Part shown: piece by piece, positions 1 through 64,000 of the stretch
Numbering within the stretch: position 1 is the stretch's first letter
How the letters are laid out: each line of letters starts with the position of its first letter
NCBI GenBank assembly: GCA_949292775.1
Contig: CASFBL010000002.1
Coordinates: 1 to 64,000, forward strand
Direction of reading: 5' to 3'
Source: an uncultured Eubacteriales bacterium
Lineage (GTDB): Bacteria > Bacillota > Clostridia > Oscillospirales > Acutalibacteraceae
DNA: 64,000 nt
The notes under the pieces: generated by a model
The model's input: the letters and a program-made list of their open reading frames with translations, nothing else
Database searches by the model: none
What the model was told of the DNA's origin: nothing
Program-made: the position numbers and the translations under genes

Positions 1-2
1 CG

Positions 3-1583
3 GACGGCAGTGGTGCTGTGGAAATGACAGCGGGTGATTACACAGGGGACTATCCGGTCAAAACTTTTTTGACTTACGGGGCAGACCCGGCGCTCGGGGA
101 ACAAACAGCAGAAGGCGAAACGATTTCTTCCGTGGATTCGGTCATTCCGGCATATGGCATGAAAAGCGGCGGGAATGCTTTTGTGGCGCTGATTGAAAAT
201 GGTGCGGAGTTCTCGCACATCACAGAGACCCGCCGGCAAGGCAACGGGACTTATAACCGCGTTGGTCCGACATTCCGCATCACCGACACCGTATACAGCG
301 GCGATGAGGGAAAGGTTAAGCAATATGTCGGGAATAGTTACACCGGCACCATCGGCATCTGTTACCGCTTCCTGTCTGATAAAAATGCAAGTTATTCCGG
401 CATGGCGGCGGCCTGCCGGGAATTGTTGATTCGCAGCGGTATTTTGTCCACCAAGACAGTATCGGAATCGGATTATCTCCCGTTTCTTCTGACGGTGGAG
501 GCGTCCGCCGCCAAGAAAAATGCCGACCGCACCGAGGCGCTGACCGATTATGCGCAAACGCTGGAACTGCTGCGGCAGATGAAAGCGAAAAGCATCAACA
601 ATATTTTCGTGCGGTACAACGGCGTGCTGGACGGTGCGAATGCACAGGGAATACTTAAAAACAGTGAGCCCCAAAACAAGCTTGGAAATGAAAAAGAATT
701 CCAAACGCTGGCGCAATACGCCACAACACAGCAGTTTACCCTGTTCCTGAATTTAAACATCTTCACTTTCCACAAAAACAGCGCTTCGGTTTCCGGAAAC
801 GCGGCAGACAACATCTATGGAAAGTCAGCAAGCTTTACAGAAAAAAATATCTTTTCCGGATTTGCCGGTGAAGAGACGCAGATACGCTGGCTGTTGCAGC
901 TTTCGGATTTGGAAGAAAATATCACAGAATTTTTGGAAAACACGCAGGAATACGCCGCTGGCGGCTATTGCATTGATGATGCCGGACGGCTGCTGTATTC
1001 AGATTATTCCGATGAAGCATACAGCCGCCTGAATGCGGAAAATCTGCTTGTGCAGCAGGTGCCCGCGCTCGCCTCCGGGCACAAGCTTATGGTCGATACA
1101 GGCAACATATATATGCTCAAAAATGCAGATGTCGTTGCCAATTTGCCCAGTGAAACCGGCTACCCCGAAACCGACAGTTATACTTCTGTGCCGTTTATGC
1201 AATTGATTTTGCACGGCATCGTGGAGTATGCGCAGGAACCGGTGAACTTATCGGAAAACAGCGATAAGGCCTTTTTGAAATCAGTGGAATACGGCGCACT
1301 GCCGAGCTATGCGTGGACTTATGAGAAGACCGGCGTGGAAGACATCGATGCACTTTACAATTATGAAAGCCAGATTACAAAGGCAGCAGAAAATTATGCA
1401 AAGGCAGATGCGGCGCTCAAGGATTTGCGCAGTGCGCGCATGACCTCACATTATGAGGTGCAGGACGGCGTTTACTGCACGGAATACAACAACAGCGTTT
1501 TGCTGTATTTCAATTATAACGATACTGCCGTTACGGTCAATTCCATTACGATTGAACCCATGAGTTTCCTGCGGGTAAACTAA
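3..1583 (+). CDS. DUF5696-like protein, 5'-partial
   Basis: The reading frame is already open at the left edge, so the N-terminus lies outside the window; about 525 residues are visible. The segment around residues 35-110 (conserved VIPAYG, then FVALIENG, then a YRFL stretch) resembles the large DUF5696 proteins of Firmicutes, which are thought to be secreted or surface-associated and to have a glycosidase-like barrel. That assignment is from memory of the family, not from a search. The first visible GTG (18) is internal, not a real start. It ends 24 bases before a terminator hairpin shared with the convergent gtrA-like gene. The substrate is unknown. Confidence 0.6.
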   Translation, partial: DGSGAVEMTAGDYTGDYPVKTFLTYGADPALGEQTAEGETISSVDSVIPAYGMKSGGNAFVALIENGAEFSHITETRRQGNGTYNRVGPTFRITDTVYSGDEGKVKQYVGNSYTGTIGICYRFLSDKNASYSGMAAACRELLIRSGILSTKTVSESDYLPFLLTVEASAAKKNADRTEALTDYAQTLELLRQMKAKSINNIFVRYNGVLDGANAQGILKNSEPQNKLGNEKEFQTLAQYATTQQFTLFLNLNIFTFHKNSASVSGNAADNIYGKSASFTEKNIFSGFAGEETQIRWLLQLSDLEENITEFLENTQEYAAGGYCIDDAGRLLYSDYSDEAYSRLNAENLLVQQVPALASGHKLMVDTGNIYMLKNADVVANLPSETGYPETDSYTSVPFMQLILHGIVEYAQEPVNLSENSDKAFLKSVEYGALPSYAWTYEKTGVEDIDALYNYESQITKAAENYAKADAALKDLRSARMTSHYEVQDGVYCTEYNNSVLLYFNYNDTAVTVNSITIEPMSFLRVN

Positions 1584-1600
1584 TCTAAACAAACAGACAT

Positions 1601-1636
1601 AAAAAAATCCTGCTCAAACGAGCAGGATTTTTTATT
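1601..1636. terminator. Bidirectional intrinsic terminator
   Basis: A 9-bp perfect stem (1607-1615 with 1620-1628) and AAAC loop is flanked by an A run on the left and a T run on the right. It can end both the DUF5696-like gene and the convergent GtrA gene. Confidence 0.9.
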
Positions 1637-1646
1637 TGTGAAAGCT

Positions 1647-2213
1647 TTATGCTTTGTTTGCAGTTTCTTTTTCTGCTTTTTCTTCGGTTTTATCTTCTTT
1701 TTTCTTGTGGAACAAAATTTTGTCCACCGGAAAATACAGGAAGAACTGAATAGCGCCGCACACGGCGTTGGTGATGAACAGCGCAAGGCTTTCGTTAACA
1801 TTCTTACCTACCAAGAAGCCCTGCAGTGTGGGGGTCAGCCAAGCGGAGAAGCAAATCAGCGCGATGGTGAACACAATATAAATCGGCAGGGTAACTGCAA
1901 CATTGGCGCTGGAGTTAAAGGTCTTGTCACGGTTGATGAAGAACGCAACGATCTGTGCAATGATGTTGCTGGCGGTTGCGGCAATGAAAATGCCGAGACC
2001 GTTGTCCATGCCGCCGTCTGATTTGAATACAAAGAACTCATAAGCGCGGTTCTGAAATTCATCAGACATAAACAGCTTGATGATCAGCGGCAAAACGGTC
2101 TGAATGACAAACGCACCGAGACTGACCACGATGAATTTGATGAATTGCCACAGCGTGTTGATGCCGGAGCCTTTGCCCGCGGCAGCTTTGTCAAGATTGT
2201 CTAATTTTCCCAT
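1647..2213 (-). CDS. GtrA family membrane protein
   Basis: 188 residues with four hydrophobic segments in the GtrA pattern: LWQFIKFIVVSLGAFVIQT near residue 22, then a segment around 85 followed by the motif FFINRDKTF, and two more near 108-130 and 145-165. GtrA proteins are small membrane proteins linked to movement or assembly of lipid-linked sugars for cell-surface glycans. There is an extra loop between helices 1 and 2 and a highly charged Lys/Glu tail. The ATG start follows a clear GGGGAG ribosome-binding site. It is monocistronic, with its own promoter and the shared terminator. The partner glycosyltransferase is not adjacent. Confidence 0.8.
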   Translation of the reverse strand: MGKLDNLDKAAAGKGSGINTLWQFIKFIVVSLGAFVIQTVLPLIIKLFMSDEFQNRAYEFFVFKSDGGMDNGLGIFIAATASNIIAQIVAFFINRDKTFNSSANVAVTLPIYIVFTIALICFSAWLTPTLQGFLVGKNVNESLALFITNAVCGAIQFFLYFPVDKILFHKKKEDKTEEKAEKETANKA

Positions 2214-2244
2214 ATGAAACTCCCCTTAAAAAGAAATTAAAAGT

Positions 2245-2274
2245 ATTTTATCATGTTCTTCCTGCGGATTGCAA
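2245..2274 (-). promoter_or_regulatory. Putative promoter of the GtrA gene
   Basis: On the minus strand, TTGCAA (2269-2274) and TAAAAT (2245-2250) are separated by 18 bp, just upstream of the ribosome-binding site. Confidence 0.5.
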
Positions 2275-2381
2275 GAGATATAGTGAATAAGAATTCAACT
2301 TTGAATTTATGAACATTTTACAAAAACCTGTGCAGAAATTTGTGAATGATTTAACACACACCGGAAAGATTTGTTTCGGGA

Positions 2382-2410
2382 TTGAAAATTAAACCTGATT
2401 TTAGTATAAT
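2382..2410 (+). promoter_or_regulatory. Putative sigma-A promoter of tcdA
   Basis: TTGAAA (2382-2387) and TATAAT (2405-2410) have a 17-bp spacer, 33 bases before the tcdA ATG. Confidence 0.7.
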
Positions 2411-2442
2411 ACTTTTATAAAAAATTCCTGCGGGAGGCAGTT

Positions 2443-3132
2443 ATGGAAAATGCGTTTCAAAGAACAGAGAGCCTGTTCGGAGAAGAGACGATGCGCCGTT
2501 TTTTTGCCGCAAGAGTTGCCGTGTTTGGCGTTGGCGGTGTGGGCGGCTATGTCTGTGAAGCGCTGGCACGCAGCGGTATTGGGTGCTTGGATTTAATCGA
2601 CAGCGATGTGATTCACGAAAGCAATTTGAACCGCCAAATCGTCGCCCTGCATTCCACACTAGGGCAGTACAAAGTCGATGTCATGCGCGCACGCATTTTA
2701 GATATCAACCCGCAAGCAAAGGTGCAGGTGCATAAAACCTTTTTTCTGCCGGAAAACGCAGGGGATTTTGATTTTTCTGTTTTCGACTATGTTGTGGACG
2801 CCATAGATACGGTTGCCGCCAAGGTAGAGCTTGCCGTGCACTGTGCCGAGGCCGGGACGCCGCTGATTTCAGCCATGGGCGCAGGCAACAAGCTGTACCC
2901 GGAGCGTTTCGAGGTGGCCGATATTTTTGAAACCAGCGTTTGTCCGCTGGCAAGAGTCATGCGCGCACAGCTGCGCAAGCGCGGCGTCCGAAAACTCAAG
3001 GTCGTATATTCCAAAGAAGAACCGGTCGTGCCGCGCGACAGCGGGCGCGTGCCGGGCAGCACAGCGTTTACCCCGTCTGTTGCCGGCCTGATTTTAGCCG
3101 GTGCAGTCCTGCGGGATATTGCCAATCAGTAA
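2443..3132 (+). CDS. tcdA: tRNA threonylcarbamoyladenosine dehydratase
   Basis: 229-residue ThiF/E1-like enzyme. It has the nucleotide-binding motif GVGGVGG (residues 28-34), the following D-L-I-D-S-D, and the N-x-N-R-Q signature (NLNRQIVA) of the adenylating fold. TcdA uses ATP to cyclise the t6A37 base of ANN-decoding tRNAs to ct6A. The length, and the short C-terminal part with the SCPLARVMR-type segment, fit TcdA better than MoeB or ThiF. The ATG start has a good GGGAGG site. An aldo/keto reductase follows 29 bases after the stop. Confidence 0.88.
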   Translation: MENAFQRTESLFGEETMRRFFAARVAVFGVGGVGGYVCEALARSGIGCLDLIDSDVIHESNLNRQIVALHSTLGQYKVDVMRARILDINPQAKVQVHKTFFLPENAGDFDFSVFDYVVDAIDTVAAKVELAVHCAEAGTPLISAMGAGNKLYPERFEVADIFETSVCPLARVMRAQLRKRGVRKLKVVYSKEEPVVPRDSGRVPGSTAFTPSVAGLILAGAVLRDIANQ

Positions 3133-3161
3133 AACAAACTTGTATAAAAAGAGGGATGACT

Positions 3162-4286
3162 ATGCAATATCGTGATTTCGGTAAAACCGGCGAAAAAGTT
3201 TCCGTTTTGGGCTTCGGCTGTATGCGCCTGCCCACACTCGCCAATTTAACGCACAGCATCGACGAGCCGCAGGCGGTCCGCATGATTCGCAACGGCATTG
3301 ATAACGGCATCAATTATGTCGACACCGCATTTTTCTATCATGAAGGCAGAAGCGAAGGCCTCGTCGGCAAAGCGTTGGAAAACGGCTATCGCGACAAGGT
3401 TCTGCTTGCGACAAAATCCCCGTTCACCGGCTTTAAGCTCGGCGTGGAATTTGACCGCATTTTGGACACCCAGCTCAAGCGACTGAAAACGGACCATATT
3501 GATATGTATATGCTCCATGCCGCAAATCTTAAGGCGTGGCAGAATTCTGCGCTGAAGTTTGACTTGCTCTCCAAAATGGAGCGGGCGCGCGATCAAGGTA
3601 AAATCCGTTATATCGGATTTTCGTTCCATGATAATTTGGACGCATTCATGACGATTTTGAACGGCTATTCCCGCTGGGATTTCTGCCAGATTCAATATAA
3701 TTATGTGGATATCGACCACCAGGCAGGCACCAAAGGGCTGGAAGCTGCAGCCGCGCGCGGCTTGGGCGTTATTGTCATGGAACCGCTGCTCGGCGGAAAG
3801 CTTGCTGCCCCGACAGAGAATGTCCGTGCAGTGCTGCCGCAGGGCGTTTCACCGGTGCAGGCGGCGCTTGACTTTGTCTGGGACCGACCGGAAGTCAGCC
3901 TTCTGCTCAGCGGCATGGGCAATGCGCAACAGGTCGAGGACAATATCCGCTATGCAAGCGAGAGCCGCCCCGGCAAGCTTACAGACCAGCAGAAAGCTTG
4001 CTATACAAAGGCAAAAACCGTTTTCGAGCATTCGGCACGGGTCAATTGCACGCGTTGTGAATACTGCATGCCCTGTCCCGCCGGTGTGGAAATTCCCGAA
4101 ATTTTTGCACAGTATAATAAAAGCGTGACCGATGCCGACGCGGCGAAAAAGCAATATAAAAAGATAAAAGGTGCGGCGCAAAAGTGTGTTTCCTGCGGGC
4201 AGTGCGAAAACAAATGTCCTCAGCAGCTGCCGATTCGTAATCTTTTGCGTGAGGCTGACGCCTTTTTTAAGGAGAAAAAAGCATGA
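3162..4286 (+). CDS. Aldo/keto reductase with C-terminal 4Fe-4S ferredoxin domain
   Basis: 374 residues. The N-terminal part is an aldo/keto reductase barrel, with GFGCMRLP near residue 15 and the active-site region YVDTAFFYHEG near 50. The C-terminal ~80 residues hold two clusters of cysteines (CTRCEYCMPCP and CVSCGQCENKCP) that can bind 4Fe-4S centres. This is the common anaerobe type of oxidoreductase whose physiological substrate is usually unknown. A longer frame opens upstream inside tcdA, but the AGAGG site at 3150-3154 points to the ATG at 3162. Its stop overlaps the start of the next gene by ATGA. Confidence 0.88.
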   Translation: MQYRDFGKTGEKVSVLGFGCMRLPTLANLTHSIDEPQAVRMIRNGIDNGINYVDTAFFYHEGRSEGLVGKALENGYRDKVLLATKSPFTGFKLGVEFDRILDTQLKRLKTDHIDMYMLHAANLKAWQNSALKFDLLSKMERARDQGKIRYIGFSFHDNLDAFMTILNGYSRWDFCQIQYNYVDIDHQAGTKGLEAAAARGLGVIVMEPLLGGKLAAPTENVRAVLPQGVSPVQAALDFVWDRPEVSLLLSGMGNAQQVEDNIRYASESRPGKLTDQQKACYTKAKTVFEHSARVNCTRCEYCMPCPAGVEIPEIFAQYNKSVTDADAAKKQYKKIKGAAQKCVSCGQCENKCPQQLPIRNLLREADAFFKEKKA

Positions 4287-4852
4287 CAGATGCAGTTCGA
4301 GTTAAAACACGGTCAGCAGCGCGTCAGGTTTCGGTTTCTGCGTTGATTTGCGCACTTTCTATTATTACCCCGCAGATTTTCCATTTGGTCGGCGGGCAGG
4401 TGGCAGGCAACGCCTTTTTGCCGATGCATATTCCTGTGCTGTTGGGCGGGTTTTTATTGCCGCCGGGCGCGGCAATGGTTTGCGGCGCTCTCTCGCCGGT
4501 GCTCAGCTTCTTTTTGACCGGCATGCCCGCCATGCCAAGATTGATTTTTATGGTTTTAGAGCTTGGCGCTTATGGCTTTTTTGCCTCTTTGTTCGCGCGC
4601 AAGTTGCGTTTGCCGACCTTTTTAAGCCTTGTGCTTTCCATGCTTTGCGGCCGAGCCGTCTATTTTTTGAGCGCAGTTGCAGCGCTTCGTGTTCTGCATT
4701 TGCAAATCCCCGGTATGTCCTCCGCCGCGGCGGCCGTTTGGGCGGCGGTAAGCACCGGCGTACCCGGCATAATTTTGCAGTTGGTTTTGATTCCGGCGTT
4801 GGTGGCCGCGTTAAAAAAGGCAGGGTTAATTTCTTATGACAAAAGAACTTGA
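4283..4852 (+). CDS. ECF transporter S component (substrate-binding membrane subunit)
   Basis: 189 residues, about five to six hydrophobic helices, with the LICALSII...MHIPVLLGGFLLPP...G pattern of ECF-type vitamin transporter S components. Such subunits capture a vitamin or metal and join the shared EcfT-EcfAA' energising module, which is not in this window, so this would be a group II ECF system. No upstream riboswitch marks the substrate, because it is translationally coupled to the preceding reductase (ATGA overlap). It overlaps the next gene by 17 bases. The vitamin is unassigned. Confidence 0.72.
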   Translation: MTDAVRVKTRSAARQVSVSALICALSIITPQIFHLVGGQVAGNAFLPMHIPVLLGGFLLPPGAAMVCGALSPVLSFFLTGMPAMPRLIFMVLELGAYGFFASLFARKLRLPTFLSLVLSMLCGRAVYFLSAVAALRVLHLQIPGMSSAAAAVWAAVSTGVPGIILQLVLIPALVAALKKAGLISYDKRT

Positions 4853-5267
4853 GCAATGTAAGCAGCGTCTGTTGACAGGCGGGTACACTTGTGTGGCGCA
4901 AAACGGAACCGATTTGCGCACAACCGAGCGGCGCGGAATCCAGCCGCTGATGCAGTGGCTTTCCGACGGTGCATTTCTGCGCGGTGCAGTTGTAGCGGAT
5001 AAGGTCATTGGCAAGGCAGCGGCATTTTTGCTGGTGTTGGGCGGCGTGCGCGAGGTCTATGCCGGTGTAATCAGCGCTCCGGCGGCGGCTGTGCTGGAAA
5101 CAGCCGGTATTTTGTATACCTTCGAAAAAAAAGTGCAGAATATTGAAAATCGGCAGCATAACGGCATCTGCCCCATGGAGAGCGCTGTTTTGCAAACACA
5201 GGACCCAAAAGAAGCATTTCTCCTTTTAGAAAAAAAGTGTGCCGAGTTTCAAGAAAAAAAGTCTTGA
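4836..5267 (+). CDS. DUF1893 family protein
   Basis: 143 residues. The core (GTDLRTTERRGIQPL near residue 24, then GAVVADKVIGKAAAFLL, then a VYAGVISAPA segment) matches the DUF1893 family, which has a cytidine-deaminase-like fold without an established reaction. The motif DKVIGKAAA with following glycines is the recognisable part. It overlaps the ECF S component by 17 bases, so the two are co-translated. The promoter of the following tRNA genes starts inside its stop codon. Confidence 0.75.
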   Translation: MTKELEQCKQRLLTGGYTCVAQNGTDLRTTERRGIQPLMQWLSDGAFLRGAVVADKVIGKAAAFLLVLGGVREVYAGVISAPAAAVLETAGILYTFEKKVQNIENRQHNGICPMESAVLQTQDPKEAFLLLEKKCAEFQEKKS

Positions 5268-5292
5268 CAAGCCAAGCGCTTTATATTATAAT
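5264..5292 (+). promoter_or_regulatory. Strong promoter of the tRNA-Met/tRNA-Glu unit
   Basis: Consensus TTGACA (5264-5269) and TATAAT (5287-5292) with a 17-bp spacer, about 30 bases before the first tRNA. The -35 element overlaps the end of the DUF1893 gene. Confidence 0.88.
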
Positions 5293-5321
5293 AGCAAAGC
5301 CGCAGAAAAAGCGGCAGACAT

Positions 5322-5398
5322 GGCGGCATAGCTTAGTTGGCTAGAGCGTCCGGTTCATACCCGGAAGGTCACAGGTTCAAGTCCCGTTGCCGCTACCA
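5322..5398 (+). tRNA. tRNA-Met (CAT)
   Basis: 77 bases including an encoded CCA end. The acceptor stem is 5322-5328 with 5388-5394 and discriminator A. The anticodon stem CCGG/CCGG closes a loop with anticodon CAT. The T arm contains GTTCAAG with one A-C mismatch in the stem. The anticodon stem lacks the three consecutive G-C pairs typical of initiators, so this is an elongator Met tRNA; a CAT tRNA modified to read Ile (lysidine) cannot be excluded from sequence alone. Confidence 0.92.
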
Positions 5399-5424
5399 AA
5401 TGCGGCGAGCAGTCGCCGCAATAA

Positions 5425-5499
5425 GGCCCGGTGGTCAAGCGGTTAAGACACCGCCCTTTCACGGCGGTAACACGAGTTCGATTCTCGTCCGGGTCACCA
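5425..5499 (+). tRNA. tRNA-Glu (TTC)
   Basis: 75 bases including CCA. Acceptor GGCCCGG (5425-5431) pairs with CCGGGTC (5489-5495), with one G-T pair. The anticodon stem CCGCC/GGCGG closes the loop containing TTC, and the T arm is CGAG-TTCGATT-CTCG. It is co-transcribed with the tRNA-Met, 26 bases upstream. Confidence 0.95.
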
Positions 5500-5503
5500 C
5501 AAG

Positions 5504-5537
5504 AAAAAATCTCATTGCTTTTGCAATGAGATTTTTT
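5504..5537 (+). terminator. Intrinsic terminator after the tRNA pair
   Basis: A 15-bp perfect stem (5504-5518 with 5523-5537) with a TTTT loop ends in six T residues. Confidence 0.9.
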
Positions 5538-5583
5538 CAATGTCAAAAACAGTTCGGCAGCTTGCCGATAAGGACGGATTGTT

Positions 5584-6315
5584 TTGCAAACCCAATCATC
5601 TTACATAAACAGCTTTCGCCGCGGCTTAAAAGACGGTATTCCGATTGCGCTCGGCTATTTGTCCGTGTCATTTACCTTCGGGATGATGGCGGTCTCCGGC
5701 GGGCTTCCCGTTTCGCTCGCCGTGGCGATTTCCATGACCAACTTAACCTCTGCCGGGCAGTTTGCCGGGCTTTCCCTTATGCTTGCGGGCGGCGGATATT
5801 TTGAAATGGCGCTGACGCAGTTTGTCATTAACCTGCGTTATTCGCTGATGTCGGTGTCTCTGTCGCAGAAATTCCATAAAAGTGTTACACTTTTAGACCG
5901 ATTGCTGATTGCGTTCGGCAATACCGACGAGATTTTTGCCGTGGCAAGCGGGCAGAAAGGCGAAGTGGGCGCGAAATATATGTACGGGCTTATCTCCATG
6001 CCGTATATCGGCTGGGCGCTCGGCACATTTATCGGCGCCGCTGCGAGCGCGCTTTTACCCGAAAGCGTTCGCTCTGCACTGGGCATTGCCATTTACGGCA
6101 TGTTTATTGCCATTTTTGTGCCGCCTATGAAAAAGTCCAAGGCAGTTTTAACGGTGGTGTTGCTCGCCGCCGGTTTAAGCTGTGTGTTCACCTATGTCCC
6201 GGTGTTAAACCGTGTTTCCTCCGGCTTTGTCATTATCATCTGTGCAGTCGTGGCAGCGGCTGTCGGTGCGTGGATGCGCCCGGTCGGCGAACAGAAAGCG
6301 GGGGACGCGTCATGA
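5584..6315 (+). CDS. azlC: AzlC family branched-chain amino acid exporter, large subunit
   Basis: 243 residues. The GIPIALGYLSVSFTFGMMA stretch near residue 19 and the NLTSAGQFAG motif near 58 are characteristic of AzlC/YgaZ. With AzlD it forms an inner-membrane exporter of branched-chain amino acids and analogues. Start codon TTG at 5584 is chosen because AGGACGGA lies 6-13 bases upstream and translation begins in a plausible short cytoplasmic N-terminus. The stop overlaps the azlD ATG. Confidence 0.88.
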   Translation: MQTQSSYINSFRRGLKDGIPIALGYLSVSFTFGMMAVSGGLPVSLAVAISMTNLTSAGQFAGLSLMLAGGGYFEMALTQFVINLRYSLMSVSLSQKFHKSVTLLDRLLIAFGNTDEIFAVASGQKGEVGAKYMYGLISMPYIGWALGTFIGAAASALLPESVRSALGIAIYGMFIAIFVPPMKKSKAVLTVVLLAAGLSCVFTYVPVLNRVSSGFVIIICAVVAAAVGAWMRPVGEQKAGDAS

Positions 6316-6629
6316 CGAAATATCTTCTGATTCAGCTTGCGGTCATGGCGGGCGTGACCTATCTTGTGCGCATGGTGCCATTGGTCATTTTCCGCAAGAA
6401 AATTGAAAACACCTTTATTCGTTCTTTTCTGTATTATATTCCTTATGCGGTGCTTGCGGCGATGACATTTCCCGCGGTGTTCTCTTCAACAGGCGGCGGG
6501 GTTTTGTCAGCGCTTGTCGGCCTTATTGTAGCATTGCTTTTGGCGTTCTTTGAAAAGGGACTTGTCACGGTTGCGTTGTGCGCCTGTGCCGCCGTGTTTT
6601 TAACTGAATGGATTCCGACCCTGTTTTGA
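6312..6629 (+). CDS. azlD: AzlD family branched-chain amino acid exporter, small subunit
   Basis: 105 residues, four hydrophobic segments, with the TYLVRMVPLVIFRKKI motif and FLYYIPYAVLAAM typical of AzlD/YgaH. It is the obligate small partner of AzlC. The ATG at 6312 overlaps the azlC stop (ATGA), indicating translational coupling. It ends shortly before a hairpin shared with the convergent dacF-like gene. Confidence 0.88.
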   Translation: MTKYLLIQLAVMAGVTYLVRMVPLVIFRKKIENTFIRSFLYYIPYAVLAAMTFPAVFSSTGGGVLSALVGLIVALLLAFFEKGLVTVALCACAAVFLTEWIPTLF

Positions 6630-6644
6630 TTGGAAAGATAAAAT

Positions 6645-6676
6645 AAGCCCCCACCTTTCAGGCGGGGGACTTTCTG
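6645..6676. terminator. Terminator between convergent azlD and dacF-like genes
   Basis: GC-rich stem CCCCCACC (6648-6655) pairs with GGCGGGGG (6661-6668), with one mismatch, and is flanked by a weak T run. Confidence 0.6.
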
Positions 6677-8029
6677 TTATTTCAGATTTCGGAAATTCCG
6701 AATGGTCTTCGGGTGCTTTCGACGCTTTTTTTCGCGGTTATGGCGTATAATCAGCCCGATATAAACCGCAAGAATCAGAATGACCAACGCGAATACGATG
6801 CAGAATATTTTCGACTGAAATACGCTCTTGATTGCGTGGCCGATATAAAGGATAATGCTCATGTGTACATCTTCGGCGGCGACTAAGTTGACCGTGGCAA
6901 TTTCGCTGCCTGCATAAAGGATTCGGGCCTTGCCGAGCACATCACCTTTTTTGATTGGTGCATTTACAGGATTGGGCGTTTCAGACTCAACCACCTCCAG
7001 CATGACGCTGGTTTCATCGTTGCCGACCGGCACAAGCGCCGTGACTTCGGTTTCCGGAACTAAACGGATATGGTCCACATTCCACGAAAGGTTGACATCC
7101 AGCACCGTGGCGATTTGGGTGGGGTCTGCGACCTTTGTAAGCCTTATGTTTTCGAAAACCCACTCGAAAATCTTTTTGCACTCCAAAAACGCGCAGTTGT
7201 CGGGGTTCCCATCGCCGGTGACATCTTCCTCCGGTGCGCCCATGACAATAGCAAGATAGTTATAGCCGTCCTTGCTGGCGGTGGAAATGATGCAGCGGCC
7301 TGCGTTGCTGGTGGTGCCGGTTTTTACACCGCTTGCGTATTTATAGTAATAGGTTTTAAAGTTCGGGTTAATCATCCAGTCCGTAGAAAGCAGGTTGCGC
7401 TCCGGGCTTTTGTTGGTGGCCGGTAAAGTGTAGCTGACGGTGTTTGTGATTTCCGAAAACAGCGGTAATTTCAGCGCATACTGCGTGATGATGGCAAGGT
7501 CATTTGCAGTGGTGTAATGGCCTTCGGCGTCAAGCCCATGCGGGTTCATGTAGTGGGTGTTTTTACAGCCAATCTTTTGCACAAACTCGTTCATCATATC
7601 TACAAAGGCTGAGACGCTGCCGCCGCCGACATAATCGGCTAAAATGACAGCCGCTTCGTTAGCACTTTTGACAAGCAGGCAGTAAAGTAGGTTGCGAATG
7701 GAAATCTGCTCGCCGGGCAAAAGCCCCGCCGTGGAGCTGTTTGTGCCGCTGATAGCGTCAATGGAAGACTGTTTTATGGTGATAACTTCATCCAGGTTTT
7801 CGCAGTTTTCCAACACCAAAATGGCAGTTGTGATTTTGGTCAGCGAAGCGGACGCGGCAATTTTATCCGCATTTTTGTCAAAAATGACCGCTCCGTTGTC
7901 AAGGCTCATCAAAAGCACAATGTTTGCGCTTGTATCCAGTTCGGAATTGTAGGATGCCGCACTGTTCACCATGCACATCGGTGAGAGCAGAAGCAAAACC
8001 GTGAGAAAAAAAGAAATTGCTCTTTTCAA
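6677..8029 (-). CDS. D-alanyl-D-alanine carboxypeptidase (DacF/PBP5-like)
   Basis: 450-residue secreted or membrane-held low-molecular-weight penicillin-binding protein. It begins with a signal peptide (MKRAISFFLTVLLLLSP). The catalytic S-x-x-K is SLTK at residues 62-65, the second motif is SAN (in VKSANEAA), and KTG occurs in GVKTGTTSNAG. It trims the terminal D-Ala from peptidoglycan pentapeptides. Unlike classic PBP5, the C-terminus has a true hydrophobic segment followed by a Lys/Arg-rich tail. A TTG at 8047 also opens this frame, but AGGGGGA lies just upstream of the TTG at 8029, which starts directly at the signal peptide. Confidence 0.87.
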   Translation of the reverse strand: MKRAISFFLTVLLLLSPMCMVNSAASYNSELDTSANIVLLMSLDNGAVIFDKNADKIAASASLTKITTAILVLENCENLDEVITIKQSSIDAISGTNSSTAGLLPGEQISIRNLLYCLLVKSANEAAVILADYVGGGSVSAFVDMMNEFVQKIGCKNTHYMNPHGLDAEGHYTTANDLAIITQYALKLPLFSEITNTVSYTLPATNKSPERNLLSTDWMINPNFKTYYYKYASGVKTGTTSNAGRCIISTASKDGYNYLAIVMGAPEEDVTGDGNPDNCAFLECKKIFEWVFENIRLTKVADPTQIATVLDVNLSWNVDHIRLVPETEVTALVPVGNDETSVMLEVVESETPNPVNAPIKKGDVLGKARILYAGSEIATVNLVAAEDVHMSIILYIGHAIKSVFQSKIFCIVFALVILILAVYIGLIIRHNREKKRRKHPKTIRNFRNLK

Positions 8030-8041
8030 CGCGAATCCCCC

Positions 8042-8101
8042 TTGCAAAGAATTTGTAAAGCGTGTATACTCAAGTATAACAAATTTTTAACCTGTTGGCA
8101 A
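8042..8101. promoter_or_regulatory. Symmetric divergent promoter between dacF-like and phosphoesterase genes
   Basis: A 14-base palindrome, TATACT-CA-AGTATA (8065-8078), gives a -10 element on both strands. Rightward: TTGCAA (8042-8047), 17-bp spacer, TATACT. Leftward: TTGCCA (minus strand of 8096-8101), 17-bp spacer, TATACT. The two promoters interlock face to face. Confidence 0.6.
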
Positions 8102-8126
8102 CAATATTCAGAGGATGTGAAAAATT

Positions 8127-8816
8127 TTGATTTATATAACGGGCGACACCCACGGTGAGGTCGATCGGCTCTCTCCGTCGAAACTTAAAGCACTCAAAGC
8201 AGGCGATACGCTTATCATCTGCGGCGATTTCGGCTTTTTGTGGGACGACAGCAAAAAAGAGCAAAAGATCATCAAGCAGCTGGGCAAGCGCAAATACAAC
8301 ATCTGCTTTTTAGACGGTACGCACGAAAATTTTTCACTGCTCAACAATTATGAGGTCAGCGAATGGAATGGTGGCAAGGTACATAAAATATACGGCAACC
8401 TTTACCACCTTTTGCGCGGTCAGGTGTTCCATATTGACGGTCTTACGGTGTTTACCATGGGCGGCGGCGAAAGCCCCGACATCGATATCCGTACCGAGGG
8501 CGACAATTGGTCGCGCGATGAAATTCCGACGCGTGAGGAGCTTTTGGAGGGCGCCCATGCGCTGGAAAAAGAGGATTATCATGTGGACATCGTTGTGACC
8601 CACGAACCGCCGATGCGCATCAAAGGCTTTTTGCAGCTCAAGGATTATGATTCCCTGCGTGTCACCGCGTTAAACGCTTATTTTGAAGAACTGTCGGATT
8701 CGTGCACCTTTAAAAAGTGGTATTTCGGTAGCATGCATATGGATAAATATATTTCCGGCACACACATTGCAGTGTTCAAAAACATCATCAATGCGCAAAC
8801 CGGGGAAAAGGTGTAA
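8127..8816 (+). CDS. Calcineurin-like metallophosphoesterase
   Basis: 229 residues. It begins with the metal-binding G-D-T-H-G (residues 6-10), followed by GDFG near 33, a DGTHENF motif replacing the usual GNHD, and later the VVTHEPP and FGSMHMDK histidine motifs. These fit the calcineurin-type phosphoesterase fold with a two-metal centre. The GTHEN variant is common in small clostridial members of unknown substrate. The TTG start at 8127 begins immediately before the first beta strand and follows GAGGATG. The DHHW gene follows within 45 bases, suggesting an operon. Confidence 0.82.
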   Translation: MIYITGDTHGEVDRLSPSKLKALKAGDTLIICGDFGFLWDDSKKEQKIIKQLGKRKYNICFLDGTHENFSLLNNYEVSEWNGGKVHKIYGNLYHLLRGQVFHIDGLTVFTMGGGESPDIDIRTEGDNWSRDEIPTREELLEGAHALEKEDYHVDIVVTHEPPMRIKGFLQLKDYDSLRVTALNAYFEELSDSCTFKKWYFGSMHMDKYISGTHIAVFKNIINAQTGEKV

Positions 8817-8859
8817 GCAAATCTTTTTCCTGTTTAGGATAAATAAGGAACCGTTCGTT

Positions 8860-9978
8860 ATGGAAATGACCAAGAACAAAAAAATCGTTGGCACAATTGA
8901 ATTGATTGCCGCCGCCGTGGTTTTAATCGCGGCGGTGGTTTTCGCGCCTGCCTATCAAAAGGCGATGGAAGCGCCAACAACAGAACCGCCGGTGTCAGAG
9001 ACCAATACTGCGGCGCAGTCAGAGGCACAGACACAAACCACTGCCGTCACCGAAGCGACAACTGCGCCTCCGGAAGTCGGGGAGTACTCCATCAAAAATT
9101 ACATTGTCGTGACCAGCGATTCGGCAATGGAAATGTATTCCATTGCGAAAAAGAGTCTGAACAATTATGCGCAGACGGTCAACACCCTGGCAAAAAAAGT
9201 GCCTGAAACCAAAGTGTATGTCATGCTTGCGCCGACACGCATTGCGTTTTATGGGCCAGAGGAATACCGCACGGGCTCGCACTACCAGCCGGACGGCATA
9301 GAGGTCGCCTATAACGCTATGGATTCTTCTGTGACCTGCATCGACGCATATACCAACTTGTCACGGCACACAGATGATTACATTTATTTCCGCACAGACC
9401 ACCATTGGACGGCACGCGGCGCATATTACGCTTATGAAGCGTTCTGCCAAACGGCCGGGCTTACCTGTAAGCCGTTGTCTGCGCATCAGACCGACCGGCT
9501 TGACGGCTTCGTCGGCAGCATGTACCGCTATACGCAAAGCGAAAGTCTTAAAAAGAATCCGGATTATGTTGAGGTGTTCTACCCTACGGTCGAAGCGAGC
9601 GGGCAATATTTTTCCGACCAAACCATGAGCGACGGTAAAAACTTAAAAATTATTTCCACCAACATTACAAGCGAGTCGGCAAAATACATGGCGTTCATTC
9701 AGGGCGATAAACCGCTGATTAAAATGACGACCAATGTCGGCAACGGTCAGAAGATTTTGCTGATTAAAGAATCCTACGGCAACGCGTTTGCCCCGTTCCT
9801 GTTGGAAAATTACAGTGAGGTCTATGTGTTAGACCCGCGGCAGGAAAGCATTCAGAATATGAATTTGGCACAGTTCCTCAAAGATAACGGGATTCAAAAT
9901 GTGCTGTTTTTGAATTATTTGATGGCGCCGTCCAATTCAAAATATATGGATAGCTTAAACGCTATGATTAACCGGTAA
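8860..9978 (+). CDS. DHHW-motif SGNH/AlgX-like protein, membrane-anchored
   Basis: 372 residues. It has an N-terminal signal anchor (GTIELIAAAVVLIAAVVFA), then a Thr/Glu/Ala-rich linker, then an AlgX/DltD-like SGNH hydrolase domain. The name-giving motif occurs in FRTDHHWTARGAYYAY; a late KESYGNAF segment supplies the catalytic Ser region. Relatives act outside the cell in O-acetylation of polysaccharides, normally beside an MBOAT acyltransferase, which is absent here. The frame is open further upstream, but the ATG at 8860 follows AAGGA and starts the anchor. It is probably co-transcribed with the phosphoesterase. Confidence 0.82.
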   Translation: MEMTKNKKIVGTIELIAAAVVLIAAVVFAPAYQKAMEAPTTEPPVSETNTAAQSEAQTQTTAVTEATTAPPEVGEYSIKNYIVVTSDSAMEMYSIAKKSLNNYAQTVNTLAKKVPETKVYVMLAPTRIAFYGPEEYRTGSHYQPDGIEVAYNAMDSSVTCIDAYTNLSRHTDDYIYFRTDHHWTARGAYYAYEAFCQTAGLTCKPLSAHQTDRLDGFVGSMYRYTQSESLKKNPDYVEVFYPTVEASGQYFSDQTMSDGKNLKIISTNITSESAKYMAFIQGDKPLIKMTTNVGNGQKILLIKESYGNAFAPFLLENYSEVYVLDPRQESIQNMNLAQFLKDNGIQNVLFLNYLMAPSNSKYMDSLNAMINR

Positions 9979-9995
9979 AGCATAAAGAAAAAGAG

Positions 9996-10033
9996 CCGGC
10001 GGTGTGCAGAGAATGCACGCCGCCGGAATTTTT
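9996..10033 (+). terminator. Intrinsic terminator after the DHHW gene
   Basis: A 12-bp GC-rich stem (9996-10007 with 10015-10026, one G-T pair) is followed by AATTTTT. Confidence 0.85.
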
Positions 10034-10100
10034 GCCGCCGCGGCGGTTTGGCAGTTTGTATAAAATATGATTTTCTTTTTGTGTAAGTTGTAAAACGGCC

Positions 10101-10155
10101 GCAACATTTTGTGCCGAAAATTTGAATTTTGAGAAAAATATCTATATCTTGTGTT
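10101..10155 (+). promoter_or_regulatory. Weak NrdR-box-like pair upstream of nrdD
   Basis: Two degenerate half-matches ending in TTGTG (about 10101-10114 and 10142-10155) lie 40 bp apart, a spacing close to the 41 bp seen at nrdG2. Similarity to the NrdR palindrome is poor on the left halves, so this is only a candidate. Confidence 0.3.
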
Positions 10156-10162
10156 TTGCCTA

Positions 10163-10191
10163 TTGCAAAACAAAGAAGGATGTAGTAGAAT
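10163..10191 (+). promoter_or_regulatory. Putative promoter of nrdD-nrdG
   Basis: TTGCAA (10163-10168), 17-bp spacer, TAGAAT (10186-10191). A small hairpin GGGTA/TACCC follows in the leader before the AAAGGGAAG site. Confidence 0.55.
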
Positions 10192-10234
10192 AGGCGGGTA
10201 GTGAAAATTACCCGAAGATGGAAAGGGAAGAATT

Positions 10235-12418
10235 ATGAAGATCATTAAACGAAACGGTGCCGAGGAAGTTTTTGACCGGCAGAAAATCAAAAACGCCATT
10301 GAAAAGGCGAATAACGAGACAGACGGCAAGCCGGAACTGACCGAACGGCAGATTGATTATATTTCTTATGTTATTGAAGATTACTGCAATGAAATGGGCC
10401 GCGCGCTTTCCGTCGAGGAGATTCAGGAGCTGGTCGAGACCCATATCATTCTTCAAAACGCGCCCGAAACAGCCAAGCGGTACATCCGTTATCGTTTTAC
10501 GCGCAACTTGGCGCGTGCCGCCAACACGACGGACAACCAAATCTTATCGCTGATTGAATGCAATAATGAAGAGGTCAAACAGGAAAATTCCAATAAAAAC
10601 CCGACTGTCAACTCTGTTCAGCGTGACTACATGGCAGGCGAGGTGAGCAAAGATCTCACCAAGCGCATTTTGCTTCCCGAAGACATTGTCAAAGCGCACG
10701 AAGAGGGCATCATCCACTTTCACGATGCCGACTATTTCGCCCAGCATATGCATAACTGTGACCTTGTGAATTTGGAGGATATGCTCCAAAACGGTACGGT
10801 TATTTCTGAAACAATGATTGAAAAACCGCATTCGTTCTCGACTGCCTGCAACATTGCAACCCAGATTATCGCGCAGGTCGCCTCCAACCAGTACGGCGGC
10901 CAATCCATCTCGCTTGCGCACTTGGCGCCGTTTGTGCAGATTTCGCGTGAGAAAATCCAAAGACAGGTGCGCGAAGAAATGGCGGAAGTCGGTATGGAGA
11001 TTTCCGAAGAACAGCTTTCCACTCTCGTGGAAAAACGCGTGCGCGAAGAGATTAAGCGCGGCGTGCAGACCATTCAGTATCAGGTCGTAACGCTTTTGAC
11101 CACCAACGGGCAAGCTCCGTTTGTTACCGTGTTTATGTACCTCAACGAAGCGAAGAACGAGCAGGAGAAAAAAGACCTTGCCATCATTATTGAAGAGGTG
11201 CTTCGTCAGCGCATCATCGGCACGAAAAATGAGGTGGGCGTTTGGGTTACCCCCGCGTTCCCGAAGCTTATCTATGTTTTGGAAGAAGATAATATTCACG
11301 AGGACTCGGAATATTGGTATTTGACCAAGCTTGCCGCGAAATGCACGGCAAAGCGCATGGTGCCCGACTACATTTCCGAAAAAGTGATGCTGAAACTCAA
11401 AATCGACGAAAACGGCAACGGTAACTGCTATACCTGCATGGGCTGCCGCAGCTTTTTGACGCCTTATGTCGATGAAAACGGCAAACCGAAATATTACGGC
11501 AGGTTCAACCAGGGTGTTGTTACGATTAACTTGGTAGATGTTGCCTGCACCGCCTGCCAAAACGGCAAAAACGAAGACCGTTTCTGGGAGATTTTGGATG
11601 AGCGGCTGGAGCTTTGCCACCGTGCGCTGCAGTGCCGCCACGAACGGCTCGAGGGCACGCGCTCTGACGCGGCGCCGATTTTGTGGCAATACGGCGCGCT
11701 CGCCCGCCTGAAGAAAGGCGAAACGATTGACAAACTGCTGCACGGCGGTTATTCCACCATTTCTCTCGGTTACGCAGGCCTTTGGGAATGCGTCTATGAA
11801 GTCACCGGCAAGAAGCTGACCGACCCCGAGGGCGAGGCGTTTGGGCTTCGTGTGATGCAGGCGCTCAACGACGCGTGCATGAAGTGGAGAAACGCGGAAA
11901 ATATTCATTATTCACTTTACGGCACACCGCTGGAATCCACCACCTATAAATTTGCAAAATGCCTGCAAAAACGGTTTGGCATCATCCCCGGTGTTACTGA
12001 CCGCAACTATATTACAAACTCTTATCATATCCATGTGACCGAGGAAATTGATGCATTCAGCAAGCTGGCGCTGGAATCCAAATTCCAGGAGCTTTCTCCG
12101 GGCGGGGCTATTTCTTATGTAGAAGTGCCGAATATGCAGAACAATATCCCGGCGGTGTTGGAAGTGATGAAGTTTATTTATGACAACATCATGTATGCCG
12201 AGCTCAACACCAAGAGCGACTATTGTCAGGTGTGCGGCTATGACGGTGAAATCCAAATTGTCAAAGAAGACGGCAAGCTTGTCTGGCGCTGCCCGAACTG
12301 CGGCAATGAGGATCAGTCCAAAATGAATGTTGCCCGCCGCACCTGTGGCTATATCGGCTCCCAGTTCTGGAATCAGGGCCGTACGCAGGAAATCAAAGAA
12401 AGAGTGCTGCACCTGTAA
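10235..12418 (+). CDS. nrdD: Anaerobic ribonucleoside-triphosphate reductase (class III)
   Basis: 727 residues. An ATP-cone allosteric domain forms roughly the first 95 residues. The barrel follows, with CNIATQI near residue 205 and the CMGCRSFL motif. The C-terminal zinc site is CQVCG and CPNCG, and the glycyl radical motif RRTCGYIG lies at 701-708, with Gly705 the radical carrier. It reduces ribonucleoside triphosphates to deoxy forms without oxygen; this architecture is the formate-dependent type in characterised relatives. Activation requires the adjacent NrdG, whose ATG overlaps this stop. Confidence 0.95.
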   Translation: MKIIKRNGAEEVFDRQKIKNAIEKANNETDGKPELTERQIDYISYVIEDYCNEMGRALSVEEIQELVETHIILQNAPETAKRYIRYRFTRNLARAANTTDNQILSLIECNNEEVKQENSNKNPTVNSVQRDYMAGEVSKDLTKRILLPEDIVKAHEEGIIHFHDADYFAQHMHNCDLVNLEDMLQNGTVISETMIEKPHSFSTACNIATQIIAQVASNQYGGQSISLAHLAPFVQISREKIQRQVREEMAEVGMEISEEQLSTLVEKRVREEIKRGVQTIQYQVVTLLTTNGQAPFVTVFMYLNEAKNEQEKKDLAIIIEEVLRQRIIGTKNEVGVWVTPAFPKLIYVLEEDNIHEDSEYWYLTKLAAKCTAKRMVPDYISEKVMLKLKIDENGNGNCYTCMGCRSFLTPYVDENGKPKYYGRFNQGVVTINLVDVACTACQNGKNEDRFWEILDERLELCHRALQCRHERLEGTRSDAAPILWQYGALARLKKGETIDKLLHGGYSTISLGYAGLWECVYEVTGKKLTDPEGEAFGLRVMQALNDACMKWRNAENIHYSLYGTPLESTTYKFAKCLQKRFGIIPGVTDRNYITNSYHIHVTEEIDAFSKLALESKFQELSPGGAISYVEVPNMQNNIPAVLEVMKFIYDNIMYAELNTKSDYCQVCGYDGEIQIVKEDGKLVWRCPNCGNEDQSKMNVARRTCGYIGSQFWNQGRTQEIKERVLHL

Positions 12419-12948
12419 TGCGATACGGAGCAATTAAAAAACGGGATATTGCCAATGGACCGGGCGTTCGTGTTGTGCTGTTCGTTTCGGGCTGCACGCA
12501 CCACTGCAAAGGCTGTTTTCAGCCGCAAACATGGGATTTTAATTACGGCGAGGAATATACTGCCGAAACAGAGCAGGAACTCATAGACGCGCTTGTGCCG
12601 GATTTTATAGACGGACTGACGCTTTTGGGCGGCGAGCCGTTTGAGCCGGAAAACCAAAAGGAGCTTATAACCCTTTTGCGCCGACTTCGAAAGGAACTGC
12701 CGCAAAAAACCGTTTGGGCGTTTTCGGGCTATACCTTTGAAGAATTGACCGGCAAAACGGAAAGCCGCGCGCGCTGCGAAGTGACTGATGAAATGCTGTC
12801 GCTTGTGGATGTGCTTGTTGACGGGGAATTCCAGCTCGACAAGCGCAACATCTCATTACAGTTTCGAGGCAGTGAAAACCAACGCCTGATTGATTTGCCA
12901 CAGACCTTTCAAAACGGCGAGATCATCTGGTGGCAGGATAAAACCTGA
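12418..12948 (+). CDS. nrdG: Class III RNR activating radical SAM protein
   Basis: 176 residues, the size typical of NrdG. The radical SAM cysteine motif is in GCTHHCKGCF near residues 24-33, preceded by NGPGVRVVLFVSGC and followed by LLGGEPF, which helps bind S-adenosylmethionine. It generates the glycyl radical on NrdD. It overlaps the nrdD stop by one base, so stoichiometric coupled translation is likely. Confidence 0.95.
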   Translation: MRYGAIKKRDIANGPGVRVVLFVSGCTHHCKGCFQPQTWDFNYGEEYTAETEQELIDALVPDFIDGLTLLGGEPFEPENQKELITLLRRLRKELPQKTVWAFSGYTFEELTGKTESRARCEVTDEMLSLVDVLVDGEFQLDKRNISLQFRGSENQRLIDLPQTFQNGEIIWWQDKT

Positions 12949-12952
12949 AAAA

Positions 12953-12990
12953 GAAACCCGGATTGCGAATTGCAATCCGGGTTTCTTTGT
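12953..12990. terminator. Bidirectional terminator, nrdG / citrate synthase
   Basis: A 13-bp perfect stem (12954-12966 with 12972-12984), with A-rich left and T-rich right flanks, lies between convergent genes. Confidence 0.88.
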
Positions 12991-13004
12991 ATGAATTTTA
13001 AGGT

Positions 13005-14366
13005 TCAGCGTTCTTCCAGGGGGTGGTAGGACTGTTCTTCTGAAACGCTCATATAAGCGGGACGAATGATTTTGTCCACATTGGTCAGTTCTTCAAGCAT
13101 ATGCGCGCTCCAGCCGACGATTCGCGCCATGGCGAAAATCGGTGTGTAAAGCTCGAGCGGAATATCCAGCATGCTGTATACAAAACCGCTGTAAAAGTCC
13201 ACATTGGGGCTTACGCCCTTGTAGATGCGGCGGCGTTCGGAGATGACTTGCGGGGCGAGACGGTCGATCATGCTGTAAAGCGCAAAGTCTTCTTCGCGGC
13301 CTTTGTCAAGCGCCAGTTTTTTCACAAAGCCCTTAAACACTTCCGCACGCGGGTCGGAAATGGAGTAGACCGCGTGGCCCATACCGTAAATCAATCCCTT
13401 GCGGTCAAAGGCTTCGCGGTTCAGCAGCTTTTCAAGATAGGTGCGCACTTCGTCCTCGTCGTGTTTGTCGCGGACATGCTTTTTCAAATCGTTCATCATT
13501 TCCACGACCTTGATGTTGGCTCCGCCGTGCTTCGGGCCTTTCAGCGAGCAGAGCGCTGCTGCCATAACAGAGAAGGTGTCGGAGCCTGAGGAGGCTACAA
13601 CATGGGTGGTAAACGAGGAGTTGTTGCCGCCGCCGTGCTCCATATGCAGAATCAGCGCAATGTCCAGCACCTGTGCTTCAAGCGGGGAATATTTCATGTC
13701 CGGGCGCAGAAGCCGCAGAATGTTTTCTGCCGTAGAAAGCTTGGGGTCGGGACGGTGTATGTATAAACTGTCGTTGCAGACATAGTGATTGTATGCCTGA
13801 TAGCCGTAAACTGCCAGCATCGGAAACCGGCTGATGAGCGAAAGACAGTGGCGCAGCACATTGTCGGGCGTCATTTCACTGGGGTTACTGTCATAAGCCG
13901 AAAGGGTTAAAACGCTGCGGGTTAAGGAATTCATAATGTCCTTGCTCGGCGCCTTCATAACCACATCGCGCACAAAATTGGTCGGTAGGCAGCGCAGAGC
14001 AGCAATAGTGTCGCTGTATTCTTTCAGTTCTGCCTTATTGGGCAGCTTGCCGAACAGCAGCAAATAGGCCGCTTCCTCAAATCCAAACCGGTTTTCACGA
14101 ATGCAGCCGCCAACAAGCTCTGTCACATCAATGCCGCGGTAGGTTAAAACGCCGGGGCAGGGTTCCTTGCCGTGCTCGGTGATCTCATAAGATTTAATAT
14201 CGGAAATCGTTGTAAGCCCTGCCAAAACGCCGGTACCGTTTTTGTCGCGCAGTCCGCGCTTGACGGAATACCGCTCAAAAAGTTCCGGGTCAATTTTACT
14301 GCAGGAAATATTTTCACGGCTTTTTGCCTGGACATATTCCAAAATATCCGATTTGCTCTTTTTCAT
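13005..14366 (-). CDS. Citrate synthase
   Basis: 453 residues. The two active-site histidine segments are MEHGGGNNSSFTTHV and GPKHGGAN, and the catalytic aspartate lies in NVDFYSG. It condenses oxaloacetate and acetyl-CoA to citrate, probably feeding glutamate synthesis in an anaerobe. The N-terminal region (LRDKNGTGVLAGLT, then YRGIDVTEL) is the long form common in Clostridia. The ATG follows AAAGGAGCGAG. The promoter region holds a perfect palindrome that could be the operator of the divergent MarR gene. A 2-methylcitrate synthase cannot be excluded, but no propionate genes are nearby. Confidence 0.9.
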   Translation of the reverse strand: MKKSKSDILEYVQAKSRENISCSKIDPELFERYSVKRGLRDKNGTGVLAGLTTISDIKSYEITEHGKEPCPGVLTYRGIDVTELVGGCIRENRFGFEEAAYLLLFGKLPNKAELKEYSDTIAALRCLPTNFVRDVVMKAPSKDIMNSLTRSVLTLSAYDSNPSEMTPDNVLRHCLSLISRFPMLAVYGYQAYNHYVCNDSLYIHRPDPKLSTAENILRLLRPDMKYSPLEAQVLDIALILHMEHGGGNNSSFTTHVVASSGSDTFSVMAAALCSLKGPKHGGANIKVVEMMNDLKKHVRDKHDEDEVRTYLEKLLNREAFDRKGLIYGMGHAVYSISDPRAEVFKGFVKKLALDKGREEDFALYSMIDRLAPQVISERRRIYKGVSPNVDFYSGFVYSMLDIPLELYTPIFAMARIVGWSAHMLEELTNVDKIIRPAYMSVSEEQSYHPLEER

Positions 14367-14395
14367 ACTCTCTCTCGCTCCTTTTCTATGTGTAT

Positions 14396-14521
14396 TTCGT
14401 TAAAACGAACAAGTATACACTTAATATACCCGATTATTTGTATCGATGTCAACGGATAAATTGTAAACAAAATATTAACTATCGTATTCTTATTGACAAA
14501 ATTTTTGCTTCGTTGTATATT
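14396..14521. promoter_or_regulatory. Divergent promoters and palindromic operator, citrate synthase / marR
   Basis: Rightward promoter for marR: TTGACA (14493-14498), 17 bp, TATATT (14516-14521). Leftward promoter for citrate synthase: TTGACA (minus strand of 14447-14452), 18 bp, TATATT (14423-14428). A perfect palindrome TTCGTT-AA-AACGAA (14396-14409) sits just downstream of the leftward -10, and a TTCGTT half-site (14509-14514) abuts the marR -10, as expected for a repressor acting on both genes. Confidence 0.6.
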
Positions 14522-14562
14522 GAAACTAACAAGATACTTGAAGAACAGGTGGCGTTTGGTAC

Positions 14563-14997
14563 ATGGAATCTTCCACGAACAAAGAAGTTGCCGACATGCT
14601 CACAGAGCTGATTTTTCGGTTTTCCGGCGCGATACACAGAAGCACGACACGCCTCTCCGGCCCGAAAATCCAGTCTCATGCGTTTCATATTCTGTATTTA
14701 TTGGAACGCGCACAGGAAAAACGGCTGTCCATGAGCTTTTTGCTCACAGAGCTGAAAATGACAAAACAGCAGCTTTCCAAAATTATCAATGAACTTGAGG
14801 AATTTGGCTTTATTGAACGCATGCGCACGGACCGTGACCGCCGCAATGTGTTTATTCGGCTGACCGATAGAGGAAGCGCTTATTTCCAAGACAGCGCCAA
14901 GGCGGTTGCTGACCACATAGAGCAAAAACTCGAGAAAAAAGACCCCAGCCGCACCGAAACCATTCGTGCGCTGCTGTTGCAGTTATTCACATTTTAA
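14563..14997 (+). CDS. MarR family transcriptional regulator
   Basis: 144 residues, typical MarR length. The winged helix-turn-helix spans about residues 45-105, with MTKQQLSKIINELEEFG as the recognition helix region and the wing in RMRTDRDRRNVFIRLTDRG. MarR proteins are dimeric repressors released by small ligands or redox signals. It is divergent from citrate synthase across a 196-bp region carrying a matching palindrome, so it may regulate itself and that gene. The ligand is unknown. Confidence 0.87.
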   Translation: MESSTNKEVADMLTELIFRFSGAIHRSTTRLSGPKIQSHAFHILYLLERAQEKRLSMSFLLTELKMTKQQLSKIINELEEFGFIERMRTDRDRRNVFIRLTDRGSAYFQDSAKAVADHIEQKLEKKDPSRTETIRALLLQLFTF

Positions 14998-15045
14998 GCA
15001 TTTATCAAAACAAGTTAAAACAGTTTAACAAGCCGCATGCAGCAG

Positions 15046-15070
15046 AGCCGCTCGTGCGGCTTTGTTTTTT
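15046..15070 (+). terminator. Intrinsic terminator after marR
   Basis: Stem AGCCGC/GCGGCT (15046-15051 with 15056-15061), TCGT loop, followed by a T-rich tract. Confidence 0.7.
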
Positions 15071-15161
15071 TGTGTGTAAGTCTTTTAGTGAGGTCTGCAA
15101 AGCAGAAAAACGGCTTTCCGAAAAACTGTTTTTGGACTTCTCTTGAAGTTTATACAAGATT

Positions 15162-15226
15162 CACAATATATTGTGTCAAAATTCGACACATTACCGATTG
15201 CACACAATTCTTTGTGGTGATATAAT
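15162..15226 (+). promoter_or_regulatory. nrdG2 promoter with two NrdR-like boxes
   Basis: Box 1 is a perfect 14-base palindrome, CACAATATATTGTG (15162-15175). Box 2, CACAATTCTTTGTG (15203-15216), is imperfect. They lie 41 bp apart, about four helical turns. Box 2 sits in the spacer of the promoter TTGCAC (15198-15203), 17 bp, TATAAT (15221-15226). Paired ACA...TGT palindromes at nrd promoters are the known signature of the ATP/dATP-sensing repressor NrdR. Confidence 0.72.
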
Positions 15227-15255
15227 TTTAGCCAGACTGGTTTCGGAGGTGGCGT

Positions 15256-15945
15256 ATGCGAATCGACGGGTTACAGACACTGACGCTTTTGGATTATCCC
15301 GGCAAGGTTGCCTGCACGGTGTTTACCAGCGGCTGTAATATGCGCTGTCCGTTTTGTCATAACGCCTCTTTGGTGTGCGGCGAAGTGCCGCCGTTTATGG
15401 AAAAAGACGAATTTTTTGCATTCCTCAAAAAAAGAGCGGGTGTTCTCGACGGCGTTTGCGTGACGGGCGGCGAGCCGCTTTTGCAGGAAGGGCTGATTCC
15501 GTTTCTGTTAGAGGTAAAGGAGCTTGGCTTTACAACCAAGCTTGACACCAACGGCCTTTTGCATGACCGTCTGCGCGCGGCGGTGGATGCCGGTGCGGTT
15601 GATTATGTGGCAATGGATATTAAAAACAGTAAAACACATTACGCTGAAACCGCCGGTGTTCCGGGGCTTGACCTTGCGCCGATTGAAAAAAGCGTGCATT
15701 TTTTAATGGAAGGCAAAGTGGACTATGAATTCCGTACAACGGTGGTAAAAGAACTCCACACCAAAGCGGATTTTATGGAAATCGGGCAGTGGCTTAAAGG
15801 CGCAAAACGCTATTTCCTGCAAAGCTTTAAAGATTCGGGCGATATTTTAACCCCCGGTCTTTCCGCGCCGGAAAAAGAAGAGCTTTTGGAAGCACGCGAC
15901 CGGCTGCTTGTTGATATTCCGGTTGTGGAATTGCGCGGCGTCTAA
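15256..15945 (+). CDS. Anaerobic RNR activating radical SAM protein, NrdG2 type
   Basis: 229 residues, longer than classical NrdG and of the kind annotated as anaerobic ribonucleoside-triphosphate reductase activating protein. The N-terminus (TLLDYPGKVACTVFTSGC) leads to the radical SAM motif CNMRCPFC. GGEPLL binds SAM. It most likely installs the glycyl radical on the second NrdD immediately downstream. The ATG follows GGAGGTGG. It has its own NrdR-type promoter, and a second one lies between it and nrdD2. Confidence 0.9.
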   Translation: MRIDGLQTLTLLDYPGKVACTVFTSGCNMRCPFCHNASLVCGEVPPFMEKDEFFAFLKKRAGVLDGVCVTGGEPLLQEGLIPFLLEVKELGFTTKLDTNGLLHDRLRAAVDAGAVDYVAMDIKNSKTHYAETAGVPGLDLAPIEKSVHFLMEGKVDYEFRTTVVKELHTKADFMEIGQWLKGAKRYFLQSFKDSGDILTPGLSAPEKEELLEARDRLLVDIPVVELRGV

Positions 15946-16030
15946 CAACATATTGTGTTCATTTTTAAAAAAGAACAATATATGTTGTGCCTTTTTATTG
16001 ACAAGGGTCCAAGCGCTGTGCTATTATAAT
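15945..16030 (+). promoter_or_regulatory. nrdD2 promoter with a second pair of NrdR-like boxes
   Basis: Boxes ACAACATATTGTGT (15945-15958) and ACAATATATGTTGT (15975-15988) lie 30 bp apart centre to centre, about three turns. They sit just upstream of TTGACA (15998-16003) and the overlapping TATTAT/TATAAT -10 region (16022-16030). The first box begins at the nrdG2 stop codon. Confidence 0.7.
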
Positions 16031-16099
16031 ACTATGCCCGCTAAATGAAAATCCAAATCTTGAAAATACAATCAGTACATAAAAGAGGGAGAAACAGTT

Positions 16100-18466
16100 A
16101 TGTATCAGGTAATCAAACGCGACGGCAAAAAAGTGGATTTTGATCTTTCCAAAATCACTGAGGCAATCCGCAAGGCTTTTGAAGCGCAGGAACGGCAGTA
16201 CAATATGGATATTATTGAAATGCTGGCGCTGAAAGTCACCGCAGACTTTGAGAAGAAAATCAAAGACGGTTTTATCGGCGTTGAGGATATTCAGGACAGC
16301 GTCGAGGCTGTGCTGATTGCAGCGGACTATGCGGATGTGGCGAAAGGTTATATCCTTTACAGAAAACAGCGCGAAAAGATTCGCAATATGAAATCCACCG
16401 TGCTGGACTACAAAGAGATTGTGGACAATTATGTGCACCTGACCGACTGGCGTGTCAAAGAGAATTCCACCGTTACCTATTCGGTCGGCGGCTTGATTTT
16501 AAGCAACTCCGGTGCAATTACGGCGAACTACTGGCTGTCGGAAATTTATGACAATGAAATTGCCGATGCACACAGAAACGCCGATATTCATATCCATGAC
16601 CTGTCCATGCTGACCGGCTACTGCGCCGGGTGGTCCTTAAAACAGCTGATTCAAGAAGGCTTGGGCGGCATTCCGGGCAAAATTACTTCTGCACCGGCGG
16701 CGCACCTTTCCACACTTTGCAACCAGATGGTCAACTTCTTAGGTATAATGCAAAACGAGTGGGCGGGCGCACAGGCGTTCTCTTCGTTTGACACTTATCT
16801 CGCCCCGTTCGTAAAGGCAGATAACTTGACATACAAAGAAGTGAAACAGTGCATTCAGTCTTTCGTTTACGGCGTGAACACACCCAGCCGCTGGGGCACG
16901 CAGTCGCCGTTTACCAATATTACGCTGGACTGGACGGTGCCCAACGACCTTGCCGAGCTCAACGCAATCGTCGGCGGCAAGGAAATGGACTTCAAATATA
17001 AAGACTGCAAAAAAGAAATGGATATGGTAAACCGTGCGTTTATTGAAATCATGGTTGAGGGCGATGCCAACGGCCGCGGCTTCCAATATCCGATTCCGAC
17101 CTATTCTATCACAAAAGACTTTGACTGGTCTGAAACCGAAAACAACAAGCTGCTGTTTGAAATGACGGCAAAATACGGCACGCCGTATTTCTCGAACTAT
17201 ATCAACAGCGATATGGAGCCCAGCGATGTCCGCTCCATGTGCTGCCGCCTCCGTTTGGATTTGCGCGAGCTGCGCAAAAAATCCGGCGGCTTCTTCGGCA
17301 GCGGCGAGAGTACCGGTTCTGTCGGCGTGGTCACCATCAACATTCCGCGCATTGCCTATCTTTCCAAAGATGAAACCGAATTCTATAAGCGTTTGGACCG
17401 CATGATGGATATTGCCGCGCGTTCTTTGAAAATCAAGCGCGACATTATAACCCGCCTGCTTGATGAAGGGCTTTATCCCTACACCAAGCGCTATCTCGGC
17501 ACTTTCAACAACCACTTCTCTACCATCGGTCTTATCGGTATGAACGAAGCCTGCCTGAATGCCAACTGGATTCGCGAGGACTTGAGCCACGAAAAGGCGC
17601 AGCAGTTTACAAAAGATGTGCTGAACCATATGCGTGAGCGGCTGTCCGATTATCAGGAGCAGTACGGCGACCTTTATAATCTGGAAGCGACCCCGGCGGA
17701 ATCCACAACTTACCGTTTGGCGAAACACGATGTGGAGCGTTATCCCGAAATCATTACAGCGGCGGGCGACTGCGGCACACCGTATTACACCAACAGCTCG
17801 CACCTGCCCGTGGACTTCACTGCGGATATTTTCGAGGCGCTGGACATTCAGGATGAGCTGCAGACACTGTATACCTCCGGCACGGTGTTCCATGCGTTCC
17901 TCGGCGAGAAGCTGCCCAGCTGGCAGTCCGCTGCGAATTTGGTGCGCAAAATTGCCGAAAACTACAAGCTGCCGTATTATACGCTTTCCCCGACCTACTC
18001 CATCTGCAAAGATCATGGCTATATTGCCGGTGAGCATTACACCTGCCCCGAGTGCGGCAATGTGACCGAGGTTTACAGCCGTATTACCGGCTATTACCGC
18101 CCGGTGCAGAACTGGAACGACGGCAAGGCAGAGGAATTCAAACACAGAAAGCTTTATGACATCGCCAATTCCCATTTGAGAAGAGAACGCCCGACAGCGT
18201 CGCAAAGCGCCGCACCCGCGGTTAATAAGAATACGGCGGAAAATCTACTTTTGTTCACCACCAAGACCTGCCCGAACTGCAAAATGGCAAAGGCGGTTTT
18301 AGACAAAGCCGGTCTTGCCTATACGGTTGTGGATGCCGAAGAAAATGCGGACATGACCGAACGGTACGGTGTAACACAGGCGCCGACGCTTGTCGCGGTC
18401 GGGGCGGATAAATTCACCACATATGCAAATGCTTCTAATATCCGAGCATTTGCAGAAAGGGCTTAA
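16100..18466 (+). CDS. Class III ribonucleotide reductase fused to a glutaredoxin-like domain
   Basis: 788 residues. An ATP cone (residues 1-95) is followed by an NrdD barrel with CNQMVNFLG and MCCRLRLDL motifs. The glycyl radical segment is RITGYYRPVQNWN (661-673, Gly664), of the subclass that in Neisseria bacilliformis takes electrons from thioredoxin rather than formate. Uniquely informative is the tail: after a linker, residues about 715-788 form a glutaredoxin/NrdH-like domain with CPNC (724-727) and a cis-proline APT. trxB follows two bases after the stop, so the expected electron path is NADPH, TrxB, fused redoxin, active-site cysteines. The fused chain is my inference from sequence. 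Confidence 0.9.
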   Translation: MYQVIKRDGKKVDFDLSKITEAIRKAFEAQERQYNMDIIEMLALKVTADFEKKIKDGFIGVEDIQDSVEAVLIAADYADVAKGYILYRKQREKIRNMKSTVLDYKEIVDNYVHLTDWRVKENSTVTYSVGGLILSNSGAITANYWLSEIYDNEIADAHRNADIHIHDLSMLTGYCAGWSLKQLIQEGLGGIPGKITSAPAAHLSTLCNQMVNFLGIMQNEWAGAQAFSSFDTYLAPFVKADNLTYKEVKQCIQSFVYGVNTPSRWGTQSPFTNITLDWTVPNDLAELNAIVGGKEMDFKYKDCKKEMDMVNRAFIEIMVEGDANGRGFQYPIPTYSITKDFDWSETENNKLLFEMTAKYGTPYFSNYINSDMEPSDVRSMCCRLRLDLRELRKKSGGFFGSGESTGSVGVVTINIPRIAYLSKDETEFYKRLDRMMDIAARSLKIKRDIITRLLDEGLYPYTKRYLGTFNNHFSTIGLIGMNEACLNANWIREDLSHEKAQQFTKDVLNHMRERLSDYQEQYGDLYNLEATPAESTTYRLAKHDVERYPEIITAAGDCGTPYYTNSSHLPVDFTADIFEALDIQDELQTLYTSGTVFHAFLGEKLPSWQSAANLVRKIAENYKLPYYTLSPTYSICKDHGYIAGEHYTCPECGNVTEVYSRITGYYRPVQNWNDGKAEEFKHRKLYDIANSHLRRERPTASQSAAPAVNKNTAENLLLFTTKTCPNCKMAKAVLDKAGLAYTVVDAEENADMTERYGVTQAPTLVAVGADKFTTYANASNIRAFAERA

Positions 18467-18468
18467 AT

Positions 18469-19383
18469 ATGTTAGATATTTTAATCATCGGTGCCGGAAC
18501 AGCCGGGTTGACGGCGGCGATTTATGCGGCGCGCGCCGGCAAATCCGTAACGGTTTTAGAATGTGAAAGTATCGGCGGGCAAATCAGTTCCTCGCCGATG
18601 GTTGAAAACTACCCCGGCTATCAGAATATCAGCGGCAGTGCGTTTTCTGACGCGTTGTATGAACAGGCGACGGCGCTCGGCGCGACGCTGGAATTTGAAC
18701 GCGCGGTTTCTGTAAAAGATGCGGGCGACCGAAAGATTGTGACCACCGACAGCGGTACAACTTATGAATGCCGTGCGCTGATTGTGGCAAGCGGTGTGAA
18801 GCATCGGCATTTAGGCATCGATGCGGAAGCGGCTTACGCAGGCCGCGGGGTGTCTTATTGCGCGATTTGTGACGGCGCGTTCTTCCGCAATAAAATCACA
18901 GCGGTTGTCGGCGGCGGCAACGCAGCGCTGCAAAGCACAATCTATCTTTCCGACATCTGCGAAAAGGTTTATCTGATTCACCGCCGCACCGGCTTCCGCG
19001 CGGAACAGGCGGTTGTCGAGAAAATGCAGTCGATTGGAAACATCGAGCAGCTGCTTAATAAAACCGTTGCCGACCTTTCCGGCGAGCCGACGCTCTCCAC
19101 TGTTACCCTGCGCGACACCGAGACCGGGGAAACCTCTGAAATCACCGTAAACGGCTTGTTTGTGTCGATTGGTCAAGTGCCGGAAAACGATGTGTATCGC
19201 GATTTAATAACGCTTGACGAAAGCGGCTTTATCGTTGCCGACGAGTCTTGCTTGACCTCTTGCCCCGGCGTGTTCGCGGCAGGGGATTGCCGGACGAAAA
19301 AGATTCGCCAGCTGACCACCGCTGCGGCGGACGGCAGCGTCGCCGCCCTCGCCGCCTGCGACTATGTCAATCAGTTTGCGTAA
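18469..19383 (+). CDS. trxB: Thioredoxin-disulfide reductase
   Basis: 304 residues. FAD-binding GAGTAGLTAAIYAARAG (residues 7-23), redox motif CAICDGAFF (CxxC), NADPH-binding GGGNAAL, and the late GVFAAGDC FAD motif are all present. It reduces thioredoxin-fold disulfides using NADPH. It starts two bases after nrdD2, so it probably serves the glutaredoxin-like tail of that enzyme as well as general thioredoxin. Its transcription would follow the nrdG2/nrdD2 promoters. Confidence 0.93.
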   Translation: MLDILIIGAGTAGLTAAIYAARAGKSVTVLECESIGGQISSSPMVENYPGYQNISGSAFSDALYEQATALGATLEFERAVSVKDAGDRKIVTTDSGTTYECRALIVASGVKHRHLGIDAEAAYAGRGVSYCAICDGAFFRNKITAVVGGGNAALQSTIYLSDICEKVYLIHRRTGFRAEQAVVEKMQSIGNIEQLLNKTVADLSGEPTLSTVTLRDTETGETSEITVNGLFVSIGQVPENDVYRDLITLDESGFIVADESCLTSCPGVFAAGDCRTKKIRQLTTAAADGSVAALAACDYVNQFA

Positions 19384-19400
19384 TCCAGCCATAAAAATTA

Positions 19401-19446
19401 AAACGCTTCTCCGAAACCATTTACGGCTTTCGGAGAAGCGTTTTTT
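19401..19446. terminator. Bidirectional terminator, trxB / fhs
   Basis: A 16-bp stem (19401-19416 with 19428-19443) is flanked by A and T runs. A second small stem (19479-19486 with 19495-19502) lies nearer the fhs stop. Confidence 0.88.
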
Positions 19447-19518
19447 GTTGCGCTTATTTCTTTGACTTTTTAAACATTCTGCACCGCCGAAAGACGGTGC
19501 AGAACAGGAATTTTGGAA

Positions 19519-21189
19519 TTAGAACAAACCGGAGATTTGACCGTCGGCATCCACATCAATGTTGTAGGCGGCGGGGACTTTCGGAAGCCCCGGCATGGTC
19601 ATAATATCGCCGGTGAGCGCAACGATAAAGCCTGCCCCAGCCGAAAGTCGCACATCGCGCACGGTCAGTGTAAAGCCCTCCGGCTTGCCGAGCAGCGCCG
19701 GGTTATCCGAAAGCGAATACTGCGTTTTTGCAACACAGACCGGGAGCTTATCTTTGCCCAAAGCTTCAATTTCCGAAATTGCCTTCTTCGCCGCGGCGGT
19801 GAAATTCACGCCGTCCGCGCGGTAAATCTCGCGGGCAATGGTTTCAAGCTTTTCGGGGATGGAAAGCGCGGTATCGTACAGCGGATGATAGTTAGAGGGT
19901 TTTTCTTCAATCGTGGCGCAAACCTTTTCGGCAAGGTCTTTTCCGCCCTCGCCGCCTTTTGCGAATACTTCGGTTAAGGAAACCAAAACGCCCATTTCGC
20001 GGCAGAAATCCTCAATGACAGCAATTTCCGCATCGGTGTCAGTGCCGAAACGGTTGATTGCCACCACAACCGGCACGCCGTATTTGTGCATATTTTCAAT
20101 GTGGGTTTTTAAGTTCACAATGCCCTTTTTGAGTGCTTCAACATTTTCCGTGCCCAAATCTGCTTTGGCAACGCCGCCGTTGTATTTCAGCGCGCGAATC
20201 GTAGCGACCAAAACAATGCAGGAGGGCTTGAGCCCAGCCACACGGCACTTGATGTCCAGGAATTTTTCCGCACCGAGGTCCGCGCCGAAGCCTGCCTCCG
20301 TAATGCAGTAGTCGGCCAGTTTTAAGCCGAGCTTTGTCGCCGTCACCGAGTTGCAGCCATGCGCAATGTTCGCGAACGGACCGCCGTGCATAAGCGCGGG
20401 TGTGTTTTCGAGTGTCTGCACCAAATTCGGTTTGATAGCGTCTTTCAGCAGCGCCGCCATAGCGCCGACCGCCTGCAAATCACGCGCATAAACCGGCTTG
20501 CCGTCATAGGTGTAGGCAACGAGCATGTCGCCAAGCCGACGCTTTAAGTCGTCCATATCGGTTGCAAGGCACAAAATTGCCATGACCTCGCTTGCCACGG
20601 TAATCATAAAGCTGTCTTCGCGCGGCACGCCGTTTACCTTGCCGCCGAGGCCCACAACAACATTGCGCAGTGCGCGGTCGTTCATGTCAAGGCAGCGCTT
20701 TAACAGAACACGCCGCGGGTCAATTTGAAGTTCGTTGCCCTGCTGTAAATGATTATCTAAAATCGCGCACAAAAGGTTATTTGCCGATGTGAGCGCGTGC
20801 ATATCGCCTGTAAAATGCAGGTTGATGTCTTCCATAGGCACAACCTGTGCATAGCCGCCGCCTGCCGCGCCGCCTTTTACACCGAACACCGGCCCCATGG
20901 ATGGCTCGCGCAGGGCAATAATGGCGTTTTTGCCGATTTTTTGCATGGCTTCCCCAAGCCCTACGGTAACAGTGGTTTTGCCCTCTCCCGCGGGGGTGGG
21001 GTTAATGGCGGTAACGAGAATCAGTTTTCCGTCGGGCTTGTCTTTTAACTTGTCGCGAAGCGACAGCGGCAGTTTTGCCTTGTATTTGCCGTAAAATTCA
21101 AGGTCATCCCCGTCAACGGAAAGCTTTTTTGCAATGTCTGCTATGGGCAGCATATTTGCGCCTTGTGCGATTTCAATATCGGAAAGCAT
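19519..21189 (-). CDS. fhs: Formate-tetrahydrofolate ligase
   Basis: 556 residues, the standard length. It has the P-loop-like [16 protein letters not shown] (residues 64-79), [19 protein letters not shown], and the [23 protein letters not shown] region. It makes 10-formyl-THF from formate, ATP and THF for purine synthesis and one-carbon metabolism; formate is also the reductant of the first NrdD. Its GGAGGG site lies inside the end of the preceding response-regulator gene (1-base gap), so it is co-translated with a two-component system. Confidence 0.95.
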
Positions 21190-21190
21190 C

Positions 21191-21991
21191 TTATTTCCCT
21201 CCTAAAATCTTGTGTATATGAGCTCTGGTGGGTTCTGCCCAAGCATAGCCTACCATGTATTCGCCGGAATAGTTTTCAATGGCGGATTCCTTTTTGTCGA
21301 GCAGCTCGTAAAAGTCACAGGCAAATTTTTCTGTGTTAACACTGCGCTGGTTGCGTGCATCGACCAGTATGTCAGAAAGCCCCGCGTCTGCAAGAGATAT
21401 GCGCAGGCTTTTAAGCACCTTGCGGAACAGCGACTGTACGGTCTCGTCATATTCACGATCCGGCCAAAGTGTGGCAATCGCGTTTTCCGTTGTAACGCTG
21501 CCGCCGCGCCGGTCCACAAGCAGCGCTAAAAACTCTTTGGCTTTTGAGCTGGAAAAATACACGGGCTTGTTTTGAAAAAACACATCAAAATAGCCAAAGG
21601 TGTGCACAAAAACATTGGGCCGTGGTTTTTTCTGCGGCAGCGCCGCTGCCTTTTCAATTTGCTCGCGAATCATTTCGTCGGAAAAGGGCTTTAGCACATA
21701 ACCAATCGCGTTCACTGAAAACGCGTCATAAGCGTATTCTTTAAATCCGGTAACAAAAACAATACGGATTTCCGGGTCAATGCGGTTGAGGCGCTTGGCA
21801 AGCTCCAAACCGGTCATTACCGGCATTTCAATGTCCAAAAAAGCAAGGTCAATTTTGTGCCGGGCGGCGTGTTCAAGTGCATCAGTCGGGTTATTGAATG
21901 CATAAAAATCCTGTACACTCGGAAATTGACTGCAAATGTCCTGCAAATCTTCTAAAGGGAGTCTTTCGTCGTCTACTGCAATCACATGCAT
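21191..21991 (-). CDS. Response regulator with SARP-like winged-helix output
   Basis: 266 residues. Receiver domain 1-120, with acidic pair D7/D8, phospho-acceptor D53 (in FLDIEMP) and K101 (VLKPF). The C-terminal part has a trans_reg_C-like winged helix ([13 protein letters not shown]...[15 protein letters not shown]...LWPD) of the kind in SARP-type regulators, rather than the LytTR domain usual with this class of kinase. It lies directly downstream of the histidine kinase and directly upstream of fhs, so the three form an operon. The target genes are unknown. Confidence 0.85.
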
Positions 21992-22012
21992 GGTATTTTC
22001 TCCTTTTCTTTA

Positions 22013-23911
22013 TTACGGCTTCTTGGGAATGCGAATAGTAACTGTTGTGCCCACGCCTTTCGCGCTTTCAATCGAAACGGTCGCATGCATCATATTCTCA
22101 AATCGATAGCGGATGTTCTGAAGCCCTACATGGGTGCGGCCGTCGTCTGCTTCGATTGCACTGGGGTCAAAACCAACGCCGTCATCCTGCACGGTAACCA
22201 GATAACTGTCGTTATCGGAAGCGGTGGAAATCCGCACCGTGCCGCCCTCCGGCTTTTTGGTGACGCCGTGTTTAATCGCGTTTTCTACAATAGGCTGAAT
22301 GCCCAGCGTCGGTACGGAAAAGTCCTTTTCGCGAATGTCATATTCAATGTGCAGCTTATCTGAAAAACGCAAAAGCTCAATGTCGCAGTAATGCTGAATG
22401 TGGGCAAGCTCCGTTTCAAACGGAATGGGTTCCGTGTGGGTCAGGCTGTCCATATTGCCGCGCAGATAATAGGAAAAATCAATAACTGCCCGCTCTGCTT
22501 TTTTGGGGTCGCGGCGAATCAGCGACTTGATTGTGTTGAGCGCGTTGTATAGGAAATGCGGCTGAATCTGTGAAATCATGACCGCCATGTTTGCCTTTTC
22601 CACTTCGCGTTCCAGCTCGCGCGCAACGCGGGCACGCTGAAAAACTTTGGCGGCCTTGTCGGCGTGGATAATAGTCAGCTGCAGCGCAAAAAGAGAAAGA
22701 CAGATTGGCATGAACGACGAGCATAAAAACGGCATCATACCGTTGGTGTAAAGCGCATCTACCGTAATGCCGGCAAAAATGAACACATAGGCAAAACACA
22801 GCCTGCCGGCATAGGGGTCGCCTTTCGCAAGCGCCTGGCAAAGCCGGTTGATAATATAGATGTCAGAAAGTGTAGAAATGAGCTGCAAAACAACAAAATA
22901 ATAGTTGTTATAGACTGAAGTCGGCAAAAAAGAAACACCAATGACAACGAGTAAAAAGACCGCCGCCAAAAAAGCTGTAATTTCTTTGGAAAGCTTCAGT
23001 TTAAGCTCGTCCTGCAAATAAATAAGCGCCACCAATTTGATGATGAAAGTAGTGGCAAACATCAGCAGCGTCATTTTTTCATAGCTTAGATTGAAAAACC
23101 ACGGCTGCGAAATGGCATAGCCTTCAGTGGAAATCATCATGCGAAATGCAAGGCACAGGAACAATACCGGCAGCCACTTAGAGAAATATCGGATTTTGGA
23201 GACATAGCCCAAAATAAACAAAATGATGGCGGCATAGATTACAATGCCTATGAGCGCATAGCGTATGCCGAGAAAAGAAAAAATATAGTTTTGCGTGTAA
23301 GAATAATCTGCAATGATAGGCGCAAGATACAGCCCCGAATAAGAGCCGGAGGAGATTTCAATAATGATTTCATGCACTTCCGGAGTAAGCGTAACCTTTT
23401 GCTTAACGGAAGACGGGGTAGACCAGGTTTCATCTGCGTTTGCAGTAAGCGTGCCGCTTTCCGTCACAAGAACACCGTCCACATAAATGCGATAGGCACA
23501 CGCAATGTTTGGAATGTAAATGGCGACAGGCTCAGAATAAGAAAATCCCTTAATATAGGCGCGGTAAGAGGCACAGCCGCCGCTTTCATACGGAGAGTCA
23601 TAAAACGGATTGCCCGCCCACGAGGAGGGCACCGACAGCTTCGCCGGCTGTTTCTGCTCCGCTTGCGGCTCGCTGACAATCAGCTGGTGGTAGAAAAAAT
23701 CCCACTCGCCTTCTAAATAATAGCGACTGTGCTTTTCAAACGGGCGCGCTTGGGTGCAGTCGAACACAGCGTTTGTCGGCTTAAGATTATCAAGCTTTAG
23801 CGATAAATCGCCGAAAAAATGCATGGCCAAAACTGTGCCGGCGGCCAAAAAGACAAAAAACAACAAAGCGAGGTTTGCGTTTATTTTGCGCGGCTTCTGC
23901 CGTGTTTTCAC
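22013..23911 (-). CDS. Sensor histidine kinase with 7TMR-DISM module (LytS-like)
   Basis: 632 residues. TM segment 14-31, then an extracytoplasmic jelly-roll-like region (about 55-205) resembling 7TMR-DISM extracellular domains that bind carbohydrate-like ligands. Seven membrane helices follow (about 212-415) and a short coiled coil (420-445). The His_kinase domain has H452 in QIQPHFLYNALNT and an ATPase domain with ENAIKHGV and a DDGVGFD motif. It is the upstream member of the kinase-regulator-fhs operon. The ligand is unknown; the jelly roll suggests sensing outside the membrane. Confidence 0.87.
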   Translation of the reverse strand: MKTRQKPRKINANLALLFFVFLAAGTVLAMHFFGDLSLKLDNLKPTNAVFDCTQARPFEKHSRYYLEGEWDFFYHQLIVSEPQAEQKQPAKLSVPSSWAGNPFYDSPYESGGCASYRAYIKGFSYSEPVAIYIPNIACAYRIYVDGVLVTESGTLTANADETWSTPSSVKQKVTLTPEVHEIIIEISSGSYSGLYLAPIIADYSYTQNYIFSFLGIRYALIGIVIYAAIILFILGYVSKIRYFSKWLPVLFLCLAFRMMISTEGYAISQPWFFNLSYEKMTLLMFATTFIIKLVALIYLQDELKLKLSKEITAFLAAVFLLVVIGVSFLPTSVYNNYYFVVLQLISTLSDIYIINRLCQALAKGDPYAGRLCFAYVFIFAGITVDALYTNGMMPFLCSSFMPICLSLFALQLTIIHADKAAKVFQRARVARELEREVEKANMAVMISQIQPHFLYNALNTIKSLIRRDPKKAERAVIDFSYYLRGNMDSLTHTEPIPFETELAHIQHYCDIELLRFSDKLHIEYDIREKDFSVPTLGIQPIVENAIKHGVTKKPEGGTVRISTASDNDSYLVTVQDDGVGFDPSAIEADDGRTHVGLQNIRYRFENMMHATVSIESAKGVGTTVTIRIPKKP

Positions 23912-24007
23912 ACGCGCACCTCCTTTGTAAGCTAAAATGAAATACTACCTTTTTATTATAGACGAAAAACAGATATAAAACAAGCGTTTTGTTGTATGGA
24001 TTTTGAG

Positions 24008-24037
24008 TTGACAAAGGAAGCGGGAAAAGGGTATAAT
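24008..24037 (+). promoter_or_regulatory. Promoter of the alaS operon
   Basis: TTGACA (24008-24013), 18-bp spacer, TATAAT (24032-24037). The leader is too short (about 60 bases) for a T-box. Confidence 0.8.
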
Positions 24038-24102
24038 TTTTTCATTAAAAAGGAAAGTGCGGCTTTTTGCATTTTTCCGCTTTTTAAGGAGTTTTGAGAC
24101 CT

Positions 24103-26742
24103 ATGGAATGGACTGGATTAAACGAATTACGGGAAAAGTATCTGGAGTTTTTTGAGAGCAAGGGCCACCTGCGGCTCCCCAGCTTCTCTCTGATCCCGCA
24201 GAACGACAAAAGCCTTTTGTTAATCAACTCCGGCATGGCGCCGATGAAAAAATATTTCACCGGGGAAATCACGCCGCCGAGAAAGCGCGTGACGACCTGC
24301 CAGAAGTGCATCCGCACGCCCGACATTGAAAATGTCGGTAAAACGGCGCGCCACGGCACTTATTTTGAAATGCTCGGTAACTTCTCTTTCGGCGATTACT
24401 TCAAAAAAGAAGTGATTCCGTGGGCGTGGGAATTCTGCACCGAGGTCATGAAAATGGACCCGGAGAAGCTCTACATCAGCGTTTATGAAGACGATGATGA
24501 AGCGTATGACATCTGGACAAAAACCATCGGCGTGCACCCCTACCATATGGTTCGCTTCGGCAAAGAGGACAACTTCTGGGAGCATGGCGCAGGTCCGTGC
24601 GGTCCCTGCTCTGAAATCTACTATGACCGCGGCGAAAAATACGGCTGCGGCAAACCGGACTGCAAAGTCGGCTGCGAGTGCGACCGCTACATCGAGTTCT
24701 GGAACTTGGTGTTCACCCAGTTTGAAAACGACGGGAACAACAATTACACCCGCCTTGCCCACCCCAACATCGACACCGGCATGGGTCTTGAGCGCCTCGC
24801 GTGCATCGCGCAGGATGTGGACAACCTTTTTGAAGTCGATACCGTGCAAAACATCATGAAACACATCATGCGCATTGCCGGGGTGGAATATCACAAAGAT
24901 GAAAAGGTCGATGTTTCCCTGCGCGTCATCACCGACCATATCCGCAGCACCACAATGATGATCGGCGACGGCGTGATGCCCTCCAACGAAGGCCGCGGCT
25001 ATGTGCTTCGCCGTCTGCTTCGGCGCGCGGCACGCCACGGGCGCTTACTCGGCATTGACCGTACCTTCCTTTATGAAGTCGCCGACACCGTGATTCGGGA
25101 AAATAAATCCGCTTACCCGAACCTTGTGGAAAAGCGCGATTTCATTGTCAATGTTATTCGTGCGGAAGAAGAAAACTTTGCAAGAACCATTGACACAGGG
25201 CTCTCGCTGCTCGAAGAAAAACTGCAAAACCTTTCCGGCGATTGCCTGTCGGGCGAAGACGCCTTCCTGCTTTCCGACACCTACGGCTTCCCGATTGATT
25301 TGACCAAAGAACTGCTCGAAGAAAAAGGCCTTACTGTTGACGAAGAACGCTTTAAAGAGCTTGTTCAGGAACAGAAAGTCCGCGCGCGCGCCGCACACAA
25401 AGGCGCAGGCGCCGAGGCGTGGGAAGGCACCGGCAATGTGACAAAAGATATGCCGGCAACCGAATTTACCGGTTATGTCTCCCTGTGCGAAGAAACAGAA
25501 ATTGCCGCAGTCATTGCAGACGGCGAAAGCCGCCAGTTTGCCGACAGCGAAAGCAATATCACGCTGGTGCTCAAGAAAACCCCGTTTTATGCCGAAAGCG
25601 GCGGGCAGGTCGGCGATGTCGGTACCATTCGCGGCGAAGGGTTTACTTTCACCGTAGAGAACACCACCAAAACGCATGAAGGCGTCGTTTTGCATCACGG
25701 CAAAATTACCGACGGCGAATCCTTGGCTGTCGGCGAAGCGGTCACCGCTCAAGTGGACGAAACCGTGCGCAGAAGCACGATGCGTAACCACACCGCCGCA
25801 CACCTGTTGCAGGCGGCGCTGCGCGATACGCTCGGCACTCATGTTGAGCAGGCAGGCCAGCTTGTCAATGCTTCTCATGTCCGTTTCGACTTCACCCATT
25901 TCTCCGCGCTGACGACGGACGAGCTGAAAGCCGTCGAACGCAAGGTCAACGAAGCGGTTTTGGCGGCGGTTCCGGTCGAAACCAAGGAAATGCCGATTGA
26001 CGAGGCGAAGAAACTCGGCGCGATGGCGCTGTTCGGTGAAAAATACGGCGATATTGTCCGTGTGGTTCGCGCCGGCGATTACTCCACCGAGCTTTGCGGC
26101 GGCACACATGTGCAGAACACCGGCAACATCGGGCTGTTTAAAATTGTTTCCGAATCCTCTGTCGCTTCGGGCGTCCGCCGTATCGAAGCGGTCACGGGCT
26201 TGAATGTTCTGAACTTTATTGACGATAACTTAAATACCATTCACGAAGCGGCAGCCGCGCTGAAAGTCAACAACCCGGCGGAGCTTGTCTCTAAAGCCGC
26301 GGCGGCAACTGCGGAAGTAAAAGCGCTCACCCGCGAGCTCGAAACCTTGCAGGCGCAGATTGCCGCCGAAAAGGCAAAATCCATGCTTTCCGACGCGCAA
26401 AATATCGGCGGCGTTCGCCTGATTGCGCAGAATCTCGGCAGCGAAACGCCGGACGCCCTGCGCTCCATGTGCGACAAAGCGCGTGAAAGCGGCGACGATA
26501 TTGTCGCGCTGTTTGCAGGCGTCAATCCCGAAAAGGGAACGGTCACTTTCTCCTGCGCGGCAGGCAAAGTAGCCGTAGCAAAAGGCGCACACGCCGGCAA
26601 TATTGTGCGTGAAGTGGCGAAGCTCGCCGGCGGTTCCGGCGGCGGTAAACCCGACAGCGCCATGGCCGGTGCAAAAGACGCTTCTAAAATTGACGAAGCG
26701 CTCGCCGGTGCTGCGGACATTATCAAATCCATGCTTAAGTGA
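24103..26742 (+). CDS. alaS: Alanyl-tRNA synthetase
   Basis: 879 residues, full length. Class II catalytic core (RVTTCQKCIR, then FWEHGAGPCGPCSEIYYD), editing domain zinc ligands HTAAH and CGGTH, and a C-terminal DHHA1 domain ending in GGGKPDSAMAGAKD are all present. It charges tRNA-Ala and clears mischarged Ser and Gly. ATG at 24103 is chosen over the in-frame TTG at 24094 because AAGGAG at 24086-24091 is too close to the latter. It heads a string of co-directional genes to about 32,809. Confidence 0.96.
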   Translation: MEWTGLNELREKYLEFFESKGHLRLPSFSLIPQNDKSLLLINSGMAPMKKYFTGEITPPRKRVTTCQKCIRTPDIENVGKTARHGTYFEMLGNFSFGDYFKKEVIPWAWEFCTEVMKMDPEKLYISVYEDDDEAYDIWTKTIGVHPYHMVRFGKEDNFWEHGAGPCGPCSEIYYDRGEKYGCGKPDCKVGCECDRYIEFWNLVFTQFENDGNNNYTRLAHPNIDTGMGLERLACIAQDVDNLFEVDTVQNIMKHIMRIAGVEYHKDEKVDVSLRVITDHIRSTTMMIGDGVMPSNEGRGYVLRRLLRRAARHGRLLGIDRTFLYEVADTVIRENKSAYPNLVEKRDFIVNVIRAEEENFARTIDTGLSLLEEKLQNLSGDCLSGEDAFLLSDTYGFPIDLTKELLEEKGLTVDEERFKELVQEQKVRARAAHKGAGAEAWEGTGNVTKDMPATEFTGYVSLCEETEIAAVIADGESRQFADSESNITLVLKKTPFYAESGGQVGDVGTIRGEGFTFTVENTTKTHEGVVLHHGKITDGESLAVGEAVTAQVDETVRRSTMRNHTAAHLLQAALRDTLGTHVEQAGQLVNASHVRFDFTHFSALTTDELKAVERKVNEAVLAAVPVETKEMPIDEAKKLGAMALFGEKYGDIVRVVRAGDYSTELCGGTHVQNTGNIGLFKIVSESSVASGVRRIEAVTGLNVLNFIDDNLNTIHEAAAALKVNNPAELVSKAAAATAEVKALTRELETLQAQIAAEKAKSMLSDAQNIGGVRLIAQNLGSETPDALRSMCDKARESGDDIVALFAGVNPEKGTVTFSCAAGKVAVAKGAHAGNIVREVAKLAGGSGGGKPDSAMAGAKDASKIDEALAGAADIIKSMLK

Positions 26743-26752
26743 GGGAAACAAA

Positions 26753-27091
26753 ATGGAAGATTGTTTGTTTTGCAAAATCATAGCGGGGGAAATTCCTTCG
26801 AAGAAAATTTATGAGGACGAGCAGTGCTATGCGTTTTATGACATCAATCCCCAGTCAGATACGCACTTTTTGGTCGTGCCCAAAACCCATATCTGCTGTG
26901 CAAAGAAAATCACGGCGGAAAATTCCGCAGTCGTGGCACACATTTTTGAAGTGATTGCCAAATTGACGGAAGAACTGGGGCTTGACAGCTACCGCATTAT
27001 CAACAACTGCGGTGAAGGCGCCGGGCAAACGGTCATGCACTTGCATTTCCATGTGCTTTCCGGCAGCAACCTCGGCGAACGCCTTGTGTAA
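26753..27091 (+). CDS. HIT family (HINT-type) nucleotide-binding hydrolase
   Basis: 112 residues. The CLFCKII N-terminus and catalytic HLHFHVL (His-x-His-x-His) near residue 99 are classical for the HINT branch of the histidine triad family, which cleaves AMP-lysine or aminoacyl-adenylates. Placement right after alaS (10-base gap) fits removal of leaked aminoacyl-AMP. The annotated start is the ATG preceding EDCLFCK, with GAGGGAAA upstream, not the earlier frame opening inside alaS. Confidence 0.92.
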   Translation: MEDCLFCKIIAGEIPSKKIYEDEQCYAFYDINPQSDTHFLVVPKTHICCAKKITAENSAVVAHIFEVIAKLTEELGLDSYRIINNCGEGAGQTVMHLHFHVLSGSNLGERLV

Positions 27092-27094
27092 CAA

Positions 27095-29302
27095 ATGAAA
27101 AGGCCGCTTTGTGTCACAGGCTTTACAATGCTGTTTGCATTGTTTTTACTCAATACGGCAAATGACAAAGCGATAGGTGCGGTGTGTCTCGCCGCGCTTA
27201 TCGCTTTTGTTGTCTCGCTTATCATAAAGTCTGTCCGGCGCGACAAAACCCTGCCGACCGCCTTTCTAAGCATTGCCGTTGCAGGCGTGCTTCTGTTTTC
27301 GGCAGGGGCGCAGAACGCGGCGCTTTCTGTTTATACCGAGGCAAAGAGTGTGTATGTCGAGGGGAGCCTTGCGGATTTGCCCTACCGTGAAAACGGGCGG
27401 TATTATTATGTTTTGCGCACCACGCGCATCGGTGAAAACGAGGCGTCCCAAAAAGTTCGTCTGGTTTCGAGCGCACCGCTGGATTTAACCCCGCACGACA
27501 CCTTCCACGGCGAAGTGCGTATGTTCCTTTTGGGCGACAGCGCGCAAGACGACGAAATTACAGCCTATTACCGTTCAACGGGGCTCGTTCTCGGCGCTTA
27601 CCCAACGGGCGAGGCGCTAATCACCCGGCAGACGCAAAATGACCTTTATGCGTATATTCTGTCGTTTCGTCAGGCGATTGTGCAAGCCGTGCAAACCGCT
27701 TTGCCGGGCGACTGCGGCGCGCTGATTACCGGTATTTCGCTGGGTGCCGCGGACGAGCTTTCGGGGCAGGCGACCAACGCCTTTCGCGTGTCCGGCGTTT
27801 CCCACCTTTTGGTGGTGTCGGGGCTGCACCTGACCACCTGGTCGATGCTCTTGCTCATGGGGCTGCAAAAGCTCGGACTTCGCCGGCGGCAGTGTGCCGT
27901 TTTCGGCATCGGCTTTGTTTTGCTGTTTGTGGTTTTAACCGGCGCGGCGCCGTCGGTTGTGCGCGCCGCCGTGATGCTCGGGGTCGTCTATGCCGCCGAT
28001 TTGTTCCGGCGCGAGGCGGATTCGCTTAATTCCGTCGGGTTGGCGCTCACCGGCATGCTCCTTGTAAATCCCTTTGCCGCGCGCTCGCTTTCGCTTCTTT
28101 TGTCTGTTTTCTCGACAGTCGGTATTTTGCTGTTCGCAAAACCCATTGAAGCCTTTTTAAACCGTCCGGCAAAACACCTCGAATCCCACAAAATCCTTTT
28201 GCGGGGGTATCACTTTGTCACTTCTGTCGCGTCGGTCACCTTTGCCGTGACCGTTTGCACACTGCCCATTCAGCTTTGGGCGTTCGGCACATTTTCGCTC
28301 GTATCTCTGCCCGCAAATCTTCTGCTGTTAACCGCGGGCAGCGCTTGCATGGTCTGCGGACTTTTAGGCGCGGTGCTTTCCCTTTGCGGGCTTGCCTTTC
28401 TCGGCAATCCGCTGCTTTTCTGCGCGGCGGGGCTTTCGCGCTATCTGCTCGCGGTGACAGCGTGGTTCTCGAACAGCGACTTCGCGGTTCTGCCGGTGAA
28501 TTCCGCTTACGCCAAACTGCTTTTGGCAGTTGCGTTTTTGGCTCTTGCTTTGTTCCTGCTTTGGAAATCCCCGCCGAAAAAGCTTCAGCGCACAGTGTGC
28601 GCCGTGTTAGTCGGGCTGTTCCTGTTCAGCAACTTAGCGGTATATGCCTTTTCTGAACGCGCTCTTCGGCTGACGGCGGTTGATGTCGGCGAGGGTATGG
28701 CGGTGGTGCTTCGATGCCAGGGGGAAACAGTCCTGCTCGGTGCGGGCGGGGATTACTATGCAGATTCGGAAATTTGTGCTATACTATCTGCATACGGCGC
28801 CACGCACATTGACGCGCTGGTCTTGCCCGCTTCTGACGAGTCGTATTCCTCGGCGGCGAAATCGGTTTCCGAGTCTCTCCCGGTAGAAACGGTGTATTAT
28901 GCACCCGAACTTCGCGCGGCAGATTTGTCATTCGGCGAACAAAAAATCCCGATTGACAAAACGGTTTTGTCTTTGGCAAACGGTGATTTGACCGTGGCGG
29001 TGCAAAGCAAAGGGGATTACCGTTACGCCGAAATTCGCTACGGCGCGTTCCGGGCGCTCGTTTCCTTTTCCGCGGGGAACGATTTTCAAGGCGACGGCGC
29101 TTCGGTTTTAATAAGCGCTGCGAATACCCCGCAAAATATCCATCCCGCCGACTTCGGGCTTGTCGTTTTGTCTGTCGCGGACGCGAGCGTGGCCGATTTC
29201 CTGTCCGCTTACGGCGGCAATGTCTGTACCACCGCCGAAAACGGCAGCATTTCCGTGTTGGCGCGTCAAAACGGCGATTTTCAATATCAAAGGAGTGTTT
29301 AA
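27095..29302 (+). CDS. comEC: ComEC/Rec2 family DNA-uptake channel with degenerate C-terminal domain
   Basis: 735 residues. An N-terminal DUF4131-type region with membrane helices is followed by the Competence domain (VSGVSHLLVVSGLHLT near residue 230, a hallmark) and further helices to about residue 520. The C-terminal metallo-beta-lactamase-like domain starts TAVDVGEGMAV and continues THIDALVLPAS, but the HxHxDH metal motif normally following is replaced by ASDESYSSAA. ComEC carries single-stranded DNA through the membrane; the C-terminal nuclease activity is probably lost here. No other com genes except holA as a usual neighbour are seen. Confidence 0.88.
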   Translation: MKRPLCVTGFTMLFALFLLNTANDKAIGAVCLAALIAFVVSLIIKSVRRDKTLPTAFLSIAVAGVLLFSAGAQNAALSVYTEAKSVYVEGSLADLPYRENGRYYYVLRTTRIGENEASQKVRLVSSAPLDLTPHDTFHGEVRMFLLGDSAQDDEITAYYRSTGLVLGAYPTGEALITRQTQNDLYAYILSFRQAIVQAVQTALPGDCGALITGISLGAADELSGQATNAFRVSGVSHLLVVSGLHLTTWSMLLLMGLQKLGLRRRQCAVFGIGFVLLFVVLTGAAPSVVRAAVMLGVVYAADLFRREADSLNSVGLALTGMLLVNPFAARSLSLLLSVFSTVGILLFAKPIEAFLNRPAKHLESHKILLRGYHFVTSVASVTFAVTVCTLPIQLWAFGTFSLVSLPANLLLLTAGSACMVCGLLGAVLSLCGLAFLGNPLLFCAAGLSRYLLAVTAWFSNSDFAVLPVNSAYAKLLLAVAFLALALFLLWKSPPKKLQRTVCAVLVGLFLFSNLAVYAFSERALRLTAVDVGEGMAVVLRCQGETVLLGAGGDYYADSEICAILSAYGATHIDALVLPASDESYSSAAKSVSESLPVETVYYAPELRAADLSFGEQKIPIDKTVLSLANGDLTVAVQSKGDYRYAEIRYGAFRALVSFSAGNDFQGDGASVLISAANTPQNIHPADFGLVVLSVADASVADFLSAYGGNVCTTAENGSISVLARQNGDFQYQRSV

Positions 29303-29304
29303 CC

Positions 29305-30351
29305 GTGCCGGAACTTAACGAAAGCGAATTGAAACAACAGCTGAAAAGCGGCGATTTCGCGCACGCTTATCTGCTCTATGGCACGGAAGGCTATTTAAAG
29401 CAGTTCTATGCCGAGCGCATCGCGCAAAAATGCGTTACGCCCGGCATGGAGGGCTTCAACTATAAAAAATTTGATGCAGGCGACGGCGCCGGACTTTCTG
29501 AAATTTTAGAAGCGGCAGAGACGCTTCCCGCATTCGGCGGCAGCATGTGTGTTGTGGTGCGCGATTTTCCGTTGGATTCGCTTTCCGAAGCGGACAAAAA
29601 GCAGTTTACGGCATTTATGGAAGATTTGCCCGAAAGCCTTGTGTTGATTTTCTGGGAAGATACGCTTGAAGTACTCCCTAAGAAAAACGCCAAATGGCGA
29701 ACAATGATCACGCTTTTCAATAAATACGGCGCGAGCGTTGCACTTGACCGGCTTGATACCGCATCGCTTTGCCGCCTTTTACAGTCCGGCGCGAAAAAAC
29801 GCGGGTGTGAACTTAACCGCGGCGAAGCGGAATTTTTACTGCAAACCGTGGGCAATGATTTGAATTTGCTGCTCGGGGAGCTCGAAAAGCTTTGCAATTA
29901 TAAGCAAAACGGCGAAATTCAAAAAGCGGATATTGAAGCGGTCGCCACAAAATCGCTTGAAGCGAATGTCTTTGACCTTTCCAAAGCGTTGGTTTCGGGC
30001 AACTGCGCGCGGGCGCTCATGCTTTTGCAAAAGCTTTTATCCGAAAAGGAACGGCCTGAAATGATTCTCGGCACGCTGATTTCCGCTTATGTCGATATGT
30101 ACCGCGTAAAGCTTGCGCTTGTCGCAGGGGAAAAGGCCGAATACCCAGCGCAGTTCTTTAATTATAAGGGCCGCGAATTCCGTCTGCGCAATGCCGCGCG
30201 CGACGCGAACACCTTGCGCGTAGAAGAACTGCGGCGGTGTCTCGATTTATTGGGCACGGCGGACCGGGCACTCAAATCCGGTGCGTCCGATGAAAAAACA
30301 GTGCTGGAACGGCTGCTCGTGCAGCTTTCCGGCGTGAGAGCAAGGCGATAA
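29305..30351 (+). CDS. holA: DNA polymerase III delta subunit (clamp loader)
   Basis: 348 residues, with the HAYLLYGTEGYLKQFYA N-terminus of the family and the long helical C-terminal part. It is a clamp-loader subunit that opens the beta sliding clamp. GTG start at 29305 lies two bases after the comEC stop with AGGAG inside the end of comEC. comEC-holA linkage is conserved in Firmicutes, which supports the call. Confidence 0.9.
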   Translation: MPELNESELKQQLKSGDFAHAYLLYGTEGYLKQFYAERIAQKCVTPGMEGFNYKKFDAGDGAGLSEILEAAETLPAFGGSMCVVVRDFPLDSLSEADKKQFTAFMEDLPESLVLIFWEDTLEVLPKKNAKWRTMITLFNKYGASVALDRLDTASLCRLLQSGAKKRGCELNRGEAEFLLQTVGNDLNLLLGELEKLCNYKQNGEIQKADIEAVATKSLEANVFDLSKALVSGNCARALMLLQKLLSEKERPEMILGTLISAYVDMYRVKLALVAGEKAEYPAQFFNYKGREFRLRNAARDANTLRVEELRRCLDLLGTADRALKSGASDEKTVLERLLVQLSGVRARR

Positions 30352-30355
30352 AGGT

Positions 30356-30958
30356 ATGCGCATGCAGGTAAAGCAAGCGGTTATAGTTGAAGGGAAATAC
30401 GACAAAATCAAGCTGTCCGGGTTTTTGGATGCCATCATTCTCGAAACGGACGGCTTTCAAATCTTTAAAGATAAGGCGAAGCAAAAGCTCATTCGCCGGC
30501 TTGCCGAACAGCGCGGTATCATCATTTTGACCGACAGCGATTCCGCCGGCTTTTTGATTCGCTCTTTTCTGTGCGGCATTACAGACCCAAAGCATATTAC
30601 AAATGTCTATATTCCTGACATTTTCGGAAAAGAGAAACGCAAAGACGCGCCCTCTTGTGAGGGAAAGCTCGGTGTGGAGGGCGTGCCGACAGAGGTGTTG
30701 TTGGAAGCGTTCCACAAAGCGGGGATTGATTGTGAACACGCCGAAAGCGTAATCCCGCGGCGGCTCGTGACCAAGACGGATTTGTTTGAAGACGGGCTTT
30801 CCGGGGGGACGGACAGCGCGCTAAAGCGCAAGGGGCTGTTAAAGGCGTTGGATTTGCCCGAGCACATGAGCGCCAACGCGATGTTACAGCTGATTAACTC
30901 GTTTATGACTTATGAAGATTACAAGGCAGTGGTCGAAAAACTGGAGGGAAACGCATGA
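30356..30958 (+). CDS. rnmV: Ribonuclease M5
   Basis: 200 residues. Toprim domain with EGKYD near residue 13 and LTDSDSAG near 59, followed by the DUF4093-type C-terminal region. RNase M5 matures 5S rRNA together with a ribosomal protein. Two starts are possible, ATG 30356 and ATG 30362; AAAGG at 30350-30354 fits the second better. The usual partner rsmA is not adjacent. Its stop overlaps the following asparaginase start. Confidence 0.85.
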   Translation: MRMQVKQAVIVEGKYDKIKLSGFLDAIILETDGFQIFKDKAKQKLIRRLAEQRGIIILTDSDSAGFLIRSFLCGITDPKHITNVYIPDIFGKEKRKDAPSCEGKLGVEGVPTEVLLEAFHKAGIDCEHAESVIPRRLVTKTDLFEDGLSGGTDSALKRKGLLKALDLPEHMSANAMLQLINSFMTYEDYKAVVEKLEGNA

Positions 30959-31983
30959 AAATTTTAGTCGCGGCAACCGGCGGCACGATAGGCAGCGCCG
31001 CAAAAGACGGTGTGATTTCGACCGATAAAGCGCAAACACTTCTGCTTTTGGAGCTTTTCCGAAAAGCGTACGGTGACCTTGCCGACTTTCAGGTCGAAAC
31101 ACTTTGCAGTGTGCTTTCGGAAAATGCGGACGACGCGTTTTATGAAACACTTGTTGGCTTCTTAAAAACGGTCAATGCGCGCGACTGCGACGGCGTGATT
31201 TTGCTGCACGGTACCGATACACTTTCCTATTCCGCTGCGCTTTGCGCCATGGCGGTGCGCGAGGTGACAAAACCTGTCTGTTTTGTCTCTTCTAACCATG
31301 TATTGACTCAAAAAGACGCGAACGGGCTTGCAAATTTTTATGCCGCCGTGCGTTACATCGAAGCGGGACTTTCGGGCTTCGTCGTGCCTTACCGCAATTC
31401 AGACGGCGAAACGCAGTTCCATTTGGCGACGCGCCTTTTAGAAGCCGATGCTTTTTTAGATGATTTCCATTCCGCCGGGGACTGTCCGCTTGCGTGGCTC
31501 AAAGACGACAAAATCGTGTTCAATTCTGCGCCTTGTGTACCCGCGCAGTCCGTTTTGCGCGAAAATCGCACGCCTGTATTTAAAGAGACGGTACGGTTTT
31601 CCAAAAAAATCCTGCCGCTTAAAATGCATCCGGGTCTGGATTTTGCAGCGATTTCGCCCAATCCCGAAACTTGCGCAGCCGTGCTGTTGCTCGGCTATCA
31701 TTCCGGCACCGCGCCCGAAAAAGCGGTCGAAGCGTTCGCTGAACGCTGTTTTGAAGCCTCTGTTCCGGTTTATCTCGCTCCCGTGAAGCGAGGAGAGGAT
31801 ATGTACGCGAGCGCGGATACGCTTTTTAAGGGTAAAGTTATTCCGCTTTACAATATGACACCGGAAAGCGCATTGGCAAAATTGAAAATTGCCTATAACC
31901 ACCCGACCAAACCCGCGGCAGAAGTCTTAAAAGAAACCCTGTATTTTGAAGATACCGGCGTTTTTGCGCCGAAATTGAAATAA
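30955..31983 (+). CDS. Asparaginase family protein
   Basis: 342 residues. The nucleophile motif ATGGTIGS is at residues 7-14 and the second threonine motif LLHGTDTLSYSA near 85, followed by SSNHVL. These match type I/II L-asparaginases; the C-terminal half (KMHPGLDF) is divergent. It would hydrolyse L-asparagine to aspartate and ammonia in the cytoplasm, as no signal peptide is present. It starts within the rnmV stop (ATGA overlap). Confidence 0.82.
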   Translation: MKILVAATGGTIGSAAKDGVISTDKAQTLLLLELFRKAYGDLADFQVETLCSVLSENADDAFYETLVGFLKTVNARDCDGVILLHGTDTLSYSAALCAMAVREVTKPVCFVSSNHVLTQKDANGLANFYAAVRYIEAGLSGFVVPYRNSDGETQFHLATRLLEADAFLDDFHSAGDCPLAWLKDDKIVFNSAPCVPAQSVLRENRTPVFKETVRFSKKILPLKMHPGLDFAAISPNPETCAAVLLLGYHSGTAPEKAVEAFAERCFEASVPVYLAPVKRGEDMYASADTLFKGKVIPLYNMTPESALAKLKIAYNHPTKPAAEVLKETLYFEDTGVFAPKLK

Positions 31984-32050
31984 AATCAGCCTTTTGTAAA
32001 GCGGCAAAGCTTTACGAACAGATATAATTAAAAATAAGGAAGTGTGAATT

Positions 32051-32809
32051 TTGGCACTGTATCTTTTGGTGTTCAGCCCCACCGGCGGCACAAAAAAAGC
32101 CGCCGAAGCGCTCTTAAAGGGCTTTGACGAAAGATTTAAAACCATTGATTTTTTTAAACAGGCGGATTTCTCTGCGCTCTCGTTTCAAAAAGACGATGTC
32201 TGTTTGGTGGCGGCGCCGTCGTTTGGCGGAAGACTGCCGCAGTTGTTTGCAAAACGGTTGCAAACCCTTCACGGAAACGGAGCGCGCGCCGTGCCGGTTG
32301 TCGTTTACGGCAATCGTGCTTATGAAGACACGCTTTTAGAGATTTCCGACCTGTTGACCGCGGCGGGATTTGTCTATTGTGCGGGTGTTGCCGCTGTTGC
32401 CGAACACTCGATTTTCCGCCAGTTTGCCGCCGGCCGCCCCGATGCGGATGACCGCGCCGAACTTTTGCACTTTGGAGAAGAAATCCAACAAAAACTGCAA
32501 AGCGGCGATATGAAACCGCCGGTGATTCCGGGAAATCGGCCTTATAAAGCGCTGAAAGAGAACCCGATGAAGCCGCAGGGGACAGACGCGTGTATTTCCT
32601 GCGGCACTTGTGCAAAAGAGTGCCCGGCAGGGGCAATCCCGAAAGAAATGCCGCGAATGACCGACCCGGCGCTTTGCATTTCCTGCATGCGCTGTATTGC
32701 CGTTTGTCCCGTGGGCGCGCGGAAAAATGACGACACACTTTATAACGCGACGCTCGAACGGCTCACACCTTTGTGTGAAGGGCGAAAAGAAAACGAATTG
32801 TTCTTATAA
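32051..32809 (+). CDS. EFR1-type flavodoxin/ferredoxin protein
   Basis: 252 residues. The N-terminal flavodoxin-like domain opens with VFSPTGGTKKAA, an FMN phosphate loop, and the C-terminal bacterial ferredoxin domain carries CISCGTCAKECP and CISCMRCIAVCP, giving two 4Fe-4S clusters. Such EFR1 proteins are thought to shuttle electrons in anaerobes; partners are undefined. Translation begins at TTG 32051, with TAAGGAAG upstream. It is the last gene of the alaS string and is followed by a strong terminator. Confidence 0.85.
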   Translation: MALYLLVFSPTGGTKKAAEALLKGFDERFKTIDFFKQADFSALSFQKDDVCLVAAPSFGGRLPQLFAKRLQTLHGNGARAVPVVVYGNRAYEDTLLEISDLLTAAGFVYCAGVAAVAEHSIFRQFAAGRPDADDRAELLHFGEEIQQKLQSGDMKPPVIPGNRPYKALKENPMKPQGTDACISCGTCAKECPAGAIPKEMPRMTDPALCISCMRCIAVCPVGARKNDDTLYNATLERLTPLCEGRKENELFL

Positions 32810-32815
32810 AGACAC

Positions 32816-32858
32816 AAAACGGACGGAAAGCTGAAAAAGCTTTCCGTCCGTTTTCTTT
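32816..32858. terminator. Bidirectional terminator, EFR1 gene / V-ATPase operon
   Basis: A 17-bp perfect stem (32816-32832 with 32838-32854), GAAAA loop, followed by a T-rich tract. Confidence 0.92.
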
Positions 32859-32870
32859 TGAATTGTACAA

Positions 32871-33494
32871 TTAAGTCTGTGCGTGCATAATCTCTTTGAC
32901 TTTCATCAGGCGAATGGTGTTGCTTCGCTCATTGTCTTCAAGCTTCGCGGTAATATATTTAATGGTCGCCTGCATTTCGGGAATCATCACATATTCGAGT
33001 GCGTTAACGCGCCGGCGTGTGCGTTCCATTTCGTCAGAAAGCATGTCACAGGTCTTTTCCACCGCCGCGAGCTCATACAGCTTCGGCACAAGCTCGTTGA
33101 TTGCGAGATAGGCGTCATCAAGTTTATCCGAAGTAAACGCAAAGCCGTAGGAAATCTCGCCGCTCGTTTTCCCCGCGGGCGTGATTTTCGGCACTTTCAT
33201 GCTCATAATGTTGCCTGTGGAAAGCTCCGGCGGTTCGGCGGCCGCGGAAATCATCAGCGCTTCTTCGAGCGCTGTGGTGCCCATTTGCGCCTCGGCCAAC
33301 GACATTTTACCCATCGCCTCGCCCAAAAGGCTCTCAATTTCCCGGCGCAGGGCGCGGTCTTTACGGATATACACCATAAACTGCCGTGCCATTTCGTCCT
33401 GCTTGTCTTTTAACAGCTTGTGCCCGCGGGTCGCCGTCGCCAACCGCTTTTTGGTTTTTTGAAGCTCCATGCGGGTCGGGTTTACGGTCGCCAT
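32871..33494 (-). CDS. ntpD: V-type ATP synthase subunit D
   Basis: 207 residues. The N-terminus NPTRMELQKTKKRLATATRG and C-terminal RRRVNALEYVMIP are conserved in subunit D, the coiled-coil central rotor shaft that turns inside the A3B3 head. It is the last gene of the nine-gene V-ATPase operon, which runs G-I-K-E-C-F-A-B-D on the minus strand with gaps of only a few bases. It is separated by two bases from subunit B. Confidence 0.95.
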   Translation of the reverse strand: MATVNPTRMELQKTKKRLATATRGHKLLKDKQDEMARQFMVYIRKDRALRREIESLLGEAMGKMSLAEAQMGTTALEEALMISAAAEPPELSTGNIMSMKVPKITPAGKTSGEISYGFAFTSDKLDDAYLAINELVPKLYELAAVEKTCDMLSDEMERTRRRVNALEYVMIPEMQATIKYITAKLEDNERSNTIRLMKVKEIMHAQT

Positions 33495-33496
33495 TT

Positions 33497-34876
33497 TTAT
33501 TCACCGCCCTTTGGCATATACTGGTCGATATATTCCGGGTGAATACGCTTTAATTCCGTGCGCGGGAGCATGGACAAAAGTTTCCAGCCAATCGCGAGCG
33601 TCTCCTCAATACTGCGGTCGGTGTCGTAACCCTGCGAAACATATTGCTCCTCAAAGGCGTCGGCAAATTCAGCGTATTTTTTATCCATGTCCGAAAGCGC
33701 CGAGTCGCCCAAAACCACGGCGAGTTCCGCCGCCTGCTTGCCGCGCGCATATGCGGCGAACAGCTGATTCATCGTGTCGGCGTGGTCCTCGCGGGTCTTG
33801 CCTTTGCCGATACCTTTATTTTTTAGACGCGAAAGGGAGGGCAGCACATTAATCGGCGGCTGCAAGCCTTTCATATATAGGTCACGCGACAAGATAATTT
33901 GCCCCTCGGTGATATAACCGGTAAGGTCGGGAATGGGGTGCGTCTTGTCGTCTTCGGGCATTGTCAAAATCGGAATTTGCGTAATCGAACCTTTTTTGCC
34001 GTTGATTCGTCCCGCGCGCTCATATAAAGACGCGAGGTCGGTGTAAAGATAGCCGGGATAGCCGCGGCGGCCGGGTACTTCTTTACGCGAAGCGGATACT
34101 TCACGAAGCGCTTCGGCGTAGTTCGTCATGTCGGTCATAATAACCAAAACATGCATACCGAGCGTGTAGGCAAGATATTCCGCACAGGTGATTGCCATGC
34201 GCGGCGTGGCGATACGCTCAACTGCCGGGTCGTCCGCCAGGTTTAAAAACAGAACGGAACGCTCTATGGAGCCTGTGCGCCGAAAATCCTCGCGGAAAAA
34301 TTCCGCCTGTTCAAAGGTGATACCGATAGCGGCGAACACAACGGCGAATTCGTCGTCGGTGCCGCGCACCTTGGCTTGTCTTGCAATCTGCGCCGCGAGC
34401 TGTTCGTGGGGAAGACCGGAGCCCGAGAAAATCGGAAGCTTCTGCCCGCGCACGAGCGTATTGAGCCCGTCAATCGCGGAAACGCCGGTCTGGATAAATT
34501 CCGCAGGGTAGTCGCGCGCCGCCGGATTAATCGGTGAACCGTTGATGTTGAGCTTTTCGTCGGAAAGAATGGGCGCGCCGCCGTCAATCGGTCGGCCGAT
34601 GCCGTCGAACACACGGCCTATAATCTCCGGCGCAACGGCGAGCTCCAGCCCGTGCCCCAAAAACCGCGCTTTGGATTCGGAAATCTGTAAGCCGTCTGCG
34701 CTTTCAAACAACTGCACAAGCGCCGTATTGTCTTTTGCTTCGAGCACTTTGCCCAAGCGAACACGGCCGTCTTTTTCGTGGATTTCGACCAGCTCATCGT
34801 ATTTGACATTTTCCACACAGTCTACCATCATCAGCGGGCCGACGACTTCCCGAATGGTTTTATAATCTTTTCTCAT
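33497..34876 (-). CDS. ntpB: V-type ATP synthase subunit B
   Basis: 459 residues. It has the A/B-type nucleotide-binding fold, with [19 protein letters not shown] in place of a Walker A loop (non-catalytic subunit), and [14 protein letters not shown]. With subunit A it forms the hexameric head. The ATG overlaps the subunit A stop by ATGA. Confidence 0.97.
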
Positions 34877-36669
34877 GCTTCGTCGCCTCCCGATTGTGCA
34901 AATTGTGCGAAGGTCTCGTTGATTTGTGTCCGCAACGCTTCGGCGTAGCCGTCAAAGCTTTCGTCCGGCTCATATTTCATTGCCGCGATTTTCGTAAGCA
35001 CCGCTTCCGGCGTTGCCTCTTTACAGGTCACGCCGTCATTCACGGCGACCTGCGCTTTGTCATACCATTCCAAAATGATGGAGATCATCTGCGCCTGTTT
35101 TTCGGGCGGCGTGAAACGGTCCACTTCGCGGAACGCGTCCTGCTGTAAGAAGTCCTCACGAATCATGCGCGTGCATTCCAGTGTCAGGCGGTCTTTTTCG
35201 CCCAAGGAGTCGAAACCGACCAGACTCACGATTTCGTTGAGTTCCGCTTCCTGCTGTAAAAGCGCCTTGATGCGGTCAATCGTTTTGGACCAGTCTTCGT
35301 CGATGTGCTCGTTAAAATACCGGTTTAATTTATCGGTATATAAGGAGTAGCTTTTCAGCCAGTCAATCGAGGGGAAGTGCCGCTGATAGGCAAGGTCGGC
35401 GCTCAAGCCCCAGAATACCTTAACGATACGAAGCGTCGCCTGTGAGACAGGTTCGCTGGTGTCACCGCCGGGCGGGGACACCGCACCGATTGCCGTAACG
35501 CAGCCTGCGCGCGCGTCTTTGCCGAGACAAACCACATTGCCCGCGCGTTCGTAGAATTCCGCAAGACGCGTGGAAAGGTAGGCAGGGTAGCCCTCTTCAC
35601 CGGGCATTTCTTCAAGTCGTCCGCTCATTTCGCGGAGCGCTTCCGCCCAGCGGGAGGTCGAGTCCGCAATAATGGCTACTTTGTAGCCCATGTCGCGGAA
35701 ATATTCGGCAATGGTGATGCCGGTGTAAATCGAAGCTTCACGCGCCGCCACCGGCATGTCGGAGGTGTTCGCGATTAGCACCGTGCGCTTCATCAGCGGC
35801 AGCCCGGTGCGCGGGTCGTGCAGTTCCGGAAATTCCTTTAAAACATCGGTCATTTCGTTGCCGCGTTCGCCGCAGCCGATATAAACGATAATATCCGAAT
35901 CCGACCACTTGGCGAGCTGGTGCTGCACTACCGTTTTGCCCGAACCGAACGGACCGGGAACGCACGCCACGCCGCCTTTGGCAATCGGGAACAGGGCGTC
36001 AATGACGCGCTGACCGGTCACCATGGGTTCTGCCGGGATTTTCTTGCTGACATAAGGTCTGCGGCGGCGAACCGGCCATTTTTGAAGCATCGGCAGGTCC
36101 ACGGTTTCGCCTTTTTCGGTTTTGAGCTTTGCAATCGGCTCTAAAATCGTGGCTTCACCGTCAAACACCCATTCCACCGTGCCGGAAACGCCAAAAGGCA
36201 CCATGATTTTCTGCGTGACGGCAGGGGTTTCTTCGACCGTGCCGAGCACATCGCCGGCACTAACCTTGTCGCCGACTGCCGCCGCGGGCACAAAGCGCCA
36301 TTTCTTTTCACGGTCAAGCTTCGGCACTTCCACGCCTCGCGAAATGCGGTCGCCCTCGGCTTTGTAAATTTCAGTAAGCGGTCTTTGAATGCCGTCGTAA
36401 ATGCTTTCAATAAGCCCGGGCGCCAATTCCACGCTCAGCGGCTCGCCGGTCAAATAGACGGGCTCGCCGGGGCCGATGCCGGCGGTATCTTCATAAACCT
36501 GTATCGAGGCCATATCGTCGCGCAGTTCAATGACTTCGCCGATGAGCTTCTGGTCGCTGACACGCACCACATCGTGCATCTGCACATCGCGCATGCCGTC
36601 GGCGACAATCAGCGGGCCTGCAACTTTCCGGATAACTCCGGCGTGTTTCGTTTCTGTCAATTTGGGCAC
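34873..36669 (-). CDS. ntpA: V-type ATP synthase subunit A (catalytic)
   Basis: 598 residues. The Walker A loop is [13 protein letters not shown] near residue 235 and the Walker B region lies in the [16 protein letters not shown] segment onward. The long insertion of about 90 residues before the P-loop distinguishes V/A-type A subunits from F-type beta. It hydrolyses or makes ATP in the head. It starts six bases after subunit F and overlaps subunit B. Confidence 0.97.
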
Positions 36670-36675
36670 CTGCCT

Positions 36676-36999
36676 TTATTCCTTATTAAATAGATTTGTG
36701 CCTAACGCCTTTTCCATGTTGGCGTTGATTTTCGCCATTGCGTAGCCTGTCGGACCGCTTTTTTCGGGGACGGGCAAAATGACGGGGTAAGCCGCCGCGC
36801 GGTAGGGCTTCAAGGGCTCTTCCAGCGCTTCGGCGAAGTTTTCTGTTAAGAAAATGACATCCGTTTTCTCGCGTACAAGCTGCCTTACGGCGTCAAGCGC
36901 CTGTTCGTCTGTGGTGACGGGCACGGTTTTAATTCCCGCGGCCGAGAACAGCAAAATGGATTCGTGCCGCCCGACAGCGGCGATTTTTGCGTTGCTCAT
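36676..36999 (-). CDS. ntpG: V-type ATP synthase subunit F
   Basis: 107 residues with the Rossmann-like pattern of subunit F (AAVGRHESILLFSAAGI, then VIFLTENFAEAL, then YPVILPVPEKSG). It binds the rotor shaft subunit D. Its start overlaps the stop of subunit C. The symbol follows the Enterococcus hirae scheme. Confidence 0.9.
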   Translation of the reverse strand: MSNAKIAAVGRHESILLFSAAGIKTVPVTTDEQALDAVRQLVREKTDVIFLTENFAEALEEPLKPYRAAAYPVILPVPEKSGPTGYAMAKINANMEKALGTNLFNKE

Positions 37000-37859
37000 G
37001 TCGTGCCCTCCGTTTGCGCCTGCGACGCTTTTTCGGCGAACATCAGCCGCAGTGCGGCCGCTTCCGCCTTTTTGCGGAAATAATACTGCGCTATCGCGCC
37101 GATGCCGTCATCGTAAGACAGGTCTGTCAGTACGCTCGAAAGCTTCGCTTCGGTGTCGGCTAAAATCTGCGCTTCGTCTTGTGTTTCGTCGGCGGAAAAG
37201 TCCACGGGCAGAAATGCAAAATCATAATCCGCCGCGTCTTTGTGAAGTCTGTTAAGCCTTAGGACGGTCAGGCGGTTTTTGCCCGCACCGTAAACCGTGA
37301 ACAACGCTTCAAGCGCACGGCAGTGCTTTTCTTTCGCTTTTCCCAGCGCATAGGCGAACACCGCGTTATCGACTTTGCAGCTGATTTTGCACGGGTCGTC
37401 TTCTGCTTCGATGCCTGTCAGCGCTTCTTCGAGCGCTTCACCGAGCATGGAGTAGTCGCCTGTCTGCACGCAAACGCGCAAAAGGTCTTTTGAAAACCCG
37501 CCTTCTGTGAGGGTGTCGGTGTTTACCGGCGTGCCGGTTTTTTCCGCTTTCAAAAGGAATTTTAAATTCAGCGCGTCCTCTTCAAAAAACAAGAGGTTTA
37601 CAAGCTCTTCGTCGGGGGAAATTTCCCGCACAAACGCCGCTACGGTATTTTTTTCCTGCTCGATGACGCTGTAAATGCTTTGCCCGTCCGCTTTTTGCGG
37701 ATAGCCGAAGTCCGCCAACAGCTTTTCGGCGGTCGGGGTGTCCGCTTCGCGCAGTCTGCCGAGCATTTCGGGTGTCAGAATGCGGTGCGGCGTGCCGCTG
37801 ATGCGTCCGAGCGCGTATTCATAAGACTTTTTGCCGTAAACATTATATTGCTCGCTCAT
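36996..37859 (-). CDS. ntpC: V-type ATP synthase subunit C, short form
   Basis: 287 residues, shorter than the roughly 330 of well-studied NtpC. It is all-helical in appearance, with YGKKSYEYALGRISG at the N-terminus and the NLLFFEEDALNLKFLLKA segment typical of AtpC/AC39. It links the rotor ring to the central shaft. It overlaps both neighbours (subunit E and subunit F) by four bases, so it is certainly part of the operon. Confidence 0.88.
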   Translation of the reverse strand: MSEQYNVYGKKSYEYALGRISGTPHRILTPEMLGRLREADTPTAEKLLADFGYPQKADGQSIYSVIEQEKNTVAAFVREISPDEELVNLLFFEEDALNLKFLLKAEKTGTPVNTDTLTEGGFSKDLLRVCVQTGDYSMLGEALEEALTGIEAEDDPCKISCKVDNAVFAYALGKAKEKHCRALEALFTVYGAGKNRLTVLRLNRLHKDAADYDFAFLPVDFSADETQDEAQILADTEAKLSSVLTDLSYDDGIGAIAQYYFRKKAEAAALRLMFAEKASQAQTEGTT

Positions 37860-38509
37860 GTTGCATCCTTTCCGGCGGCAAACAGACAGTCGGCAATCTG
37901 CTTTTCATGCTGTTCGAAAACATCCGCGAGCAGTGCGTCCAAAGACAAATCCATGTCATAGGTTTCGCCGCAAAGCAGGAACCCGCCGTCAATCGGGGCG
38001 TCGTTTTCGTCTAATGTAAGCGTAAGGGGCGCGCCCTGCGCGTCACTTGCCGCTTGTTCCATTGCCGCAAGCAAAGTGCCGTTCCCTCCGGTTGCCTCTT
38101 TGTAAAAGGCGGCTGAGGTATATTTGTCTTTATCAGCTTCAGGGACGCGCAAACGCATTTTGTCTCCGTGGATGTTTTCTTGTGCGAGCTTTAAGCGAAG
38201 CGCGCAGAATTGCGCTGCGTCAGAGGAAAGCAGCTTTGCTTTCGCTTCTGCTTTTGCCTTTTGCAAAAGCTCGTGCTTGTGGTTTAAGCAGTCAATTTTG
38301 CTGTCGAGCGACGCTTGCTGTGTACCTGCGCGCAAAAGCATCGCAGCGTCCTCACGCGCTTTTTCCAAAATGCCGTCGGCTTTCGCTTTGCCGTCATTTA
38401 AAATGGCTTCCCGCGCCGCGTCAGCTTTTTGTTTGCCGTTTTCTATGATTTCGTCGCATTGCGCCTGTGCTTTTTCTTGAATCTTCTGAATGACTGTATT
38501 TGCGCTCAT
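37856..38509 (-). CDS. ntpE: V-type ATP synthase subunit E
   Basis: 217 residues. The N-terminal half is a long Ala/Lys/Glu-rich helix (IQKIQEKAQAQCDEIIENG) with heptad-like pattern, and the C-terminal globular part contains DGGFLLCGETYDMDLSLDALL. With subunit G it forms the peripheral stalk that holds the head still. Its stop overlaps the start of subunit C. Confidence 0.9.
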   Translation of the reverse strand: MSANTVIQKIQEKAQAQCDEIIENGKQKADAAREAILNDGKAKADGILEKAREDAAMLLRAGTQQASLDSKIDCLNHKHELLQKAKAEAKAKLLSSDAAQFCALRLKLAQENIHGDKMRLRVPEADKDKYTSAAFYKEATGGNGTLLAAMEQAASDAQGAPLTLTLDENDAPIDGGFLLCGETYDMDLSLDALLADVFEQHEKQIADCLFAAGKDAT

Positions 38510-38540
38510 GCTTTATTGCTCCTTTTCTTCTGTGTATGGC

Positions 38541-39011
38541 TTACAGCTGGATGCCGTAAATCAAAAGGATAGAAGTTAAGAGCGCAAGAATGGCGTAAGT
38601 TTCAACCAGCGCGGTCATGGTGATGCCTTTACCGGAGGCGTCGGGCTGTTTGCCGGTCATGTGAATCGCACCGACAGCGGTTTTGCCCTGTGCAATACCG
38701 GAAACAAGACCGGCGATTGCCATCGGCATAGCCGCGCCGAAGAACTGCCAGCCCTGTGCGGCGGTCAAATCCACTGCATTGCCGCCGAGCACGCCGATTT
38801 GCACCATGATTAGGATAGCGGTCAAGAAGCCGTAAATGCCCTGTGTGCCGGGCAGCGCCTGCAAAACAAGCAGTTTACCGAACAGTTCGGGTTTTTCTGA
38901 AGTCACGCCGGCAGCTGCTTTACCTGCTGCCATAACGCCGATAGCCGAGCCGCAGCCCGCAAGAGCCGCACAAAGAGCTGCGCCGATAATTGCAATAGAA
39001 AGTCCAGACAT
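38541..39011 (-). CDS. ntpK: V-type ATP synthase subunit K (rotor ring, Na+-type ligands)
   Basis: 156 residues, two fused helical hairpins. The first hairpin has LPGTQG (L53, T56, Q57) and the second has Q108 and the ion-binding glutamate E137. These correspond to L61, T64, Q65, Q110 and E139 that coordinate Na+ in Enterococcus hirae NtpK, so Na+ rather than H+ coupling is likely (inference). It lies between subunits I and E with two- and about 30-base gaps. Confidence 0.95.
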   Translation of the reverse strand: MSGLSIAIIGAALCAALAGCGSAIGVMAAGKAAAGVTSEKPELFGKLLVLQALPGTQGIYGFLTAILIMVQIGVLGGNAVDLTAAQGWQFFGAAMPMAIAGLVSGIAQGKTAVGAIHMTGKQPDASGKGITMTALVETYAILALLTSILLIYGIQL

Positions 39012-39013
39012 AA

Positions 39014-40867
39014 TTATTTTCCTCCGTTATCTTTGATTTGAATATATTTTGGGTTGATGGAAAGCGGGCGGAACAGCTTGCCGCTTCCCTCATAAAACTT
39101 GCCGTAAAATTCAATGTACTGCAAGCGGCAGTCATGCACATAGGCGGATAAAAGTCCAAGCGCCAAGTTGAACACATGCCCGGCAATGTAAATGACAAGA
39201 GAAAGAATAAATCCAATCACCGAGCCCTGAATCATGCCGGCGAGCATGTTCATGACCATGCCGACTACGCCGGTGGCAAGGCTCAAGGCTAAAATACGCG
39301 AATACGAAAGAATATCGCTCAAATAGCTTGTCACACCGTAAAGCCCGACAAGACCGCCGGTGATTTTGCCAGCCACGCCTTTTTTTGCGCGCCCCGCGGT
39401 AAAGAGAATGATGACCGCGCCGACGACTGCGAGCACAATGGCGACGGTGCGGGCGGGCTTGACAAAGATGAGTCCCAGTCCGCTGATGACCAAAATCCAA
39501 GAGACCTGGTCAAAAATCGCGTCCAGCCAGTGCCCGGCTTTTACGCTGTTGACAATCTGCACAATAAGACCTGTGAAAATATGCGCCACACCGAGTACCA
39601 TGGTAAGAATCAGCATACGCACCGGGTCGTCTAAGGGTGAGAACAAAATCGGGTGCCAGGTTTCGCCGAAATAGCTGCCGAAGAGCGCCCCGCAGAGAAT
39701 GGTGGTAATCGACGAATATAAAAGCACATTGGTAAGCTTCGCGGTTTCGCCTTTTGGCTTAAAGAACTTTTTGAAAAGTAAAATCAAAACCACCATCATT
39801 AAACCATAGCCCGCGTCGCCCATCATCATGCCGAAAATTACCCAGTACCAGGGCGCCATCACGGCGTTCGGGTCATAGCCGCCGTATTTCGGCACGCTGA
39901 ACATATTGGTGATGCCCTCAAACTGCGAAACGGTTTTGTTGTTGTGCAGTTTTGTGGGCACATCTTCGTCGGGGAGGGGGTCGCGCGCCGACAGGTCATA
40001 AACATCGGTAACGCTTTTTACCGCTTTTTCCGCGTTTTCAAGCTCGTCAGCCGGAACCCAGCCTTCTAAAAGAACGGTTTGCGCGGTCTCAATAAACGGC
40101 GCGTTTTCCAGTTCGCTTTGCGCGCGGTACTGCTCACAAAGCAGCTGCGGTGCGTGGCTTTGGGAAGCCAAATCGCGCAGTTCTTCCTGCCGGTTGTCTA
40201 AGGTCTCCTGCGCGCTGCGCAGCGTTTCTTTGCTTTGCTTTACCGCTTCGCCGACTAAGCCTTGCTCTAACGGAATCGAAGCTTTTTCAAACCCGCTTTC
40301 CGAAAGTTCATTAAGCGCCTGCCCCGGCAGGGAAACAACTACCACATAGAGCGCGGTTTCCGTCTCCGAAACGGTTTCCACAGAACATCCCGCGTCTGCC
40401 GAAGCGGCAAAAAAGCTTTCGGCGTGTTTTTGGGGCAGGGTGCCGGGGGTGTAGACCGCATAAGCGGAATCCCGGAGCGCTTCCACAGGGAGAGTTAAAT
40501 TCGCCCAAGGGCTTAACTGCTCCAACTGCGCTGTTTCTTTCTGGATGCGTTCTTTCAGCGCGTGAATTTCCGAAAGCAGGGCTTCCATTTCCTCCGCAGT
40601 TTCCTGCGCTTTTTCGTTATGCGCTTCAAACGCGGCTTCGGTTTCCGCCGGCAGTTCGTCAAACAGCTTCTTTTTCGGGGCATAGGGTTTGATGTCGGCG
40701 ATGAGCTTTTCCATGCGGCGCAAAGCCGCGCCTGCCTGCGCAGTTGCGCGTGTCGCGTCCTGCGGCTCGCAAAGCATAAGGTTGCCCTGTTTTTGCAGGG
40801 CACGCAAAACCTGTTCCCGGTCGTCACGCAGAATGACCAGCGTTACGAATTTCATCGGGACAATCAA
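39014..40867 (-). CDS. ntpI: V-type ATP synthase subunit I (membrane stator)
   Basis: 617 residues. The cytoplasmic N-terminal half contains long helices (about 60-250), and the C-terminal half has about eight membrane helices starting at YWVIFGMMMGDAGYGL near residue 345. This subunit forms the ion half-channels against the K ring and anchors the peripheral stalks. It follows subunit G by about 20 bases. Confidence 0.95.
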   Translation of the reverse strand: MIVPMKFVTLVILRDDREQVLRALQKQGNLMLCEPQDATRATAQAGAALRRMEKLIADIKPYAPKKKLFDELPAETEAAFEAHNEKAQETAEEMEALLSEIHALKERIQKETAQLEQLSPWANLTLPVEALRDSAYAVYTPGTLPQKHAESFFAASADAGCSVETVSETETALYVVVVSLPGQALNELSESGFEKASIPLEQGLVGEAVKQSKETLRSAQETLDNRQEELRDLASQSHAPQLLCEQYRAQSELENAPFIETAQTVLLEGWVPADELENAEKAVKSVTDVYDLSARDPLPDEDVPTKLHNNKTVSQFEGITNMFSVPKYGGYDPNAVMAPWYWVIFGMMMGDAGYGLMMVVLILLFKKFFKPKGETAKLTNVLLYSSITTILCGALFGSYFGETWHPILFSPLDDPVRMLILTMVLGVAHIFTGLIVQIVNSVKAGHWLDAIFDQVSWILVISGLGLIFVKPARTVAIVLAVVGAVIILFTAGRAKKGVAGKITGGLVGLYGVTSYLSDILSYSRILALSLATGVVGMVMNMLAGMIQGSVIGFILSLVIYIAGHVFNLALGLLSAYVHDCRLQYIEFYGKFYEGSGKLFRPLSINPKYIQIKDNGGK

Positions 40868-40888
40868 ACAAACTCACTCCTTTACGCA

Positions 40889-41188
40889 TCACAAAAGCGA
40901 TGTGATTTTTTCGACGGCAGCTTGCATATTGGCGTTTGCCACCGCCGTTAGTTTTTCTTTTTCTTTCTCTGTTTCTGCTTTTGCGGCTTCGGTTTCCTTT
41001 GCCGCTTGCGCCCGTGCGTCTTGCAGAATGTTTGCCGCGCCCGTCTTTGCTTTAGCGACTTCTTCCTGCACCTGTTTTTGCGCGGTAGTCTGCGCTTCTT
41101 CCAAAAGGACTTTGGCGCGGCCTTTCGCTTCGGCTTTTTTCTCTTGGGCTGCTTGTTCGGCCGCTTTGATTTCGTTGAGCATATCCAT
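40889..41188 (-). CDS. ntpF: V-type ATP synthase subunit G (AhaH-like peripheral stalk)
   Basis: 99 residues, almost entirely Ala/Lys/Glu/Gln coiled coil, as in AhaH/NtpF stalk subunits. It pairs with subunit E. It is the first gene of the operon, with GGAGG six bases upstream of the ATG. The assignment rests on composition, size and operon position more than on motifs. Confidence 0.85.
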   Translation of the reverse strand: MDMLNEIKAAEQAAQEKKAEAKGRAKVLLEEAQTTAQKQVQEEVAKAKTGAANILQDARAQAAKETEAAKAETEKEKEKLTAVANANMQAAVEKITSLL

Positions 41189-41281
41189 AGTGTAACCTCC
41201 ATGTCCGGCAAACGCCGGTTTTCAGGCTCTTTGTTTGACTGGAATGTCCAAATGAACGGGTAGCAATTCCATATCGTTACT

Positions 41282-41310
41282 AATATACCATAAATTTTCC
41301 TTTAAACCAA
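41282..41310 (-). promoter_or_regulatory. Putative V-ATPase operon promoter
   Basis: Minus strand TTGGTT (41305-41310), 17-bp spacer, TATATT (41282-41287), about 95 bases upstream of the first gene. A short hairpin CCGGC/GCCGG lies in the leader near 41212-41226. Confidence 0.5.
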
Positions 41311-41424
41311 GAATTTTATGAATTTTATACGAAAAAATTTGGGTACAAAATCGACTGAAATGTTCAGTAAAGGACATTTTCTGAAATTTTCTTGAAAAAT
41401 ATTTTGCATTTTCCCGAAAAAAGC

Positions 41425-41456
41425 AAAACCCCGGCGCAGTATATGCGCCGGGGTGT
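41425..41456 (-). terminator. Intrinsic terminator of glnA
   Basis: A 10-bp GC stem (41429-41438 with 41444-41453) is followed on the minus strand by TTTTGC. Confidence 0.8.
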
Positions 41457-41468
41457 GTTTTGAGAAGC

Positions 41469-42893
41469 TTATAAATTATAATATTTTTCAAATTCCAGCG
41501 GATGCGGTACGGCTTCAATCTGACGGCACTCTTCCCGCTTGGTTTTGATGAAGTTTTGCAGCAGCTCTTCGGGGAAAACGCCGCCTGCGGTCAGGTAGTC
41601 GTGGTCAGCCTCCAGCGCATCGAGCGCGGCATCTAAAGAGATAGGCAAACTTTGCAGCTTGCTCTTTTCTTCGTCAGAGAGCGTATACAGATTGACATCA
41701 TACGGTCCCCAGCCGTTTTCATGGGGGTCAATCTGGTTCTTTACGCCGTCGAGACCTGCCATAAGAATGGCGGCATAGCAGAAATAGGGATTGCAGGTCG
41801 CGTCGGGGTTGCGCAGCTCAAACCGGTGCTCGCCCGGGGCTTTCGCATAGGCGGGAATGCGAACGACCGCACTGCGGTTCGAGGTGGCATATCCTACTGT
41901 GACCGGCGCTTCAAAGCCCGGAACCAGCCGTTTAAAGGAATTGGTGCTGGGATTGGTAATGGCGCACAGAGAGCCGATGTGCTTCAAAAGTCCGCCGATG
42001 AAATAATGCGCGGTTTTGCTTAAATGTGCATAGCCCGAGTCGTCCGAAAATACGGGTTTTCCGTCTTTTAAGAGCAGCATATGTACATGCATGCCGCTGC
42101 CCGCTTCGCCGTAAACGGGTTTGGGCATCAAAGTTGCGCTCTTGCCGTATTTAGCCGCGGTATTTTTAATGATGTATTTGATCATCATGGTTGCATCGGC
42201 CATTTTCGACATTTCGCCGAGCTTTGGCTCGATTTCAAACTGGCCGGAAGCCGCGACCTCCGGGTGGTGGTATTTCACTTCAATACCGGCTTCCTCCATA
42301 AGCAGGCACATTTCACTGCGGCACTCATAAGAGGTGTCGAAGGGCTTTGCAATGTGATAGGCCTTTTGCTTGGGCACGATGTTGCCGAATCCCTCTTCAA
42401 AGCTGTTGAAATAAGACTGCTTTGCGTTCAGATACATAGAAACGGAATTGGGCTGGATTTCCCAGCCGACTTCGTCAAACAGATAAAACTCAAATTCCGG
42501 CAGGATGAGCATGGTGTCTGCTATGCCGGTCTGCCGCATATAATTTTCGGCTGCCAGCACGATGTTGCGCGGATACTGTGCCAGCGGGCGGTTTTCAGGG
42601 GTATCGATGATCATGGCGTTGCCGCTCATGGAAAGCGTGGGGATTTCGCAAAACGGGTCAATAAGCGCCGTGTCAGGGTCGGGAATAAAGACCATGTCGC
42701 TTTTTTCAACCACTGCATAGCCATAGTTGGACGCGTCAAACCCGATGCCCTTTTCCATGATGTCTTCGGAAAAGCTCTCAGCGGGAATGGTCACATGGCG
42801 GTACTGCCCGTTGATATCGACCATTTTAAAATCCACCATTTTAATGCCTTTTTCACGAATGAGGGTAATGATATCCTGAACACTTTTTTGCAT
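41469..42893 (-). CDS. glnA: Glutamine synthetase, type I
   Basis: 474 residues. The metal-binding LPEFEFYLFDE, ATP-binding GSGMHVHMLLLKDGKP, KRLVPGFEAPV and late glutamate-loop signatures are all in order. It makes glutamine from glutamate, ammonia and ATP. Length and an NLYTLSDEE segment near residue 390, at the place of the regulatory tyrosine loop of adenylylated GS, resemble the longer GSI type, but the Asp-Leu-Pro-Pro context is missing, so control by adenylylation is doubtful. It is monocistronic with its own promoter and terminator. A GlnR-type box is not evident. Confidence 0.95.
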   Translation of the reverse strand: MQKSVQDIITLIREKGIKMVDFKMVDINGQYRHVTIPAESFSEDIMEKGIGFDASNYGYAVVEKSDMVFIPDPDTALIDPFCEIPTLSMSGNAMIIDTPENRPLAQYPRNIVLAAENYMRQTGIADTMLILPEFEFYLFDEVGWEIQPNSVSMYLNAKQSYFNSFEEGFGNIVPKQKAYHIAKPFDTSYECRSEMCLLMEEAGIEVKYHHPEVAASGQFEIEPKLGEMSKMADATMMIKYIIKNTAAKYGKSATLMPKPVYGEAGSGMHVHMLLLKDGKPVFSDDSGYAHLSKTAHYFIGGLLKHIGSLCAITNPSTNSFKRLVPGFEAPVTVGYATSNRSAVVRIPAYAKAPGEHRFELRNPDATCNPYFCYAAILMAGLDGVKNQIDPHENGWGPYDVNLYTLSDEEKSKLQSLPISLDAALDALEADHDYLTAGGVFPEELLQNFIKTKREECRQIEAVPHPLEFEKYYNL

Positions 42894-42935
42894 GAGAATA
42901 CACCATCCTTATCAGTTGTGTTTTTGAATAGTTTT

Positions 42936-42964
42936 ATCCTACCTTGAAAATAGTTTTTTGTCAA
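42936..42964 (-). promoter_or_regulatory. Promoter of glnA
   Basis: Minus strand TTGACA (42959-42964), 17-bp spacer, TAGGAT (42936-42941), about 42 bases before the ATG. Confidence 0.65.
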
Positions 42965-43021
42965 TATCGTATTTTTAAAGCCGTGAAGGCGGAAGTATAC
43001 CGCTAACAGAAGATAGAGCGC

Positions 43022-43055
43022 AAAAAAGCAGCCTGCTTTAACAGGCTGCTTTTTT
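43022..43055. terminator. Terminator after the surface protein gene
   Basis: A 14-bp perfect stem (43022-43035 with 43042-43055) with A and T flanks can act in both directions. Confidence 0.9.
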
Positions 43056-43093
43056 GCTTGTAAGGGGAATATGCCTTTTTAAAGGCTTAAAGA

Positions 43094-45424
43094 TTATTTG
43101 TCACTTTTGCTTTTGCGTTTTTGCTGATAGGCAAAGGTCAAACCTGTGGCGCTTGCTGCAAACAACAAGACAAAGAGCAGAGCATAACCATCAAACTCGC
43201 CGGTTTTCGGAATCTCCGGATTTTCAGGGGTTGCCTGTGTTGTGGGCTCGGTCGGTTCCGCCGGTTTCTGTGTCCATTTCGCATACAGTGTGATGCTTTC
43301 TGTTACGGTGTCGGTGGAAAAATCCCATTTGTTTTCACATGCAGCGTCTTTATACCAGCCGCCAAACTCCCAGCCTTCTTCAGTGGGCGCTGTCGGCTCG
43401 GTGATTGTGCTGCCGGAAAGAAGACCGGGGATTGCCTGCGGCGCTGTGCCGTGCCCGTTCGTGTCAAAGGTCACGGTGTAGGTGGCGGGGGGGTCAAAAC
43501 GCTGCGTCGAGAGGGTCAAATATTTCACCGGTGTCATCTGCGCATAAGTGAAGCTGGTTTCTGTTTCAAAAGGCGAGCCTTCCAGCACGGCAGCTTGCTC
43601 GCGCATTGCCTCCAAGTCGGATCCCATGTATTCGCCCGCAAGCAGTTCGTCAAGTGTTTTTACTGTCAGCGCGGAATAGGGTGCGGGGGAAACAAGCATT
43701 TGATTATCATAATAGAGTGCGCCGGAGTTGCCGAAAATATCGAATTTTCCGCCGCAAAGGATAATGCTGCCGCCTTTGCCGTCATCGCCTTGCTTCGCGC
43801 TTATGCCATACAGCATATTGTCCTCTGGGTAATAATCGGAAAAGGCAAAGGCTAAAACAGAGCCGTCTTCGATTTTGACATCACCGGCTTGTGCGGCAAT
43901 GCCGATGCTTGCGTTGTGTGCAAATCCGCCAAAAGCGTGGATGCTTGTTTCTGCACCTGTGATGGTTACATTTCCCTGTTCACTGAAAATGCCGGTGCCG
44001 TTTTGCGGTGCAACGCCATCCACAATATTTGTGGAACCAATGGCCGCCACCTCGCCGCCGTTGATTTGAATGTCGCCAAAAGCGTAAATGCCGTCAGCGG
44101 CAAGGCTTTCCGTCATACCGATTTCTGCCGAAATCTTTCCGCCGTCAATGGTGACGCTGCCGGCCTGCGCGCGGATGCCGGTGCTGTATCCGTGGGATCT
44201 GTTGCCAACTGCCTGCACAGAGCCGTTCAAAACGATGTTGCCGATTTCGCTGTACATGCCGGTGCTTCTGAATCCGGCTTCACTGCCAAGAGCAATAACT
44301 GTGGCGTCGCTGACGACGATATCGCCGAAAGCGTAAATGCCGTCGTTGGTCGCGTCGTCACCACCTGCGTAAGCACTTCCTTCTTCGTTTTCCCATGTGG
44401 TTGCTTTCACATAAGCCTTGTCGCCAATGGTGATGCTGCCGGCCTGCGCTTCAAGACCTGTGCTGCCGCCCTCTTCGCTGTAACCGCCGTAAAGCATAAC
44501 CTCGGTGCCTTCTCCCTGAATGGAGATATCACCGGCTTCAGTGGAAAGCGCGCCGCCGTATTTGGCATAATCCCAGGAGATATAATTATAGCTGCCGCCG
44601 TAAGCAGTCACTTTGCCGCCGTTGATTTGGATGTCGCCGAAGACACGGATGCCGCGGCTTTGCTGTTCGGCCACTTGTGCTGTGGCGGTTACAGTACTGT
44701 TTGTGAACACCAGTTTGCTGGATTCCAGCTGAGAAGCGCTGTAAATACCATAGCTGTATGTTGTGTTGTCATAAAAGCTGTTGCCGGCTGCGGTTACATT
44801 TGCATCTGTAACAGAAATGTCCTCACCTGCAAACATGCCGGCGGCAGTGATGCCGGTCGATTCTTCCGCAATCCATTCTTCTGCGCTTGCGTCAAGTCCG
44901 CCTTCAGCGTCAATTTTTGCCTTTTCAATCGTGAGGCTTCCGCTGTTGGCAACAATACCGCTGATCAAATCAACCATATTGCCGTTATATTCACTCGGCA
45001 TACCGATTGCCGTGGCAGAAAGACTGCCCTGACCTTCGCCTTCCCCGTCTTTGATGACAAGGTCACCGTTATAACAGAGAACAGCTGAAATGCAAAACAG
45101 GTCGCCTGTCGGGAAGGGTAACTCCGAAGATACGGCATCGGCTATGCGCACCGTGTTTTCGCCTTCCAGCAGAATGGTCAGATCGCCTTCTGCATAAATG
45201 CCATAGGGAAAATCGTTTGCGGTAATGTTTGCGTTTTTCAGGGTGAGGGTATTTGCTTCTGCGTCGTAGGAAACCGTGCCGTCCCCCAAAACATCTGCCG
45301 CATTGTCTGCGGTGACTTCCGTGCCCGCGACAAACAAAGAGAAGTCGCCCGCAAAGGCAGTTACCGGAAGCAGTGCGGTAATCATGCAAAAGCACATGAA
45401 TACAGCTAACAATCGTTTTTTCAT
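43094..45424 (-). CDS. Sortase-anchored beta-helix surface protein with InlB-type repeat
   Basis: 776 residues. Signal peptide MKKRLLAVFMCFCMITALL with cleavage near AFA. Residues about 25-620 are built from imperfect repeats of the form GIYAFGDIQINGGxV...GN, a right-handed beta-helix as in secreted carbohydrate-binding or adhesin proteins. An InlB B-repeat (FDTNGHGT...FGGWY...YAKW, about 665-735), a Pro/Thr linker, then IPKTG, a hydrophobic helix and a Lys-rich tail make a classical sortase signal. An earlier in-frame start exists 13 codons upstream, but AAAGGAGG precedes the ATG at 45424. A long leader lies upstream. The ligand is unknown. Confidence 0.82.
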   Translation of the reverse strand: MKKRLLAVFMCFCMITALLPVTAFAGDFSLFVAGTEVTADNAADVLGDGTVSYDAEANTLTLKNANITANDFPYGIYAEGDLTILLEGENTVRIADAVSSELPFPTGDLFCISAVLCYNGDLVIKDGEGEGQGSLSATAIGMPSEYNGNMVDLISGIVANSGSLTIEKAKIDAEGGLDASAEEWIAEESTGITAAGMFAGEDISVTDANVTAAGNSFYDNTTYSYGIYSASQLESSKLVFTNSTVTATAQVAEQQSRGIRVFGDIQINGGKVTAYGGSYNYISWDYAKYGGALSTEAGDISIQGEGTEVMLYGGYSEEGGSTGLEAQAGSITIGDKAYVKATTWENEEGSAYAGGDDATNDGIYAFGDIVVSDATVIALGSEAGFRSTGMYSEIGNIVLNGSVQAVGNRSHGYSTGIRAQAGSVTIDGGKISAEIGMTESLAADGIYAFGDIQINGGEVAAIGSTNIVDGVAPQNGTGIFSEQGNVTITGAETSIHAFGGFAHNASIGIAAQAGDVKIEDGSVLAFAFSDYYPEDNMLYGISAKQGDDGKGGSIILCGGKFDIFGNSGALYYDNQMLVSPAPYSALTVKTLDELLAGEYMGSDLEAMREQAAVLEGSPFETETSFTYAQMTPVKYLTLSTQRFDPPATYTVTFDTNGHGTAPQAIPGLLSGSTITEPTAPTEEGWEFGGWYKDAACENKWDFSTDTVTESITLYAKWTQKPAEPTEPTTQATPENPEIPKTGEFDGYALLFVLLFAASATGLTFAYQQKRKSKSDK

Positions 45425-45863
45425 ATGTTTTCCTCCTTTGATTGGTGCTTTATTAAAACACAAAATTAAAGCTGCTATTATCGAAGCGGCATGACGCTAC
45501 ACGCTGGGAACACGCCCGCATTAAAATCCGGCGCTGACGGAACAAAAAGGGCGCGGTACATCCACGGAATGACCGCAGACGCATCGCGCCCGTTGATATA
45601 ACGCTATAAAATTATGCGCAGGGAAAGCGGACAGCATTATCCTGCTGTCTGTCGGAAACACAGCAAATGTCGAATATTTGCCAACACTGTTTTTGTAAAT
45701 ATGCATTTTTCTATCCCCGCTTTCTTACCGGTAAGCACCGCCGCTTTCTTTTCATGTATTTGGTTAATACATTCATAATTATACCGTAAAAAAATCGGGA
45801 ATTCTATCACCCATTTTGACACTTGAAATGGGGGGGATGGGCGATTTGTTTTTGCTGTTTTTC
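45425..45863 (-). promoter_or_regulatory. Non-coding leader region of the surface protein gene
   Basis: No convincing gene lies in these 439 bases. On the minus strand they hold a stem GACAGCA/TGCTGTC (about 45632-45651), then GGGCGCG...CGCGCCC (45585-45591 with 45549-45555), directly followed by TTTTTG, then the AAAGGAGG site. Two stems, one terminator-like, ahead of the start codon suggest a cis-regulated leader. No known riboswitch class was recognised. Confidence 0.4.
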
Positions 45864-47066
45864 TTATCGAAGCATGTATTTTTTCAGGTCTTTCCGGTTC
45901 TCTACCTGAAGTTTTTTCATCGCCTCGGAAATGTGATCTTTGACAGTATTTGCTGAAATATTCAGGTGTTTTGCTATTTCTTGAGTTGTCCAGCCGCGGG
46001 CTGCAAGCATGGCGATAGCAAACTCCGTAGTGGTCAAATCGTCTGCTACATCATGTCCGGTGATGGGGTTATGAACTCTACGCCAACCGGAAGAGAAACG
46101 ATAAGTAATGCCAATGATTCTTTTGAAATCTTCCGGCCATTTTGGTTTGATGGTCGCCTCCAGCATGGCGCCTAAAAGTCCGTGATGTTCCCCGAATCCT
46201 TCGATAAGGTCGTCCGGACGGGCAATCTCCCACGCGGTCAGAAGATGGGCCTGTGCACGGTCCGGCTGTTTTAAGCTCATGTAGTCCATTACAGCCACCA
46301 AATGCAGATAGATGGCAGAGATGGGGTAAGCGTCTGCTCCCATGGCAAGGGTAGCCTCCACCATTCCGGCGCTTTGCCCGTATTCCTCTTTCAGATAGAG
46401 ATAGTGCGCCAGCACATACAGCGCAAACGCCCGAAGGCCCGGCGGCAGCAGCGGTAAAAATGTTTCCATAGGCGGCATCTTCTCCGGTAAGGGAAGATGT
46501 AGCAGTACAGCTGCTGCGAATGCCACAAAGGATTCCATCGCACGAACCGGCGGGGCGTTTTTGCTGTTGGCAGCCAGCGTGTTTTGAATTTCCTGTAAAG
46601 CATGGCGGGCGTGGTCGATCCGGCCCATAGTCAGGCAGGAATAGGCAAAAATCCAACAGGCAGACAGTCGGATGGCTCCGTCCGAATTGGTCAGATAGAC
46701 TTCCGTTTCCTGCATGGCCTTTTCCGCCTGCCCGCTGAAATAATAGTACTCAGCCAATGCTATGTCTTTTTTCGGCCCTGCTTTCATTTTCTCAATCGTT
46801 TCCACACAGCAGCCGGGCTCAAAGGCCGTATTCATCAAAGGCATAAAGCCGGGAAATAGCTCCGGCGTTTTTTGTGATTTGTGGGGCGCGGACTGCTTTT
46901 TCTGCTTGCGGGGATCACCGGGTTTTTCTGCATTGACGGGGATAACCCAAGCTTTCCCGATTCTTTCCGCACCGGGAATGCGTCCCTCAGAACAGTATTG
47001 ATTGATTCGGCGCTCCGACACGCCCCATTTTTCTGCTGCCTCCCGAATAGATAAATATTGTTCCAT
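45864..47066 (-). CDS. LuxR-type regulator with N-terminal excisionase-like HTH and helical-repeat middle
   Basis: 400 residues. The N-terminal 45 residues (LSIREAAEKWGVSERRINQYCSEG, then AWVIP) form a MerR/excisionase-like helix-turn-helix (HTH_17). The middle 240 residues are alpha-helical repeats resembling TPR/MalT-type sensor arrays. The C-terminal 65 residues are a GerE/LuxR DNA-binding domain (LAARGWTTQEIAKHLNISANTVKDH). Two DNA-binding domains in one chain are unusual. It is monocistronic; a perfect palindrome lies 54 bases upstream. The ligand and targets are unknown. Confidence 0.8.
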   Translation of the reverse strand: MEQYLSIREAAEKWGVSERRINQYCSEGRIPGAERIGKAWVIPVNAEKPGDPRKQKKQSAPHKSQKTPELFPGFMPLMNTAFEPGCCVETIEKMKAGPKKDIALAEYYYFSGQAEKAMQETEVYLTNSDGAIRLSACWIFAYSCLTMGRIDHARHALQEIQNTLAANSKNAPPVRAMESFVAFAAAVLLHLPLPEKMPPMETFLPLLPPGLRAFALYVLAHYLYLKEEYGQSAGMVEATLAMGADAYPISAIYLHLVAVMDYMSLKQPDRAQAHLLTAWEIARPDDLIEGFGEHHGLLGAMLEATIKPKWPEDFKRIIGITYRFSSGWRRVHNPITGHDVADDLTTTEFAIAMLAARGWTTQEIAKHLNISANTVKDHISEAMKKLQVENRKDLKKYMLR

Positions 47067-47497
47067 ATTATATCTCCTGTATGAAATTGTTTGCTGAATG
47101 CGGTTGTAATTTTATTATATACGAACTTTCGTAGAGTTGCAAGCCGGAGCAGGAAGCGGCATGTAATGCAATTACGACTATGGTTACAACCGAAAAACGC
47201 GCAAAGCCATATACAATTATCCCTATGTAAAAATAACAAGGGGAGATTTTGTGCACAAATGAGTCACCGCAGAGCGAGCAAAACTATTCTGTTAGACACC
47301 CCACGCTTTGCGTGCGGTATCGCCCTCACGCTTCCGGCTAAAATGTGCCGTCGGCAGCCGAAACCCTCCCTACAACAAGCTCCGTAAACAGAAAAAGCAG
47401 CTCACACTTTTGTGTGAACTGCTTTTTGTTTTCAGAAACTGAAAAAGATGCCGCTCTCTTTTTTGTTGTTGGGCTTGAACCTGCACACAAAAAAGAG
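47067..47497. other. Intergenic region: regulator promoter and GC-rich remnant
   Basis: No gene is supported. It has a perfect 14-base palindrome TACGAACTTTCGTA (47120-47133) upstream of the LuxR-type gene. A GC-rich patch (about 47250-47385) with a small hairpin CACGC/GCGTG (47302-47314) differs in composition from its surroundings and resembles non-coding debris of a mobile element. A terminator lies at its right end. Confidence 0.4.
47392..47427. terminator. Terminator of the NUDIX gene
   Basis: A stem of about 16 bp with one mismatch (47392-47407 with 47412-47427) and TTTT loop has A and T flanks. Confidence 0.8.
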
Positions 47498-47917
47498 TCA
47501 TTTGATTAATTGAAGTTTTATTATCTGTTTTATCAGTAATGGTTGAATTAGTGGATAAGTCCAATCTGTCGGAAGCTGATCAAACAATTCAATCTTTTCT
47601 ATTTCAAGGGGAGGTAATTCTTCAAATTCCAGTATATCTGCAAAATATAACATTCCGTATGTTTCTTCAGCTTCATTTTTAACAGAATATGCGCAGACCT
47701 GCTCCAAACGGTATTTTTTAGCGCCAGTTTCTTCCCAAAGTTCCCTTTTGGCTGTTTCATAGATAGTTTCATTAGGTTCTCTATGACCGCCTGGACATTC
47801 ATATGTGTTGCGATTTTTATGTTTACAAAATACCCATTTTCCGTTATGTACCGAAACAATTACTGCAAATTTCAATAATTCATCTTTTACAAATTCATGA
47901 AAATTTACTTTTAACAT
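47498..47917 (-). CDS. NUDIX hydrolase
   Basis: 139 residues. The full Nudix box is present: GGHREPNETIYETAKRELWEETGAK (quoted here as G-x5-E-x7-REL-x-EE-x-G, residues about 43-66). Members cleave nucleoside diphosphates linked to another group; the cellular substrate cannot be read from sequence. It is AT-rich compared with the core region and monocistronic, with its own terminator. The ATG has only a weak upstream GGAGG-like site (CTGGAGGC). Confidence 0.86.
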   Translation of the reverse strand: MLKVNFHEFVKDELLKFAVIVSVHNGKWVFCKHKNRNTYECPGGHREPNETIYETAKRELWEETGAKKYRLEQVCAYSVKNEAEETYGMLYFADILEFEELPPLEIEKIELFDQLPTDWTYPLIQPLLIKQIIKLQLIK

Positions 47918-47970
47918 ATATGCCTCCAGTATTTATAGCAGCAATTATATTTGTTGTATTATTAAAAAAT

Positions 47971-48016
47971 AAAAAAACACAACACAAGAGAAAACTCCCG
48001 TATGTTGTGTTTTTTT
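47971..48016 (-). terminator. Terminator-like stem downstream of the orphan nuclease-like gene
   Basis: A 13-bp stem (47971-47983 with 48004-48016) with a 20-base loop has seven A and seven T at its outer ends. Confidence 0.55.
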
Positions 48017-48131
48017 GTCTGAAGACTACAGAAAAGATGTTTTGGCAATTTTAGCAGATGGATTTGAACCCTTGTATGAATTTTTTTATATTATTCATTT
48101 TTTAAATATACTCAATAAATACGGGATTATC

Positions 48132-49604
48132 TTATTGATTATTTCCGGTATTTAAAAGCTGGTTAACGCCATCAATTAAATAGCTAAAAAAGTTATCGAA
48201 AATATCTAAGAGCTTTTCAGCACAAAACTCCTCACTGAACTGATAGTTATCCCACATATTTGGACTTTCAGCCTGCTTACATAATACTGGAATAATGCTC
48301 CGATTACGCAATGCATAATCCTCTATTTGCCTTAGCGGCATAATTTTTATTCGACTATGTATAAATTCCTTTTCTTTATCATCGAGTGAATATCCCATGC
48401 TTTTAAGCTTTTCAAATGCTTGAGCATATATTGAGGTTCTATCTATATAAGAATCTTCCAAAATAACAGAAACAGCAAATATTTTATCTTTTGGATAGCA
48501 GCGATCAAGTGCAAAATCACCATTTAAATAATCAAGAACTCTTTGATAGAGCTGTACAATATTATCTGAATAGATATCGATATCATCTTCAATTTTCTTT
48601 TTATTAAGCTGTCGCAATTTTAGACTTGGAGTCTTTGATTTTGTGTCAAAAAATATACAATATCCACTATCAGAAATCAATACATCTGGAGATAAACATT
48701 GTCCATTTCTATATGAAATTTCTCTGCTTTTCCAACTTACAGAGGGTACTGCACCATATATATATAACAGATAACTCTCAATAACATTTTTCCCTATCAT
48801 GCCTCTAAGTGTATTGTTACCTTCTGTTAATCTGTTCAATAATGATTCAGTAACAGCATTTACAACCAAGTATGGTGAAGGAATATAAATGGTTCCTGCG
48901 TTCTCAATGAGTGGGTATAAATACTGAAGTTTTATGCCATAAAAATAATCTGCAACATTGTCTCTATAAAATTCAGACAGCTCTCTAACATAGTCTTCTT
49001 TTGATTTTGTCAACTGTTCCATAACAGTCGTATTTTGTAATGCCAATTGAATCATTATATTACAAAAGTCTTTTCCGTAACAATTTTGAAATTCAAGCCT
49101 TGTATATTCATATAAGACATAGGCGAAAACGGCATATTCGCGATATTCAGTCCCAAACTTTTCTCGGAACAGTTTTGACATATCAATTTCGTTATTTACA
49201 TATGAAAAAAAATAATTATAGCGAAACAGTTTAAACAAAAATGATCCTTGGACAGAAAATTGCAGTAATGCCATAAGCATAAATAAATCAGGCGCTAATG
49301 ATTCCTTTGAAGTATAAGTATCCCATTTAGGATCCCAATAATTTCTTATGCCGGTAATAAATTTGTAAAATGAAGTTGAGTCCATTTTCTTATTAGTAGA
49401 CGGGTCATCATATAAAACAGAGAACAAAGTAAAAATCTCAATTTCAGACGAAGATACATTATATTTCTTTATAGACTCAACAGATATACTGTCTTTTCCG
49501 GCAATTCTACATGAAAATGTTTGAGCACATAGCATTTTACTTTCAAAAGTATATTCTTTTAATTCTTCTAAAAAAGTAAGATTTTTTATTTGTTCTTCTT
49601 TCAT
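48132..49604 (-). CDS. Hypothetical protein with PD-(D/E)XK-like nuclease motif
   Basis: 490 residues; I do not recognise the family. Residues 1-270 are mostly helical with several aromatic-rich segments and no clear membrane helix. A possible nuclease core follows: E276 in GKNVIESYLLYI, then SPDVLI (P306-D307), then IFFDTKSK (D320, K322), the E...PD...D-x-K order of restriction-like nucleases. The rest is Lys/Asp-rich helices. The gene stands alone, is strikingly AT-rich and has its own terminator, suggesting recent acquisition. ATG 49604 with GAGAGG upstream is preferred over TTG at 49619. A defence or mobile-element function is a guess. Confidence 0.6.
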   Translation of the reverse strand: MKEEQIKNLTFLEELKEYTFESKMLCAQTFSCRIAGKDSISVESIKKYNVSSSEIEIFTLFSVLYDDPSTNKKMDSTSFYKFITGIRNYWDPKWDTYTSKESLAPDLFMLMALLQFSVQGSFLFKLFRYNYFFSYVNNEIDMSKLFREKFGTEYREYAVFAYVLYEYTRLEFQNCYGKDFCNIMIQLALQNTTVMEQLTKSKEDYVRELSEFYRDNVADYFYGIKLQYLYPLIENAGTIYIPSPYLVVNAVTESLLNRLTEGNNTLRGMIGKNVIESYLLYIYGAVPSVSWKSREISYRNGQCLSPDVLISDSGYCIFFDTKSKTPSLKLRQLNKKKIEDDIDIYSDNIVQLYQRVLDYLNGDFALDRCYPKDKIFAVSVILEDSYIDRTSIYAQAFEKLKSMGYSLDDKEKEFIHSRIKIMPLRQIEDYALRNRSIIPVLCKQAESPNMWDNYQFSEEFCAEKLLDIFDNFFSYLIDGVNQLLNTGNNQ

Positions 49605-49700
49605 CTTATCCTCTCGCAATAATTATCGAAAATGCCTATTATTCCATTATCAAAGTCAAAAGACACGGAGCCCTTCTTTTACCAATCTTTCGCAAGCTCA

Positions 49701-50024
49701 TTATACCAAACACTCCTTATTTTCACAATACAGACCGCTTCCGTTACTGTTGTATTCATCATCCCAGTCTCTCTTTCACTTCCATACCGCCGACGAATAC
49801 CACCTTTATTTCTTCTTTGGATTCTACTAGCTGAATATCAGGAAAGGAGTGAAAAGACAATTTAAGGCGTGATGCCCAATGACGGGTATCTTGCGAAATA
49901 TCGACAGTCCTTTGTTTGTTTTGCTACCTGCTTCTATTTTCAATGATTCCGGCATGGGAATGATCTTATTAAAATCTATTGTGCCAAAACCGAACTCATC
50001 GTTTTGTATTTTTTTATCATACAA
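49701..50024 (-). pseudogene. Frameshifted remnant of a YubB/DUF1281-like mobile-element gene
   Basis: One frame reads IQNDEFGFGTIDFNKIIPMP then IEAGSKTNKGL, which resembles the N-terminal part of DUF1281/YubB ferredoxin-like proteins common on conjugative elements of Firmicutes. The frame is then lost. Further along the same strand, a shifted frame reads DWDDEYNSNGSGLYC before a stop at 49701-49703, a piece similar to the ends of such proteins. No intact start is visible. It is best read as a decayed gene. Confidence 0.55.
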
Positions 50025-50373
50025 CGGAATACTGATAGCTTTTTGTCTTCTGTTTCTTGCAAAGCTTTCTAAACTCTTTTTTCGACATTGTTACTTCACT
50101 GTCCTCTCTTTATTTCGCAGCAAAGGAGCCGCTTGCTGCCGGCTCTTTATATAAATATTTTGGGAAAGGCCACAGCCCCTTTTTTCCCCTTTTCAAAATA
50201 TTTTACGCGCCCGCGTTGAGCCGGCTAACATCCCGCTGGCGTCTCCTTTGCGTTTTTTGGGCGTGAGCGTTTAGACATCTTTTTCCCAGCCTGTTTCATT
50301 TTCATCATCCCTTATTTGGCAGGGGAGCCGCCGGCGATAAGCCGACGGCTCCCTTGCCTTTTGCGATATATGC
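50025..50373. other. Non-coding debris with hairpins between remnant and small peptide gene
   Basis: No gene is supported. There is an inverted repeat AAATATTTTG/CAAAATATTT (50153-50162 with 50194-50203), then a strong GC-rich stem with one mismatch (about 50325-50337 with 50343-50355) built on GGGAGCCG/CGGCTCCC. On the minus strand this stem could end transcription of the small peptide gene. Composition swings sharply from AT-rich to GC-rich around 50200. Confidence 0.4.
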
Positions 50374-50484
50374 CTATTTACTCTGCCCTTTGTGTTTTTT
50401 CCAGGCTGCACTGATAATACCGATCAGGGCAATAGCAATGTAGCAGATATATCGCGCCGCTAAAACGGGACGATCTTCAAACAC
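50374..50484 (-). CDS. 36-residue single-pass membrane peptide
   Basis: A short frame starts at GTG 50484 with GGAG seven bases upstream and ends at TAG. It encodes a charged N-terminus (FEDRPVLAAR), one hydrophobic helix (YICYIAIALIGIISAAW) and a basic tail KKHKGQSK. It begins 12 bases after the immunity-like gene, so the toxin tail, immunity gene and peptide read as one unit. No family is recognised. A chance frame is possible, but the site, helix and tail together favour a real peptide. Confidence 0.5.
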   Translation of the reverse strand: MFEDRPVLAARYICYIAIALIGIISAAWKKHKGQSK

Positions 50485-50495
50485 CTTTCAACTCC

Positions 50496-50993
50496 CTATG
50501 CTATATCCGGAGAAATGATTACATCAAACACTATGTCTGAAAAGTCATCATTAGGCTGACCATCGTTACAATGATAACGAAAATGATTTTCAGCAATGGT
50601 TTCCTTGATCATTGCTGCTCCCATGACCCATCTTTGTGTAACCCCATTTCCTTCATCCCATATGTTCCATATCTTTATTTCGTTGTTTCGGGCTACCCCG
50701 GAATATAGTAGCCCTTCATGCTCAGCAAGTGTTGGATAGCCTGCTTTAACCTTTTCATCCCAAATTGCAAAGCTATAATCTTTTTTATCAGAAGAATGAG
50801 AATAAAAGTTTCCTTCTCCCTTATCTATATTGATTCTAATGCCTTGCTTCCACTTTGAATCAATAGAAATTATTTTGATTCTCAACTGGAATTTTTCCGG
50901 GACTGTCAATCTATCCATTAATATTAAAGTTTTTCCGTTATACTGTATGGGCTTGCCCCGGGATTTTCTAAAAGCCGTTTGAAACTCTATCAA
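50496..50993 (-). CDS. Probable immunity protein of the Rhs HNH toxin
   Basis: 165 residues; the family is not recognised. It appears to be a mixed beta-rich soluble protein rich in Trp, Lys and Asp (KIWNIWDEG, then a FRYHCNDG segment). It lies seven bases downstream of the Rhs toxin tail, the usual place of a polymorphic-toxin immunity gene, which is the main reason for the call. The TTG at 50993 follows GGGAGGTGA; a frame opening at 51044 lies inside the toxin gene and is less likely. Confidence 0.55.
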   Translation of the reverse strand: MIEFQTAFRKSRGKPIQYNGKTLILMDRLTVPEKFQLRIKIISIDSKWKQGIRINIDKGEGNFYSHSSDKKDYSFAIWDEKVKAGYPTLAEHEGLLYSGVARNNEIKIWNIWDEGNGVTQRWVMGAAMIKETIAENHFRYHCNDGQPNDDFSDIVFDVIISPDIA

Positions 50994-51000
50994 TATAATT

Positions 51001-52512
51001 TCACCTCCCAGTATTTCTATATGGATCCACCAAAGCATGTTCATCTGGCCATAATGGCATGAGATTATCCGTAGTATTGGGGCCAGAATCTCTCTGAGGA
51101 ATTATATGATGCAATTCCATTGATTCTAATTCTCCGGTATTAGGATTAACGCTTTGTGGTGCTAAGCCCTTTTTCATTCTTTCAAGATTATCAGCATCAT
51201 AATTTCCTGCATTATAATACGCTTCATTTTTCCAATATCGTTGCCTTACGGTAGACCAAGCAGGTTCGTTGCCAGCCTTTGTAAGGTTATCTATCGGATC
51301 TCCTACATGCCAGCCAACATTATCAGTATTGCGTATAACATCACTTGCTGTATCAGCAATGTTATCTGTTTGCCGCAATGTATCGCTGGCAAGATCAAGG
51401 ATATCATCGGAAGCATCGATGGCGGAGTTGACTAACTTGCCGCCTTTACCAACTGCGTCGCCCCCAAGCGGAATGCAGGAAACATACGACAGAGCCGCGT
51501 TGGTATAATCGCCCTCTGCGAGATAGATTGTACCATTGATCGCATCGGCAACTTCACCAACGCCGGGAATAACGCCGACTGCATCCAGCGTATTGTGTAC
51601 GATATTGGATGCCAGCAGCTTGTCGAGGTCTTCACACAGTTTCTTGTATTCATAATAGGCTGCGGCTGTGGTAAAGGTTACGACTTTGTTGTCGCGCTCA
51701 TTATAGTAGCTGAAACTGCCGACTTGATCAGCGCTTGTAGGAGCTCGCAGGTTCTGTGGCCTTGTGGTCACATTTTCCTGCACTGTCGCCTGGCTTTCAT
51801 AATTTGCTTGCTGACTTCGGATTTGTGCAGACTGCTCATTATAATTTTTTACCGCTCTGTAAGACCCATAAGCGGCAGCAGCCACGATGACCGCACCGAT
51901 AAGCAAGCCAAACAGATGTCCGCTGGGATCGATCAGGTTGATCGGATTGTTGCGGGTGTAGGTATAAAGATGCCTGCTCAGCGGATCGTTGATCTCACCG
52001 AGATAGGTATCCTTTGTCATGAACCGGCTGGTTTCCGGGTCATAATACCTTGCGCGCAAATACTGCAAGCCGGTGGCTGCATCAGTATACTCGGCGTTGT
52101 ACCGGTACGGGTTATGTACGCCGGCTCTGGAGGCGTCCGCCTCTCCGTAGATGTTATACTCGTAGTATACCATGCTGGCTCCACGCTGTGAAGTCAAATT
52201 TGCTACGGAACCGCGACCATCATACAGATAGTATGCCTTTTCGCCGTTCTTAATATTTACGCTGTTCCTCTGCACGCCGTAGTCATACACATTACTCCAG
52301 CGGCCGTTGGAGCCAAACTCCATGAGTACCTGCGTGTACTCGGTGTTGACATCGTTGATGTACCCGGTCAGCTCATACTGAGACGCATTCCAGATCGATA
52401 TGTCGTTGGGGATGAGAAGCTCATCCTTTACCATCTCGCGGTCATACTCATAGGAGTCGCAGAAGTCCACGCCTGAGTAGACATCAAGGGCTGTGCCTTT
52501 GCCGTTGGTACT
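51001..52512 (-). pseudogene. 5'-truncated rhs gene: core end plus HNH toxin tip
   Basis: About 503 codons remain of what is normally a protein of more than 1,500 residues. The frame runs from a stop at 52513-52515 without a credible start. In order: YD-repeat/Rhs core end (ARYYDPETSRFMTKDTY, then NNPINLIDPSGH), a short hydrophobic helix (LLIGAVIVAAAAYGSYR), a pretoxin region (AVGVIPGVGEVADAING), and a C-terminal HNH/ENDO-VII-like nuclease tip with MELHHIIPQRDSGPNTTDNLMPL. Intact Rhs proteins deliver such tips to rival cells. The delivery part is missing here, but the toxin tip and its immunity gene look intact. Confidence 0.8.
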
Positions 52513-52964
52513 TTATGAACGATTGGCTCAAATTATATGTATGATGTCAATTTTCTGTTATGTGAGAGTTCAAATCCCCTCGCAAAGGGAATTTATCTAT
52601 TATACATCTATGGATTTGTACTTGCGAAAACCGCTTTTAGAAAAGCGAAAACCCCGATAAAATCGGGGTTTTCTCGGACAATATCTTTTTTGTTGTCCTC
52701 ATATGAAAGTAGTGACCTATTTTGATACGAAATGCACACCCTACTGACCTTTCGTGTAAAGGTTCAGAGAACGACGATCCCGTGAAATATCTGAAAACTG
52801 TGACAGTATATAAGCCGTTTGAAAATTAATAGACAAGGCAAGGCGGGTAAGCACTCAAAAATGATCCCCGCTGTTTTTTGCCTCTGTGCAAGGTGTACAT
52901 TGCTTCCCGCTTACATTTTGGACAGAAGATAGGGAAACAATTTAACTTCTTTTTCGGGAGAATA
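52513..52964. other. Intergenic junction region with terminator and scar-like sequence
   Basis: No gene is supported in these 452 bases. They hold a strong terminator (52647-52673) and two further small stems, GGACAA/TTGTCC near 52676-52698 and ACCTTT/AAAGGT near 52747-52763. The abrupt loss of the rhs frame at 52513 and the SPASM remnant on the other side suggest a recombination junction. No transposase, integrase or clear direct repeat was seen. Confidence 0.4.
52647..52673. terminator. Intrinsic terminator in the rhs-radical SAM junction
   Basis: A 12-bp perfect stem (52647-52658 with 52662-52673) with a GC core and flanking A and T runs; it could work in both directions. Confidence 0.8.
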
Positions 52965-53246
52965 TCACCCCAGCTGACCCGATATACATTCGAAAATATG
53001 GGAATAAAGTTTCTTGTAAGTGGTGCATAAATAGTTCACCGTCTCCGTATCATTGCGATTACAGCCAGACCCGCAGAATTCTTTTACTGAACATGAAGAG
53101 CAATGAGAGCCAACAATCCGGCGGCTTTGCTTGCACATTGCTTGATAATTTTCGGAAGTAATGATTCCTTCAAAATCCGTCTTCTCCAAACTACCAAGAG
53201 TTGTGTTCTTGTTCAGATCATAATCATCGCAGAACATCGCACGCAT
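52965..53246 (-). pseudogene. SPASM-domain-only remnant of a radical SAM protein
   Basis: 93 codons covering only an auxiliary iron-sulfur domain: MFCDDYDL...LGSL, then GSHCSSCSVKEFCGSGCNRND, and a last Cys in YLCTTYKKL. This is the end of a SPASM-type radical SAM enzyme; the catalytic CxxxCxxC half is absent. An in-frame TGA lies two codons before the ATG and no ribosome-binding site is seen. It starts 38 bases after the stop of the neighbouring radical SAM gene. It could be a leftover of a second, deleted enzyme. Confidence 0.65.
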
Positions 53247-53284
53247 ATGGAATCAATGGTGAAAAGGCTGTCATTAATAGCCTT

Positions 53285-54160
53285 CTATTTTCCCCGAGAA
53301 ATTCTTGTGGCCTCATCCGTACCACGCAAGCAATACTTACATGCTTCAACAGGTTTGTGGCGCCACATCAAGCGTTGTAATTGGCGGCGATTCTGTGTAG
53401 CTGTATTGTTAAGAACATCCACAAATTCACCCTCTATTTTATCAACAAGGCCCAAATCACAGCCATGACCGTGCCGTGGGCAGTAATACATCACACCGTT
53501 AAGCAAACTTTTAGAGCGGAGATTGCAACGGGCAAACTGTCGCGTGCGTTCCTTTAACGTGTGGTTATGGTTTTCGACCTCTCCGTAATTAATCCAGGTG
53601 CCGGGTTGGGGAACCTCATATTTTATGCCTTCAAGTTCTAATCGGGCAATAAGTTCTTGCTGGGTTTTTGCGGCAGAGGGATAGTTGCCCATGACAATAA
53701 CAACGTTTTTCTGCCGTAGCACTTCATATAACTCAGGGTCCTGCGGAATAATCGTGGCATTAGTAGGAATGCTGATTTTTCTGCATTTGTGGCTAGGAAG
53801 CTCTGCAACAAATCGCTTTAGGTCAGCGTGGAGAAACGGCTCTCCTCCTAATATGCGCATTTGTCCACAGACATCGAAGCACTCACTGAGCTTTCGAATA
53901 GAATGAATGACTGTGTCGCTATCTACATCATAGGGCTTATTATACAACGGCATGAGGTTAGCACAATCTGGACAACGGAGGTTGCACCTTGTTGTGATCG
54001 GGATTTCAACATAGTCTAAATAGAACCGCCAAGGCAGTAAATACTTTACCCCTGATGCACCGTAATACATAAACAACCGCCAAAGACGACTATAGTCACA
54101 GAAAAGAAAGTTGCTGTGCCACCACTGTTGCAGGCGGTTTTTAAAGAATTTTGTTCCCAT
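53285..54160 (-). CDS. Radical SAM protein of glycan-cluster type
   Basis: 291 residues. The SAM cluster motif is CNLRCPDC near residue 62, preceded by VEIPITTRCN and followed by RILGGEPFLH. The C-terminal part has further cysteines (ARCN, YYCPRHGHGC, ACKYCLRG) for an extra cluster. Related proteins sit in polysaccharide loci, where their reaction is undefined. ATG 54160 follows TAGGAGC; the frame opens six codons earlier. It is the last intact gene of the accessory operon and lies about 25 bases after the GT2 gene. Confidence 0.78.
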   Translation of the reverse strand: MGTKFFKNRLQQWWHSNFLFCDYSRLWRLFMYYGASGVKYLLPWRFYLDYVEIPITTRCNLRCPDCANLMPLYNKPYDVDSDTVIHSIRKLSECFDVCGQMRILGGEPFLHADLKRFVAELPSHKCRKISIPTNATIIPQDPELYEVLRQKNVVIVMGNYPSAAKTQQELIARLELEGIKYEVPQPGTWINYGEVENHNHTLKERTRQFARCNLRSKSLLNGVMYYCPRHGHGCDLGLVDKIEGEFVDVLNNTATQNRRQLQRLMWRHKPVEACKYCLRGTDEATRISRGK

Positions 54161-54185
54161 AATAAATGCTCCTACCATTAGAAGT

Positions 54186-55307
54186 TCAGAATAATCCCCA
54201 ACGAATCCTGCGCGAAAAACCGAACAAGCCTTGATCCACCCTTAATACTATACCGAAAAGCATATCGGGAAGAATGCGAGAAAGCTTGATCAAAATGAGG
54301 CAATGTCTTTCACTATAGTTGCAGTAGAGTGGCCGGACGCGTTTGCCGTTACTATAGTTGAATTGCGGGGAGTGCGTGCGGCGAGACCTCTTAATCACAT
54401 CATCAATGTAGTAAGAATTCTGTCGCCAGCCGGGAAGATTATCCGCAAAGAAGGCGTGAATAGTCTTTACTATATGAGTTCTTAGATCGAAGTTTAAATT
54501 AGTTCTGACGATTGCAGAGGCGCAAAGACGCATCGATTTTGAAAGCATAAAGAACGCTATCTCATCTTTTAAGGCATAACCGGATTTATCATCGCGAACA
54601 AATGAAGAAAGGTGCTCCATGACTTTAACCCAGTCGAGCCTTTCGTCCCCAAAGCCGGAGGTAATCCCTCCGTGGATCTCGTAATAATAGTGGTACAAAA
54701 CTTGCTTAACGGTGCCGATGTTTTTAGCATAGCAGAAGGCTTTTACTGCAAATATTTGGTCCTCGGTATAGCGTATTTCCTCTGGGAATTCCAATTTGTC
54801 GAGCAGCTCCTTTTTGATCAGCTTATCCCATGGTCCAACACTGATGCTTGAGAATAGATCCCTTCGATCTGTCATCAGAAAATTGTCGGCATCAAACAGG
54901 GGCGTTTGGGAAAACAGATGTGTCAATTCTCCGTTAGACAGTGTAATTCTGTCAAATTGGCATACAACTAAATCATTATTGTCGCGAATAGCCTTTTCAT
55001 ACATAGCGCGACAATAATCTGGCTCGATAGAGTCATCGCTGTCTACAAAAGCCACGTACTCTCCACAAGCCTTTGTTATACCATAGTTTCTGGCATGGCT
55101 TACACCCTTATTTTGAGTTGAGTGCACTTTGAACCATGGATAATTGGAGGCAAATTCATTTGCAATTTCTAAACTGCCGTCAATACTTCCGTCATTGATG
55201 ATTATAACTTCTATGTTATCTAATGTTTGAGCCGACAATGAGTCGAGGCATGTTCTGAAGTATTTTTCGGCATTGTATACCGGCACAATAACACTTACTT
55301 TACACAT
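54186..55307 (-). CDS. Glycosyltransferase family 2
   Basis: 373 residues. The GT-A nucleotide-sugar fold is clear: VSVIVPVYNAEKYFRTCLDSL at the N-terminus, IEVIIINDGSIDGS, and the metal-binding VDSDDSIEP. It would transfer a sugar from a nucleotide donor to a growing surface glycan or glycolipid in the cytoplasm. The ~130-residue C-terminal extension is basic and contains no obvious membrane helix. It is placed between the phosphoesterase and radical SAM genes in the same strand unit. Confidence 0.88.
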   Translation of the reverse strand: MCKVSVIVPVYNAEKYFRTCLDSLSAQTLDNIEVIIINDGSIDGSLEIANEFASNYPWFKVHSTQNKGVSHARNYGITKACGEYVAFVDSDDSIEPDYCRAMYEKAIRDNNDLVVCQFDRITLSNGELTHLFSQTPLFDADNFLMTDRRDLFSSISVGPWDKLIKKELLDKLEFPEEIRYTEDQIFAVKAFCYAKNIGTVKQVLYHYYYEIHGGITSGFGDERLDWVKVMEHLSSFVRDDKSGYALKDEIAFFMLSKSMRLCASAIVRTNLNFDLRTHIVKTIHAFFADNLPGWRQNSYYIDDVIKRSRRTHSPQFNYSNGKRVRPLYCNYSERHCLILIKLSRILPDMLFGIVLRVDQGLFGFSRRIRWGLF

Positions 55308-55338
55308 AGCCCCTCCTCATAGAATACCTGCGACCATT

Positions 55339-55896
55339 CTATATGCTGTACCATTGTTTGTTGTTATCTATAAGCTCTTCAAGAGTAACGGGATAATAAT
55401 GATTAATCTCCGGACAACAGTTTAACGCCCGAGGGAGATATTGTTGAATGTATGCAAAAGAAGGTCTATTCCTTCTCGTATGTATGTGTGCGTGGATTAA
55501 GTAAGACGTCGCATCGCGATTGCTGTTATACCATTCAAGCATAGGATAGTGACAGAGGGTTAAATAACAGTTGATGCGCTCGATAAGTAACATATTCTTG
55601 ATTTCAAGAAAACAAGAATCCATTAGCGCCGGATCGACTAATGAAATCCAGTCAGGATCGTGGTTTCCAAGAATCAGGTGTTTCTGACCTGGCATTCGCG
55701 GGAAGTAGGATCCTGGATTTTGAAAGTTCCTGTCAAAAAGATCGCCTAAGATATAGACATGGTCATTGTTTGTTACCCGGCTCTCCCAGTTATCCAAGAT
55801 GAAGTTGTCCATTTCTTGTGTACTGTGGAATGCTGTGCGAATCGAAAGCAACGCTTCGCATCCAAAGTGGGTATCCCCAATAAAATAATATGCCAT
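55339..55896 (-). CDS. Calcineurin-like metallophosphoesterase
   Basis: 185 residues with the two-metal motifs GDTHFG (7-12), ILGDLFD, LGNHDPD, LCHYPM and HAHIHTRR. The compact size fits small phosphoesterases such as those acting on nucleotides or sugar phosphates; the substrate is unknown. It is AT-rich like its neighbours, begins 15 bases after the TmcAL-like gene, and is probably co-transcribed. Confidence 0.86.
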   Translation of the reverse strand: MAYYFIGDTHFGCEALLSIRTAFHSTQEMDNFILDNWESRVTNNDHVYILGDLFDRNFQNPGSYFPRMPGQKHLILGNHDPDWISLVDPALMDSCFLEIKNMLLIERINCYLTLCHYPMLEWYNSNRDATSYLIHAHIHTRRNRPSFAYIQQYLPRALNCCPEINHYYPVTLEELIDNNKQWYSI

Positions 55897-55910
55897 TCTT
55901 CTCCCTCAAA

Positions 55911-57131
55911 TCAAACCTTATCACAAGTCCTGCGATCGGCATAAAGTTTATCAGCAGCAAGATCAATGCTTAGTTGTGACTTAGCAATAGGTGAAAGAGC
56001 CACATCCCTATCATTACACAAGACCGGAATGGAACTTGTACTGCAGATTCGTTCGAGCAAAAGATTTCCTTTTGCGGACGTGGACAAAACTTTTGCAAAG
56101 CAACAAATTTTGCTTTCAACGAAATTATCTACTACATCGTCCCGAATTCCCAATAAGATATGCACCAAGCAACGACTAACCCTAGCGGGAGAAATGCGAT
56201 TAGAAGAAATGTGGTCAACTAAGGATGTCCAAGAATCACATTTCTGCCATCCTTGAGCAATCTTATCCGCAAGAGCGGGTGTTACAAGACGAAAATCAGT
56301 TAAAGGGCCAGAATATTCAGATAACTTCTCGCATAGGCTTTCCCAAAAATCATTTTCGGACAAGGGACGCTGATTTCGAAGAGAGTTAATTAGAATCTGA
56401 TAGCTTTGAGATGGAAGATACTTCATGACGCTTGAAATAGAATTGTTTGTGCTTTGATGGATTTGTTTGCGGATAGCTGTTGCAGAAGCAAAGTTGTTTT
56501 CTCGATTCATATTACTATGACTATCATCCAAGTATGCTTGTCCTATCCTGGGATTTGTTGCGGGAACAATACTGGATTGAATGCGAGAAAGCGCATTAAG
56601 ATAGAGAATACCAAGAATATTATTTGGCTGATTAACGGCACCTAAGCAGTCAGCATACAGTTTTTTATCTAGAATGGCAGAAAGACATGTTTCCTGGCAG
56701 TCTGCAGCAGAAAGACCAGTTTTCATCGAAGAACGGATAATACTGAAAGATTTTTCATCAGCCATCATTGCTTGAGATATGCAGGAAATAGTGTCAATGT
56801 TTCCTGACTCTGATCCAAAGAGCAGATGTGAAACTAAACCCAAAGAGTCCAGAAGAGAGACAGAACCCAAGGCAAAATCGTCCAGAGAGCCGGTTGCAAA
56901 GCAGGCAGGAATCTCGAAAACGATGTCTGCCCCTTCGGCTATTGCCATTTGTGCTCTGTTGTGTTTATCAATTATTGCAGGGGTGCCCCTTTGAACAAAA
57001 TTGCCACTCATCGCAATGACACAAAAATCGGCCTGCAGATATTCTTTCGCGTAGGAAATCTGGTGCTTATGCCCATTATGGAAAGGATTGTATTCTGCTA
57101 TAATACCAACTACTTTATTTTTCATATCCAT
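55911..57131 (-). CDS. TmcAL-like nucleotidyltransferase (tRNA-Met cytidine acetate ligase homologue)
   Basis: 406 residues. The N-terminus has GIIAEYNPFHNGHKHQI (catalytic HxGH), then IAMSGNFVQRGTPAIIDKHNRAQMA, and later NFASATAIRKQI, all family hallmarks. TmcAL adenylates acetate and makes ac4C34 in elongator tRNA-Met. It usually stands among housekeeping genes; here it is embedded in an accessory operon. The start is uncertain: ATG 57131 (eight bases after the lactonase-like gene) or ATG 57125. No strong ribosome-binding site is seen, which suggests translational coupling. Confidence 0.82.
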   Translation of the reverse strand: MDMKNKVVGIIAEYNPFHNGHKHQISYAKEYLQADFCVIAMSGNFVQRGTPAIIDKHNRAQMAIAEGADIVFEIPACFATGSLDDFALGSVSLLDSLGLVSHLLFGSESGNIDTISCISQAMMADEKSFSIIRSSMKTGLSAADCQETCLSAILDKKLYADCLGAVNQPNNILGILYLNALSRIQSSIVPATNPRIGQAYLDDSHSNMNRENNFASATAIRKQIHQSTNNSISSVMKYLPSQSYQILINSLRNQRPLSENDFWESLCEKLSEYSGPLTDFRLVTPALADKIAQGWQKCDSWTSLVDHISSNRISPARVSRCLVHILLGIRDDVVDNFVESKICCFAKVLSTSAKGNLLLERICSTSSIPVLCNDRDVALSPIAKSQLSIDLAADKLYADRRTCDKV

Positions 57132-57138
57132 ATACCAA

Positions 57139-58263
57139 TTAATGACGGGGATCAAACAAAGTCATACTACTTGGGGAGATTAGGGACGATTCCTCCGATG
57201 TTTGATGACTCAAGCTCCCATCAAGACTAATTTTAATATGAACCACAGCCTTGCCTGTACTGCAAGCAACAAACATATTTTTATCATCAGGAGTAATTAC
57301 TAGTGCCCTAGGGCTTTCATAATGCACAGGATAAGACTGTAAGAATCGCAATCTCCCATCACCACCTATGGAAAAAGCACTTATGCTGCTAGTCTTCCTA
57401 ATGAGAGTATAGAGGACAGTTCCGGCGTGATTTACTGCAATTGCAGACTGTTCAATCGGCTCCTCCAAGGAGCCCAAAAGCTCAAGAGCGGGAATTACCT
57501 GTAATTGGCGAATTTCGTTTTCGCATATTTTGAAGACAAACACTGCGTTTTGTTTCTCTGAATTGAAATACGCAATTGGGAGACGTGGATGAATGACACC
57601 ATAGCGTGGAGCGCTGGCTTTGCCATTGGGATTAACAACGCTCGTCAAAAGAGGGGAACCGTAGTCGTCAAGGGTCAATGTGTATATCAAGTCACTACCT
57701 GTATCGCATACAAGAGACTGACAATTTTTAGCATCATATGTGATGCTATGAAGATGTGGGTTATCAGAAGCATTGTTTGCGTGAGGTGCTACCCAGCAAG
57801 AAGTCGGTCCTTTGATGATGCCGTCTTGTGTTACATCAAACACTTCAAGTGCGGCATCGTCATATATTTTTTTGCTGCGCAGTATTCCTTCAGCGGTTAG
57901 GTCAACCTTCAATATCCAGTCTCTCTTTGCATGATTACATACCAGAAGCCGACGCTTATCAGAGATGTAGTGCAAATAACAAGGCAAAACGGTATGGGTA
58001 TTTACTCTGGACAATAATTTAAGATTGCCTGTTCGAGAGTCGATTCGAAAGCAAAGCACTTGTCCGCCAGGGACACCGTTGCATTCTAGACGTTCGTTTA
58101 CACAAAACAGATATGCATTCTTATCATCAACGGCAAGAAACCCTGCAGAAATATCTGTATGCCGTGTTCCAAGAAATTCTAATGTCCCCTCATTCTCTAT
58201 GTAGCGGAAGATAGAAATCCCGCCTTCCCCAAAAAGGTTTTTATTTCCTACATATAAGAACAT
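57139..58263 (-). CDS. Lactonase-family seven-bladed beta-propeller protein
   Basis: 374 residues of repeated beta-blade units, with the family pattern FLYVGNKN at the start, SYxxHxES-like PVHYESPRALVITPDDKNMFVA near the end, and CWVAPHANNASDNPHLHSITYD in the middle. Relatives are 6-phosphogluconolactonase-type enzymes, but many are of unknown substrate, and no pentose-phosphate genes lie nearby. No signal peptide, so cytoplasmic. ATG 58263 follows AAGGTGGGGC; the frame opens six codons earlier. It is in the middle of the accessory operon. Confidence 0.75.
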   Translation of the reverse strand: MFLYVGNKNLFGEGGISIFRYIENEGTLEFLGTRHTDISAGFLAVDDKNAYLFCVNERLECNGVPGGQVLCFRIDSRTGNLKLLSRVNTHTVLPCYLHYISDKRRLLVCNHAKRDWILKVDLTAEGILRSKKIYDDAALEVFDVTQDGIIKGPTSCWVAPHANNASDNPHLHSITYDAKNCQSLVCDTGSDLIYTLTLDDYGSPLLTSVVNPNGKASAPRYGVIHPRLPIAYFNSEKQNAVFVFKICENEIRQLQVIPALELLGSLEEPIEQSAIAVNHAGTVLYTLIRKTSSISAFSIGGDGRLRFLQSYPVHYESPRALVITPDDKNMFVACSTGKAVVHIKISLDGSLSHQTSEESSLISPSSMTLFDPRH

Positions 58264-58317
58264 ATTGCCCCACCTTGTCATCTAAGTTCTTGTCGGAATG
58301 CTATTTGTGTTTGCCAA

Positions 58318-59364
58318 TTAGGCTTCTATGGCGGCATCCTTTTTGGCGTTGATAATGGTACCACTGATCAAGCCAATTGTCGTAATGGCAAAGAGGGCTC
58401 CTAGCAGCAGAACAGGAGAAAGGGATTTAGTAAAATGATAAGCAGCAAGTGCAATTATAACGCCCAAAAAGTGTCCGACGTTTTCAGAGAATACCCATAC
58501 TTGATCATGGTACTCTTTGTACTTTAAGAGCGACTTCTTTATGCAAAATACATTGCCTCCGCCAAACCCAGTAAGTGCCCAAAGAATCATTGCAACGAGA
58601 CTATATTGCTCTACAGTAATGTACATTCCTATCAGCAAACCGGCAACAAGGATGTGTCCGCCAACCAAAAAGTGAAGCCACGACTTTGTTTTTGTAAGCT
58701 TCACAAGAGGCTCAGTGAGAATATACGGGATCCAGTTTGCAACAAACCAAAAGCTTGCGGCCAAAGGACTATCGTAAACAAACAGCGAGATCAGCAGCAT
58801 GGAGTAACAATATACAAAGTAGTGCATTTGGTGCACCGTCATTGCCCAGCAAATGCGGTTCTTACCATATTGTCCATGGATCAGCTTTGTGAGCCAGCAG
58901 TCATCTTCGTACTTAGGACAGAGAAGCGTCAGTATGAGTGTCATAACACTTATGGCAACAAGTGCATATGCGCCGTAGTTATACATAACAGCCGAGATCA
59001 AGAAGCCGGTGACGCGAAAACAGCGCTTTCTCCAGCGAGGCTCTTTTGATTTAACAGCACTACGCAAAGTTTGAATAATGGTGGACAGCAACGCAAAACA
59101 CGCGAAGGCACAGATATATCTGTATAATGGATTGTCCAAGAAGACAATTCCTGTTGCAAAAAGGCATGCTATTGCGGCAAACAGGCCCTGCATCCGGCGC
59201 AGTTTCTTATTCAGGAAGAATAGTAGAATATTGCCGATCTGATACGCTATTGCGAGGCATAAAGCTCCCTCAATAGAATAGCCGGCGCCAATACCCCAAA
59301 GGACTGCACCTACTTCAATCATTCCGGAAAAAATACACGTGACATAAAAAGTGAATACAAGCAT
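58318..59364 (-). CDS. MFS-like multi-pass membrane protein
   Basis: 348 residues with about ten hydrophobic helices spaced as in a major-facilitator-like carrier, plus charged loops (KKLRRMQG, KSKEPRWRKR). No specific family signature was recognised, and it is shorter than the usual 400 residues of MFS proteins. It could export the product of the surrounding pathway or import a precursor. It follows the SPL-type radical SAM gene by 15 bases on the same strand. Confidence 0.6.
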   Translation of the reverse strand: MLVFTFYVTCIFSGMIEVGAVLWGIGAGYSIEGALCLAIAYQIGNILLFFLNKKLRRMQGLFAAIACLFATGIVFLDNPLYRYICAFACFALLSTIIQTLRSAVKSKEPRWRKRCFRVTGFLISAVMYNYGAYALVAISVMTLILTLLCPKYEDDCWLTKLIHGQYGKNRICWAMTVHQMHYFVYCYSMLLISLFVYDSPLAASFWFVANWIPYILTEPLVKLTKTKSWLHFLVGGHILVAGLLIGMYITVEQYSLVAMILWALTGFGGGNVFCIKKSLLKYKEYHDQVWVFSENVGHFLGVIIALAAYHFTKSLSPVLLLGALFAITTIGLISGTIINAKKDAAIEA

Positions 59365-59379
59365 AGGTATACCTCTTTT

Positions 59380-60204
59380 CTACTGGGTGGTAAATGACCC
59401 ATGATGAAAATAAATTCTACAAGGAATGTGAAGCATATCACAGCATTGCCTGATGTTTTGTTCTAAATCATTCCAATAAGAAAGATCTTTTTGATGATAG
59501 ATTTTTTCAAATAGAGGTGCTTTTTCGGGGTATTCTTGAGAGATAAAGGAAAGTACTCGCGCTTTGTAACTCCCACGTAAATTTAGATTTTCAAAACAGG
59601 CATAATCAACATATCCTGCAACTTGTTCCAAAAGCGCCTCATAATCAGAGAGACCTGGAAAAAAAGGAGCAACAAACAGATATGTGGAAATTCCGGCGCT
59701 ATGTAGGGTCTTGAGAGTCTCAATGCGATCTTTTACTGAGGCGGCATAAGGCTCGGTCTTGCTTCTAAACAAATCATCTGTGGTGTTTAAGGAGACGCCT
59801 ACAGCAATATTTGAAATTCTTTTTAGAAGATCAATATCCCTGCAAACCAACTTGGATTTTGTTAAAATCTCGACCCGAGCAGCACAGGATGATAACTGCT
59901 TGAGGACACTTTGCGTTATACAATATTTAGACTCAAATGGATTATAAGCATCTGTCACAGAACCAATAAGAATAGTGTCTGTGGGCAAAACTTTACGAAG
60001 GTCAAGATCCGTAGTGCATTTTTTCGCTTCAATGAAAGCTCCCCATGGCTCAGCATGCTGAGAGAAACGCCGCATAAACTCTGCATAGCAATAAATGCAT
60101 CCATGTGTACAGCCAAGATACGGATTGATAACATAGTCGGCGTCTGGCAGCTTCGACTTCGTCAGCATTTGTTTGGTTTCTTTAACGGATACTTGTATCT
60201 TCAT
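59380..60204 (-). CDS. SPL-type radical SAM protein
   Basis: 274 residues. The SAM motif is CTHGCIYCYA near residue 32, preceded by VINPYLGC, and followed by ILIGSVTDAYNPFE and VSLNTTDD, as in the COG1533/Rv2578c branch of spore photoproduct lyase relatives. Those proteins are mostly uncharacterised. It lacks the N-terminal part of a true spore lyase. It begins four bases after the SPASM radical SAM gene, so two different radical enzymes are made together. Confidence 0.82.
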   Translation of the reverse strand: MKIQVSVKETKQMLTKSKLPDADYVINPYLGCTHGCIYCYAEFMRRFSQHAEPWGAFIEAKKCTTDLDLRKVLPTDTILIGSVTDAYNPFESKYCITQSVLKQLSSCAARVEILTKSKLVCRDIDLLKRISNIAVGVSLNTTDDLFRSKTEPYAASVKDRIETLKTLHSAGISTYLFVAPFFPGLSDYEALLEQVAGYVDYACFENLNLRGSYKARVLSFISQEYPEKAPLFEKIYHQKDLSYWNDLEQNIRQCCDMLHIPCRIYFHHGSFTTQ

Positions 60205-60208
60205 ATTA

Positions 60209-61435
60209 TTAACACGAATCCTTACGATAGAGCGGGCAAGCAGGATCTACTGCTTGCATTGCAGTGTAGATATCTTGTACAGAAATGGCATTATTCGGAC
60301 GTCCGCAAAGTTCGTGCGTAGCTGCAACGATTCTGCTGCCACCAGAACACTTCACGGGACAGCCATTGCAACGATTATCGGACGATGTAAATGCAGCTGT
60401 TTGTTGAAATACAGAGTCGGAGGTATGGAGCATCTCATCAAGAGTGCCAGGATGTGTGAGAAGATTGCCAGAGGACAGTTGCTTCCAGCATCCGGTTGTA
60501 CACCAAGGATCAAAGACAACATTACATTCTGGATCGATTCCGATAGATGACAGGGCGTCAGGATTTCCAATATGATCATACAAATAGGTGTCCATTCCCA
60601 GAAGCAATGCTGCGTGGATGGACTCTATGGAGTGATGAATATGAAAGTCGAGTCCTGTGTTAGTAGCTCCGTGCATCAAAGAAATCAGCAAATGGAGATA
60701 ATCAGATGCATCCGGAATCAAATCCTGGTGAAGAGCCATCCTACCTACGGGAATTGCTCTATGCACACTGTATTGCTTTATTCCAATGTCAGTCAAATAC
60801 TGCATAAGTGAAGGAAGTTCTGCCATATTCTTCTTAGTGGCAACAGAAGTTACTTCAATTTTACTGGAGTTTGCTGGATTTTTACAGAGATTCCGAACAG
60901 TTGTGGTGGCCCGTGTGAATGCGTCAATGTCGTCGTTTCCGGCCCACCAATTGTGGTAATCTCTAAGTCCGTTGATGCTTGTTCCGATATAGGAAACATA
61001 TTGCAACGCTTCAGTTAGGAGCAGTTCAGAATTATCCAGTGCCGCATTAGTATCAACACCAACATTCTCAGGACCAAAGTAGTCGGCGGCTAACTTTAGT
61101 ACATCTAGAATGTCGTGTCGTAAAAACGGCTCACCACCGCCAATATTAACAAATATGCGCTTGCCGGTCTGATAAGAGTACTCCTTAAGTTTGTAGAATA
61201 CTTTATTGATTTGTGTAATTGTAGGAGCACAGGAAATGGGCCGCATATCACGCGAAAATGCTGCGTTGGTACCACACCCCTTACACTTCAGAATGCAATT
61301 ATGAAGGATATCAAAGACGACGCCTACTTTAGGAGATGCTTTCCTTGTGGCAAAACGGCGCTCTAGATAAACTCGTAGTTCTTCCTTTGTGTCATCACTG
61401 AGACTGGCATAGAATTGTTTTATGGACTCTTGCAT
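60209..61435 (-). CDS. Radical SAM/SPASM-like enzyme
   Basis: 408 residues. The SAM motif CILKCKGC lies near residue 48, then NIGGGEPFLRHDIL. The C-terminal region has two cysteine groups (DPWCTTGC and CNGCPVKCSGGS) that fit a SPASM/twitch extra-cluster domain. Enzymes of this type modify peptides or small molecules; no precursor peptide was found nearby. The first ~35 residues form an amphipathic helix. ATG 61435 follows GAGGGCAAG; the frame opens five codons earlier. It ends four bases before the SPL-type gene. Confidence 0.8.
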   Translation of the reverse strand: MQESIKQFYASLSDDTKEELRVYLERRFATRKASPKVGVVFDILHNCILKCKGCGTNAAFSRDMRPISCAPTITQINKVFYKLKEYSYQTGKRIFVNIGGGEPFLRHDILDVLKLAADYFGPENVGVDTNAALDNSELLLTEALQYVSYIGTSINGLRDYHNWWAGNDDIDAFTRATTTVRNLCKNPANSSKIEVTSVATKKNMAELPSLMQYLTDIGIKQYSVHRAIPVGRMALHQDLIPDASDYLHLLISLMHGATNTGLDFHIHHSIESIHAALLLGMDTYLYDHIGNPDALSSIGIDPECNVVFDPWCTTGCWKQLSSGNLLTHPGTLDEMLHTSDSVFQQTAAFTSSDNRCNGCPVKCSGGSRIVAATHELCGRPNNAISVQDIYTAMQAVDPACPLYRKDSC

Positions 61436-61455
61436 AGCTTGCCCTCGCAAACTTC

Positions 61456-61926
61456 TTATATTTCATATTGCTTTAAGATATATAGTTTGGCATCTATATC
61501 AAACATCTCCTGATACGGCATGCCATCTATATACCTCCATGTTTCAATTCTGGTAGGCGTGATTTGGTAAACCCGTTCGTTATCCATGTGTGAATATCTT
61601 TGTGCTGCACGAGGATAATGTGCGGTAAAGAGTTGAAGAAATGGCTTATTGCAAGGATGTACAGGACTTTCGATCTCTTTGCATATTCCTTGAACTTGAA
61701 CATGCTGGAAGCAGACGGAAACAAACGGTGTTTCCTTGATGTGAATCGCCTTCAGCATAGTTCTATCCGACTGGAAATAGATTTTTTCGTCCTGTAAGAT
61801 GCAACTTACCGAACGTACATATGGTTTACCATCAAAACATGTAGCCAATGCACCAATCGTATGATCCCCAAGTTCTTCAAACAATTGTTGCTTTTTGGCA
61901 TAAAAGGGATTGGCAGTATCAATCAT
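61456..61926 (-). CDS. Pyridoxamine 5'-phosphate oxidase-like flavin split-barrel protein
   Basis: 156 residues. The split-barrel pattern is visible: HTIGALATCFDGKPYVRSVS, then IYFQSDRTMLKAIHIKE, then FVSVCFQHVQVQG. Members bind FMN or F420 and reduce or oxidise small substrates. The ATG at 61926 overlaps the stop of the KdsC-like gene (ATGA), so it is coupled to Kdo activation. It might supply a redox step to the radical SAM enzymes; that is speculation. Confidence 0.78.
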   Translation of the reverse strand: MIDTANPFYAKKQQLFEELGDHTIGALATCFDGKPYVRSVSCILQDEKIYFQSDRTMLKAIHIKETPFVSVCFQHVQVQGICKEIESPVHPCNKPFLQLFTAHYPRAAQRYSHMDNERVYQITPTRIETWRYIDGMPYQEMFDIDAKLYILKQYEI

Positions 61927-62402
61927 ACTTTCGCTCCGCTCTGCTGTGCTACAATCCATTCAGCAAACTCACGAAGAGCACCTTCGCCACCCTTTGCCTT
62001 GCAAACATATGTCACTGCAGCCTTTACAGGTTCGATTGCATCGCTAGGGCAGCCTGATATGCCCGCAAGTTTAATCGCCGGTAAATCATTATAGTCATCA
62101 CCAATAAATGCAATCTCGCTCAAGGAATAACCTTTTTCTTCAGCAAGCTGCGTAACAACTGCGTTTTTATCATCGCGGCCACAAAACACTAGAGAGACAC
62201 CAAGCTCTTCGCACCGTTTAGGGACAATTTGCGATTTTCGTCCGGTAATTACAGCCGGTTCAATCCCGTTCTTGGGCAATATCTCCTTAAGTGCCCAACC
62301 GTCACGTGCATTGAAAGTCTTAAACAATTCACCATTTGCAGAAATATGCAGCTTATTGTCTGTCATCACGCCGTCGACATCTGAACATAACAGTTTTATC
62401 AT
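61923..62402 (-). CDS. KdsC-like HAD phosphatase (YrbI family)
   Basis: 159 residues. The HAD motifs are SDVDGVMTD (nucleophile D8, D10) at the N-terminus, AVITGRKS, and FIGDDYNDLPAIK. The size and motifs fit 3-deoxy-octulosonate 8-phosphate phosphatase (KdsC) or a close sugar-phosphate phosphatase. Beside kdsB, KdsC is the natural reading. ATG 62402 follows AAGGAGAGAG; an earlier frame opening lies inside kdsB. Its stop overlaps the next start. Confidence 0.85.
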   Translation of the reverse strand: MIKLLCSDVDGVMTDNKLHISANGELFKTFNARDGWALKEILPKNGIEPAVITGRKSQIVPKRCEELGVSLVFCGRDDKNAVVTQLAEEKGYSLSEIAFIGDDYNDLPAIKLAGISGCPSDAIEPVKAAVTYVCKAKGGEGALREFAEWIVAQQSGAKV

Positions 62403-62415
62403 AGTATCTCTCTCC

Positions 62416-63168
62416 TTAGACTTCGTAGTTCTGTTGTTTGATAATGGAAACAACCTTTTCAAGGTCGCTGAGCGTATCTACGGCAACGGAGGACTCTTCT
62501 GCTTCGATAAATTGCACAGGCCAGCCATTTTCCATAAAACGTAGCATTTCAACATCTTCGATTCTCTCGTTTTTTGCCTTTCCAATAGTCTTCCCGTGTT
62601 TAGCAAAGAACGCCAATGCTTCTTTGGTGAATGCATAAATACCAAGCTGCTTGTAGAAGCTGTAAGAAGATGTTCCCTTAGGATGAGGTGCAGCTGCACG
62701 CGTCAAATAGAGACCAATGTTATCTGCTCTCGTGATGGCCTTAACAACGGTAGGATTGCATACCTCAACCGGATCAATGATTCTGGTCATCAAATTGGAT
62801 ATCTGTACATTACAGTTCTTAGATAAGAAGGGCTGGAATACTTTTTTGATTTCATCGGGCTGCACAAGTGGTTCATCGCCTTGAACATTCACATATAGAT
62901 CTGCAGGGACCTTGGACGCTATTTCTGCAACTCTGTCTGTTCCGGTCAAATGCGTATCCGATGTCATTTCAACACACATTTCCAATTCACGGCAGGCACT
63001 CACGATTCGTTCGTCGTCCGTGGCTACAATGACTTGTGAGAACTCTTTAACCTTCTTGCATTGTTCGTATACCCACCATATCATGGGTTTTCCGCATATA
63101 TCTGCAAGAGGTTTCCCGGGGAAACGGCTCGATTTATATCTTGCAGGAATGACACATACAATGTTCAT
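62416..63168 (-). CDS. kdsB: 3-deoxy-manno-octulosonate cytidylyltransferase
   Basis: 250 residues, the normal KdsB length. It has IPARYKSSRFPGKPLADICGKPM at the N-terminus (described as the R-x-S-S-R-x-P-G-K-P motif), then VNVQGDEPL and HPKGTSSYSFYKQLGIYAF. It makes CMP-Kdo from CTP and Kdo. Kdo is best known from Gram-negative lipopolysaccharide, so a Gram-positive host points to a capsular or other glycan. kdsA is not in the window but could lie beyond the right edge, upstream in the operon. Confidence 0.9.
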   Translation of the reverse strand: MNIVCVIPARYKSSRFPGKPLADICGKPMIWWVYEQCKKVKEFSQVIVATDDERIVSACRELEMCVEMTSDTHLTGTDRVAEIASKVPADLYVNVQGDEPLVQPDEIKKVFQPFLSKNCNVQISNLMTRIIDPVEVCNPTVVKAITRADNIGLYLTRAAAPHPKGTSSYSFYKQLGIYAFTKEALAFFAKHGKTIGKAKNERIEDVEMLRFMENGWPVQFIEAEESSVAVDTLSDLEKVVSIIKQQNYEV

Positions 63169-63256
63169 AGCAACCTCTTTCTAACCACATCAGAACATGA
63201 TTGTTCTGAGTTCCAGTTGGTTATTATTTTAAATCTATTGTGGCATTAGCTTTACT

Positions 63257-63985
63257 TCAGACTTCCTGAATACCTTGCTTATGGCCATACTCATTTTCCA
63301 TTGCCTCGGCAAATTGTTCACAACTCATGCTAAGTATGTCTTCCAATCGCGGATCTGCAGTGAAAAGGCCTTGGTTAAATAACGCACGCGTGAACTTAAA
63401 ATTACAAAACACATCATGTTTTGCAAACTGATTTGCAAATGCAAAATCGTCCATTTTCTTCTGCACTTGGTTGCTGGCGTATCCCTCAGTATAGTGCCGG
63501 TTCAAGTATAAGTTGTTGTCCAAAACAGTAAGATTGAGCTTTCCGTATGGGAGGAGATCTGTCAGAACAATCTGCAACATATTAGGTGAGACACCATGCT
63601 GCATTGTATATGGCGCTCTATTGGCATAGCGAACCTGCAATGTTTGTTTTAAGGTATCCCAGAAGGGTACCTGTAACTTGTATTTTAGTACAGCAAAAGA
63701 AAGATCTGAGAGAAATACGGGATCATCCATAGATGCAACCGTTGTGGCGTGCATGCCATTATAGTACGACACATCTGTTGGAATGGACTTATAATAACCG
63801 CCGACTTTACCGTTTCCAATATAGGCATACCTGATCACAACACGATTATCGGTAGCAAGATGAACCGGGGTTTTATTATCAGATGGACCGATAATGTAGA
63901 TAGCCTTGCCTTGCAAATATTTAGCAAAGGAACTGTGCGTATCTGCCATTTCAGGATGAATTACCGGCAATAGGCTTTGCTCCAT
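63257..63985 (-). CDS. Possible GT29/sialyltransferase-like glycosyltransferase, perhaps partial
   Basis: 242 visible residues; the family is uncertain. GKAIYIIGPSDN, then NRVVIRYAYIGN, then a VSPNMLQIVLTDLL...NLTVLDNNLYLN...EGY run follows the order seen in GT29-like sialyl- or Kdo-transferases (V-G-x-x-x, R-x-N, late G-F-D-F-Y/H-x-G-Y). The position directly before kdsB supports a CMP-sugar user. The frame stays open to the right edge and no ribosome-binding site precedes ATG 63985, so the true start may lie outside. Confidence 0.4.
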   Translation of the reverse strand: MEQSLLPVIHPEMADTHSSFAKYLQGKAIYIIGPSDNKTPVHLATDNRVVIRYAYIGNGKVGGYYKSIPTDVSYYNGMHATTVASMDDPVFLSDLSFAVLKYKLQVPFWDTLKQTLQVRYANRAPYTMQHGVSPNMLQIVLTDLLPYGKLNLTVLDNNLYLNRHYTEGYASNQVQKKMDDFAFANQFAKHDVFCNFKFTRALFNQGLFTADPRLEDILSMSCEQFAEAMENEYGHKQGIQEV

Positions 63986-64000
63986 GGAAGCATATGTTGT

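What the first reader, a model, noticed from the sequence alone, without database searches (positions are those of the whole stretch)
53285..63985. Accessory operon combining CMP-Kdo supply, three radical SAM enzymes, a flavoprotein and a carrier
Twelve co-directional genes with overlaps or gaps of a few bases read, in order: GT-like, KdsB, KdsC-like, flavin split barrel, SPASM radical SAM, SPL-type radical SAM, MFS-like carrier, lactonase-like propeller, TmcAL-like, phosphoesterase, GT2, radical SAM. I know of no described pathway with this set. A plausible reading is a surface glycan containing Kdo or a modified Kdo-like sugar, tailored by radical chemistry (inference). The block is more AT-rich than the core and continues past the right edge.
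Basis: partly seen in the sequence, partly recalled or inferred. Interest (0 to 1): 0.78.

Follow-up and report, generated by a model that had tools for sequence, protein, structure and literature searches.

The report
Mosaic operon with two-radical-SAM cassette
A foreign-looking operon in a Clostridia genome joins genes that activate a Kdo-like sugar to an undescribed set of two radical enzymes and a membrane protein, a set that turns up rarely, without the sugar genes, in three bacterial phyla.

Summary
In detail: twelve open, tightly packed minus-strand genes at 53285-63985, AT-rich, continuing right into an ABC importer. KdsB passes TIGR00466 and the phosphatase TIGR01670. In 20 KdsB loci of the same family none of the operon's radical SAM or carrier genes was found; no KdsB or KdsC was found in 19 stretches (17 distinct) around the SPL-type enzyme or carrier. 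No kdsA or kdsD over cut-off was found in the genome. Instead, the carrier belongs to a membrane family (M) with no Pfam match over cut-off. In 8 of 8 other loci found, M lies within 3.5 kb of an SPL-type (B) and a SPASM-type (A) radical SAM, in 7 of 8 also beside a dihydroorotate-dehydrogenase-like protein (D), in Bacillota, Verrucomicrobiota and Actinomycetota. The window has B, M, a distant A, and a split-barrel protein instead of D. The cassette resembles NCBI's 'radical SAM mobile pair'; my searches found no paper on either. Best reading: a mosaic accessory operon, a CMP-Kdo-type module plus a mobile two-radical-SAM cassette. Substrate and chemistry are unknown.

The parts
63257..64000 (-). 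GT-like protein, 429 aa, continues to contig position 64546; position fits a CMP-sugar transferase (inference)
   Evidence: no Pfam/NCBIfam match over cut-off, best PDB E 0.3 (17); profile comparison with MptE-like proteins beside KdsB not significant
62416..63168 (-). KdsB, CMP-Kdo synthetase type
   Evidence: TIGR00466 158.4 bits over 155.2; 1gq9 E 2.4e-45
61923..62462 (-). KdsC-type HAD phosphatase (likely start 20 codons later, by eye)
   Evidence: TIGR01670 135.2 over 106.95; KdsC equivalog PRK09484 138.7 under 208
61456..61959 (-). split-barrel protein of the PNPOx class, 167 aa; flavin binding inferred from the family
   Evidence: PF01243 41.8 bits over 28.1; 2a2j E 4.9e-5
60209..61450 (-). 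SPASM-type radical SAM protein (position of A)
   Evidence: PF04055 29.3 bits (cut-off 29.5), best NCBIfam TIGR04133 62.8 of 425; 45.6 bits to a profile of eight A proteins
59380..60204 (-). SPL/PA0069-type radical SAM protein (B)
   Evidence: TIGR04470 261.5 bits, cut-off 410; 355.8 bits to a profile of eight module B proteins
58318..59364 (-). M: polytopic membrane protein of an unnamed family
   Evidence: No Pfam match for this protein; PDB best E 0.09, profile none; 33 invariant columns in 9 members; near A and B in 8 of 8 other loci
57139..58281 (-). lactonase-type seven-bladed propeller
   Evidence: PF10282 151.7 bits
55911..57155 (-). TmcAL-type nucleotidyltransferase, second copy in the genome
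   Evidence: PF05636 345.3 bits; other copy at C13, 323.6 bits against 302.3 here, both under the NF010191 cut-off of 360
55339..55896 (-). calcineurin-like phosphoesterase
   Evidence: PF00149 31.4 bits; phrog_547 119.4 bits
54186..55307 (-). family 2 glycosyltransferase
   Evidence: PF00535 128.3 bits
53285..54178 (-). third radical SAM protein, closest solved relative 7wzv
   Evidence: PF04055 37.7 bits; 7wzv E 3.4e-9
52965..53246 (-). SPASM-domain fragment, probably remnant of a further radical SAM gene
   Evidence: TIGR04085 28.5 bits over 27, PF13186 20.4 under 21.5; stops upstream in its frame
52647..52673 (-). terminator-like stem, probable end of the operon
   Evidence: 12 pairs, 6 G-C

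Best explanation
An accessory, probably horizontally acquired mosaic operon in which units of different origin stand together. Unit 1 (GT-like, KdsB, KdsC-type) would dephosphorylate a 3-deoxy-ulosonic acid phosphate, activate the acid with CMP and transfer it to a glycan; the acid must come from outside this operon. Unit 2 (split-barrel protein, SPASM radical SAM, SPL-type radical SAM, membrane protein M) is a divergent copy of a rare cassette A-B-M plus a flavoprotein-type gene that is found across phyla. Its likely working: the flavoprotein handles electrons or one redox step, A and B each cleave S-adenosylmethionine to open or remodel a small molecule, and M carries substrate or product across the membrane. 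Shown: gene content, open frames, separate recurrence of the two units. Inferred: transcription as one unit, flavin binding, electron flow, transport, a small-molecule substrate. GT2 and the third radical SAM may be a further, glycan-tailoring unit.
For: A three-row alignment of M was used to scan the 84,980-species collection; all 8 loci found carry A and B within 3.5 kb of M and 7 of 8 carry D. One of the 8 (L100 = L087) was first found through B, so the unbiased figure for B is 7 of 7. They lie in three phyla, in orders A-M-B-D, A-B-D-M and A-x-M-x-x-B. 0 of 19 stretches (17 distinct) around B or M carry KdsB, KdsC, GT-like, PPOX, TmcAL or the third radical SAM by tblastn at E<=1e-3. 0 of 20 KdsB loci carry A, B, M or PPOX at E<=1e-4. 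B of the window is closest to a module B protein (49% to L099) and falls outside the group of mobile-pair and other B proteins (88/98 support). The SPASM gene is found only in the own genome among 300 family genomes (E<=1e-40) and 391 class genomes (E<=1e-20). Low GC; integrase remnants and a tRNA-Leu some 20 kb to the right.
Against: The window's A shares only 17-23% identity with module A proteins and fits TIGR04133 (62.8 bits) better than the A profile (45.6), so A may be an unrelated SPASM enzyme in the same place. D is missing, and PPOX belongs to another family than D. Tight packing of KdsC, PPOX and A could mean that the units do cooperate. B's exact place in the tree is unresolved. No matching repeat at the island's left end and no empty site could be shown. 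No substrate, no expression data, no structure.
Confidence: 0.6

Rival explanations
1. One pathway: a surface glycan with Kdo or a Kdo-like acid that the SPASM and SPL radical SAM enzymes and the split-barrel protein modify.
For: All genes co-directional with small gaps; KdsB real; GT2 present; the third radical SAM resembles 7wzv, which I recall as the sugar-acting AprD4 (recalled; one search did not confirm it).
Against: No co-occurrence of the SPASM/SPL/M genes with KdsB or KdsC seen outside the window; no kdsA or kdsD over cut-off and no DRE-TIM aldolase found in the genome (other aldolase types not searched); importer to the right.
Confidence: 0.15
2. A detoxification or resistance cassette like the radical SAM mobile pair: B, a second radical SAM, a flavoprotein and a membrane protein protect against a toxic compound.
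For: Mobile-pair cassettes carry MarR-type regulators (9 of 13 viral-contig loci, several of them near-copies), a chloramphenicol acetyltransferase next door in one plasmid, a PPOX gene in another, nitroreductase or flavin-reductase genes in 4 of 10 family loci.
Against: No mobile-pair A near the window cassette and no MarR-type hit within 40 kb; none of the flavoprotein queries hit in 12 of 13 viral loci; I found no reported phenotype.
Confidence: 0.2
3. Haem or other metal-chelate uptake followed by radical opening of the chelate.
For: FecCD-type permease, ATPase and Peripla_BP_2 protein directly upstream; solved relatives of the binding protein include ones deposited as iron- or nickel-complex binders (4hn9, 4ls3), the best (4ovk) without a named ligand.
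Against: No haem- or B12-specific model shown passes its cut-off for any of the three; PPOX has no second domain of the kind I recall for HutZ-type haem oxygenases; the A-B-M loci elsewhere carry no PBP or permease homologue.
Confidence: 0.08

Closest known systems
Radical SAM mobile pair (TIGR04470 protein B, TIGR04471 protein A, TIGR04472 MarR-type regulator)
   Same: An SPL/PA0069-type B radical SAM next to a second radical SAM; matches on plasmids and viral contigs; sometimes with a flavoprotein-type gene.
   Different: Window B is under the cut-off; the partner is a SPASM enzyme, not TIGR04471; M is present, the regulator absent.
CMP-Kdo pathway (KdsA-KdsD-KdsC-KdsB plus Kdo transferase)
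   Same: KdsB and a KdsC-type phosphatase adjacent, with a putative transferase upstream, as in the family relative L051 (by eye).
   Different: No kdsA or kdsD over cut-off in the genome; transferase not recognisable by sequence.
7wzv-type radical SAM enzymes (recalled as the aminoglycoside enzyme AprD4)
   Same: Third radical SAM matches over 119 residues, E 3.4e-9, and sits beside a GT2.
   Different: Only the catalytic part aligns; substrate unknown.

Membership tests
Radical SAM mobile pair | B protein over the TIGR04470 cut-off (410 bits) | tested here: not met
   261.5 bits; five of eight module B proteins scanned, 122-312.5
Radical SAM mobile pair | adjacent TIGR04471 protein A | tested here: not met
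   Partner is SPASM type; tblastn with a TIGR04471 protein (L091) finds nothing in the region at E 1e-3
Radical SAM mobile pair | adjacent MarR-type regulator | tested here: not met
   Only one weak hit, window 14749-14967, about 44 kb from B
A-M-B-D cassette (defined here) | M protein | tested here: met
   24-29% identity to the eight others; shares the 33 invariant columns by construction of that count
A-M-B-D cassette (defined here) | B adjacent and closer to module B than to mobile-pair B | tested here: inconclusive
   Adjacent, nearest row L099, outside the mobile-pair side at 88/98, but base of tree open
A-M-B-D cassette (defined here) | A of the same subfamily | tested here: not met
   45.6 bits against 407-546 for the members that built the profile; best NCBIfam model differs
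A-M-B-D cassette (defined here) | DHOD-like D | tested here: not met
   No D homologue in the region; also absent in L099/L103
CMP-Kdo synthesis | KdsB equivalog | tested here: met
   TIGR00466 158.4 over 155.2
CMP-Kdo synthesis | KdsC equivalog | tested here: inconclusive
   Subfamily TIGR01670 met, PRK09484 equivalog not met
CMP-Kdo synthesis | KdsA and KdsD in the genome | tested here: not met
   TIGR01362 105 bits of 314; TIGR00393 30.1 of 203.7; assembly 98.6% complete, so loss by assembly is possible
Major facilitator superfamily | match to a known transporter family or fold | tested here: inconclusive
   No Pfam match over cut-off in six members, one weak NMN_transporter match; no PDB profile match; structure prediction failed or was off

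The most novel reading that the evidence does not exclude
A-M-B-D is an undescribed anaerobic pathway in which two unlike radical SAM enzymes, a flavoprotein and a dedicated membrane protein make or destroy an unknown small molecule; it has spread rarely across at least three phyla, at least once into an island with restriction-type genes, and in this genome has been wired to CMP-Kdo-type sugar activation, which could give a radical-modified ulosonic-acid product not seen before.
Probability: 0.3. Interest if true: 0.78.

Novelty: new variant of a known kind. Interest (0 to 1): 0.5.

Why it matters
It separates a tempting but unlikely pathway (radical-tailored Kdo) from what recurs: a four-part cassette with a membrane protein family that has no name in Pfam. 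If it is a pathway, it gives a defined, testable gene set for the function of the SPL/PA0069-type radical SAM enzymes, which NCBI names only as 'mobile pair' or locus-named families. B-like matches lie on 39 plasmid records, 24 of them from Bacteroides, Parabacteroides or Phocaeicola, and I found no function for them in print: searches returned nothing, and of the 69 papers of one search I saw a listing of 20, one of which named PA0069 only as a label site (passage).

Tried and rejected
Kdo tailoring by the SPASM/SPL pair: rejected as the leading reading for lack of any co-occurrence seen. RiPP reading: small ORFs listed upstream of A in six loci and downstream in five; by eye the only shared one is a 31-32-residue ORF upstream of A in L101 and L105, whose whole upstream DNA is 83% alike, and it is not seen in L087, L102 or L099. 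Defence-system reading: A of the window matches viperin models at 40.6 bits, like many other radical SAM models, B two candidate-system models at 21.5-22.7 bits, D none; L087 does lie beside a type III methyltransferase and an HKD+Snf2 helicase and near genes shared with L102, which may only show that it sits on an island. Haem uptake: see rivals. GT-like protein as an MptE-like transferase: motif resemblance by eye, hhalign probability 0.4%, not supported. att-site search with the tRNA-Leu: no long copy near the left end. DNA of the left flank against three same-genus genomes: nothing, so no empty site could be shown. Plasmid searches for SPASM gave five distant radical SAM proteins; for GT-like, M, A and D none at the limits used. 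Pattern scans of viral contigs found no SPASM, M or GT-like relatives. M in 2 of 341 class genomes and, with a nine-row profile, 1 of 398 phylum genomes, the own one counted in both. Promoter and terminator scans no better than shuffles in the window; in the stretch to the right promoter-like sites were 25 against 17.4 (sd 3.5), terminators 8 against 7.8. Rfam: only the tRNA. Distance correlations between A, B, M and D (r 0.87-0.97) are not used as proof, because shared species history alone can give such values.
Full report
Check of the observation. The window is contig C2:1-64000 of a 2.16-Mb, 44-contig genome, 98.6% complete. Gaps are between -47 and +88 bases and the larger overlaps disappear with plausible later start codons (start choice by eye). 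Pfam and NCBIfam confirm most labels. The block continues to the right: the GT-like gene ends at 64546, followed by a periplasmic binding protein, ATPase and FecCD permease and a YccF gene. On the left a strong terminator-like stem follows a SPASM-domain fragment. GC over 53285-67452 is 0.426, below every 14-kb stretch sampled in window 1-46000 (0.490-0.537).

The sugar part. KdsB passes the equivalog model and aligns over its whole length with solved CMP-Kdo synthetases. KdsB is found in 37 of 300 genomes of the family, the own one included (E<=1e-15). I fetched 20 of the other loci, from 4.4 to 19.9 kb long; L039 and L040 look like copies of one another. In 15 of 20, by eye from similar N-termini, a DRE-TIM aldolase-type gene lies directly downstream, one of them tested (L041, PF00682); in 2 of 20 (L050, L051) KdsA- and KdsD-like genes follow, by eye; in the same-genus genome (L037) an HpcH/HpaI aldolase follows and an MptE-like protein precedes. 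So CMP-ulosonate glycans look ordinary in this family. The window's own operon has neither aldolase nor kdsA. In its genome kdsA and kdsD models stay far under cut-off and the DRE-TIM type is not found (a search without a positive control); other aldolase types were not searched. The source of the acid is therefore open.

The radical SAM part. The SPASM protein is found in 1 of 300 family genomes (E<=1e-40) and 1 of 391 class genomes (E<=1e-20), the own one. The SPL-type protein B has, besides the own genome, nine family genomes with matches over 200 bits among 250 searched. One of these (L087) also carries the window's 'MFS-like' gene, here M, next to B and behind another SPASM-type radical SAM. 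A second locus, from 341 class genomes searched with M (L099), shows the same three. With an alignment of the three M proteins I scanned the 84,980-species collection: 80 stretches matched a pattern, 8 encoded an M relative. The scan needs exact pattern matches, and 80 may be a cap, so 8 is a lower bound. L100 and L103 are the loci already seen. All 8 have A and B, within 3.5 kb of M; 7 of 8 have D. L087/L100 was chosen through B, so B beside M is unbiased in 7 of 7. D is called dihydroorotate-dehydrogenase-like on moderate grounds: PRK07565 59.6 bits (cut-off 303) in L087, PF01180 35.8 (27) in L107, 22.5 (under cut-off) in L102; FMN binding is inferred. Two D proteins (L106, L107) carry a C-terminal stretch with the cysteine spacing of a two-cluster ferredoxin (by eye). 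L101 and L105 are near-copies, so the independent cases number about seven. They come from several Clostridia, one Verrucomicrobia and one Actinomycetota assembly, by their titles metagenome-derived.

What the window shares with this cassette. M shares 24-29% identity with the eight others, with 33 invariant columns including E17, R101, K113-R114, H178-Q179-x-H181-Y-F, H237, G268-G270 and E294-x-x-G-H298. None of six M proteins scanned has a Pfam match over cut-off; the weak matches differ between members, and the nine-row profile finds nothing in the PDB at E<=1. B is closest to the module B of L099 (49%) and lies outside the group of mobile-pair and other B proteins (88/98), but the base of the tree is unresolved. 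A is only distantly like module A (45.6 bits) and instead of D there is a PPOX protein of another family. The window is thus a divergent or rebuilt relative, not a plain member.

Relation to the mobile pair. TIGR04471 proteins over cut-off stand next to B in 3 of 3 family loci tested (L091, L092, L094); the L092 regulator reaches 206.4 of 240 bits of TIGR04472. On plasmids 39 records match B (E<=1e-20), of which I read three; all three carry an annotated pair A, two a pair-system MarR regulator. Of 13 viral-contig loci, several near-copies, 12 carry a pair A homologue and 9 the regulator. A flavoprotein-type gene lies near B in 5 of 10 family loci (D in one, flavin-reductase type in three, nitroreductase in one), in 1 of 3 plasmids read (PPOX) and in 1 of 13 viral loci; the association exists in places but is not general. 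The window B fails the TIGR04470 cut-off and has neither TIGR04471 nor the regulator nearby, so it is not filed as a mobile pair. Window PPOX and the L109 PPOX are barely alike (E 0.023).

Do the two parts belong together? 0 of 20 KdsB loci contain a homologue of GT-like, PPOX, A, B, M, lactonase, TmcAL, phosphoesterase or the third radical SAM at tblastn E<=1e-4; GT2 is in 18, KdsC in one, an ABC ATPase in two. 0 of 19 stretches around B or M (302,950 bases, 17 distinct) contain KdsB, KdsC, GT-like, PPOX, lactonase, TmcAL, phosphoesterase, third radical SAM, permease or PBP at E<=1e-3. The lack of any shared case argues for a mosaic, but one rare operon may still have combined them to new use; the tight KdsC-PPOX-SPASM joints are the best argument for that.

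Other genes. TmcAL is a second copy; the genome has another on C13. The third radical SAM resembles 7wzv over its catalytic part, which I recall as the sugar-acting AprD4; the paper search listing did not confirm the code. Solved relatives of the binding protein include iron- and nickel-complex binders, but no substrate can be named.

Literature. Searches of the held open-access library for 'radical SAM mobile pair', 'radical SAM' with 'mobile pair', with 'CMP-Kdo', with the KdsB name, and for radical SAM with spore photoproduct lyase, dihydroorotate dehydrogenase, gene cluster and transporter returned no paper. Searches returned papers of which I saw listings only (20 of 69, 7 of 7, 4 of 4, 5 of 31,718 and 5 of 13), and passages of two: PMC7159879 (for the neighbouring GTPase genes) and PMC7485682 (PA0069 as a label site only). 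Subscription papers and preprints are not in the library.

Verdict. The Kdo-tailoring story is unlikely. The most interesting content is the undescribed A-M-B-D cassette, to which the window led. Its function is unknown; I rate a small-molecule redox/radical pathway with a dedicated membrane protein as most likely.

Noticed in passing
contig C2:67889-87448 (right of the window; L002 5889-20000, L003): Long, almost wholly co-directional run with two DO-GTPase-type proteins (PF19993) and an Hsp70-like protein by eye at 79209-81464; looks like the GTPase-centric conflict systems of PMC7159879 (passages).
   Followed up: partly
contig C2:88268-88955 and 89997-90080: Integrase remnants (Pfam) beside a tRNA-Leu, a likely old island end; no long matching repeat found near the left end.
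   Followed up: partly
window 50496-52470, minus strand: Rhs-repeat C-terminal fragment ending in an HNH-like sequence, followed by a small ORF that could be its immunity gene; by eye only.
   Followed up: no
L039-L049 and L054-L056 (KdsB loci): Conserved set in the family: an 'NSVYQL'-type protein, GT2, KdsB, DRE-TIM aldolase and often a HAD phosphatase, suggesting that an aldolase replaces KdsA for CMP-ulosonate glycans in these Clostridia (by eye; in L048 and L055 opposite-strand ORFs hide part of it).
   Followed up: partly
L101 and L105: The A-M-B-D cassette is flanked in both by alike genes of about 330 and 1250 residues without Pfam matches over cut-off in L101; L087 and L102 share another flanking pair.
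   Followed up: partly
L099 (6411-14926): Here A, M and B are interleaved with an alpha-amylase-type and a starch-synthase-type (GT5) gene and followed by a TIM-barrel gene, the only module locus in which I saw sugar enzymes inside.
   Followed up: partly
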